Below, one piece after another: positions 1 to 31,545 of a stretch of 31,545 bases of DNA (position 1 is the stretch's first letter; every line of letters starts with the position of its first letter). The stretch comes from Caryophanales bacterium UBA3210. Lineage in GTDB: Bacteria > Bacillota_I > Bacilli_A > RFN20 > CAG-449. The stretch lies in the NCBI GenBank assembly GCA_002363635.1, contig DEWM01000046.1, positions 1 to 31,545 of the forward strand. Direction: 5' to 3'. The notes below the pieces were generated by a model. That model searched no databases. It was not told where the DNA came from and was given only the letters and a program-made list of their open reading frames with translations. Both the position numbers and the translations under genes were made by a program.

Positions 1-1829
1 ACGTATTCTGATAATTCATCTTTTAAAATTCTCTTAGACTTAAATGAAGCTTTTTTATAATCATCATATAACTTAACGTACTTATCATATTCTTTAAGAA
101 TAGAATTTTTATAACCTACTAATTTGCTTTCAAAAGCTTGGACTCTTTTACCTCTTTCAATTAAATCATCAATCTTATCTTTATAATTTAATAAATAAGA
201 ATCTTGGCATTTAATTTCATTAATTGCCTGATATTTAATGATTGTATCGATAGAGTTAATTAATCTACCAGATTCAAAAATTGTATTTGTAGTCTTATTA
301 CCAAAGACTCCTCCAATTTCATTAACTACTGAAATAAAAGAAGATAAAGCATCATCTAAATCATTAACTTTTTCTTTAATTGCAACTTGTTCATATGGTA
401 AACATTCTTTTAAAGTAACCCCATATAAAGGATGTTTTTCAATTTTTCCAATATTGTCTAGTAAAGACATATATTCTCTAACAAGTTCAAGTCTTTTTTC
501 AAATTGAGGAAGTGGCCAAGAAGCAATGTCTTCATCAAAAGGAATACGACTAAAACGAATATTTTCTTTATCAATCTTCTCTTTAACTTTTAAAGCTTCT
601 CCATAAACTTGAATTAATGGGATTTGAGAAAGAGAAAGATCGCTATTAACGATATCTTTATAATCATCTAATTCATTTTTAACTGTGTCATATCTATTCT
701 TTAAAATCGCATCATCATTAACTTTAGGTTCACCTAAGTTTAAGGTACTTTCTAATGATTTTAAAACATCTTTTTTAGATGCTTTTTGAGAATGTAATTC
801 TAATACTAAATCACCTAAGCCCACCTTTTCTAAACGAGTTTTTACAACATCTAATGCCGCTTTCTTTTCTGCGACGAATAAGATAGATTTTCTTTGAGCG
901 ATACTTGAAGCAATGATATTAGTAATAGTTTGAGATTTACCAGTTCCTGGAGGGCCTTGGATAACCATATTCTTACCTTTATTAATATCGTAAATAACTG
1001 CTTCTTGAGATGAGTCAGCGTCTACTACTGTATGTAAAGCACTAGGAGTTAGTTCTTTTTCTACATCAATATTCTTACTTAATTTATCATCAAAATTAGA
1101 GATAAATAATTTAGTTAAGACAGGGTTATTAAATTTACCATCTTCATGTCTCCAAACTGATAAATCTAAGTCTTTATACATTAAGAATTTTGCATAACTA
1201 AAGAAGTCAAATGCTCCACATGAAGATTCAACTTGCCAAGTTTGTTTAGAAGAAGTAGAAATAACTGAATCTACAAAACGAAGATATTCATCAATACCTT
1301 TAATTTCATCTTCATATTCATAATCAATATTGATACCGTATTCTGTCTGTAATTTAGTAATTAAAGAGACATTTAAACGAATTTCTTCACCGCTGTAAAC
1401 TAAATAATATTTATCTTGTCCTTCATGTTTTTTAAGTTCAACTGGAACTAAAATTAAAGGAGAGCGATAAGAAGGAGCATCTTCTTCATCAATTTCTTTC
1501 CATCTTAAAAATCCAAGTGCTAAAAATAAAATATTCGCACCCTTTTCTTCAACGAACATCTTACTAGAACGGAAAGTTCTAACAAGTCTAGTACGAATAG
1601 TCTTTTCATCCATTGAAACAAATAATTTACTAGGACTATTATTTGGAACTATAGTAAAGTAAACATTCTTACCTTCATTAACTAAATAATTAAAAACATC
1701 TGAAACATTGATAGAAGGAAATTCAAGTCCAGTTGTCGATCTTAATTTATAATTTAATAATGGGTTTTTAAATGACATATCAAGAAGTTCTTTTCTTGCA
1801 TGTTCTAATTTTTCTTCAATCATTTCCAT
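1..1829 (-). CDS. DUF4011-type superfamily 1 helicase, partial (C-terminus beyond window)
   Basis: A continuous minus-strand frame of 609 codons runs off the left edge, so only the N-terminal part is visible. The start at 1829 has a run of five G residues about 8 nt upstream; a second in-frame ATG lies at 1823. The N-terminus contains ARKELLDMSFKNPLLNYKL, typical of the DUF4011 domain that begins giant SF1-type helicases. A Walker A motif, GPPGTGKSQT, is encoded around 927-956 (residue ~295), preceded by NMVIQ, as in the AAA_11 helicase fold. A charged, coiled-coil-like stretch follows, as in UvrD/Upf1-like helicases with long insertions. Family members act as ATP-dependent nucleic-acid translocases and often carry DUF3320 or nuclease domains at the C-terminus, which cannot be seen here. 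Some occur in defence islands, but nothing nearby supports that role. Confidence 0.85.
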   Translation of the reverse strand, partial: MEMIEEKLEHARKELLDMSFKNPLLNYKLRSTTGLEFPSINVSDVFNYLVNEGKNVYFTIVPNNSPSKLFVSMDEKTIRTRLVRTFRSSKMFVEEKGANILFLALGFLRWKEIDEEDAPSYRSPLILVPVELKKHEGQDKYYLVYSGEEIRLNVSLITKLQTEYGINIDYEYEDEIKGIDEYLRFVDSVISTSSKQTWQVESSCGAFDFFSYAKFLMYKDLDLSVWRHEDGKFNNPVLTKLFISNFDDKLSKNIDVEKELTPSALHTVVDADSSQEAVIYDINKGKNMVIQGPPGTGKSQTITNIIASSIAQRKSILFVAEKKAALDVVKTRLEKVGLGDLVLELHSQKASKKDVLKSLESTLNLGEPKVNDDAILKNRYDTVKNELDDYKDIVNSDLSLSQIPLIQVYGEALKVKEKIDKENIRFSRIPFDEDIASWPLPQFEKRLELVREYMSLLDNIGKIEKHPLYGVTLKECLPYEQVAIKEKVNDLDDALSSFISVVNEIGGVFGNKTTNTIFESGRLINSIDTIIKYQAINEIKCQDSYLLNYKDKIDDLIERGKRVQAFESKLVGYKNSILKEYDKYVKLYDDYKKASFKSKRILKDELSEY

Positions 1830-1871
1830 ATTATTAACCCCCGTATTTTAGTACCATTATAGCACTTGAAA

Positions 1872-1891
1872 TGAACGTAAAAAAACGTTCA
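1872..1891. promoter_or_regulatory. 7-bp inverted repeat upstream of helicase gene
   Basis: TGAACGT (1872-1878) and ACGTTCA (1885-1891) form a perfect inverted repeat around six A residues. It lies 43 nt upstream of the helicase start in the divergent region. It could be an operator for a dimeric repressor. No T-tract follows on either strand at terminator distance, so a terminator is less likely. Confidence 0.35.
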
Positions 1892-1978
1892 AAATAAATT
1901 TTATAAAATTGAAATTTTGTCACTATCAAATAGCGAATAATATTTAACAAAATTAGAATACTTATTTAATCTTTTTTA

Positions 1979-2007
1979 TTCACTTTTATATTCATTATTA
2001 CTATAAT
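1979..2007 (+). promoter_or_regulatory. Sigma-A-type promoter of ECF S-component gene
   Basis: TTCACT (1979-1984), a 17-nt spacer and a perfect TATAAT (2002-2007). The predicted start near 2014 leaves a leader of under 20 nt carrying AAGGAG (2021-2026). That is too short for the vitamin riboswitches that often precede ECF transporter genes. Confidence 0.65.
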
Positions 2008-2031
2008 AATCCTCAGTAATAAGGAGCTATT

Positions 2032-2856
2032 ATGTCTAAATCAAAAAAGATCTTATATAACATGGTATTAATCGCACTTTTCAGTGCTCTTTCCTTTGTA
2101 GGAACCTATATAGCAATACCTATTGGAACATCTAAAGTTCACTTAGGAAACTTCGTTTGCATTTTAGCAGGTCTATTATGTGGAGGATTAATAGGAGGCT
2201 TATCTGGTTCTCTTGGTATGGGACTAAATGATTTACTCTCAGGATACGGAGTAGACACATGTATTCGTACATTAATTGTCAAATTCATTTTAGGTCTATT
2301 TGCAGGTTTCTTATTCCGTTATTTTCTTAAGAAAGAAAAGAATATTAATTATCTCTTCTTTATAATATCTGGCATTTTCTTAATTCTCTTTATCACTTTC
2401 TTAACTCTTTATTTAACAAAAGGTGAAGTCATTGATTTAGGCAAGAAAAAATTAAGTATCAGTATCTTATTAATTAGTTTACTTGGAGTAATGTTTGCCT
2501 TCTTCTTAATAATTCAAATATTTATCTTTAAAATTAATAAGATTCAAAAATATGTTTTAGCCTCAGTTGCATTAGCCTCTTTACTAAATGTCGTCTTAGA
2601 ATTCTTACTTAAGATACCATTTAAAGTCTTAATGGCAAATATGACTTGGGAACAATCATTCATTTATGCCTTATCATCTTTACCAGGTGCATTAATAACA
2701 TCTATTGTCACTTCAATTATAGTTACTTGTATCTACTTACCTTTATATGAAGGTACTAAAAGATTTAATAAATTAAATAATTTAAATGATCTCATTTTAG
2801 ACATAACTACATATAAAAAAGAATCCTCTCCAAATAATGAAGAGGATCATAATTAA
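2032..2856 (+). CDS. ECF transporter S component (substrate unknown)
   Basis: A 274-residue, strongly hydrophobic protein with about seven or eight predicted membrane segments. The N-terminal half carries the glycine-rich pattern typical of energy-coupling-factor substrate-binding subunits: LGNFVCILAGLLCGGLIGG, then SGSLGMGLNDLLSGY, then a long helix ending in a basic loop. S components bind a vitamin or similar small molecule and join a shared EcfAA'T module, which is not encoded here. The protein is longer than the usual ~180-200 residues because of a hydrophobic central segment (about residues 105-170). The start has AAGGAG 5 nt upstream. The short leader gives no riboswitch clue, so the substrate cannot be named. 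The C-terminal ~25 residues are polar. Confidence 0.75.
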   Translation: MSKSKKILYNMVLIALFSALSFVGTYIAIPIGTSKVHLGNFVCILAGLLCGGLIGGLSGSLGMGLNDLLSGYGVDTCIRTLIVKFILGLFAGFLFRYFLKKEKNINYLFFIISGIFLILFITFLTLYLTKGEVIDLGKKKLSISILLISLLGVMFAFFLIIQIFIFKINKIQKYVLASVALASLLNVVLEFLLKIPFKVLMANMTWEQSFIYALSSLPGALITSIVTSIIVTCIYLPLYEGTKRFNKLNNLNDLILDITTYKKESSPNNEEDHN

Positions 2857-2883
2857 CTTCAGATTTTTATCTGGAGTTTTTTA
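2855..2883 (+). terminator. Rho-independent terminator of ECF S-component gene
   Basis: A 10-bp stem (2855-2864 with 2869-2878, one T-G pair), tetraloop TTTT, followed by a T-tract. It begins at the stop codon. It lies between convergent genes, but the T-tract fits only the plus strand. Confidence 0.85.
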
Positions 2884-3669
2884 TTATACGCAAGTATAAC
2901 CGCCATCAACAGCGATTGCTTGACCAGTAACGTATGAAGATTCTTCAGCACCTAAGAATACTGCGACTGAATTTAATTCACCTTCACGACCATATCTTTG
3001 CATTGGAACTGATTGTTTTGCAAAGTTCTGGAAGTATTCTGTATTTAATGTTTCAGTTGTTAATTCTGTATAGAAATAACCTGGGCAGATTGCGTTAACT
3101 GTGATATTTGAAGTTGCAAGTTCTGCTGCAGCACCTCTAGTAAAGTTGACAACTGCACCTTTTGTTGAGTGGTATGCAATTGTAGGAATTGCTGTATTAC
3201 CTACTAAACCATAGATAGAAGCAATGTTGATGATTCTACCATATGATTGTTTACCTGCAGCAATTGCTCTCTTCATTAAATTACCAAATGCTTTTGTTGC
3301 TAAGAAAATTGATGTTAAGTCTAAACCTAATGTGAATTCCCAATCATCTTTCTTGTAATCAAGTAATGGTGTACCTGTACCTTTTTCTCCGCCTGCACAG
3401 TTAATGATAACTTCACAGTGACCAAATTCTTTTTCGACTGCTGCAACTGCTTCGTCAATTGATTCTACACTTGTAACATCGCATTTAAGTGGTAAAACTT
3501 TAACCCCAAATTTAGCTTCTAAATCTTTAGCACTTGCTTCAAGTCTTTCAACTCTTCTTGCAAGTAATACAAGATTTGCGCCTTGTTCTGCAAAGCCATA
3601 AGCCATCTGTTTACCTAAACCAGATGAAGCGCCAGTAATGGCAACTACTTTTCCTTTATAATTAAACAT
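2884..3669 (-). CDS. SDR-family NAD(P)-dependent oxidoreductase
   Basis: A classical short-chain dehydrogenase of 261 residues. It has the cofactor motif TGASSGLG (12-19), N90-C-A-G, catalytic S151, Y166-x3-K170, and the terminal GQAIAVDGGYT segment. Arginines R38/R39 after the second strand suggest NADP(H) rather than NAD(H). The overall pattern resembles gluconate 5-dehydrogenase or 3-oxoacyl-ACP reductase types. No fatty-acid or gluconate genes are adjacent, so the substrate is open. GGAGGAG lies just upstream of the ATG. An 8-bp inverted repeat sits in the promoter region (3722-3746). It is probably transcribed alone. Confidence 0.88.
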   Translation of the reverse strand: MFNYKGKVVAITGASSGLGKQMAYGFAEQGANLVLLARRVERLEASAKDLEAKFGVKVLPLKCDVTSVESIDEAVAAVEKEFGHCEVIINCAGGEKGTGTPLLDYKKDDWEFTLGLDLTSIFLATKAFGNLMKRAIAAGKQSYGRIINIASIYGLVGNTAIPTIAYHSTKGAVVNFTRGAAAELATSNITVNAICPGYFYTELTTETLNTEYFQNFAKQSVPMQRYGREGELNSVAVFLGAEESSYVTGQAIAVDGGYTCV

Positions 3670-3721
3670 TATTCTCCTCCATTCATTTAAATTATAACTG
3701 TAAGATTTGATTTAATTATAC

Positions 3722-3746
3722 ACTATTTTTCAATGTCGAAAATAGT
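3722..3746. promoter_or_regulatory. 8-bp inverted repeat in SDR promoter region
   Basis: ACTATTTT (3722-3729) and AAAATAGT (3739-3746) are perfect inverted repeats separated by 9 nt, about 55-75 nt upstream of the SDR start. A minus-strand TATAAT-like box overlaps the near side (around 3716-3721). The site is placed like an operator; no regulator gene is nearby. Confidence 0.4.
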
Positions 3747-3797
3747 TAATTAGTTAAATCGATAAAAAAATATCTATTTGCATTATTTTGCTTTGCA

Positions 3798-4190
3798 TTA
3801 TTTTTCTTTAACTAATTTAATTAATTCTTCATAAATATGTACTGCATTTCTTACACAAAGATTGCATGGGCAAAGTGGTTTACCATCTTTCAAAGCTTTT
3901 AAATCTCTACATTTAGTAGCACCAGACATTTCCTCAAATTTAGAAATTAATTCTCTAGAATATCTTAATGTTCCTTTTCCTTTTGTAGTTAGACCAAGTG
4001 CCATATTTGCACCTATTACCGCCCCACAAGTCGCCTCCATATTTCCCATTCCAGCACAAAAGCCTGATCCTAAAGAAAGAAGAGTTTCTTCATCTAATCC
4101 AAGATCATCTTTTAAAGCAATTAGAACTGCTTGGGCACAATTACATTGGCCACTAGTTTTTAAATTTTCAGCAATTGTTTCTCTTTCCAT
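3798..4190 (-). CDS. C_GCAxxG_C_C-family cysteine-rich redox-like protein
   Basis: A 130-residue protein with the conserved cysteine spacing of the C_GCAxxG_C_C family. C16 and C18 are followed by the GSGFCAGMGNMEATCGAVIG core (C45, C55), then C94, C107, C109 and C112 near the C-terminus. The family is thought to bind metal or act in redox chemistry, and its function is not established. The first G of GCAxxG is F here (FCAGMG), a common variant. The start has AGAGG 7 nt upstream. It lies 128 nt upstream of the SDR gene on the same strand, with a promoter-like region between, so the two are probably separate units. Confidence 0.82.
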   Translation of the reverse strand: MERETIAENLKTSGQCNCAQAVLIALKDDLGLDEETLLSLGSGFCAGMGNMEATCGAVIGANMALGLTTKGKGTLRYSRELISKFEEMSGATKCRDLKALKDGKPLCPCNLCVRNAVHIYEELIKLVKEK

Positions 4191-4283
4191 AATAATACCT
4201 CTTCATTATGTAAGTATCCTAGTCTCTGCCCAACACATTTATTATATCTTTTACTATTTGTTTTTTCATTATTATCTAGGCAT

Positions 4284-4312
4284 AAAAAAACAATTGGTAT
4301 TTCTACCAACTG
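4284..4312 (-). terminator. Rho-independent terminator of YhcH-family gene
   Basis: On the minus strand a 9-bp stem (4304-4312 with 4291-4299, one mismatch or wobble) closes a GAAA loop and is followed by seven T residues (complement of 4284-4290). It is 10 nt past the stop of the YhcH-family gene. Confidence 0.85.
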
Positions 4313-4322
4313 CTTAAATATT

Positions 4323-4802
4323 TTACCAATCAATTTTAATTTTGAAGACAGCTTTTTGGATTACTTCATCATTAACTTTAATACATGGTTTATGTAAATC
4401 ATTTGGATAAACTAAAACAAAGAAGCCTTTAGTTAAACGTATAGTTGCATCAAGTGGAGCGGAATAGAAAGTTACATCCTTTTCTTCGTTATAAGGAACT
4501 GTAATATTCTTTTCTGTGACCTTTCTTTTATCGCAGTAACCAATATCTTCAACATTATCTAAAACTAATTGAAGATCTAACCATTTGTCATGGTTTTCAA
4601 GTCTAGCAACATCTTTCTCTTTACCAACATAAGATGAACGGTTAAGTTTAACGCCTCCGTCACTAGTTAATGTATACTTACCATTTTCATAAGCAAGAAT
4701 GCCATCTAAACCTTTTTCTTTAATGAATTTTACAACGAATTGTAAATTCTTTGAGTAAGCAAATTCTTCTTCAAATAAATCATCAATATGATTAACAATC
4801 AT
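4323..4802 (-). CDS. YhcH/YjgK/YiaL-family (DUF386) protein
   Basis: A 159-residue cupin-like protein of the YhcH/EbgC family. Recognisable segments are LENHDKWLDLQLVL (family pattern E-x-H-x-x-x-I-D-I-Q), the FFVLVYPNDLHKPCI motif with its metal-binding histidine, and the terminal VFKIKIDW strand. Homologues take part in sialic acid or other sugar catabolism, probably as sugar anomerase or isomerase-like enzymes, and EbgC supports beta-galactosidase. No sugar operon is present here, so the substrate is unknown. The start is supported by AAGAAAGGA about 8 nt upstream. It has its own terminator and appears monocistronic. Confidence 0.86.
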   Translation of the reverse strand: MIVNHIDDLFEEEFAYSKNLQFVVKFIKEKGLDGILAYENGKYTLTSDGGVKLNRSSYVGKEKDVARLENHDKWLDLQLVLDNVEDIGYCDKRKVTEKNITVPYNEEKDVTFYSAPLDATIRLTKGFFVLVYPNDLHKPCIKVNDEVIQKAVFKIKIDW

Positions 4803-4903
4803 TTTAAAAATCCTTTCTTTAATTCATAGATATTTTATATCTTTTGAAATATCAAATTAATAGGAACAAATCATTATTATGCTGTAAGACCAAATAAATA
4901 TAC

Positions 4904-4932
4904 TTGAAATAAAAATAAATATTACTTATATA
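4904..4932 (+). promoter_or_regulatory. Promoter placing transcription start at or near GNAT start codon
   Basis: TTGAAA (4904-4909), exactly 17 nt, then TATATA (4927-4932). The predicted start (4939-4940) falls on the A of the GNAT ATG at 4940, suggesting a leaderless or near-leaderless mRNA. The alternative -10 TATAAA (4931-4936) would be too close to the ATG. Confidence 0.5.
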
Positions 4933-4939
4933 TAAATAT

Positions 4940-5359
4940 ATGGAATTTAAAAGCTTTACTACATTAACTGAAAATTCAATTTATATAAGAAAAACTGTCT
5001 TTATTGAAGAGCAGCACTTTAATGATGAATTCGATGATAAAGATAATGAATGTATACACGTAGTAATGTACGACAATAATAAAGCTATAGGTAATACTAG
5101 AATTATCTATAATGAAGAACATAAATGTTACGCCATTGGTAGAGTAGCGATATTAAAAGAATATAGAGGTCTAGGCCTTGGTAAAGATATACTTTTATAT
5201 TCAGAAAAAGAAATCATTAAGCATTATGGACACGTAAAAATAGGAGTAGACGCTCAAAAAAGAGTAGAAGAATTCTATTCAAAACTTGGTTATATCGCCA
5301 CTAGCGATGAACATCTAGAAGAAGGTTGTCCTCACATATGGATGATTAAGAAGTTATAA
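4940..5359 (+). CDS. GNAT-family N-acetyltransferase
   Basis: A 139-residue protein with one Gcn5-related acetyltransferase domain. The acetyl-CoA pyrophosphate-binding loop is R76-G-L-G-L-G81, preceded by the GRVAILKEY strand. The N-terminal RKTVFIEEQ and the late FYSKLGY segment are like ElaA/YjcF-type members. The acceptor substrate cannot be inferred. No Shine-Dalgarno sequence precedes the ATG, and the promoter places the 5' end almost at the start codon. It converges with the small unknown gene at 5433-5708 across an IS-like repeat. Confidence 0.85.
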   Translation: MEFKSFTTLTENSIYIRKTVFIEEQHFNDEFDDKDNECIHVVMYDNNKAIGNTRIIYNEEHKCYAIGRVAILKEYRGLGLGKDILLYSEKEIIKHYGHVKIGVDAQKRVEEFYSKLGYIATSDEHLEEGCPHIWMIKKL

Positions 5360-5364
5360 ACAAA

Positions 5365-5424
5365 AAAACTAGCAATATTGTAGTCCAACTTTTGGGGTTA
5401 ACTACATTCATATCGACTAGTTTT
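5365..5424. repeat. IS3/IS150-like terminal-repeat relic, copy 1, inside a nested hairpin
   Basis: Positions 5383-5405 are the reverse complement of 23462-23484, a 23-nt identity shared by two intergenic sites. The shared sequence has the form GTAGTTAACCCC followed by AAAAGTTGGAC, closely matching the CCCC-n-AAAGTTGGAC core of IS150-group (IS3 family) terminal inverted repeats as I know them. GTAGT/ACTAC at 5380/5401 closes an inner hairpin and AAAACTAG/CTAGTTTT (5365-5372, 5417-5424) an outer one. It lies between convergent genes and may act as a terminator for both. No transposase is present. Confidence 0.6.
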
Positions 5425-5432
5425 GAAAACAT

Positions 5433-5708
5433 TTAAACTCTTATTACTACTTTTGTTCCGTCACTTGCATATACTTCAACTAAATTAAAATGACCATTCT
5501 CTTTAATAAATTTCTTTAAATCTTTATAAGCAATAGAACTAATATCCCCTATTTTATTTAATCCATCATTATCTAAAGAGATATTTTTATTATCAGTATT
5601 CTTACTAAATGCTCTATAAATCCATTTTTGCTTTAATATGAATAGAGGTAACCATAATCTAATTGTATGGTTCTTACCATCTTCATTATATCTAATATAT
5701 ATTTTCAT
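5433..5708 (-). CDS. Small conserved-looking protein of unknown function
   Basis: A 91-residue protein not recognised with confidence. It starts with a short beta-like basic segment (MKIYIRYNEDGK), followed by a hydrophobic patch (IRLWLPLFILKQKWIY) that is not long enough to be clearly transmembrane. It ends in a lysine-rich helix and the strand LVEVYASDGTKVVIRV. The layout resembles small proteins of gut Bacillota with an N-terminal strand, amphipathic helix and terminal LVEV-x-S-x-DG-x-x-V pattern. I infer no function. No clear Shine-Dalgarno sequence precedes the ATG, so the start is less certain, but codon use and position between terminated neighbours support a real gene. Confidence 0.65.
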   Translation of the reverse strand: MKIYIRYNEDGKNHTIRLWLPLFILKQKWIYRAFSKNTDNKNISLDNDGLNKIGDISSIAYKDLKKFIKENGHFNLVEVYASDGTKVVIRV

Positions 5709-5824
5709 TATTCTACAGTAATAGTAATGTGATCTATAATATTTGATTATCTTTTTCTTTTTATATTATACGTGCAAAATTTTGACGTATACCGACATTT
5801 TATTATAATTTTATGTCTAAAATA

Positions 5825-5853
5825 ACAAAAAATCCTTGAAATTATATCAAGGA
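5825..5853 (-). terminator. Terminator of tRNA-Leu
   Basis: TCCTTGA/TCAAGGA stem (5833-5839 and 5847-5853), 7-nt loop, followed on the minus strand by a T-tract (complement of 5826-5832). It sits 13 nt past the tRNA 3' end. Confidence 0.85.
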
Positions 5854-5865
5854 ATACTAATATTC

Positions 5866-5952
5866 TGGTGCCCCGAATGGGACTCGAACCCATAAGCCAT
5901 CACTGACGCCAGATTTTGAGTCTAGTTCGTTTACCAATTTCGACATCGGGGC
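5866..5952 (-). tRNA. tRNA-Leu(CAA)
   Basis: An 87-nt cloverleaf on the minus strand. The acceptor GCCCCGA pairs with TCGGGGC, followed by A and an encoded CCA. The anticodon arm CTAGA-CTCAAAA-TCTGG gives anticodon CAA, reading UUG. The T arm is TGGGTTCGAGTCCCA. The long variable arm is that of a class II tRNA, as expected for leucine. It is a single-gene unit with its own terminator. Confidence 0.95.
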
Positions 5953-6032
5953 ATTACAAAAATAAGTATAAAGAATTATCGTTTCAAAGTAAAACAATTT
6001 TTAATATAATAAGTTCGAAAAGAGGATAAAAA

Positions 6033-6443
6033 ATGATTAAACCAATTATCAAAGACCAATTCTTTTTAAAAATCAAATCAGTAGACGCTACAATAGAAGA
6101 TAAAGAAGTAATTCAAAATCTAAAAGATACCTTAAAAGCACATAAAAAAGAATGCGTTGGTATGGCAGCAAATATGATAGGAGTAAATAAAAATATCATC
6201 GCGATTCAAGAAAAGAATTTATATGTCATGATAAACCCAGTAATTAAAGAAAGATTTGGTTTACCATACGATACTGAAGAAGGATGTTTATCTTTAAAAG
6301 GAGCAAGAGCTACTAAAAGATATAACAAAATCACTGTTACATATTTAGATGAAAACTTTAGACCAAAAACAAAAACTGCAGTAGGTTTTGAAGCTCAAAT
6401 CATTCAACACGAAATTGACCATCTAAATGGTATTATTATTTAA
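6033..6443 (+). CDS. def: Peptide deformylase
   Basis: A 136-residue peptide deformylase, removing the N-formyl group from nascent proteins with a bound metal ion. Motif 1 is G43-M-A-A-N-M48-I-G50, motif 2 is E83-G-C85-L-S-L, and motif 3 is H126-E-I-D-H130; C85, H126 and H130 are the metal ligands and E127 the catalytic base. The usual motif-1 glutamine is methionine (M48), a substitution I recall from short deformylase-like proteins in Gram-positives, so activity is likely but not certain. It is short for the family (usually 150-190 residues). AGAGGA lies 6 nt before the start and a TATAAT (6005-6010) upstream. The stop codon lies inside its terminator stem. Confidence 0.88.
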   Translation: MIKPIIKDQFFLKIKSVDATIEDKEVIQNLKDTLKAHKKECVGMAANMIGVNKNIIAIQEKNLYVMINPVIKERFGLPYDTEEGCLSLKGARATKRYNKITVTYLDENFRPKTKTAVGFEAQIIQHEIDHLNGIII

Positions 6444-6466
6444 GAAGGTTATTACCTTCTTTTTAT
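6442..6466 (+). terminator. Terminator of peptide deformylase
   Basis: An 8-bp perfect stem AAGAAGGT/ACCTTCTT (6442-6449, 6454-6461) with a TATT loop and a T-rich tail. It includes the TAA stop. Confidence 0.88.
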
Positions 6467-6474
6467 TTTATAAA

Positions 6475-6497
6475 AATAAAAGATGCCGAAGCATCTT
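6475..6497 (-). terminator. Terminator of DegV gene
   Basis: AGATGC/GCATCT stem (6481-6486, 6491-6496) with a stable TTCG loop when read on the minus strand. The complement of an A-rich stretch (6471-6480) supplies the T-tract. It starts 2 nt past the DegV stop. Confidence 0.85.
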
Positions 6498-6498
6498 A

Positions 6499-7386
6499 TT
6501 ATTTCATATCTCTATTTTCACCTACGTAGAATAAAGCAATTGTGCCTTTACCTACGTGAGTACCAGTAATTAAATCATACCAGTAAATTTCAACGTTCTT
6601 AACTCCACCTGCAATTAAGTGTTCTTTTAACTTACTTGCGTCTTCATAAGCATCGCAATGAGCAATATAAACAGTTTGATCATCCGGGTTAACAATATGT
6701 TTTAAACATGTTTTAGCAAGAGTACTAATAGCAAGTTTTCTACCATGAACCTTACCAGAAAATTCAATCTTAGATTCATTAGAACCATATAGCATAACTT
6801 TTAAATTTAAAATTTTAGCAATAGATGCTAAAGTCTTAGTAACTCTACCAGTATGGATTAAAGAAGAAACATCACCGACAGTAAATTCACTTCTAACTTT
6901 AAAAGCAAATTCTTGGCAGTTATTACCAAGTTCTTCTAAACTCATACCTTGTTCAATTAATTTTAATGCTCTAACAGCCTGTAAGCCTTCACCAAAAGAA
7001 GCAGTAGCAGAATTAACTACATAAACAACTTTCTTACCATGTTCTTCGTTAATTTCATCTGCAGCAATACAAGCAGATTGATAAGTACCAGAAATACCTT
7101 TAGCCATAGTAAAGCAAATGATTTCATTTCCTGCTTTAATATCTTCTTCAAAAGCCTTTAAAAAAGTATCTGGGTTAACTAAAGAAGTAGTAACTTTCTT
7201 TTTACCAGAATCTAAGTCTTCGTAAAAATCATGAGAAATATGAGGAACATCAATATCATCCGAATAACAAAGAAGATCCTTGTCATCGATTCTTAAAGTC
7301 ATAGGCATAACCTTGATATCCCAATTTTTTTCTTTTAATAATGAAGGAAATAAATTACTTCCTGCGTCTGTATAAACTTTAATCAT
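6499..7386 (-). CDS. DegV-family fatty-acid-binding protein
   Basis: A 295-residue DegV/FakB-type protein. Family marks are TDAGSNL near the N-terminus (residues 6-12), TSLVNPDTF where TSQPS-P is usual, the SGTYQSA loop after FTMAKG, the SSLIHTGRV segment, and the terminal GTHVGKGTIALFYVG in place of the common GTHVGPG. Proteins of this family bind a fatty acid and, as FakB, present it to the kinase FakA. No fakA gene is in the window. The protein appears complete. Start supported by TGGAGAG 6 nt upstream. It is transcribed alone. Confidence 0.9.
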   Translation of the reverse strand: MIKVYTDAGSNLFPSLLKEKNWDIKVMPMTLRIDDKDLLCYSDDIDVPHISHDFYEDLDSGKKKVTTSLVNPDTFLKAFEEDIKAGNEIICFTMAKGISGTYQSACIAADEINEEHGKKVVYVVNSATASFGEGLQAVRALKLIEQGMSLEELGNNCQEFAFKVRSEFTVGDVSSLIHTGRVTKTLASIAKILNLKVMLYGSNESKIEFSGKVHGRKLAISTLAKTCLKHIVNPDDQTVYIAHCDAYEDASKLKEHLIAGGVKNVEIYWYDLITGTHVGKGTIALFYVGENRDMK

Positions 7387-7524
7387 AAAATCTCTCCATT
7401 CTTATCGACACTATTGTAAAACAATAGACTTTAATAATCTATCTACACAAAAAAAATTAACTCTACTCAATTTTATATTGCTCTACAAAAAGTAGGAAAG
7501 TCCAATATTTCGGAATATATCAAA

Positions 7525-7554
7525 TAAAAACTCCAGTATTAAGTTATACTGAAG
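7525..7554 (-). terminator. Terminator of TtcA-like gene
   Basis: On the minus strand, a 9-bp stem (7546-7554 with 7531-7539, one G-T pair) with a 6-nt loop, then a T-tract from the complement of 7526-7530. The 5' arm overlaps the last codons and the stop of the gene. Confidence 0.87.
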
Positions 7555-8497
7555 CTTCTTCTTTTTCTTTAAGTTTCTTTTCTTTTTTGGCTCTTTCATA
7601 AGGATTATCAATCTCTTCACCAGAGAAATCATTTAAGAAAGAATAATGTTTACCTTTAGATTTATAACCAAGAATCATCTCTTTAGTAATATTATCAGGA
7701 GCCTTAAATAAATTCTTCTCTACCATCGGATTATAATTCTTAACAAGTTCTTTAATTAACGCTTTAGTCGCGGCACGTTGAGAACCGCTGCCAGTAACAA
7801 CAGTATGTTCAGTAAATCTACAAGCACACTGAATAAATTCAAGGTTATGATAATTTCTCCAGCCCACAATATCTCTTTCTCTAATTAAATATAAAGGTCT
7901 AATTAAAGTCATATTTTCATAGTTAGTAGATTTAACCTTAGGAAGCATAGTTTGGAAAGAACCAGCATTTAATAAATTCATTAAAGTAGTTTCAATAACA
8001 TCATCATAATGATGACCAAGAGCAATCTTATTACAGCCTAAAGCTTTCGCGTTATTATATAAAGCACCTCTTCTCATTTTCGCACATAAGAAGCAAGGAG
8101 ATTTATCTTGCATATTTGCAATTTCAAAAATATTAGTATTAATAACAGTCGCAGGAATACCTAGTTTCTTTAAATTATTTATAATAAGTTCTCTATTCTT
8201 AGGAGCATAACCCGGATCCATAACAAGATACGTAACATCAAAATCAAAATCAGTATGCTTCTTTAATTGCAAAAATAATCTTGCTAAAAGCATAGAGTCC
8301 TTACCACCAGAAATACAAACCGCGACATGATCTCCAGGTTCAAGTAATTGATATTCTCTTATTGCAGAAATAAACTTAGACCAAATCTTAGGCCTAAATT
8401 TAGTAGTAATAGCCTTCTCATATTCATCTACAACATGAGGATCTTGTTCAGGGATATCAATTTTAATAGTATTACCTAAATTAAGTTCATTTTCCAT
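7544..8497 (-). CDS. TtcA-like tRNA thiolation ATPase (PP-loop)
   Basis: A 317-residue N-type ATP pyrophosphatase of the TtcA family, which thiolates tRNA (s2C32 in proteobacteria) using an iron-sulfur cluster. It has the PP-loop S63-G-G-K-D-S68, the cysteine pair C135-x-x-C138 in PCFLCAKMRRG, GHHYDD (161-166), and the later cysteines C224 and C226 in CACRF; TtcA enzymes use C-x-x-C plus one downstream cysteine as ligands. The C-terminal ~60 residues are lysine-rich and poorly conserved. Similarity to the TilS fold is expected, but the CxxC and absence of TilS C-terminal domains favour TtcA. The exact modified nucleoside in this organism is inference. Monocistronic, with its own terminator. 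Confidence 0.85.
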   Translation of the reverse strand: MENELNLGNTIKIDIPEQDPHVVDEYEKAITTKFRPKIWSKFISAIREYQLLEPGDHVAVCISGGKDSMLLARLFLQLKKHTDFDFDVTYLVMDPGYAPKNRELIINNLKKLGIPATVINTNIFEIANMQDKSPCFLCAKMRRGALYNNAKALGCNKIALGHHYDDVIETTLMNLLNAGSFQTMLPKVKSTNYENMTLIRPLYLIRERDIVGWRNYHNLEFIQCACRFTEHTVVTGSGSQRAATKALIKELVKNYNPMVEKNLFKAPDNITKEMILGYKSKGKHYSFLNDFSGEEIDNPYERAKKEKKLKEKEEASV

Positions 8498-8605
8498 AGA
8501 CTATTACTCCTTTATAAAAGCATTATTATTTTATAAATAAATATAAGATTAAACAAGTAAAATAAATCTATTATAAAAATAAACAAATTTAATGTTTTAC
8601 AACTA

Positions 8606-8634
8606 TTAACTTATTATTTAACAAGTGATAGAAT
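8606..8634 (+). promoter_or_regulatory. Probable promoter of FAD oxidoreductase gene
   Basis: TTAACT (8606-8611), 17 nt, TAGAAT (8629-8634), about 30 nt before an AGGGAG ribosome binding site. The rest of the divergent 172-nt region is plain AT-rich sequence. Confidence 0.45.
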
Positions 8635-8669
8635 TATAAATATAAAGACAATGAAAGGGAGAAAAAAAT

Positions 8670-10130
8670 ATGTCTAAAAATAAAGATAGAGTATGTATCA
8701 TAGGTGGGGGACCTGCAGGATTATCAGCAGCTATGTATCTTGAAAAGAAAGGATACGAAAATTACGTAATCTATGAAAAACTCAACAAAGTAGGTGGAAA
8801 ATGTTGGTCACCAAAATTAAAAGTAAAACATAATGGAGTAGAAGAAGAAAGATCATTCGAAACAGGCGCTATCATGGGTGCAATTACTTACCACGCAGTA
8901 AGTGAAATGGAAGAATTCGGAGGCTATTATCATAAAGGACCTGATTTCAAACCAGGAGAACCAAATATGAGACGTGAATTCCGTAAAACAACAGGCGAAG
9001 TTGATCATCCATTTGAACCAAAAGTAAACTTCTCAGTAAAGAAATTATTAGGTTTAGTTAAGTTAAAAAAACAAATGAAGAAACTTAACAAATTAATGCA
9101 AACAAAATATGTCGGTTACGATTGCTATGGTCACTTAGGAATCGCAAAAGGCGAATATTATGGTATTTCAAAAGGTGTTGAAGGTTACTGTGGAGCAACA
9201 AAAGAAACATCATTCCCTAATTACATAAAAGGAACAAACCCAAATTTAAAGGATTTAGCATTACCATTCTCAGAATTCTGTAAAAAGAACGGAATAGAAG
9301 AAGTTCAAAGAATTTGGATTGCACCATTCACATCATTCGGATACGGTTTCTTTGATGAAATTCCAACAGCATTAGTAATGAAATACTTAGATGTAACTAC
9401 AGCATTAGAATTCGTCAATATGAAATTATGGACATGGCAAGATGGTACACAAGAAATTTACGAACACGTAAATAAAAAATTAAAACACCCTGCAAAATTA
9501 CAAACAGAAGTAATTAAAGTAGAACGTAAAGACAATAAAGTCTACGTCACAACAAAAGATAAAGCAGGCAAAGAAACAACAGAAGAATTCGATAAATTAA
9601 TTGTCACTACACCACTTGATTACTTTGCAAAATATGCAGATGCATCAAAAGAAGAAAAAGAATTATTCTCAAAGATTATCCACGAAAGATATATCGATTA
9701 CATCGCAACATTTGATGAAGGAAAGAGCCCAGTTATTTCAGGTTACTTAGTAGAAAACATGGTACCAGAAAGACTCGGACACGCAATGGTATATTACAAC
9801 AGATGGCAGCATTTAGGAAACGATTGCCCAGTAACAGTCTATGCTTTAGCAAATCATACAGGTTCAAAAGATGTAACATATGAATATACACAAAAGACAA
9901 TGGATGAAGATATGGCAAAAGTCGGCTTCCCAATTAAAGATAAATTATTTGCACAAGAAGTATATTATTGCCCACACGTATCTGCTAAAGATTATGCAGA
10001 TGGATGGTATGATAAGTTAGAAGCATTACAAGGAAAGAACAACACATTCTACGCTGGAGAAATCATCTCCTTCGGTGATATGGAAGATACATGTGCAGCT
10101 TCTAAAGATATCATTGGTAGATTCTTCTAA
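8670..10130 (+). CDS. FAD-dependent oxidoreductase/isomerase (NAD_binding_8 type)
   Basis: A 486-residue soluble flavoprotein. The N-terminal dinucleotide fold has IIGGGPAGLSAAMYLE (10-25), acidic E36 ending the second strand, and VGGKCWSP (41-48), the flavin-contact region of amine-oxidase-like and isomerase-like enzymes. The C-terminal flavin motif is YAGEIISFGDMEDTC. The overall layout resembles the polyenoic fatty acid isomerase (PAI) group and other non-oxidative flavin enzymes more than monoamine oxidases. A membrane-lipid or fatty-acid substrate is possible but only inferred. Codon use is notably strong (many CA-ending codons), suggesting high expression. AGGGAG precedes the start. A clear terminator follows. 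Confidence 0.8.
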   Translation: MSKNKDRVCIIGGGPAGLSAAMYLEKKGYENYVIYEKLNKVGGKCWSPKLKVKHNGVEEERSFETGAIMGAITYHAVSEMEEFGGYYHKGPDFKPGEPNMRREFRKTTGEVDHPFEPKVNFSVKKLLGLVKLKKQMKKLNKLMQTKYVGYDCYGHLGIAKGEYYGISKGVEGYCGATKETSFPNYIKGTNPNLKDLALPFSEFCKKNGIEEVQRIWIAPFTSFGYGFFDEIPTALVMKYLDVTTALEFVNMKLWTWQDGTQEIYEHVNKKLKHPAKLQTEVIKVERKDNKVYVTTKDKAGKETTEEFDKLIVTTPLDYFAKYADASKEEKELFSKIIHERYIDYIATFDEGKSPVISGYLVENMVPERLGHAMVYYNRWQHLGNDCPVTVYALANHTGSKDVTYEYTQKTMDEDMAKVGFPIKDKLFAQEVYYCPHVSAKDYADGWYDKLEALQGKNNTFYAGEIISFGDMEDTCAASKDIIGRFF

Positions 10131-10148
10131 TTTAAACTTAAAAAAATA

Positions 10149-10183
10149 AAACTATTGATCGTACAACCTTCAATAGTTTTTTT
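10149..10183 (+). terminator. Terminator of FAD oxidoreductase gene
   Basis: A 10-bp stem (10149-10158 with 10170-10179), 11-nt loop and seven T residues. Confidence 0.87.
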
Positions 10184-10189
10184 ATGGCA

Positions 10190-10217
10190 TAAAAAAAACT
10201 GATATACACATATCAGT
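10190..10217 (-). terminator. Terminator of tRNA-Gln
   Basis: ACTGATAT/ATATCAGT (10198-10205, 10210-10217) around a GTGT loop on the minus strand, followed by eight T residues. Confidence 0.9.
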
Positions 10218-10233
10218 CAGTCTTTTATATAAA

Positions 10234-10308
10234 TGGCTGGGGTAGCTGGATTCGAACCAGCGCATGACGGATTCAGAGTCCGTAGGCTTACCACTTGCCG
10301 ATACCCCA
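10234..10308 (-). tRNA. tRNA-Gln(CTG)
   Basis: A 75-nt cloverleaf on the minus strand. The acceptor TGGGGTA pairs with TACCCCA, then G and an encoded CCA. The anticodon arm ACGGA-CTCTGAA-TCCGT gives anticodon CTG, reading CAG. The T arm is CTGGTTCGAATCCAG. It is transcribed singly with a strong terminator. A CTG-anticodon isoacceptor is notable in an AT-rich genome, where CAA is the main glutamine codon and would need a TTG isoacceptor elsewhere. Confidence 0.94.
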
Positions 10309-10383
10309 AGCAAGTATTATTCTACTTACATAACCTTATTAATTCAAGTAATTTTTTAATTATTTATTAATTTATATAAGGGT

Positions 10384-10416
10384 AGAAAAAAGGCACTTAG
10401 ATATCTCTAAATGCCT
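10384..10416 (-). terminator. Terminator of gap
   Basis: An 11-bp stem (10406-10416 with 10391-10401, one G-T pair) with a short loop, followed on the minus strand by a T-tract (complement of 10386-10390). It is 22 nt past the stop. Confidence 0.88.
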
Positions 10417-10437
10417 AAATATTTCGCTCAATTAAAG

Positions 10438-11508
10438 TTATTTTAATTCTGAGAAGTATTTGATTGTTCTGACCATCTGTGATGTGTATGAGTTTTCGTT
10501 ATCATACCATGAGACAACCTGAACTTGGAATAATCCATCAGAAATCTTAGCAACCATTGTCTGAGTTGCATCGAATAATGAACCGTATCTCATACCGATA
10601 ACGTCTGATGAAACGATTGGATCTTCGTTGTAACCGAATGACTGGTTAGCTGCTGCTTTCATGACTTTGTTGATGTCTTCTTTTGTTAATTCGTTTGCTT
10701 TAACAACTGCTACTAAGATTGTTGTAGAACCTGTTGCAACTGGAACACGCTGTGCTGAACCAATTAACTTGCCGTTTAATTCTGGGATAACTAAACCGAT
10801 AGCTTTAGCTGCACCTGTTGAGTTAGGAACAATGTTAGCTGCGCCAGCTCTTGCTCTTCTTAAATCACCTTTTCTTTGTGGTCCATCAAGAATCATTTGG
10901 TCACCTGTGTATGCGTGAACTGTTGTCATGATACCTGACTGGATTGGGAAAGCGTTATTTAAAGCTGCTGCCATAGGTGCTAAGCAGTTTGTTGTACATG
11001 AAGCTGCTGAGATAACCTGATCTTCTGGTGTTAATGTCTTTTCGTTTACTGAGTAAACAATTGTCTTTAAATCACCTGTTGCTGGAGCTGAGATAACAAC
11101 TTTTCTAGCACCTGCTTGGATGTGTGCCATTGCTTTTTCTTTTGATGTGTAGAAGCCTGTGCATTCTAATACAACATCAATACCAAGTTTTCCCCATGGT
11201 AATTCTGCTGCGTTTGGTTTTGCATAGATTGTGATTTCCTTGCCATCAACTGTGATAGAACCTGGAACTACAACTGTCTTGCCATCTTCTGCAAATACTG
11301 GTTCTTTTGATGAAACTGTGTGTAAGTTTTCACCAATTCTTCCTGCATAACCACCTTGTGCTGTATCATACTTTAATAAGTTTGCGAGCATCTTTGGTGA
11401 TGTTAAATCGTTGATTGCGACGACTTCGTAACCTTCAGCACTGAACATTTGTCTGAATGCTAAACGTCCGATACGGCCGAAACCGTTAATAGCTACTTTA
11501 ACTGACAT
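10438..11508 (-). CDS. gap: Glyceraldehyde-3-phosphate dehydrogenase, type I
   Basis: Glycolytic GAPDH, converting glyceraldehyde 3-phosphate, phosphate and NAD to 1,3-bisphosphoglycerate. It shows NGFGRIGR (8-15), D34 in IND (NAD specificity), catalytic C171 in SCTTNC, H198 in TVHAYTGDQ, and WYDNE near the C-terminus. At 356 residues it is about 20 longer than most (~335). The extra length is mainly in residues 55-85 ([21 protein letters not shown]), which look like an extended loop before the SITVDGKEI strand. AGGAGG lies unusually far (about 12 nt) from the ATG. Codon use fits high expression. A promoter (11555-11582) and a cre-like site at about -80 suggest carbon control. There is no adjacent cggR or pgk. 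Confidence 0.97.
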
Positions 11509-11554
11509 AAAATTAATTTTCCTCCTGTCTGTTGCTTGCTAGCGTATTTATTTT

Positions 11555-11582
11555 ACTATATTCAATAGTAATTTGTTAACAA
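11555..11582 (-). promoter_or_regulatory. Promoter of gap
   Basis: On the minus strand TTGTTA (complement of 11577-11582), 16 nt, TATAGT (complement of 11555-11560), giving a start near 11548. The -35 lies in the palindrome TTGTTAACAA, a possible operator. Confidence 0.5.
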
Positions 11583-11621
11583 TATTTTAATTAAAATATT
11601 AATTTGATAAAATATTATCGA

Positions 11622-11635
11622 TTAAAGCGTTTACA
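11622..11635 (-). promoter_or_regulatory. cre-like (CcpA) site upstream of gap
   Basis: Minus-strand TGTAAACGCTTTAA matches the catabolite-responsive element consensus TGWAARCGYTWNCW at 13 of 14 positions, differing only at the penultimate base. Its centre is about 80 nt upstream of the predicted gap transcription start, a position compatible with activation by CcpA rather than road-block repression. Confidence 0.5.
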
Positions 11636-11672
11636 AATTAAAATGAAAAGCCACTTTATATTAGGCAAGATA

Positions 11673-11704
11673 TAAAAAACTATCCAGAAATTAATCTAGA
11701 TAGT
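11673..11704 (-). terminator. Terminator of Na/Pi cotransporter gene
   Basis: A 10-bp stem (11695-11704 with 11679-11688, one G-T pair), loop of 6 nt, then six T residues on the minus strand. It is about 40 nt past the stop. Confidence 0.85.
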
Positions 11705-11745
11705 AATTGTGTAAAAAATGATATTACAAAGTTAGTTGTTCACAT

Positions 11746-13392
11746 CTAATCTTTCTTTGTAGTATGGTATCTTTCAGAAACAAAAGTAATGTGGTCGCCT
11801 GCTCTTTCTAGATTACCTACTAAATTAATAAATACTCCAGAAGAAGATGGATTACATTTACCTGCTTTTAATCTTTCAAGATGGTCAGCTACTAATGACG
11901 ATCTCATCTTATCGATTTCTTCTTCATTATCTTCACTTTGAATAAAATAAATAGGTTCTTTTGTTGTTAAATAATTTTTCATTGAAGTATATTGTTCTTC
12001 AATTTTCTTAACCATCTTTTCAAGGTCAACCTTAACTACATCTGAGAAAACTAAATCATCTTGAACAGTTTTATGAGTATGCTTAGTTAAGTTATCGGCA
12101 ATTTCACCAATACGGTCAAGGTCCGCTAAATCTCTATAAGTAGCTTGAACTTTAAAATCAAGTTCTTTATTTAATGCATCATTTGGGATTTTAACAATGT
12201 AATCGACAATGCCTTGATTAATTAAAGAACCTTTTTTAATTAATTCATGAATCTCAACATTTTTATCGTCATCTTTATTAATGAAAGCATCAAATGCCAT
12301 TCTTAATGAGGCCATATATACGTCACCCATTCTTAATAATTCTTTTTTAACTTGAGATAAGGCAATTGCCCCATTAGTAACTAAACGTGAATCTAAGAAT
12401 GATTGTTCTTTTTCTTCTTCCTTATCTTTAATAATTAAAGTAGATACTTTAACGAAGATATTTGAGAATGGCAAGAAGATAGAAGCACAAATTAAGTTAA
12501 AGAAGAAGTGGAACATCGCAATAGCAAGTTCGCTTGTACCAAATAAAGCAAGTAAGACATCTTCATAGAAGCCTCTATATAAGAGTAAGAACACTAAGAA
12601 AATTAATGAACCAAGTAAGTTAAATAATAAGTGAATAACTGATGTTCTTTTCGCACTTGTAGATGTACCAATAGATGAAAACATTGCAGTAACACAAGTA
12701 CCGATGTTAGTACCTAAAACTAAGAATAAGACCGAGTTACCAGCTAAACCTGTTGTTCCAAGTGCAGATTGTAAAGTCATAACTAAGACTGTAACTGCTG
12801 CAGATGAGTGGACAACCGCAGTTAAAACTAAGCCAAGTAACATAAGTAAGAATGGATTAGTAATAGATACAATGAAATTCTTAATAGATTCATTAGAATT
12901 AATAAAATTCATCATATTAGACTGACATAAGTTCATTCCAAGGAACATTAAACCAAGGCCAGCACATACCATACCCCAGCCTTTTACTTTTTCATGTTTA
13001 CCGCCGAAAAGATTAATAAATCCACCGACAGCAATAAAAGAAATAAAGATATAAGAAGTAAGACCGCTACCACCACTTAAAGACATAAGTAATGCAGTAA
13101 CAGTTGTACCGATATTCGCACCCATAATAATAGGAGTAGCCTGTGCTAAAGTCATCAATCCTGCGTTAACAAAACCTACTACCATAACAGTTGTTGCAGT
13201 TGATGATTGAATAACTGCAGTAGCACCTGCACCAATACCAACTCCTACCAACTTATTTTTACCAGTTTTCTGGAATAATTTTTTAAGTAATTTACCCGCT
13301 AAATTTTCAATGTTTTGAGAAATAATTTTAAAACCAATTAAGAAGCATCCTAATCCGCTTAGAAACATTAAGATATATTGTACCTGTTCCAT
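11746..13392 (-). CDS. Na/Pi cotransporter with C-terminal PhoU-like domain
   Basis: A 548-residue NptA/YjbB-type phosphate importer or exporter. The membrane half (about 1-320) carries the two inverted Na/Pi repeats: ViQSSTATT (QSS at 62-64) with MGANIGTTVTA (90-100), and VVHSSAAVT (195-199) with LGTNIGTCVTA. The C-terminal ~200 residues are a soluble, charged helical PhoU-like domain with LADLDRIGEIADN and the final LVGNLERAGDHITF, typical PhoU signatures. The start is placed at 13392 because TCCTCCTT (13396-13403) is an ideal Shine-Dalgarno sequence 4-5 nt before that ATG; an upstream in-frame ATG at 13422 would bury the SD in the coding region and lie within the preceding gene's terminator. 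The stop is TAG. It follows the lipoprotein gene by 33 nt. Confidence 0.92.
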   Translation of the reverse strand: MEQVQYILMFLSGLGCFLIGFKIISQNIENLAGKLLKKLFQKTGKNKLVGVGIGAGATAVIQSSTATTVMVVGFVNAGLMTLAQATPIIMGANIGTTVTALLMSLSGGSGLTSYIFISFIAVGGFINLFGGKHEKVKGWGMVCAGLGLMFLGMNLCQSNMMNFINSNESIKNFIVSITNPFLLMLLGLVLTAVVHSSAAVTVLVMTLQSALGTTGLAGNSVLFLVLGTNIGTCVTAMFSSIGTSTSAKRTSVIHLLFNLLGSLIFLVFLLLYRGFYEDVLLALFGTSELAIAMFHFFFNLICASIFLPFSNIFVKVSTLIIKDKEEEKEQSFLDSRLVTNGAIALSQVKKELLRMGDVYMASLRMAFDAFINKDDDKNVEIHELIKKGSLINQGIVDYIVKIPNDALNKELDFKVQATYRDLADLDRIGEIADNLTKHTHKTVQDDLVFSDVVKVDLEKMVKKIEEQYTSMKNYLTTKEPIYFIQSEDNEEEIDKMRSSLVADHLERLKAGKCNPSSSGVFINLVGNLERAGDHITFVSERYHTTKKD

Positions 13393-13411
13393 TTGTCCTC
13401 CTTGTAAGATA

Positions 13412-13437
13412 TAAAAAAGCAACTATTAAAAGTTGCT
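13412..13437 (-). terminator. Terminator of lipoprotein gene
   Basis: AGCAACT/AGTTGCT (13418-13424, 13431-13437) with a 6-nt loop and a minus-strand T-tract (complement of 13412-13417). The stop codon of the lipoprotein lies in the loop. Transcription of the downstream transporter must read through or start inside the lipoprotein gene. Confidence 0.85.
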
Positions 13438-14727
13438 AAAAAAACTCGTATCTAAAAAATCGTCATATTCTTCAATAAGATTAAGTGCTTCTTCTTTATT
13501 CATTTCTTGATAATCTAAATTTGGAATACTAGGAATATCTAAAGAACTTCCCTGTACTAAAATAGAAGAAGAAACTGTTAATTCTTTTTCTTTGCCATCT
13601 TTATCAAAATATGAAATATCACCTTTAGTAGAACTTAAAACGCCATCTTTAAAAAGATAATTTAAAGAAGTGGAATAAAGATATTTTTCATTTTGATTTT
13701 TATAATTAGAAACTGCATTAGAGAAGCTTCCATATAATGTTTTAAAAACATTATTATGTTTAACTGTCTTATCATCATTAATTAATTTTTCATTGCCTTT
13801 TTCTATAGTATTAGCAATAGAATTATTAATATTAGTAATCTTATTTTCATCTAAAGAATATAAAACATCGTTATCGTTAATATTAAAACTAATATTGTCT
13901 TTTAAGACAACTTGGATTTCTTCAAGTAAACTAATAACAAAATCAATATCTGCATCAGTCATTAAATTGTTCTTAACAGTCGCAGGTGAGAAATGATTAA
14001 TAAAATCATATCCCATAGCCTTAAAAATATCAGGTAAATATTGATCAATAATACTAATTAAACTATCAACATATTCTTTGCTAGTCTTTTTACCACTTAT
14101 CCAACTAGATGTATATGAAGATATTTCATTACCATGTTCACTTAAAGCTTTTCTGATAGTTTTATATAATAAAGGATAATTAATAGAATCATCATCGTAC
14201 TGTAAACTATCTAAATATGTTTGAATCTCATCAAGTAATAAGTTTATAGCCTTATAATCAATTCCTTTGCTTGAATCAATTTGTTTAACAACTTCATCAT
14301 TTTCAATATTAAATCTATATCCTTTAGAAGCCTTATTATCTATTAAATATCCATAACTATCTTCATAAAAGAATTCAAAAACTTTAGCATCTACTTTTTC
14401 AACAGATACATAAGCTTCTACTGCATCATTAGAATTATTATTTTTAATCTTATTTGAATTAATATTAATAATTTGTTTTACTACAATTTCTTCATTAGAA
14501 TCACTCGATGAATCAGCTTTAAAGACATCACAATATCTAAGAGTAGAAGATTCCGCTAAAAAGCCATTATCATAATAAGTTTTAGCCTGCTCATTTAATT
14601 TAGAATATGCTTCTCCTACTTTATTATTTGCATCATCTAAAGTAACAGGTTGTTCATTATTACAGCCTGCTAATGAAGTAGATAATAGTAGAATACATGC
14701 ACTTAATACTAATTTATTATGTTTCAT
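13426..14727 (-). CDS. Predicted lipoprotein, unknown function
   Basis: A 433-residue exported protein. The signal peptide (MKHNKLVLSACILLLSTS) ends in the lipobox L-A-G-C22, so it should be diacylated and anchored to the outer face of the membrane. The mature part is rich in Asn, Asp, Ser and Lys, with repeated acidic/aromatic stretches, a long helical region (about 150-330) and a beta-like C-terminal part (YLFKDGVLSSTKGDISYFDKDGK). No catalytic motif is recognised. The C-terminus DTSFFSNF is complete. It may be a surface binding protein; its place just upstream of a phosphate transporter is suggestive only. Codon use matches neighbours. Confidence 0.78.
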   Translation of the reverse strand: MKHNKLVLSACILLLSTSLAGCNNEQPVTLDDANNKVGEAYSKLNEQAKTYYDNGFLAESSTLRYCDVFKADSSSDSNEEIVVKQIININSNKIKNNNSNDAVEAYVSVEKVDAKVFEFFYEDSYGYLIDNKASKGYRFNIENDEVVKQIDSSKGIDYKAINLLLDEIQTYLDSLQYDDDSINYPLLYKTIRKALSEHGNEISSYTSSWISGKKTSKEYVDSLISIIDQYLPDIFKAMGYDFINHFSPATVKNNLMTDADIDFVISLLEEIQVVLKDNISFNINDNDVLYSLDENKITNINNSIANTIEKGNEKLINDDKTVKHNNVFKTLYGSFSNAVSNYKNQNEKYLYSTSLNYLFKDGVLSSTKGDISYFDKDGKEKELTVSSSILVQGSSLDIPSIPNLDYQEMNKEEALNLIEEYDDFLDTSFFSNF

Positions 14728-14816
14728 TTTTTCCCTCTTCTAACTCGATTATAAAATATATACAAAATTAAAAACAATAATATTGGTTTAATTTATAAAT
14801 TAAAAAGGCTTTCACA

Positions 14817-15068
14817 TTATAAAACATGAACGCCTGTATGAATTAAAACATATATTTGAAATAAAACTAAAATAGAGTTATAAATTATCTCCCAAATTAA
14901 TTGGTCTTTATTATCCTTATGTTCAAGTACGCAAAAAACTAAATTACCAATGCTACCAAAAATTAAACTAAGTACCCATAGTTTATTATTATCGTTAAAT
15001 CTTTTTCTAAGAAAATAAGTAACGACATTCATAACGATAAAAAATACTAATAAGATGTAAAAAAACAT
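14817..15068 (-). CDS. Small membrane protein, overlaps ybaK stop
   Basis: An 83-residue hydrophobic protein with three likely membrane segments: residues 2-18, about 31-47, and 60-80. Between the first two is a basic loop (RKRFNDNNK), and LEHKDNKDQ separates the last two. The pattern resembles a phospholipase D nuclease N-terminal/PLDc_N-like membrane hairpin, but the match is not strong enough to name. Its ATG shares one base with the TAA of ybaK (ATG/TAA overlap at 15068), implying translational coupling and a two-gene transcript. No clear terminator follows; the 89 nt to the next start are AT-rich with no structure I can support. Confidence 0.7.
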   Translation of the reverse strand: MFFYILLVFFIVMNVVTYFLRKRFNDNNKLWVLSLIFGSIGNLVFCVLEHKDNKDQLIWEIIYNSILVLFQIYVLIHTGVHVL

Positions 15069-15544
15069 TACTCTATCTCCTTAGTAATATCTGCAGTTTG
15101 ATATTTAAATAGTTTGCCGATATCTTTAACCGCGACTTCTACGTTATAACCAACTTTACCTGCAGAAAAGGCTACTACTTCTAAAGAATTAACTGATTCA
15201 TCAAAAGTTGTTGGGAAGAATTTCTTCATACCAACAGGAGAACATCCTCCATGAATATATCCAGTTAATCCAAGTAGTTCTTTACTTGGTAACATATCAA
15301 TAGATTTTTCATTAACTGCTTTAGCAGCCTTCTTTAAATCTAATTCTTTAGTTGCAGGTAAGACAAAGACATAATACTTTTTATTTTTAGAAACAGTAAC
15401 CAATGTTTTAAAAACCATTTTAGGATCTAAATTTAAATATGCTGCAACATCTAATGCACTTATTACTCCAGCATCACTAAAATCATGAGCCTTATATGCA
15501 ACCTTTTTAGCATCTAATTGTCTAATAACATTTGTTTTTTCCAT
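15068..15544 (-). CDS. ybaK: Cys-tRNA(Pro) deacylase, YbaK/EbsC family
   Basis: A 158-residue trans-editing protein that hydrolyses Cys-tRNA(Pro), and possibly related misacylated tRNAs. Family motifs are VFKTLVTVSKNK (lysine of the K-T-L segment at the catalytic site), VLPATKELDLKKAAKAV, and GGCSPVGMKKFFPT around residues 99-112. Length is typical (~155-160). The downstream small membrane protein overlaps its stop codon by 1 nt. The upstream region (15545-15642) holds only AT-rich sequence with a plausible promoter. Confidence 0.92.
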   Translation of the reverse strand: MEKTNVIRQLDAKKVAYKAHDFSDAGVISALDVAAYLNLDPKMVFKTLVTVSKNKKYYVFVLPATKELDLKKAAKAVNEKSIDMLPSKELLGLTGYIHGGCSPVGMKKFFPTTFDESVNSLEVVAFSAGKVGYNVEVAVKDIGKLFKYQTADITKEIE

Positions 15545-15642
15545 AATAAATATTCTACACTTCCAATTCTTATATTCTAAATTATTAATATTTCAAGTTT
15601 AAATATTATCACATTATTTCATAATTCTAAATCAATTGTTTT

Positions 15643-16299
15643 TTATAAATATATTCTTTTATTAATTTCTAACATAATTGATACTACCTTACCTTTAATT
15701 TTGCCATTAAAAATACAATTTGGCACTAAGCTTCCTCTATATGGATAATTAATTTTGTATGAATAACCTAAATTCTTAATTCTATTAATTATTAAATCTA
15801 ATATTTCTTTGTCATAATAATTTTCTTCTATTCCAATACATATATCAGGAAATGGACTATCGTAAAAATGTGACGCCATTTTATCTGAAAATGAATGACA
15901 ATCTAATATTAATAAAACATCATCATTTTTTAATAATTTTTTAGCAATCCTATCTAATTTTTTATGATATTTATCATAATATTTTAAAACTTGTCGCTTA
16001 TATTTATTATCATGCTCATGATATTCAACTCCATCATATAAATGTGTATATACAACACCTTCTCCATATTTAGACATTACTTCCATTGAATCATCTCTAA
16101 ATCTTTCTACATCACAATAAAGTCTTGAATATTTAGGACTTATTTTTTTATATTTATAATCTTTAAATAGTATATCTATTCCTAAATCAGTCATTTCAAG
16201 ATTATATTTATTAAATAAATCTTTTGGTATTTTTAATCCTTTATAAAATTTTTTTGGCACTTTTAAAGACACATGTGGCATATGCATTAATATATTCAT
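15643..16299 (-). CDS. N-formylglutamate amidohydrolase-family protein under S-box control
   Basis: A ~218-residue FGase-family zinc hydrolase. Family patterns: MPHVSLKVPKKF at the N-terminus, SRLYCDVERFRDDSMEVM, GEGVVYTHLYDG, the metal-binding LLILDCHSFSD, FPDICIGIEENYYD, NYPYRGSLVPN, and VVSIMLEINKRIYL at the end. FGases deformylate N-formyl-L-glutamate in histidine breakdown, but no hut genes are visible. Start: the ATG at 16299 is preferred because AGAGG lies 8 nt before it, while the ATG at 16305 has only 2 nt spacing. The leader carries a SAM-I riboswitch and terminator, so expression should rise when S-adenosylmethionine is low. That points to a sulfur or methionine-linked substrate, for example N-formylmethionine (inference). 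Confidence 0.85.
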   Translation of the reverse strand: MNILMHMPHVSLKVPKKFYKGLKIPKDLFNKYNLEMTDLGIDILFKDYKYKKISPKYSRLYCDVERFRDDSMEVMSKYGEGVVYTHLYDGVEYHEHDNKYKRQVLKYYDKYHKKLDRIAKKLLKNDDVLLILDCHSFSDKMASHFYDSPFPDICIGIEENYYDKEILDLIINRIKNLGYSYKINYPYRGSLVPNCIFNGKIKGKVVSIMLEINKRIYL

Positions 16300-16324
16300 A
16301 TTCATTTCCTCTTTCTACCAAAAA

Positions 16325-16359
16325 GAGAAAAAGAAAAATCCCATCAACATGATGAGATT
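16325..16359 (-). terminator. SAM-controlled transcription terminator
   Basis: On the minus strand AATCTCATC (16351-16359) pairs with GATGGGATT (16337-16345, one G-U pair), then a long T-rich tract (complement of 16325-16336). The 5' arm can instead pair with the 3' strand of aptamer helix P1, forming an antiterminator (16349-16358 with 16378-16387). It lies between the aptamer and the FGase-family start. Confidence 0.88.
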
Positions 16360-16377
16360 TAATAGCAATTATTAATT

Positions 16378-16463
16378 ATCCCATCATTCAAGCTTTAGCA
16401 CCTTGCATACTGCAGGTTGCTGAAGAGTCATAGAGCTTGTCTCTCATCTTCTCTTTATGGTGG
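16378..16463 (-). promoter_or_regulatory. SAM-I (S-box) riboswitch aptamer, apparently lacking P4
   Basis: Read on the minus strand, the leader aligns with the S-box core without gaps from AAGAG to GCAACC. P1: CCACCAU/AUGAUGG (16457-16463, 16381-16387; one C-A mismatch). P2a: GAAGA/UCUUC (16447-16451, 16422-16426). K-turn with UGA opposite UAUGA. P2b: GAG/CUC. P3: ACCU-GCA/UGC-A-AGGU closing a 3-nt loop, flanked by the invariant CAGCAACC and GGUGCUAA. Only 7 nt separate GGUGCUAA from P1, too few for P4. Loop 2 CAAGC (16435-16439) can pair with J3/4 GCUUG (16389-16393), a 5-bp pseudoknot. Control would be transcription termination when SAM is bound. Confidence 0.88.
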
Positions 16464-16467
16464 TTTC

Positions 16468-16495
16468 ATTATAATCGTTTTTATTATTTATTCAA
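16468..16495 (-). promoter_or_regulatory. Promoter of S-box leader
   Basis: Minus-strand TTGAAT (complement of 16490-16495), 16 nt, perfect TATAAT (complement of 16468-16473). The predicted start at about 16461 coincides with the first bases of aptamer helix P1. The remaining stretch up to the Sel1 gene (16500-16679) is AT-rich with no feature I can support beyond a CTCCTA/TAGGAG pair around a long loop (16618-16662). Confidence 0.65.
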
Positions 16496-16679
16496 TATCA
16501 CAGAAAACTAAACAAACAATTAAGTTTCTTATTTAGCTTAATAAATATCTAGTCGAGAAATAAACTCATAGATTTAGTTCATTAATGATTATGTTTTTAA
16601 AAGGAACATATTTTTTCTCCTATTTTTTTAAATTTTAGGAAAATAATCAATAAATTAGGAGTTTAATTATTAAAGTAAT

Positions 16680-17678
16680 TTATTTTCTCTTTAATTTTTC
16701 TAAGATACTTTGAGCTTCATCATCCCCATGATCACGAGCGTATTCTAAATAATACATAGCGTCATTTTCATCTTCATCAAGGATTAATTCACCATAGCAT
16801 CTAGAAGCATAAGCGTTCCCAAGATCTGCTGCTTCACGATACCACTGTTTAGCAGCTTCTTTATTTTCTTCTTTACCAGTACCTTGGTAATAGAAATCTG
16901 CTAAATAAACCATAGCTTCAATATCGCCTTTAAAAGCTGCTTCTTGCATAAATTTAAATGCATTAATAGGGTCTTCTCCAACTTTTAATAATGCATATTC
17001 TTTTTGCGCAATCATATCGCCTTCTAATGCTGCTTCTTTTAATAATTCTAAATATTTATCTTCACTCGGAGATATACCAATGCCGTTTTTATAAAACTGT
17101 GCTAAATCATATTTAGCATCAATATTACCTTTATTAGCGGCAAAGAACATATATTTAAAAGCTTCTTCTGGGCGAATATCATAAACTAAATTAGCGTAGT
17201 TTCTGGAGCCATTATCATCGCCTAAATCTGCAGCCTTTTTAGTCCATTCTATAGCTTTATCTTTATTAACATTAGTACCCATACCATGTTTATAATAAAG
17301 ACCTAAATCATTCATCGCATCGCGGTTTTTCTGGTTTGCTGCCATAATCATATATCTATATGCTAATTTAGGATCACTATCTTCAACTGCTAAAGCATAA
17401 TTTCTTTGACCATTAGCGTCTCCATATTCTGCAGCCTTCTTAAAATAAGACACACCCATATCTCTATCTTCAATGCATCCTACACCAGTTGCATAATATA
17501 CACCAAGGTCATTCATCGCACGAGGATCTTCAAGTTCTGCTGCCATCTTCATATATCTAAAAGCAACTTGAGGTTCATCATTAACAATAAGCATTGCATA
17601 ATCATGCATTGCTCTTTCATCACCTTCATCTGCTTTTTCTTTTAATCTATCTAATTCTTCAAGCATCTTTTCGTCCAT
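16680..17678 (-). CDS. Sel1-like (SLR) tetratricopeptide repeat protein
   Basis: A 332-residue cytoplasmic protein built of about eight Sel1-type helical repeats of 32-38 residues. Recurrent forms are MNDLGVYYATGVG, YFKKAAEYGDANGQRNYA, AMNDLGLYYKHGMGT, KAADLGDDNGSRNYA, YDLAQFYKNGIG and YLADFYYQGTGK. Repeats alternate between a canonical 36-residue type and a shorter type with Y-M-x-x-A-A (FRYMKMAAE, YRYMIMAAN, FKYMFFAAN, FKFMQEAAF), so the protein looks like tandem two-repeat units. No signal peptide is present. SLR proteins are scaffolds for protein contacts, and no partner is evident. AGGAGG lies 6 nt before the ATG at 17678. Confidence 0.9.
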   Translation of the reverse strand: MDEKMLEELDRLKEKADEGDERAMHDYAMLIVNDEPQVAFRYMKMAAELEDPRAMNDLGVYYATGVGCIEDRDMGVSYFKKAAEYGDANGQRNYALAVEDSDPKLAYRYMIMAANQKNRDAMNDLGLYYKHGMGTNVNKDKAIEWTKKAADLGDDNGSRNYANLVYDIRPEEAFKYMFFAANKGNIDAKYDLAQFYKNGIGISPSEDKYLELLKEAALEGDMIAQKEYALLKVGEDPINAFKFMQEAAFKGDIEAMVYLADFYYQGTGKEENKEAAKQWYREAADLGNAYASRCYGELILDEDENDAMYYLEYARDHGDDEAQSILEKLKRK

Positions 17679-17785
17679 AATTTACCTCCTATATGTATTT
17701 ATCTTATTAAATTATATAACAACGTGAATACCTAATTCTATGATAAATAAAGACACTATTATCATCTATAGAATTAACAAAGCTT

Positions 17786-17813
17786 AATAAAAAAAGTACC
17801 ATTAAGGTACTTT
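17786..17813 (-). terminator. Terminator of tRNA-His
   Basis: AAAGTACC/GGTACTTT (17793-17800, 17806-17813), 5-nt loop, then a minus-strand T-tract (complement of 17787-17793). Confidence 0.88.
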
Positions 17814-17824
17814 AATAATCTATA

Positions 17825-17901
17825 TGGGGCGGATAATCAGAATCGAACTGACGCGTGTCTGGTTCACAGCCAGATGTGTTAACCACTTCACCATATCCGC
17901 C
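17825..17901 (-). tRNA. tRNA-His(GTG)
   Basis: A 77-nt cloverleaf on the minus strand. The anticodon arm TCTGG-CTGTGAA-CCAGA gives GTG. The gene encodes the extra G-1 (complement of 17901) opposite discriminator C73, the histidine identity pair, and the CCA end. Acceptor GCGGATA pairs with TATCCGC. A single-gene unit. Confidence 0.95.
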
Positions 17902-18003
17902 ATCGCAAGATATATAATATGTGAACTTTAATCTTTTGTAAAGCAAAAAATGAATAATTTTTGATTTACTTACTTATTCTTTTCTACTAAAATATATTTT
18001 CGG

Positions 18004-18032
18004 TTGTTAAAATATCTTTTAAGATATAAAAT
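18004..18032 (+). promoter_or_regulatory. Promoter of RNase J-like gene with spacer palindrome
   Basis: TTGTTA (18004-18009), 17 nt, TAAAAT (18027-18032). The perfect palindrome TATCTTTTAAGATA (18013-18026) fills the spacer and could be an operator, though in AT-rich DNA this may be chance. Confidence 0.4.
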
Positions 18033-18066
18033 AAACTTAGATTAATAGAAAAGGTGGTCATAATAT

Positions 18067-19743
18067 ATGTCAAAAATTAAAGTTTTTGCTTTGGGCGGTT
18101 TAGACGAAGCAGATAAGAATATGTATGTCGTTCAAATTAATGAAGATCTATTAATCCTTGATTGTGGTTGCGGATATCCATCCAAACCAATTCCAGGTGT
18201 AGACTTTGTTGTTTGTAACTACGATTGGTTAAAAGAAAGAAAATCACACATCAAAGGTTATATTTTAACTCATGCTCACGATGATAGAATTTTAGGTATG
18301 CCTTACATCTATGCAGAATGTCCTGCACCAGTATATACTCACAAGTTCACTGCAAAGGTCCTTGATTTCTATACTAAACAGATGGGTATGAATACAAAAT
18401 ACAATTTCGTATATGTAGAAAAGAATGGAATTATTAATATTGGAGGAATTGAAGTTTCAGTATTATTTACTACTCACTCAATGCCATTCTCATTTGGTGT
18501 TTCTATTCACACAGACCAAGGTCAAATCTTATATCCATCAGATTTAGTTATCGACTGGTCAATTGTTCATCCAGCATTCAAAATGGATTTCCCTTCATTA
18601 CTTGCAAATAAACTCGACAACGTTTTATTACTCATGAATGATTCTACAAACGCTGATATCAAAGGACATAACTCTCCAAACTATCGTTTTGCCCCTAAGA
18701 TTGAACCATATATTCACCATCAAAAAAGTAGAATCTATATTTCAATCTATTTCCAAAACGCTATCAACTTAGTAGAAATTCTTGAAGTCTGTCAAAAATA
18801 CAACAAAACAGTTATTTTCTCTTCAAAGAATGTAGAAAAAATTGTCTTACCAATTATCGGTGAATTCAACTTATTACCAGGCAAATTAAAAACTGAATCT
18901 ATTGATAATATCAATAGAATTAGATCACAAGATACAGTTGTCTTAATTGTTGGTAATAGATTACATATCTTTGATGAAATCATTAGAATTGCAAACGGAC
19001 AAATTGAAAATAAAGCAATCACTTTTGATCCACAAGATTTATTTATCTTTGCATGCCCTGCATTCTTTAATAACGACATTATTAGAACAAAAGCAGTCGA
19101 CGAAATTTATCGTACAGGTATGCAAGTAGTTCAATATTCAGTAAAAGAAGTTTATACTCCACATGCTTGTGAAGAAGATATCAAAGGTATGCTTTCAGTC
19201 TTCTGTCCAAAATACTATATGCCTGTCACAGGTTACTACAAGAGCTTACTTGCTAATGCGATGATTGCAATTGGTAGACCTCAATTTAACTACTCTAACG
19301 TCTTCGTTTTAGATAATGGTATGGTCCTTGAAATTGAAGGTGGCAAAGCCAAAGTCTCTTCAACAGAAAAAGTACCTTGCTCAAACATCTTAATCGATGG
19401 TATTGACGTAGGTAACATCGGAAATAACGTTATTGAAGAACGTGGCAATCTTGCAAATGATGGTGTTGTTGTCATGGGTGTAACTGTTTCAAGTAAAGCA
19501 AAACAAGTTATCGGTAGACCAGACGTACAAATGAGAGGCTTCGTCTTCTTAAAAGAATCAGAAAAGATTCTTCACGAAATTACAAATATCTTCAATGATC
19601 AAGTTAATGTTTATTTAACAGGTTTTTATAATGACCCTGCAATTATCGAAGAAAAAATTGTTGAAAGAGTCATGCGTTATATCCGTAAAGAAACAGGCAA
19701 AAACCCAATTATTATTCCTAAAATCATTGATCTTGACAAATAA
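18067..19743 (+). CDS. RNase J-family protein with degenerate metal site (J2-like)
   Basis: A 558-residue protein with RNase J architecture: metallo-beta-lactamase domain, inserted beta-CASP domain (about 205-355) and C-terminal domain with a final helical segment. RNase J enzymes are 5'-3' exo/endonucleases of mRNA decay. The usual THxHxDH motif is T-H69-A-H71-D-D73-R74, so the last histidine is arginine. H137 (TTHSMP) and D159 are kept. H366 in TPHACEED is kept, but the P-V-H-G-E motif is P-V-T388-G-Y390. Loss of two metal ligands suggests weak or absent catalysis and a role as partner of a catalytic RNase J, as proposed for J2 in J1/J2 pairs. The terminator encloses the stop codon. Start has AGGTGG upstream. 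Confidence 0.88.
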   Translation: MSKIKVFALGGLDEADKNMYVVQINEDLLILDCGCGYPSKPIPGVDFVVCNYDWLKERKSHIKGYILTHAHDDRILGMPYIYAECPAPVYTHKFTAKVLDFYTKQMGMNTKYNFVYVEKNGIINIGGIEVSVLFTTHSMPFSFGVSIHTDQGQILYPSDLVIDWSIVHPAFKMDFPSLLANKLDNVLLLMNDSTNADIKGHNSPNYRFAPKIEPYIHHQKSRIYISIYFQNAINLVEILEVCQKYNKTVIFSSKNVEKIVLPIIGEFNLLPGKLKTESIDNINRIRSQDTVVLIVGNRLHIFDEIIRIANGQIENKAITFDPQDLFIFACPAFFNNDIIRTKAVDEIYRTGMQVVQYSVKEVYTPHACEEDIKGMLSVFCPKYYMPVTGYYKSLLANAMIAIGRPQFNYSNVFVLDNGMVLEIEGGKAKVSSTEKVPCSNILIDGIDVGNIGNNVIEERGNLANDGVVVMGVTVSSKAKQVIGRPDVQMRGFVFLKESEKILHEITNIFNDQVNVYLTGFYNDPAIIEEKIVERVMRYIRKETGKNPIIIPKIIDLDK

Positions 19744-19767
19744 GCGTTCCCTTTGGAGCGCTTTTAT
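19742..19767 (+). terminator. Terminator of RNase J-like gene
   Basis: A 9-bp stem (19742-19750 with 19755-19763, one T-G pair) around CTTT, followed by a T-tract; it includes the TAA stop. Confidence 0.87.
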
Positions 19768-19842
19768 TAATTTTTTTAATTATTTTTGTTTTTTTATAAA
19801 AACAATAGAGTTATACTAAAAAACGTTGCTTGGAGGTAACCT

Positions 19843-21675
19843 ATGAAAGAAATTAGAAATGTTGCTATCATCGCTCACGTCGACCATGGAAAAACTACAT
19901 TAGTTAACCAATTACTCGTCGACTCAGGTACATTTAGAGAAAATGAACAAATCCAAGATCGTATGATGGACTCAAATGATATCGAAAGAGAAAGAGGTAT
20001 CACAATTTTAGCAAAAACTACTGCTATCAACTACAAAGGTGCAAGAATTAACATTCTCGATACACCGGGTCACGCTGACTTCGGTGGTGAAGTTGAAAGA
20101 ATTATGCACATGGTTGATGGTGTTTTACTTGTCGTTGATGCATTTGAAGGTACAATGCCTCAGACAAGATTCGTATTAAAGAAAGCTCTTGAAGCAGGTG
20201 TTAAGCCAATTGTTATCGTTAACAAGGTTGATAGACCACACGCAGATCCAAAAAGAGCACTCGATGAAGTTCTCGACTTATTTATCGAACTCGGTGCACC
20301 AGATGAATTCTTAGATTTCAAAGCAGTATTCGTCTCAGCATTAAAAGGTACTTCATCTTATGATCCAGATATCGAAACACAAAAACCAGGTATGGATCCA
20401 GTATTTGAAACAATTATGTCAGAAATTCCTGCACCAGATACTGACAGTGAATCACCATTACAGTTCCAACCAGCTTTACTTGACTACAATGATTTCGTCG
20501 GAAAGATTGGTATTGGTAGAATTGCAAAAGGTAAGATTCATGTTAACGACATGGTCACATGCTGCAGATTAGATGGAACTACTAAAAACTTCAGAATCCA
20601 AAAATTATATGGTTTCTTAGGTTTAAAGAGACTTGAAATTGAAGAAGCAGATGCAGGCGATATCGTCGGTATTGCAGGTATCCCAGATTTAATGGTCGGT
20701 GAAACAATTTGTAATATGGGTCGTGAAGACCGTTTACCAATCTTAAGAATTGATGAACCAACATTACAGATGACATTCGGTACTAACTCTTCACCACTTT
20801 CAGGTAGAGATGGTAAATTCTTAACAGCAAGACAAATTGAAGAAAGATTATTCAAAGAAACACAAAGAGACGTTTCATTAAAAGTTGAAAGAGTCCCTAA
20901 CTCAGAAACATGGATTGTTTCAGGTAGAGGTGAATTACACTTATCTATCTTAATTGAAACAATGAGACGTGAAGGTTTCGAACTTGAAGTATCAAAACCA
21001 AAAGTTATCGTTAAAGAAATTGATGGAGTCAAATGTGAACCATTCGAAGATGTTCAAATTGACTTACCAGAAGAATTTGTCGGTAGTATTATGGAATCAC
21101 TCGGTTCAAGAGGCGGAGAACTTATCCATATGACATATGATGAAGCAAACGTTAGATTACAGTACGTTATCCCATCAAGAGGCTTACTTGGCTTTGTCTC
21201 TAACTTCATGACATTAACTAAGGGTTATGGTATGATCAACCATACATTCAAAGAATTTAGACCAATTGTTAAATCACAAATCGGTGAAAGAGCAATCGGT
21301 GTTCTTGTTTCTTCTGACTCAGGACAAGCTACTCCATACGCTATCCAACACGTTGAAGATAGAGGTACATTATTCATTGAACCAGGTGTAGATATCTACG
21401 AAGGTATGATTATCGGTGAAAACAAATACGATATGGACTTAGTAGTAACTCCTGTTAAAGCAAAGAACTTAACAAATATGCGTTCAGCAGGTAAAGATAA
21501 TACTGTTGTCTTAAAAGCACCTAGAAAGATGACTCTTGAAAAATGCTTAGACTACATCAATACAGATGAACTTGTTGAAATTACACCAAACGTTATCCGT
21601 ATGAGAAAGAAGATCTTAGATACTGCAGAACGTAAGAAATACGAAGCAAAACAAAGATCAGAAGCTAATCAATAA
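19843..21675 (+). CDS. typA: Translational GTPase TypA/BipA
   Basis: A 610-residue ribosome-binding GTPase of the elongation-factor family, involved in ribosome assembly and stress adaptation. G1 AHVDHGKTT (11-19), the switch segment RERGIT, G3 DTPGHADF (73-80), G4 NKVD (127-130) and SALKG mark the GTPase domain. Domain 2, the EF-G-like domains III/V, and the family-specific C-terminal domain (VTPVKAKNLTNMRSAGKD near the end) follow in standard order and length. GGAGG lies 6 nt upstream of the ATG; TATACT at 19812-19817 is a plausible -10. It is terminated by a hairpin shared with the convergent flavoprotein gene. Confidence 0.97.
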   Translation: MKEIRNVAIIAHVDHGKTTLVNQLLVDSGTFRENEQIQDRMMDSNDIERERGITILAKTTAINYKGARINILDTPGHADFGGEVERIMHMVDGVLLVVDAFEGTMPQTRFVLKKALEAGVKPIVIVNKVDRPHADPKRALDEVLDLFIELGAPDEFLDFKAVFVSALKGTSSYDPDIETQKPGMDPVFETIMSEIPAPDTDSESPLQFQPALLDYNDFVGKIGIGRIAKGKIHVNDMVTCCRLDGTTKNFRIQKLYGFLGLKRLEIEEADAGDIVGIAGIPDLMVGETICNMGREDRLPILRIDEPTLQMTFGTNSSPLSGRDGKFLTARQIEERLFKETQRDVSLKVERVPNSETWIVSGRGELHLSILIETMRREGFELEVSKPKVIVKEIDGVKCEPFEDVQIDLPEEFVGSIMESLGSRGGELIHMTYDEANVRLQYVIPSRGLLGFVSNFMTLTKGYGMINHTFKEFRPIVKSQIGERAIGVLVSSDSGQATPYAIQHVEDRGTLFIEPGVDIYEGMIIGENKYDMDLVVTPVKAKNLTNMRSAGKDNTVVLKAPRKMTLEKCLDYINTDELVEITPNVIRMRKKILDTAERKKYEAKQRSEANQ

Positions 21676-21682
21676 TAAAATA

Positions 21683-21714
21683 AAACCAGTTAGTTCCAAA
21701 CTACTGGTTTTTTT
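21683..21714. terminator. Bidirectional terminator between typA and flavoprotein gene
   Basis: AAACCAG/CTGGTTT outer stem (21683-21689, 21704-21710), extended by TAGTT/AACTA past a one-base bulge, tight CCA loop. A T-run follows on the plus strand, and an A-rich left flank gives a T-rich tail on the minus strand. Confidence 0.88.
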
Positions 21715-21715
21715 G

Positions 21716-22819
21716 TTACTTAATGTTTTTACCGATGTAGTAACCAGAGCACATTGCAAAGGCGATATTATAACCTCCGCATTCTCCGTCTACATCAATT
21801 TCTTCTCCACCGACATAGATACGTGGATTTCTTCTTAATGATAAATCTTTATTAATATCTTGTAAGCTAATGCCTCCAGATGTTACCTGAGAATTTTCAA
21901 AATCATAGATACCTTTAATATTGAATCTTAAATCAGTTAACATCTCTACTTGGTATGAAGACTCCTCAATGTAAGAAGCAAGTTGATCTAATAAGATTGC
22001 ATGTAAATTAGTTTTCTTTTTAACAAGTTCATTAACTTGTTCTTTAGAACAATTTGGTAATAGATTTAAGCTAATTTGATAATCTTTATAATCTTTTAAA
22101 TGAAGTCTAGATAAATATGAAGTCATATTAAAGATGACTATGCCAGATAAACCGGAATTCTTAAATAAGACTTCTCCTTTTTCTCTTTTCACAATTCTAC
22201 CTTTGCATAATAAAGATACTTCACATTTTACTCTTCTATTTTCAAGACCCCTAGGGAATGATGAAGTAGAAAGAGGTGCTAAAGAAGGAGTTAATTCAGT
22301 TAATTTAACAGGTAAAGAACCCATTAATTTTTCATAACATAAACGGTCATTATAAGAAGAAATACCTCCTATACCTAGTACTAGGCGGTCAAATTGCTCT
22401 CCATAGATACTAATTAATTTACCTTCAAATTCAATATTTGTAATTTCTTTTTCTAAACGAACTTCAACTTTATATTTTTCTAATAATATTTTAAAGACAT
22501 TTAATAAAGTAACAGAAGTTTCACTTAGAGGATAACATCTACCTTCACTATCCGCGTAATGCATAAAGCCAGTTTCTTCAAGTAATTTAAAAACATCTGC
22601 ATTGCAATCTAAAATATCTTTAATAATGTCAGTATTATATTTATCTACTGAAACATTAACATTATTAAAATTACATCTACCATTTCCTGATACTTTAATT
22701 CTAGGCCCTATATCATTATTTTTTTCAAATAGAACTACTTCAAAGTCAGGATGAAATTTCTTAATTGCAATAGAACTAACTAGTCCCATTGGTCCTGCTC
22801 CAATAACCGCTACTTTCAT
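21716..22819 (-). CDS. HI0933/YhiN-family FAD-binding oxidoreductase
   Basis: A 367-residue flavoprotein of the HI0933-like family (BaiN/YhiN group). VIGAGPMGL (5-13) and E32 form the FAD-binding fold. KVSGNGRCNFNN (42-53) is the family hallmark, followed by GRCYPLSETSVTLL, LGIGGIS, and the closing QVTSGGISLQDIN and GECGGYNIAFAMCSGYYIG flavin segments. GAGPMG has M where A is usual. The physiological substrate is unknown for most members; annotations such as aminoacetone oxidase are transferred and not supported here. Slightly short for the family (~400). It is convergent with typA. Confidence 0.87.
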   Translation of the reverse strand: MKVAVIGAGPMGLVSSIAIKKFHPDFEVVLFEKNNDIGPRIKVSGNGRCNFNNVNVSVDKYNTDIIKDILDCNADVFKLLEETGFMHYADSEGRCYPLSETSVTLLNVFKILLEKYKVEVRLEKEITNIEFEGKLISIYGEQFDRLVLGIGGISSYNDRLCYEKLMGSLPVKLTELTPSLAPLSTSSFPRGLENRRVKCEVSLLCKGRIVKREKGEVLFKNSGLSGIVIFNMTSYLSRLHLKDYKDYQISLNLLPNCSKEQVNELVKKKTNLHAILLDQLASYIEESSYQVEMLTDLRFNIKGIYDFENSQVTSGGISLQDINKDLSLRRNPRIYVGGEEIDVDGECGGYNIAFAMCSGYYIGKNIK

Positions 22820-22908
22820 ATTTATATCACCTAAAAATATTATATCAAAATTAATCTAGACTTTCATTAATACTTATAAAAAGATACAATAGTTATAGGA
22901 GAAAAAAG

Positions 22909-23457
22909 ATGATTATTTTATTTGGACCGTCCGCTTCAGGAAAAACAGAAATTGCAAAAAGATTAATGAGTAAATACGGTTTAAAAAAAGTAGTAACATG
23001 TACTACTCGTGAACCTCGTATTGGAGAAGTTAATGATATTGATTATCATTTCTTAACTAAAGATAAATTTGATGAATTATTAAAAAACAATGAATTTGTA
23101 GAAACTGCATTCTATAACAATAACTACTATGGTTCTTTAAAGAAAGAAGTCGATGATGATAAAATCGTTGTCATTGAACCTAATGGAGTTAAAGAATATC
23201 TAAAATTAAATAACCCATCAATTGTCACTTTCTTTACTTCTTGTCCAGAAGATATTAGAAAACAAAGAATGGAAAAAAGATTAGATAAACCTGAATTAAT
23301 AATTCAAAGATTAAATAATGATAAAATTGATTTTAGAGAAGATGTCATTTCTCGTCCTGATTTTATCATAGACACATCAAAAAAGACTGTCGAAGAATTA
23401 GTAGATGAAGTCTTTACTCTCTATACTCATAAACTAAATAAAACAAAAGAAGAATAA
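22909..23457 (+). CDS. Guanylate kinase-like protein
   Basis: A 182-residue P-loop kinase: GPSASGKT (6-13), then TTREPRIGEVNDIDYHF (matching the GMP-binding T-T-R-x-P-R-x-G-E-x-x-G-x-D-Y-x-F pattern) and FVETAFYNNNYYGS. The usual D-x-D-x-Q-G segment reads IEPNG, and the lid region (RLDKPELIIQRLNNDKIDF) is shortened and lacks the normal R-x-R-x-T/S-E pattern. It is therefore either a divergent GMP kinase or a paralogue with another nucleotide substrate; a canonical gmk may lie elsewhere. AGGAG precedes the start by 7 nt; TACAAT (22885-22890) could be the -10 box. It converges with hflX across the IS-like palindrome. Confidence 0.78.
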   Translation: MIILFGPSASGKTEIAKRLMSKYGLKKVVTCTTREPRIGEVNDIDYHFLTKDKFDELLKNNEFVETAFYNNNYYGSLKKEVDDDKIVVIEPNGVKEYLKLNNPSIVTFFTSCPEDIRKQRMEKRLDKPELIIQRLNNDKIDFREDVISRPDFIIDTSKKTVEELVDEVFTLYTHKLNKTKEE

Positions 23458-23461
23458 AAAA

Positions 23462-23519
23462 GTAGTTAACCCCAAAAGTTGGACCGAGTATTAACAGAAA
23501 AACTAATGGGGTTAACTAC
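23462..23519. repeat. 58-bp IS3/IS150-like palindrome, copy 2, acting as hflX terminator
   Basis: Perfect 12-bp terminal inverted repeats GTAGTTAACCCC (23462-23473) and GGGGTTAACTAC (23508-23519). Inner AAGTT and AACT arms can extend the stem past an internal loop. The left 23 nt are identical, inverted, to 5383-5405. The left end has the form of an IS150-group terminal repeat (CCCC-AAAAGTTGGAC). It begins 4 nt past the hflX stop on the minus strand and is followed by six T residues (complement of 23456-23461), so it should terminate hflX. No transposase remains, so a MITE-like relic is the simplest reading. Confidence 0.7.
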
Positions 23520-23523
23520 AAAA

Positions 23524-24789
23524 TTATTCTTCTTTTTCGTTTTCAAAACTTGAAATATAATCTTTATAATATGCATACATAGTACGAGCAATTTTAGCCT
23601 CTACTACATATCCTTTTTCATCTTCTTTATAAGAAGAAATCGCTTCTTCATTTTTTAATTTATAGAAGTCATCGCTTTTCTCATAAGGAATATTTAATGT
23701 TACTTCGTAATAATAGAATGATAATGCTTTATCAATTAAATCTAAGACTTGAGGTAAATATGTTTCATCATGTAAAGAAACAATCAATTCATCATCAAGA
23801 GGCATTGGAAGTAATTTACCTTTAAATTGGTCAACCTTGTTATAGATATAGACAATAGGTTTATCTTTCGCAATATCTGCGATAGTTTTATTTGTAATAT
23901 GAATCTGTTCTAAGAAGTTTTCATCAGAAATATCTGCAACTTCAACAATTAAATCTGCTTCTTTAATTTCTTCTAAAGTAGATCTAAAAGCTTTAATTAA
24001 AGATGTAGGTAAATTAGAAATAAAGCCAACAGTATCAGTAATTAAGAAAGGATAATGTTTATCTGTCTTAATGTATCTTGTTGTTGTAGATAAAGTTGCA
24101 AAGAGTCTATTTTCTTCTAAAATAGTATCTTTTTTAACATTATCTGTTAAACCAATTAATCTATTCATTAAAGTTGATTTACCAGCATTTGTATAACCAA
24201 CAATGGCCACAACTGGTAAATTCTTTTTTCTTTTATTTCTTAATTTTTCACGGTTAGAAACAATCTCTTCAAGTTCTTGTTCTTTACGATGAATCAAGGC
24301 TCTAATTTGAGATCTTCTAACATTAATCATCTTTTCTCCAGAGCCTCTATTTGTCGCGCCTCCTGCTCCTCCAGAAGTCATTTGATCATAATTTGCAGTA
24401 GATTCTACAAGTCTAGTTTGATTATATCTTAATGCGGCAATTTCAACTTGAAGCTTAGCTTCTTTAGTATTTGCACGCATTTCAAAAATCTTAATAATAA
24501 TCATTGATCTATCAAATACTTCAAGGCCAAAAGCATCAGATAAATTACGGATTTGTAAAGGTGATAAGTCATTATTAAAAACTACGATGTCAACATCGTA
24601 AGCTTTTGCATATTGAACACAGCTTGCTAAAAAGCCTTTACCAACATAAGCGACTTTATTTGGGTCTTTTAAATTAGTATAAGCAGTGTATGCAACTTCA
24701 ATTTCTAATGTATCAAGAAGATTTCTCATCTCCGCTAAAGAGGTGACGTATCCTTGATTAACTCTACAATCAATAAGTATCGCTTTCAT
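23524..24789 (-). CDS. hflX: Ribosome-associated GTPase HflX
   Basis: A 421-residue GTPase that splits or rescues stalled ribosomes under stress. The N-terminal HflX domain ends in the glycine-rich SGGAGGATNRGSGEK linker (139-153), followed by a coiled-coil segment. The G domain has GYTNAGKS (198-205), the DTVGF switch (252-256) with ISNLPTSLIKAFRSTLEE, and NKVD (317-320). The usual R-G-P-G-E in the linker is R-G-S-G-E. AAAGGAG lies upstream of the ATG. It is the last gene of the ezrA-nifS-nrnA-hflX group, separated from nrnA by a hairpin at 24809-24837. Confidence 0.95.
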   Translation of the reverse strand: MKAILIDCRVNQGYVTSLAEMRNLLDTLEIEVAYTAYTNLKDPNKVAYVGKGFLASCVQYAKAYDVDIVVFNNDLSPLQIRNLSDAFGLEVFDRSMIIIKIFEMRANTKEAKLQVEIAALRYNQTRLVESTANYDQMTSGGAGGATNRGSGEKMINVRRSQIRALIHRKEQELEEIVSNREKLRNKRKKNLPVVAIVGYTNAGKSTLMNRLIGLTDNVKKDTILEENRLFATLSTTTRYIKTDKHYPFLITDTVGFISNLPTSLIKAFRSTLEEIKEADLIVEVADISDENFLEQIHITNKTIADIAKDKPIVYIYNKVDQFKGKLLPMPLDDELIVSLHDETYLPQVLDLIDKALSFYYYEVTLNIPYEKSDDFYKLKNEEAISSYKEDEKGYVVEAKIARTMYAYYKDYISSFENEKEE

Positions 24790-24808
24790 ATAAACTCCTT
24801 TGATAGTA

Positions 24809-24837
24809 AATGCCCTAGAATATTATTCTAGAGCATT
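24809..24837 (-). other. Intercistronic hairpin without T-tract between nrnA and hflX
   Basis: A 13-bp stem (24825-24837 with 24809-24821, one G-U pair when read as minus-strand RNA) and a 3-nt loop. It is followed by TACTATC rather than a T-run, and the hflX ribosome binding site begins about 10 nt further on. It could stabilise the nrnA mRNA end or be a processing site; as a terminator it would be weak. Confidence 0.6.
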
Positions 24838-24851
24838 AAAATTTATATAAA

Positions 24852-25823
24852 TTATAATAAAGCTTCTAAATCAGAAATCATTTCAGGAAGTTCTTTTTCT
24901 AGATCATATAATGTTGCTCCAGAAGCTTGTTTATGACCTCCGCCATGATACTTATTAGCGATTACAGAAATATCTTTAGTATGTGATCTAATAGATACTC
25001 TATATTCACCTTTATCTTTTAATTCGGTAATACAGAACCAGATTTCCATACCCTTAATTGAACCAAGAGTACCTAAATGTTCTTTACCATTTTCAGAATT
25101 GACACCTAATTCATTTAAATCATTATCCATTAAGATATAGTAACCAATGCCTTTTGAAGAAAGTTTCATATTGTTTAAGACAAACTTTAAGAATGTCATA
25201 GATGTCATATCTTTTTCATACATTGGAACAAATAAACAATCAGCAGGGACTAGACCTGTATCAAGTAATCTACCTGCACATCTTAATGTATCTCCGTTTG
25301 CGCTGGAGAACATAAATCTACCTGTATCTCCAACAATAGCAGAATAGAAATATTTAGCAGCTAACTGTGAAATAGGTAATTTCTTATTGCCTCCACAATA
25401 ATCAACGAAATCCACAACAAGTTCAGCACATGAAGATAATTCATTGAAAACAATGTTGAGATTACCATATTGTTCAACACCTGGATGGTGATCAAATTTG
25501 ATAATGTAATCTGCTTTCTTTAATAATTCTCCCCTATCAATTCTTGCAGAATTACCTGTATCGCAAACAATAAGAAGGAATTTACCTTCAATTTCCATAT
25601 CTAATTCCATTTCTGGATATACTTTTGGAGTAAATGTTGAATGGTTATCGCCAAAATAATGAATTGTCTTTTGAGGGAATGATTCCTTTAACCATGTAAC
25701 TAAACCTAATTGGGTACCTAGTGCATCAAAATCAGGTCTTTGATGTCTTAGAACGACGATTGTGTCGTATTCCTTAATCTTTTTGAATGCTAATACATAT
25801 TCTTTTTTAAATTGTTTAAACAT
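24852..25823 (-). CDS. nrnA: DHH-family oligoribonuclease/pAp phosphatase NrnA
   Basis: A 323-residue DHH-DHHA1 phosphoesterase that degrades nanoRNAs and pAp (3'-phosphoadenosine 5'-phosphate). It shows R-H27-x-x-P-D31-x-D33-A-L-G near the N-terminus, VCDTGN, FDHHPG (the DHH motif), ANGDTLRCAGRLLDTGL, and GGGHKQASGATL in the DHHA1 domain. All metal-binding positions that can be judged are present. It lies 15 nt after nifS on the same strand, so co-transcription is likely. Confidence 0.93.
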   Translation of the reverse strand: MFKQFKKEYVLAFKKIKEYDTIVVLRHQRPDFDALGTQLGLVTWLKESFPQKTIHYFGDNHSTFTPKVYPEMELDMEIEGKFLLIVCDTGNSARIDRGELLKKADYIIKFDHHPGVEQYGNLNIVFNELSSCAELVVDFVDYCGGNKKLPISQLAAKYFYSAIVGDTGRFMFSSANGDTLRCAGRLLDTGLVPADCLFVPMYEKDMTSMTFLKFVLNNMKLSSKGIGYYILMDNDLNELGVNSENGKEHLGTLGSIKGMEIWFCITELKDKGEYRVSIRSHTKDISVIANKYHGGGHKQASGATLYDLEKELPEMISDLEALL

Positions 25824-25838
25824 CTTAGGGGTCCTTTC

Positions 25839-26960
25839 TTATTTAACGGTGTCTAAAATATTTGTTAGTTCTTTTACAAACTCAGTAAGTTCTTCTTTAG
25901 TATTTAAATGGCTAAGAGAAATTCTAATTGCATTTTGACAAGCAATTTCATCTTTTCCCATTGCCTTTAAAACGTGACTAAATGGAGTCTTTTTAGATGA
26001 GCAAGCAGACTTTGTAGAAACATAGATTTCTTTGTTAGACAAAGCTTCTTGAACAACTGATGCCTTCTTATTAACACCGAAGTTAATAATAAATGGAGAA
26101 GCATCTTCACTTGAGTTACAATAAACGCCTTTAACATTTTTCATTTGCTCTCTTAAATATTTATTTAAGAAGGCAACATATTCATAATGCTCTTTTTGCT
26201 TTTCAAATGCAATTCTTAATGCCTTTGCTAAGCTTAATTCATATGGAACATTATTAGTTCCACTTCTAAGGCCGAATTCTTGTCCTCCCCCTGAAGCAAG
26301 TGGTAATAAATCAACATTAGCTTTTTTAATTAATAAGCCTGAGCCTTTAAACCCATTAATCTTATGAGCGGATAATGATACTAAATCACATAATGAATAA
26401 TCTATATCAATCTTTCCAATTGCTTGAGTTGCATCTGTATGGAAGATAGCTTTCTTATATGACTTAACAATTTTACTAATAGTCGCAATATCATTAATTG
26501 CCCCTACTTCGTTATTTACAGACATAATAGAAACTAAGATTGTTTCTTCGTCCATAGCTTTCTTTAAAGCTTCAATATCAACTTTACCATCACTAAGTAA
26601 AGGTAAATAGGTAACTCTAAAGCCAAATTCTTTTTCAAGTTGTTCGAAAGCATTTAAAACTGAAGGATGTTCTCCTTGAGTAGTAATAATATGCTTTCCA
26701 CGATTTTGATACTTAAAAGCAGTACCTTTAATCGCTAAATTATTGGATTCCGTTGCTCCTGAAGTAAATAATACTTCATTTGGAGCAACTCTAAATAATG
26801 AAGCAATTTGTTCTCTAGCCTTTGTTTCAAATCTGCTAGCTTCAATTCCTACCTTATGAGCGGAAGAAGGATTTGCAAAATATTTCTTATTAAAGGCAAC
26901 GAAGCTATCAAGTACTTCATTACTTACAGGTGTAGTTGCAGCATAATCTAAATAAATCAT
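25839..26960 (-). CDS. Cysteine desulfurase (NifS/IscS family)
   Basis: A 373-residue PLP enzyme removing sulfur from cysteine for cofactor or tRNA thiolation. LDYAATTP (4-11), TSGATESNN, H98, D175 and the Schiff-base lysine K200 in SAHKINGFKGSG are present; the sulfur-accepting C320 lies in STKSACSSKK, a short flexible loop. The position next to ezrA matches Bacillus, where the nifZ desulfurase partners the tRNA thiolase ThiI; no thiI is in the window. It could supply sulfur to the TtcA-like protein at 7544-8497, which is inference. It begins 2 nt after ezrA. Confidence 0.92.
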   Translation of the reverse strand: MIYLDYAATTPVSNEVLDSFVAFNKKYFANPSSAHKVGIEASRFETKAREQIASLFRVAPNEVLFTSGATESNNLAIKGTAFKYQNRGKHIITTQGEHPSVLNAFEQLEKEFGFRVTYLPLLSDGKVDIEALKKAMDEETILVSIMSVNNEVGAINDIATISKIVKSYKKAIFHTDATQAIGKIDIDYSLCDLVSLSAHKINGFKGSGLLIKKANVDLLPLASGGGQEFGLRSGTNNVPYELSLAKALRIAFEKQKEHYEYVAFLNKYLREQMKNVKGVYCNSSEDASPFIINFGVNKKASVVQEALSNKEIYVSTKSACSSKKTPFSHVLKAMGKDEIACQNAIRISLSHLNTKEELTEFVKELTNILDTVK

Positions 26961-26962
26961 AA

Positions 26963-28672
26963 CTATTTAATTTCTTTAACCTCTGGTCTCATCTTTTTTA
27001 AGATTGTAACAGTCTGGTCACTAGTTCTTACAAAGTCACCTTCAAAGAAAGCAGTACCTGCTGAATTTAAGGCGAATTTGACATCTAAGAATGACTGACG
27101 GTATTGGTTAGCATAAACAATAGATTCTTCTGCTAACTTCTTTTGAGAAGCAGCATCATCGACATCTTTGAGTAAGCTTTCAATTAATTCTTTAGCGTAG
27201 CTTAAATCATCTAACGCTGTTTGGACATCAATAGGTTGAACCTTAATGATATCTCCAATTTCTTCAAGATAAGCATAACTTCTATCGAAGTTAGTCTTAA
27301 CTCTATCAGTGAATGAAGGAACATTCATTTCTCTAATTACGCTTTGAGCGTTCTTTAACTTAACGAAATATGTGCAGATTGAAGTATAGATAGTATTAGA
27401 ATCAGTCTTTAATGAATCTAAATAACTATTAAAATCAGAAATGATTTCGTTAATTCTCTTCATTTCATTTTGCATATCATCCATTCTCTTTACGATGAAA
27501 GTAAATGGTTGCTTAGTTGATGAATGAATAAATGTATCAAGGTCTCTTTTAATATGTGAGACATTGTCGATATCTTTTTCAAGTTCAACAACTTGATCAA
27601 GATATTTTTGTTTGATTAAGTAGACTTCTTTATATTTTGGAAGTTTTCTCTTAATCTTCATGAATTCTTTCTCAAGTCCGTATGTTTCATCATACATAAC
27701 TTCAGAATGAGCGTCGAAATATGTTTTAGCCTGGATTTCTTCATCAAATGATTTAAAGATAGAAATAATATCTTCATCAATTCCATCTAAATCTTGTTTG
27801 ACTCCATTAAAGTTGAAAGATAAAACTTTACGATAATCTTCTTGTAAGATTTCTTTATAAGATTCAAGTCTAGACATTACTTTTAAGTGATGTAATGGAT
27901 AGTTTTGTTCTTGTAAAGCATCAAATTTTTCTTTAACTTCTTCCATTTTGCTAGGAATAATTGAAGAAATTCTTACACATAATGAAGGGATTAAATCAAT
28001 CTGTGAATTTAATTGATCAAGAACTTGCTTAATAAGAGGAAGCTTTGCATCGCTTTCTTCATATCTAGCAGCAGAAGTTAATTCTTCACATTCTTTAAAT
28101 AATGCATCAATCTTATCAAAGACTTTTTCAAAAGAATTCTTCATGATGACAAGTTCTTCTTCATGACTTACATATTTTTCTTTGATATTTCTATAAAGTC
28201 TTTGTAATGTAACTTCTTGTTCGTGGAACTCTTCATCTTTTTTAAGTAAAGAATCTAATGTTGAATAAAGTTCATTAACTCTTCTTTCAAAATCTCCTAC
28301 TACTTGTTTAGTAGATGCAATGAGATTTGAAATTCCTTTATATTTCTTTTCTGCAATAGTTGATTTTAAGCCAGAGATTGCAACATACGCACTTCTATCA
28401 TTGCTAGTTAGAATATCCTGATATTGAGAAGAAAATGTTTCGTAATATTGAATATACTCAATATTTTGAGCGGAAATAGATTCAATTTTTCTAATTAACG
28501 CTTCACAATCTTCAACAAGCATTGAATGCTTATCAATATAACGATTTTCTAAATCTCTAGAAGCTTTTTTAATACGTGTTCTTCTAATGACATAGACGTA
28601 AAAGAAAATAAAGCCCGCAATTAAGACAACTGCTGCAACAGAAATTATCGCAATTAAAACATATAGTTCCAT
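26963..28672 (-). CDS. ezrA: Septation ring formation regulator EzrA
   Basis: A 569-residue cell-division protein that controls FtsZ ring placement. One N-terminal transmembrane helix (about 5-29) is followed by a basic stop-transfer segment (RRTRIKKASRDLENRYI) and then over 500 residues of charged helices without Pro/Gly-rich breaks, as in the spectrin-like repeats of EzrA. Length is near the family norm (~560-575). The N-out, C-in topology fits the family. A GGGAG site lies about 11 nt upstream, rather far. First gene of a four-gene minus-strand cluster. Stop codon TAG. Confidence 0.9.
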   Translation of the reverse strand: MELYVLIAIISVAAVVLIAGFIFFYVYVIRRTRIKKASRDLENRYIDKHSMLVEDCEALIRKIESISAQNIEYIQYYETFSSQYQDILTSNDRSAYVAISGLKSTIAEKKYKGISNLIASTKQVVGDFERRVNELYSTLDSLLKKDEEFHEQEVTLQRLYRNIKEKYVSHEEELVIMKNSFEKVFDKIDALFKECEELTSAARYEESDAKLPLIKQVLDQLNSQIDLIPSLCVRISSIIPSKMEEVKEKFDALQEQNYPLHHLKVMSRLESYKEILQEDYRKVLSFNFNGVKQDLDGIDEDIISIFKSFDEEIQAKTYFDAHSEVMYDETYGLEKEFMKIKRKLPKYKEVYLIKQKYLDQVVELEKDIDNVSHIKRDLDTFIHSSTKQPFTFIVKRMDDMQNEMKRINEIISDFNSYLDSLKTDSNTIYTSICTYFVKLKNAQSVIREMNVPSFTDRVKTNFDRSYAYLEEIGDIIKVQPIDVQTALDDLSYAKELIESLLKDVDDAASQKKLAEESIVYANQYRQSFLDVKFALNSAGTAFFEGDFVRTSDQTVTILKKMRPEVKEIK

Positions 28673-28784
28673 AATAATAAATTCTCCCTTGCTATATATC
28701 TTACAATAATTTCTTTTATTTTAAAAGAAAAGGAGCACTTATTTTGGTACATTTGTCTATCTACCCAAATCTTTTTACATAATT

Positions 28785-28790
28785 TATAAT
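28785..28790 (+). promoter_or_regulatory. -10 box of EEP-family gene
   Basis: Perfect TATAAT. It overlaps an in-frame upstream ATG (28789), which therefore cannot be the start. The predicted transcript begins around 28797, at the AGGAG ribosome binding site (28797-28801). No convincing -35 box is seen. Confidence 0.55.
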
Positions 28791-28809
28791 GAAATTAGGA
28801 GATAAAAAT

Positions 28810-30069
28810 ATGAAACTAGAAGAAAATAATAATATTAATCCTCAATTAGAAGAGAATAAACCTACTAAGAAAAGAAAAAAATTTAAAGAAAAATCTAAAG
28901 GTGCTAAAATTGCTATAGTCACCGGTATTTCTTTATCATCGATCCTTCTTTTAGCATTACTTGGTGTAGGAGGATACGTAGGTTATGTCTCTGCTCAGTT
29001 TTATAGAATTGAAGATAAACTAGATTTAACTAACGATATTATCAAAGGTACAGGCACTATCAAAAATGCCTCAAATATTGATAAAAACACTGAATTATCA
29101 ATTTTAACTTACAATGTCGGTTTTGGAGCGTATGACCACGACTATTCTTTCTTTATGGATGTCGGAACTATGAAAGACGGAACTGTCATTACTGGTAAAT
29201 ACGCTAAAGCTATAGATAAAGATCATGCGACAAAAAACACTGCAGGTTCAGTTAAGAAAATAAAAGAAGAAAATACTGATTTTGTCTTCCTTCAAGAAGT
29301 AGATAAAGAATCAGATAGATGTTATCATATCAATCAATATGATGAATTTAATAATGCCTTAACATCATATTCTTCAGTCTATGCTTCTAACTTCCATACA
29401 GCATATCTAGCTTATCCTTTTAATGACCCTATTGGTAAAACAGAAGCAGGTATAGTTACTTACTCTAAATATGGATTAACATCATCTTTAAGAAGATCAT
29501 ATCCTGTCGATTTATCATTCCCTACTAAGTTCTTTGATTTAGATAGATGTTTCTCAGTTTCTAGAATCACCTTATCAAGCGGAAAAAACCTAGTTCTTGC
29601 CAATTCTCATATGTCTGCATATGATGAAGGTGGCAAAATTAGAAGACAGCAATTAGAAATGTTAACTTCATTTATGAGTGAAGAATATGCTAAAGGAAAT
29701 TACGTAATTGTCGGAGGCGATTTTAACCACGATTTATGTTCTTCAGCAGACCAATTTGAATCAGATGAACTACATCCAGATTGGGTAGCGGAAATCTTAC
29801 CTACTGATATTCCTGAACACTTCTCTATAATTTCAGGAATGTATGGTCAAGACAATGTAACTAAAGTCCCTACATGTCGTGCCGCAGAAATGCCATATAC
29901 TAAAAAAACAAATTCTAAAGGAAAAGAATATTTATCTAACTACACAGTAGTTATCGATGGATTTATTTGTTCAGACAATATTACCGTAACAGATTATTAC
30001 AATATTGATTGGGATTTTGAATTTTCAGATCATAATCCTGCAAGAATGAACTTCACACTTAATATGTAA
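28810..30069 (+). CDS. Membrane-anchored endonuclease/exonuclease/phosphatase (EEP) family protein
   Basis: A 419-residue protein. A lysine-rich cytoplasmic N-terminus (1-32) is followed by one transmembrane helix (about 33-60) and an extracellular EEP domain with all signature segments: LTYNVGFG (N102), FVFLQEVD (metal-binding E), NSHMSAYD (catalytic H), GGDFNHDL (D, N) and the terminal SDHNP. EEP enzymes cleave phosphodiesters or phosphate esters (DNases, sphingomyelinase-like or inositol phosphatases); the substrate is unknown here. An external location suggests nucleic acid or lipid degradation. The start at 28810 is chosen over 28789 because AGGAG lies 8 nt upstream and the -10 box covers the earlier ATG. 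Confidence 0.88.
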   Translation: MKLEENNNINPQLEENKPTKKRKKFKEKSKGAKIAIVTGISLSSILLLALLGVGGYVGYVSAQFYRIEDKLDLTNDIIKGTGTIKNASNIDKNTELSILTYNVGFGAYDHDYSFFMDVGTMKDGTVITGKYAKAIDKDHATKNTAGSVKKIKEENTDFVFLQEVDKESDRCYHINQYDEFNNALTSYSSVYASNFHTAYLAYPFNDPIGKTEAGIVTYSKYGLTSSLRRSYPVDLSFPTKFFDLDRCFSVSRITLSSGKNLVLANSHMSAYDEGGKIRRQQLEMLTSFMSEEYAKGNYVIVGGDFNHDLCSSADQFESDELHPDWVAEILPTDIPEHFSIISGMYGQDNVTKVPTCRAAEMPYTKKTNSKGKEYLSNYTVVIDGFICSDNITVTDYYNIDWDFEFSDHNPARMNFTLNM

Positions 30070-30078
30070 TTTAGAATT

Positions 30079-30106
30079 AGGAAGATTTATCTTCCTTTTT
30101 CTTTTT
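30079..30106 (+). terminator. Terminator of EEP-family gene
   Basis: AGGAAGA/TCTTCCT (30079-30085, 30090-30096) with a 4-nt loop and a T-rich tail. Confidence 0.87.
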
Positions 30107-30160
30107 TATGTTGCAAATATTAAAAATACACAAAATATTTTTCTTTTGTGCAAATTACTA

Positions 30161-30190
30161 TTGACATAACTCCCCTATTTAAATTATTAT
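30161..30190 (+). promoter_or_regulatory. Promoter of rpsD
   Basis: Perfect TTGACA (30161-30166), 18 nt, TATTAT (30185-30190), start near 30197. A 7-bp inverted repeat CACAAAA/TTTTGTG (30129-30135, 30144-30150) lies directly upstream of the -35 box. Confidence 0.7.
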
Positions 30191-30199
30191 TTAAAAGCA

Positions 30200-30300
30200 T
30201 GTGCAATTAGCATATGAATATTAACCTGTCCGATGAGATGCGAAAATAGTAGTCGAGCTAATCTGACGAAGCACTTTCACCCGAGGTTAGGAATTCATAC
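30200..30300 (+). promoter_or_regulatory. Structured rpsD leader, candidate S4 autoregulatory RNA
   Basis: The leader is about 155 nt long and less AT-rich than other intergenic DNA. TTAACCT (30221-30227) pairs with AGGTTAG (30284-30290), and TGAAT/ATTCA (30215-30219, 30293-30297) extends it, enclosing about 56 nt with further G/C pairs. The segment ATCTGACGAAGCA (30261-30273) resembles the CTGACGGAGCA stretch of Bacilli 16S rRNA near the S4-binding five-way junction. S4 is known to repress its own rpsD mRNA in Bacillus, so molecular mimicry is plausible. It does not end in a terminator, so translational control is likelier. Confidence 0.6.
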
Positions 30301-30353
30301 TCTAAAAGCTTATTGATTCTAAATTAGAATTAAAAGAAAGGAGAAATCAATAC

Positions 30354-30953
30354 ATGTCAAGATACACAGGTCCATCATGGAAACAGTCTAGAAGATTAGG
30401 CTACTCAGTACTCGGTACTGAAAAAGAATTAGCTAAGAGACCTTATGGTCCAGGCCAGCACGGAAATGATAGAAAGAAAAAACCATCAGAATACGGCAAA
30501 CAGTTAATTGAAAAACAAAAATTAAGATTCACATACGGTGTTTCTGAAAAGCAATTCAGAAGATTCTTCATGCTTGCTAAAGCTCAGAAGGGTGTTGTTA
30601 CAGGTACAGCATTCATGCAGTTACTTGAATCAAGACTTGATAACGTCGTATTTAGACTCGGCTTTGCTACAACAAGAAGAGCAGCAAGACAATTAGTTAA
30701 CCACGGTCACGTTACAGTTAACGGCAAGAAAGTTAACATTGCTTCATTCTTAGTAAAACCAGGTTCAGTCATCGCAGTTAAAGGCTTAGCAGTTGTTAAA
30801 GCATCTTTAGAAGCAGCAACAATCGTTCCAGCATACGTAACAGTTGATAAAGAAAAACTCGAAGGTACATTCGTAAGATTACCAGAAAGATCTGAATTAA
30901 CAAAAGCAATTGACGAATCAGCAATCGTTGAATACTACAACAGAATGTTATAA
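30354..30953 (+). CDS. rpsD: 30S ribosomal protein S4
   Basis: A 199-residue primary 16S rRNA-binding protein that nucleates 30S assembly. The N-terminus is of the zinc-free type (no cysteines; [16 protein letters not shown]), followed by RPYGPGQHG and the S4 RNA-binding domain [34 protein letters not shown] region (about 90-150). Length is standard. AAAGGAG stands about 10 nt before the ATG. Codon use is of the highly expressed class. Rho-independent termination follows; there is a structured leader upstream. Confidence 0.97.
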
Positions 30954-30981
30954 TTCTGAAGTATCAGAACAAAGCTATATA

Positions 30982-31009
30982 AGCATCTCAGTAATGAGGT
31001 GCTTTTTTT
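30982..31009 (+). terminator. Terminator of rpsD
   Basis: A 9-bp stem AGCATCTCA/TGAGGTGCT (30982-30990, 30995-31003; one T-G pair), GTAA loop and seven T residues. Confidence 0.92.
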
Positions 31010-31097
31010 GTACTCTCTATTCTCTATCAAAATATATAAAATAACCTAAATATAGGAATATTCATTATCAAATTATTAATTACAAAACTCTTTGCTG

Positions 31098-31196
31098 GTT
31101 GGAAAAGTGTATTTTTTACCCCTCTAAAAAGTTGGAAAAGTGTAAATTTTGCATAGTAAAAAAGTTGGAAAAGTAGACTTTTTAATCGATGATTAC
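31098..31196 (+). repeat. Three 33-bp tandem units with GTTGGAAAAGT heads
   Basis: GTTGGAAAAGT recurs at 31098, 31131 and 31164, exactly 33 bp (11 codons) apart and in one reading frame. In that frame the units read VGKVYFLPL-stop-K, VGKV-stop-ILHSKK and VGKVDFLIDDY; only the third is free of stops and leads into the DUF4143-like segment. The pattern looks like tandem duplication of the coding segment followed by decay. Confidence 0.75.
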
Positions 31197-31385
31197 GATT
31201 CATTAAATGTTCTCCCTTTAGAAATTAAATCCGGTAAAGATTTTAAACACTTTAGAGCACTACCAAAACTATTAACTAATGAAAATTATAAAATGAATAT
31301 TGGTTACGTTTTTAGTAATTCTAGAGAAATTAAAACAGAAAACAAGATAACTTATTATCCTATTTATTTCATTATGTTTATGTAA
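31098..31385 (+). pseudogene. Remnant of AAA ATPase/DUF4143 gene, C-terminal end only
   Basis: Codons from about 31146 to the TAA at 31383 encode a segment with VDFLIDDYDSLNVLPLEIKSG, then HFRALPKLL, IGYVFSNSREI and YYPIYFIMF. This matches the C-terminal nuclease-like DUF4143 region (V-D-F-L-I ... P-I-E-V-K-S) of the AAA_14/DUF4143 ATPase family. About 330 N-terminal residues with the P-loop are missing, two in-frame stops interrupt the repeat part, and no ribosome binding site precedes it. It is therefore a relic and not a functional 78-residue protein. The likely agent of decay is deletion at the 33-bp repeats. Confidence 0.75.
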
Positions 31386-31398
31386 TTAATTTATCTAC

Positions 31399-31427
31399 CC
31401 AAAAAGAAAAGCTCTCATTAGAGAGCT
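31399..31427 (-). terminator. Terminator of the right-edge minus-strand gene
   Basis: AGCTCTC/GAGAGCT (31410-31416, 31421-31427), TAAT loop, T-rich tail on the minus strand (complement of 31399-31409). It overlaps the TAG stop. Confidence 0.88.
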
Positions 31428-31545
31428 AATCATTACTTAATTTGTTTCTTTCTTCTTCAAATGCAGAATTATATATTTCTGCATCTTCATCAGAAAGTAG
31501 ACACATATAAACATATTTTAAGTTTGCTGGCTTATAACTTAATAA
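31426..31545 (-). CDS. C-terminal end of unknown gene (partial)
   Basis: An open minus-strand frame of 39 codons plus TAG reaches the right edge. The visible end includes LKYVYMCLLSDEDAEIYNSA and the tail FEEERNKLSND, acidic and probably helical. The terminator right behind the stop and codon use like the neighbours support a real gene. No family is recognised; the protein's N-terminus lies outside the window. Confidence 0.65.
   Translation of the reverse strand, partial: LLSYKPANLKYVYMCLLSDEDAEIYNSAFEEERNKLSND

What the first reader, a model, noticed from the sequence alone, without database searches (positions are those of the whole stretch)
15643..16463. SAM-I riboswitch controls an N-formylglutamate amidohydrolase-family gene
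The minus-strand leader of the FGase-family gene holds an S-box aptamer core (CAGCAACC...GGUGCUAA, kink-turn, P1-P3), a terminator, and an antiterminator formed by P1's 3' strand pairing with the terminator's 5' arm. S-box riboswitches normally control methionine, cysteine or SAM synthesis and transport. Here the only gene between promoter and downstream region is an N-formyl amino acid hydrolase, and no histidine-degradation genes are present. The inference is that this protein acts on a methionine-related compound, for example freeing methionine from N-formylmethionine or formyl-Met peptides, and is switched on when SAM is scarce. I know of no described S-box regulon member of this type, but I cannot search.
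Basis: partly seen in the sequence, partly recalled or inferred. Interest (0 to 1): 0.85.

Follow-up and report, generated by a model that had tools for sequence, protein, structure and literature searches.

The report
Compact SAM switch before formyl-amino-acid hydrolase
A bacterium that seems unable to make its own methionine carries an RNA switch for the methionine-derived cofactor SAM in front of a gene for an enzyme of the formyl-amino-acid hydrolase family, and the same pairing recurs in many other, mostly uncultured, bacteria, which suggests the enzyme helps recover methionine when it runs short.

Summary
The leader of the FGase-family gene (PF05013, 118.8 bits) has a SAM-I hit above Rfam's cut-off (55.1 vs 44.4 bits, 16463-16381 minus), a promoter-like site, an antiterminator and a terminator. 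The aptamer is a compact SAM-I variant without P4; 34 such aptamers covary, pseudoknot included. The pairing recurs: 23 of 76 FGase loci from named genomes carry it upstream on the same strand, and in the window's order 9 of 20 FGase matches do (about 0.005 expected). On a 70-row tree the label needs 11 changes. SAM as ligand is supported because the same aptamer type precedes pduL-TSCPD-metK in the same genome and its core is unchanged. The protein is not HutG (38.6 vs 278.75 bits), urocanase was not found in this genome, and both methionine-synthase families have 0 matches in 41 genomes (own and 40 relatives). Best reading: SAM shortage switches on an N-formyl/N-acyl-amino-acid hydrolase that recovers methionine. 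The substrate is inference. Against it: compact S-boxes also precede many accessory genes without known methionine role, two of them homologous to an N-terminal domain of an S-box FGase. Direct literature searches found no S-box FGase.

The parts
16468..16495 (-). promoter-like site TTGAAT-16-TATAAT just upstream of the aptamer
   Evidence: 10 of 12 matches; consensus only, no more such sites in the region than in shuffles
16381..16463 (-). compact (P4-less) SAM-I aptamer
   Evidence: RF00162 55.1 bits; own model R1 94.7 bits, but this sequence was in its training set
16457..16460 (-). P1 5' strand CCAU
16381..16384 (-). P1 3' strand AUGG, shared with the antiterminator
16436..16439 (-). L2 strand of the pseudoknot (CAAG)
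   Evidence: paired in 34 of 34 aptamers, with compensatory changes in 2 of 4 pairs
16389..16392 (-). J3 strand of the pseudoknot (CUUG)
16378..16387 (-). antiterminator strand AUGAUGGGAU at the 3' edge of the aptamer
   Evidence: 10 contiguous pairs with 16358-16349, one of them G-U
16349..16358 (-). terminator 5' arm that can pair with P1's 3' strand
16336..16360 (-). intrinsic terminator hairpin, 11 pairs, followed by a U run
15643..16305 (-). FGase-family gene (PF05013), 220 aa from the first ATG or 218 aa from the likelier start at 16299
   Evidence: 118.8 bits; homologues mostly of 218 aa; model and fold

Best explanation
This is a transcriptional OFF switch. When SAM is plentiful the compact SAM-I aptamer holds P1 closed, its 3' strand is not free to form the antiterminator, the terminator at 16360-16336 forms and the FGase-family gene stays off. 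When SAM is scarce P1's 3' strand pairs with the terminator's 5' arm and the gene is transcribed. The protein is most likely a metal-dependent N-formyl- or N-acyl-amino-acid hydrolase that frees methionine from a blocked form (N-formylmethionine or a formylated or acylated methionine peptide) in a bacterium that cannot make methionine. Shown by computation: aptamer, platform by sequence, recurrent pairing, fold, no match to methionine synthases. Inferred: SAM binding (about 0.95), direction of control (about 0.95), hydrolase activity (about 0.85), methionine-related substrate (about 0.5).
Against: Compact S-boxes stand before many genes with no known methionine role: of 132 R1-matched or Rfam-matched places tabulated (118 with an ORF of at least 60 aa within 330 nt), 10 have an FGase-like ORF and 13 a metK-like one; most of the others are unknowns by eye, and of 20 proteins scanned with Pfam few got a name. 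53 of the 76 FGase loci show no compact S-box, 3 of the 12 closest among them; 8 of the 76 hold under 620 upstream bases. The gene is absent from all 7 congeners searched. There is no substrate evidence; Pfam's name rests on HutG. Two S-box FGase-like ORFs (L172, L153) are very divergent: L172 has no Pfam match, L153 was not scanned, and both sit on a long branch. Thermodynamic folding without ligand or kinetics favours a long-range structure without closed P1. P1 has only four strongly kept pairs.
Confidence: 0.55

Rival explanations
1. The switch is a real SAM-I variant, but the FGase-family protein does not act on a methionine compound. It belongs to an accessory programme of lineage-specific proteins that low SAM turns on, for nutrient stress, competition or defence, and its substrate is something else such as a peptide or cell-wall fragment.
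Against: FGase recurs far beyond chance before the switch and in separate tree branches. The genomes tested have no match to methionine-synthase families.
Confidence: 0.35
2. The compact aptamer senses a ligand other than SAM, as the spermidine-sensing SAM-I variants do.
For: SAM-I variants with another ligand exist (PMC10853860; abstract, sections 7 and 8 and part 1 of 2 of the figures section seen). P4 is missing here, and the downstream genes are unusual.
Against: The spermidine variants differ in J1/2 and the P3 internal loop. Here G10, A11, G12, the A-A-C of GCAAC and the GTG of GGTGC are invariant in 34 of 34; U6 of P1 is kept in 34 and its neighbour pair A5-U92 in 32 of 34. The same aptamer type precedes metK in the same genome. 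Which bases contact SAM is recalled, not from a call.
Confidence: 0.05
3. The gene is a histidine-pathway N-formylglutamate deformylase (HutG) and the S-box is incidental.
For: Pfam name and fold.
Against: HutG equivalog score 38.6 against a cut-off of 278.75; urocanase not found in the own genome, which is about 77% complete, and present in 1 of 41 genomes; the S-box pairing recurs.
Confidence: 0.03
4. Chance resemblance, or an aptamer that serves another gene.
For: In four relatives another ORF stands between switch and FGase (L016, L017, L019, L023).
Against: Covariation, gathering-score hit and recurrence with position and strand kept; in the window the FGase is the first ORF behind the terminator.
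Confidence: 0.02

Closest known systems
SAM-I (S-box) riboswitch, RF00162, transcription-terminating type
   Same: P1-P3, pseudoknot, conserved core, terminator/antiterminator platform, metK among the regulated genes
   Different: no P4; P1 with only four strongly kept pairs; the regulated gene is an FGase-family hydrolase
Spermidine-sensing SAM-I variants (PMC10853860)
   Same: variants of the same aptamer fold, OFF switches
   Different: they change bases in J1/2 and the P3 loop and precede polyamine genes; here the core is kept and metK is among the genes
amhX (COG1473) in metN-metI-metQ operons with contiguous SAM or T-box riboswitches (PMC12452182)
   Same: an amidase/aminoacylase-type metal-dependent hydrolase, in part under SAM control
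   Different: another protein family (M20 type, recalled), transporter operon, contiguous riboswitches; here PF05013, a single aptamer and no transporter gene beside it
N-formylglutamate amidohydrolase family, PF05013; HutG TIGR02017; PDB 2q7s and 2odf
   Same: fold and full-length Pfam match
   Different: 19% and 15% identity to the solved structures in the structural alignment; far below the HutG equivalog cut-off; urocanase not found

Membership tests
SAM-I riboswitch (RF00162) | covariance-model score above gathering score | tested here: met
   55.1 vs 44.4 bits; some FGase relatives score below it (L007 34.0, L008 33.7)
SAM-I riboswitch (RF00162) | P1, P2, P3 and the L2-J3/4 pseudoknot | tested here: met
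SAM-I riboswitch (RF00162) | P4 helix of the four-stem consensus | tested here: not met
   25 consensus positions replaced by 5 bases; short spacer in all 34 of A3, where the search pattern itself allowed only 4-16 bases. Hence filed as a variant
SAM-I riboswitch (RF00162) | kink-turn in P2 | tested here: met
   bases present in the window sequence; shortened by two bases in L007, L008 and L126 and by one in L021
SAM-I riboswitch (RF00162) | binds SAM | not testable with these tools
   indirect only: metK operon in the same genome
SAM-I riboswitch (RF00162) | terminator and antiterminator mutually exclusive | tested here: met
   (by sequence only)
FGase family PF05013 | Pfam gathering score over the whole domain | tested here: met
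   118.8 vs 28.9 bits, residues 4-220
FGase family PF05013 | fold of solved members | tested here: met
HutG (TIGR02017) | equivalog cut-off | tested here: not met
   38.6 vs 278.75 bits
HutG (TIGR02017) | histidine-degradation pathway in the genome | tested here: not met
   urocanase 0 matches in the own genome, which is 76.5% complete; 1 of 41 genomes. Other pathway enzymes were not searched
Spermidine-sensing SAM-I variants | changed bases in J1/2 and P3 loop, polyamine genes downstream | tested here: not met
   core invariant in 34 of 34; no polyamine gene recognised by eye among the downstream ORFs, of which about 20 proteins were scanned with Pfam

The most novel reading that the evidence does not exclude
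The compact P4-less SAM-I aptamer commands a large, undescribed regulon of lineage-specific proteins in gut Bacillota: FGase hydrolases, exchangeable small domains alone or fused to FGase, MoxR-like ATPases and FtsH-like proteins. They are switched on together when SAM collapses, for instance under methionine starvation or attack on the SAM pool, so that the FGase would be one effector of a SAM-depletion response and not merely a salvage enzyme.
Probability: 0.12. Interest if true: 0.88.

Novelty: new variant of a known kind. Interest (0 to 1): 0.62.

Why it matters
It adds a protein family to the S-box repertoire and gives a functional lead for a family named only after HutG: SAM control plus apparent methionine auxotrophy point to release of methionine from blocked forms, which a single enzyme assay can test. 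It also exposes a compact SAM-I variant with a wide set of uncharacterised genes behind it, so that low SAM becomes the working condition under which to study them.

Tried and rejected

The first aptamer pattern had an error and gave only eight rows, six of them distinct; it was corrected. Model R1 was built largely from FGase leaders (22 of its 34 sequences), so its recovery of those is no test. The five FGase places not in its training set are L053/L102 (87.1 bits), L073 (80.2), L078 (69.3), L084 (40.1) and L033 (33.6). Tree rows left out: eight fragments under 560 bases, and L077, L079, L080 with many stops; L053 is labelled as without S-box although a second FGase on its contig has one. 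The survey of downstream genes takes the longest ORF within 330 nt at each place and may misassign some. In L073 and L078 the hairpin that the script counts as terminator includes the likely ribosome-binding site. L084's FGase ORF is short (83 aa) and is described only.

Literature: the two direct searches for an S-box with an N-formylglutamate amidohydrolase found 0 papers; further terms. Of the three papers I saw passages on the terms, none about this family. Only open-licence papers are held; of the other papers listed, PMC10853860 apart, I saw the listing alone.

Full report
What is there. The minus-strand leader at 16463-16381 matches RF00162 with 55.1 bits against a gathering score of 44.4. 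Upstream lies a promoter-like site (16495-16468), downstream a terminator-like hairpin (16360-16336), the only one found in 15000-16800. ATGATGGGAT at the 3' edge of the aptamer can pair over ten bases with the terminator's 5' arm, so P1 and antiterminator exclude each other, as do antiterminator and terminator. The gene behind it is PF05013 over its whole length (118.8 bits). Most close homologues are 218 aa long, which puts the start at 16299, two codons inside the ORF. Energy-minimal folding of the 155-base leader without ligand gives a long-range structure of -45.6 kcal/mol that contains the antiterminator, against -33.3 for closed P1 plus terminator. Such a calculation ignores the pseudoknot, the ligand and the order of synthesis.

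The aptamer is a compact variant. Compared with the Rfam consensus it lacks P4. A pattern search in loci fetched by gene or by Rfam gave 34 distinct compact aptamers, aligned. With the SAM-I structure without P4, 95.1% of 804 cells pair, 13 of 24 pairs have changes on both sides, with 90 such cells against 27.9 in shuffles; sliding the partner by one column drops pairing to 39.7 or 43.2%. The L2-J3 pseudoknot pairs in 34 of 34, with compensatory changes at two of four positions. Among the RF00162 places of the 41-genome set, 11 are of the longer, P4-containing kind, and in all 11 a metK-like ORF follows, judged by eye (L104, L105, L107, L108, L110, L112, L113, L114, L116, L121, L123). The compact kind precedes metK and many other genes.

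Ligand. In the window's own genome a compact aptamer precedes pduL, a TSCPD-domain gene and metK (Pfam), and a congener has the same arrangement (L256; of its genes only metK was checked with Pfam). In five genomes of another family of the class the compact aptamer precedes priA, fmt, an unknown gene, TSCPD and metK (Pfam for L250, the rest by eye). The bases that I recall as SAM contacts are kept in the alignment. SAM is therefore the likely ligand. The known spermidine-sensing SAM-I variants differ in J1/2 and the P3 loop (PMC10853860).

The pairing recurs. Of 76 loci in named genomes that encode a relative, 23 have an R1 hit upstream on the same strand, 9 of the 12 with at least 54% identity. 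The R1 search covered the window and 83 loci, 604,570 bases on both strands; it gave 31 hits at E up to 1, of which 29 (28 distinct places) have E of 1.4e-5 or better, and these 29 lie upstream of an FGase ORF on its strand. Five of these places were not in the training set. In the order search 18 of 279 genomes have 20 FGase matches, fragments included; R1 has 87 matches in 72 of 279 genomes, a few low-scoring ones being of the P4-containing kind, such as G024. Nine of the 20 FGase matches lie behind an R1 match; about 0.005 would be expected at an assumed 1,300 genes per genome. On a tree of 70 proteins the S-box label, on 27 rows, needs 11 changes, at least 9 of them forced by well-supported branches, against 21.6 in shuffles. 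So it is clustered, yet gained or lost repeatedly. Rows on long branches (L194, and the L172-L153 pair) are placed unsurely. In 25 of 28 FGase leaders a terminator-like hairpin follows and in 23 an antiterminator of at least six pairs. In L016, L017, L019 and L023 another ORF stands between switch and FGase and ends at the FGase start.

Negative results. 53 of 76 FGase loci show no compact S-box; 8 of the 76 hold under 620 upstream bases. Three of the 53 are close relatives (L014, L018, L020), where Rfam also finds none, though L018 holds only 344 upstream bases. All seven congeners searched lack the gene.

The wider regulon. I tabulated 132 distinct R1-matched or Rfam-matched places (from; not all hits were fetched), 130 of them with a span of at most 100 bases; 118 have an ORF of at least 60 aa within 330 nt. 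By sequence clustering of the longest such ORF the largest groups are a cluster of mostly small unknown proteins (18, one place counted twice), metK-like (13), FGase-like (10), PriA (7; in the five followed further, the operon runs on to metK), other unknowns (6) and AAA ATPases of MoxR-like kind (5 and 2). Twenty proteins scanned with Pfam gave few names: FGase, AAA domains, AAA with peptidase M41, QueT. The N-terminal extension of the FGase in L025 is homologous to stand-alone S-box genes L150 and L152; the other extensions tested gave weak or no such matches. This both supports a functional tie between FGase and the switch and weakens the argument that an S-box gene must act on methionine.

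Verdict. Switch, ligand and recurrence are well supported; the enzyme's class is likely; the methionine substrate is an even bet. I found no description of an S-box FGase: the two direct searches gave 0 papers, and the related searches listed none by title or start of abstract.

Noticed in passing
L127-L248 (aptamer places): The compact SAM-I aptamer precedes a wide set of uncharacterised genes in Bacillota of this class, among them a cluster of mostly small proteins with no Pfam match above cut-off where scanned, MoxR-like ATPases and (by eye) Sel1-like proteins.
   Followed up: partly
L129, L131: Compact S-box before an AAA protein; L129 also has a Peptidase_M41 domain (FtsH-like); L131 clusters with it.
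   Followed up: no
L003, L002 (own genome contig C69): Two identical 84-base compact aptamers 1.1 kb apart before two different unknown genes, with a resolvase-like ORF (by eye) between them.
   Followed up: no
L125, L126 (same genome G029): Nearly identical aptamers before the FGase and before an unrelated unknown ORF, as if leaders were copied or homogenised within a genome.
   Followed up: no
L254, L256: Operon S-box-pduL-TSCPD-metK: a phosphate propanoyltransferase (PF06130) under the same switch as SAM synthetase.
   Followed up: partly
L249-L253: Operon compact S-box-priA-fmt-unknown-TSCPD-metK in another family of the class, which puts methionyl-tRNA formyltransferase behind the same switch as metK.
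   Followed up: partly
L005, L255: Compact S-box (39.5 bits in Rfam, below its cut-off; 81.9 in R1, which was trained on it) before a QueT-family ECF transporter gene in the own genome; possibly a methionine-related importer.
   Followed up: no
L025, L070, L073, L078, L172, L153, L193: S-box FGase ORFs with N-terminal extensions of roughly 85-140 residues of several different kinds.
   Followed up: partly
L084 (Anaerovorax odorimutans SL.3.17): S-box-like element with terminator before a short FGase ORF of 83 aa in a named strain; the rest of the FGase is not seen in the following 700 bases.
   Followed up: no
window 15544-15068 (-): YbaK/EbsC-type Cys-tRNA(Pro) deacylase gene (153 bits, just under the 153.25 cut-off) directly downstream of the FGase, with no terminator-like site found between them.
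   Followed up: no
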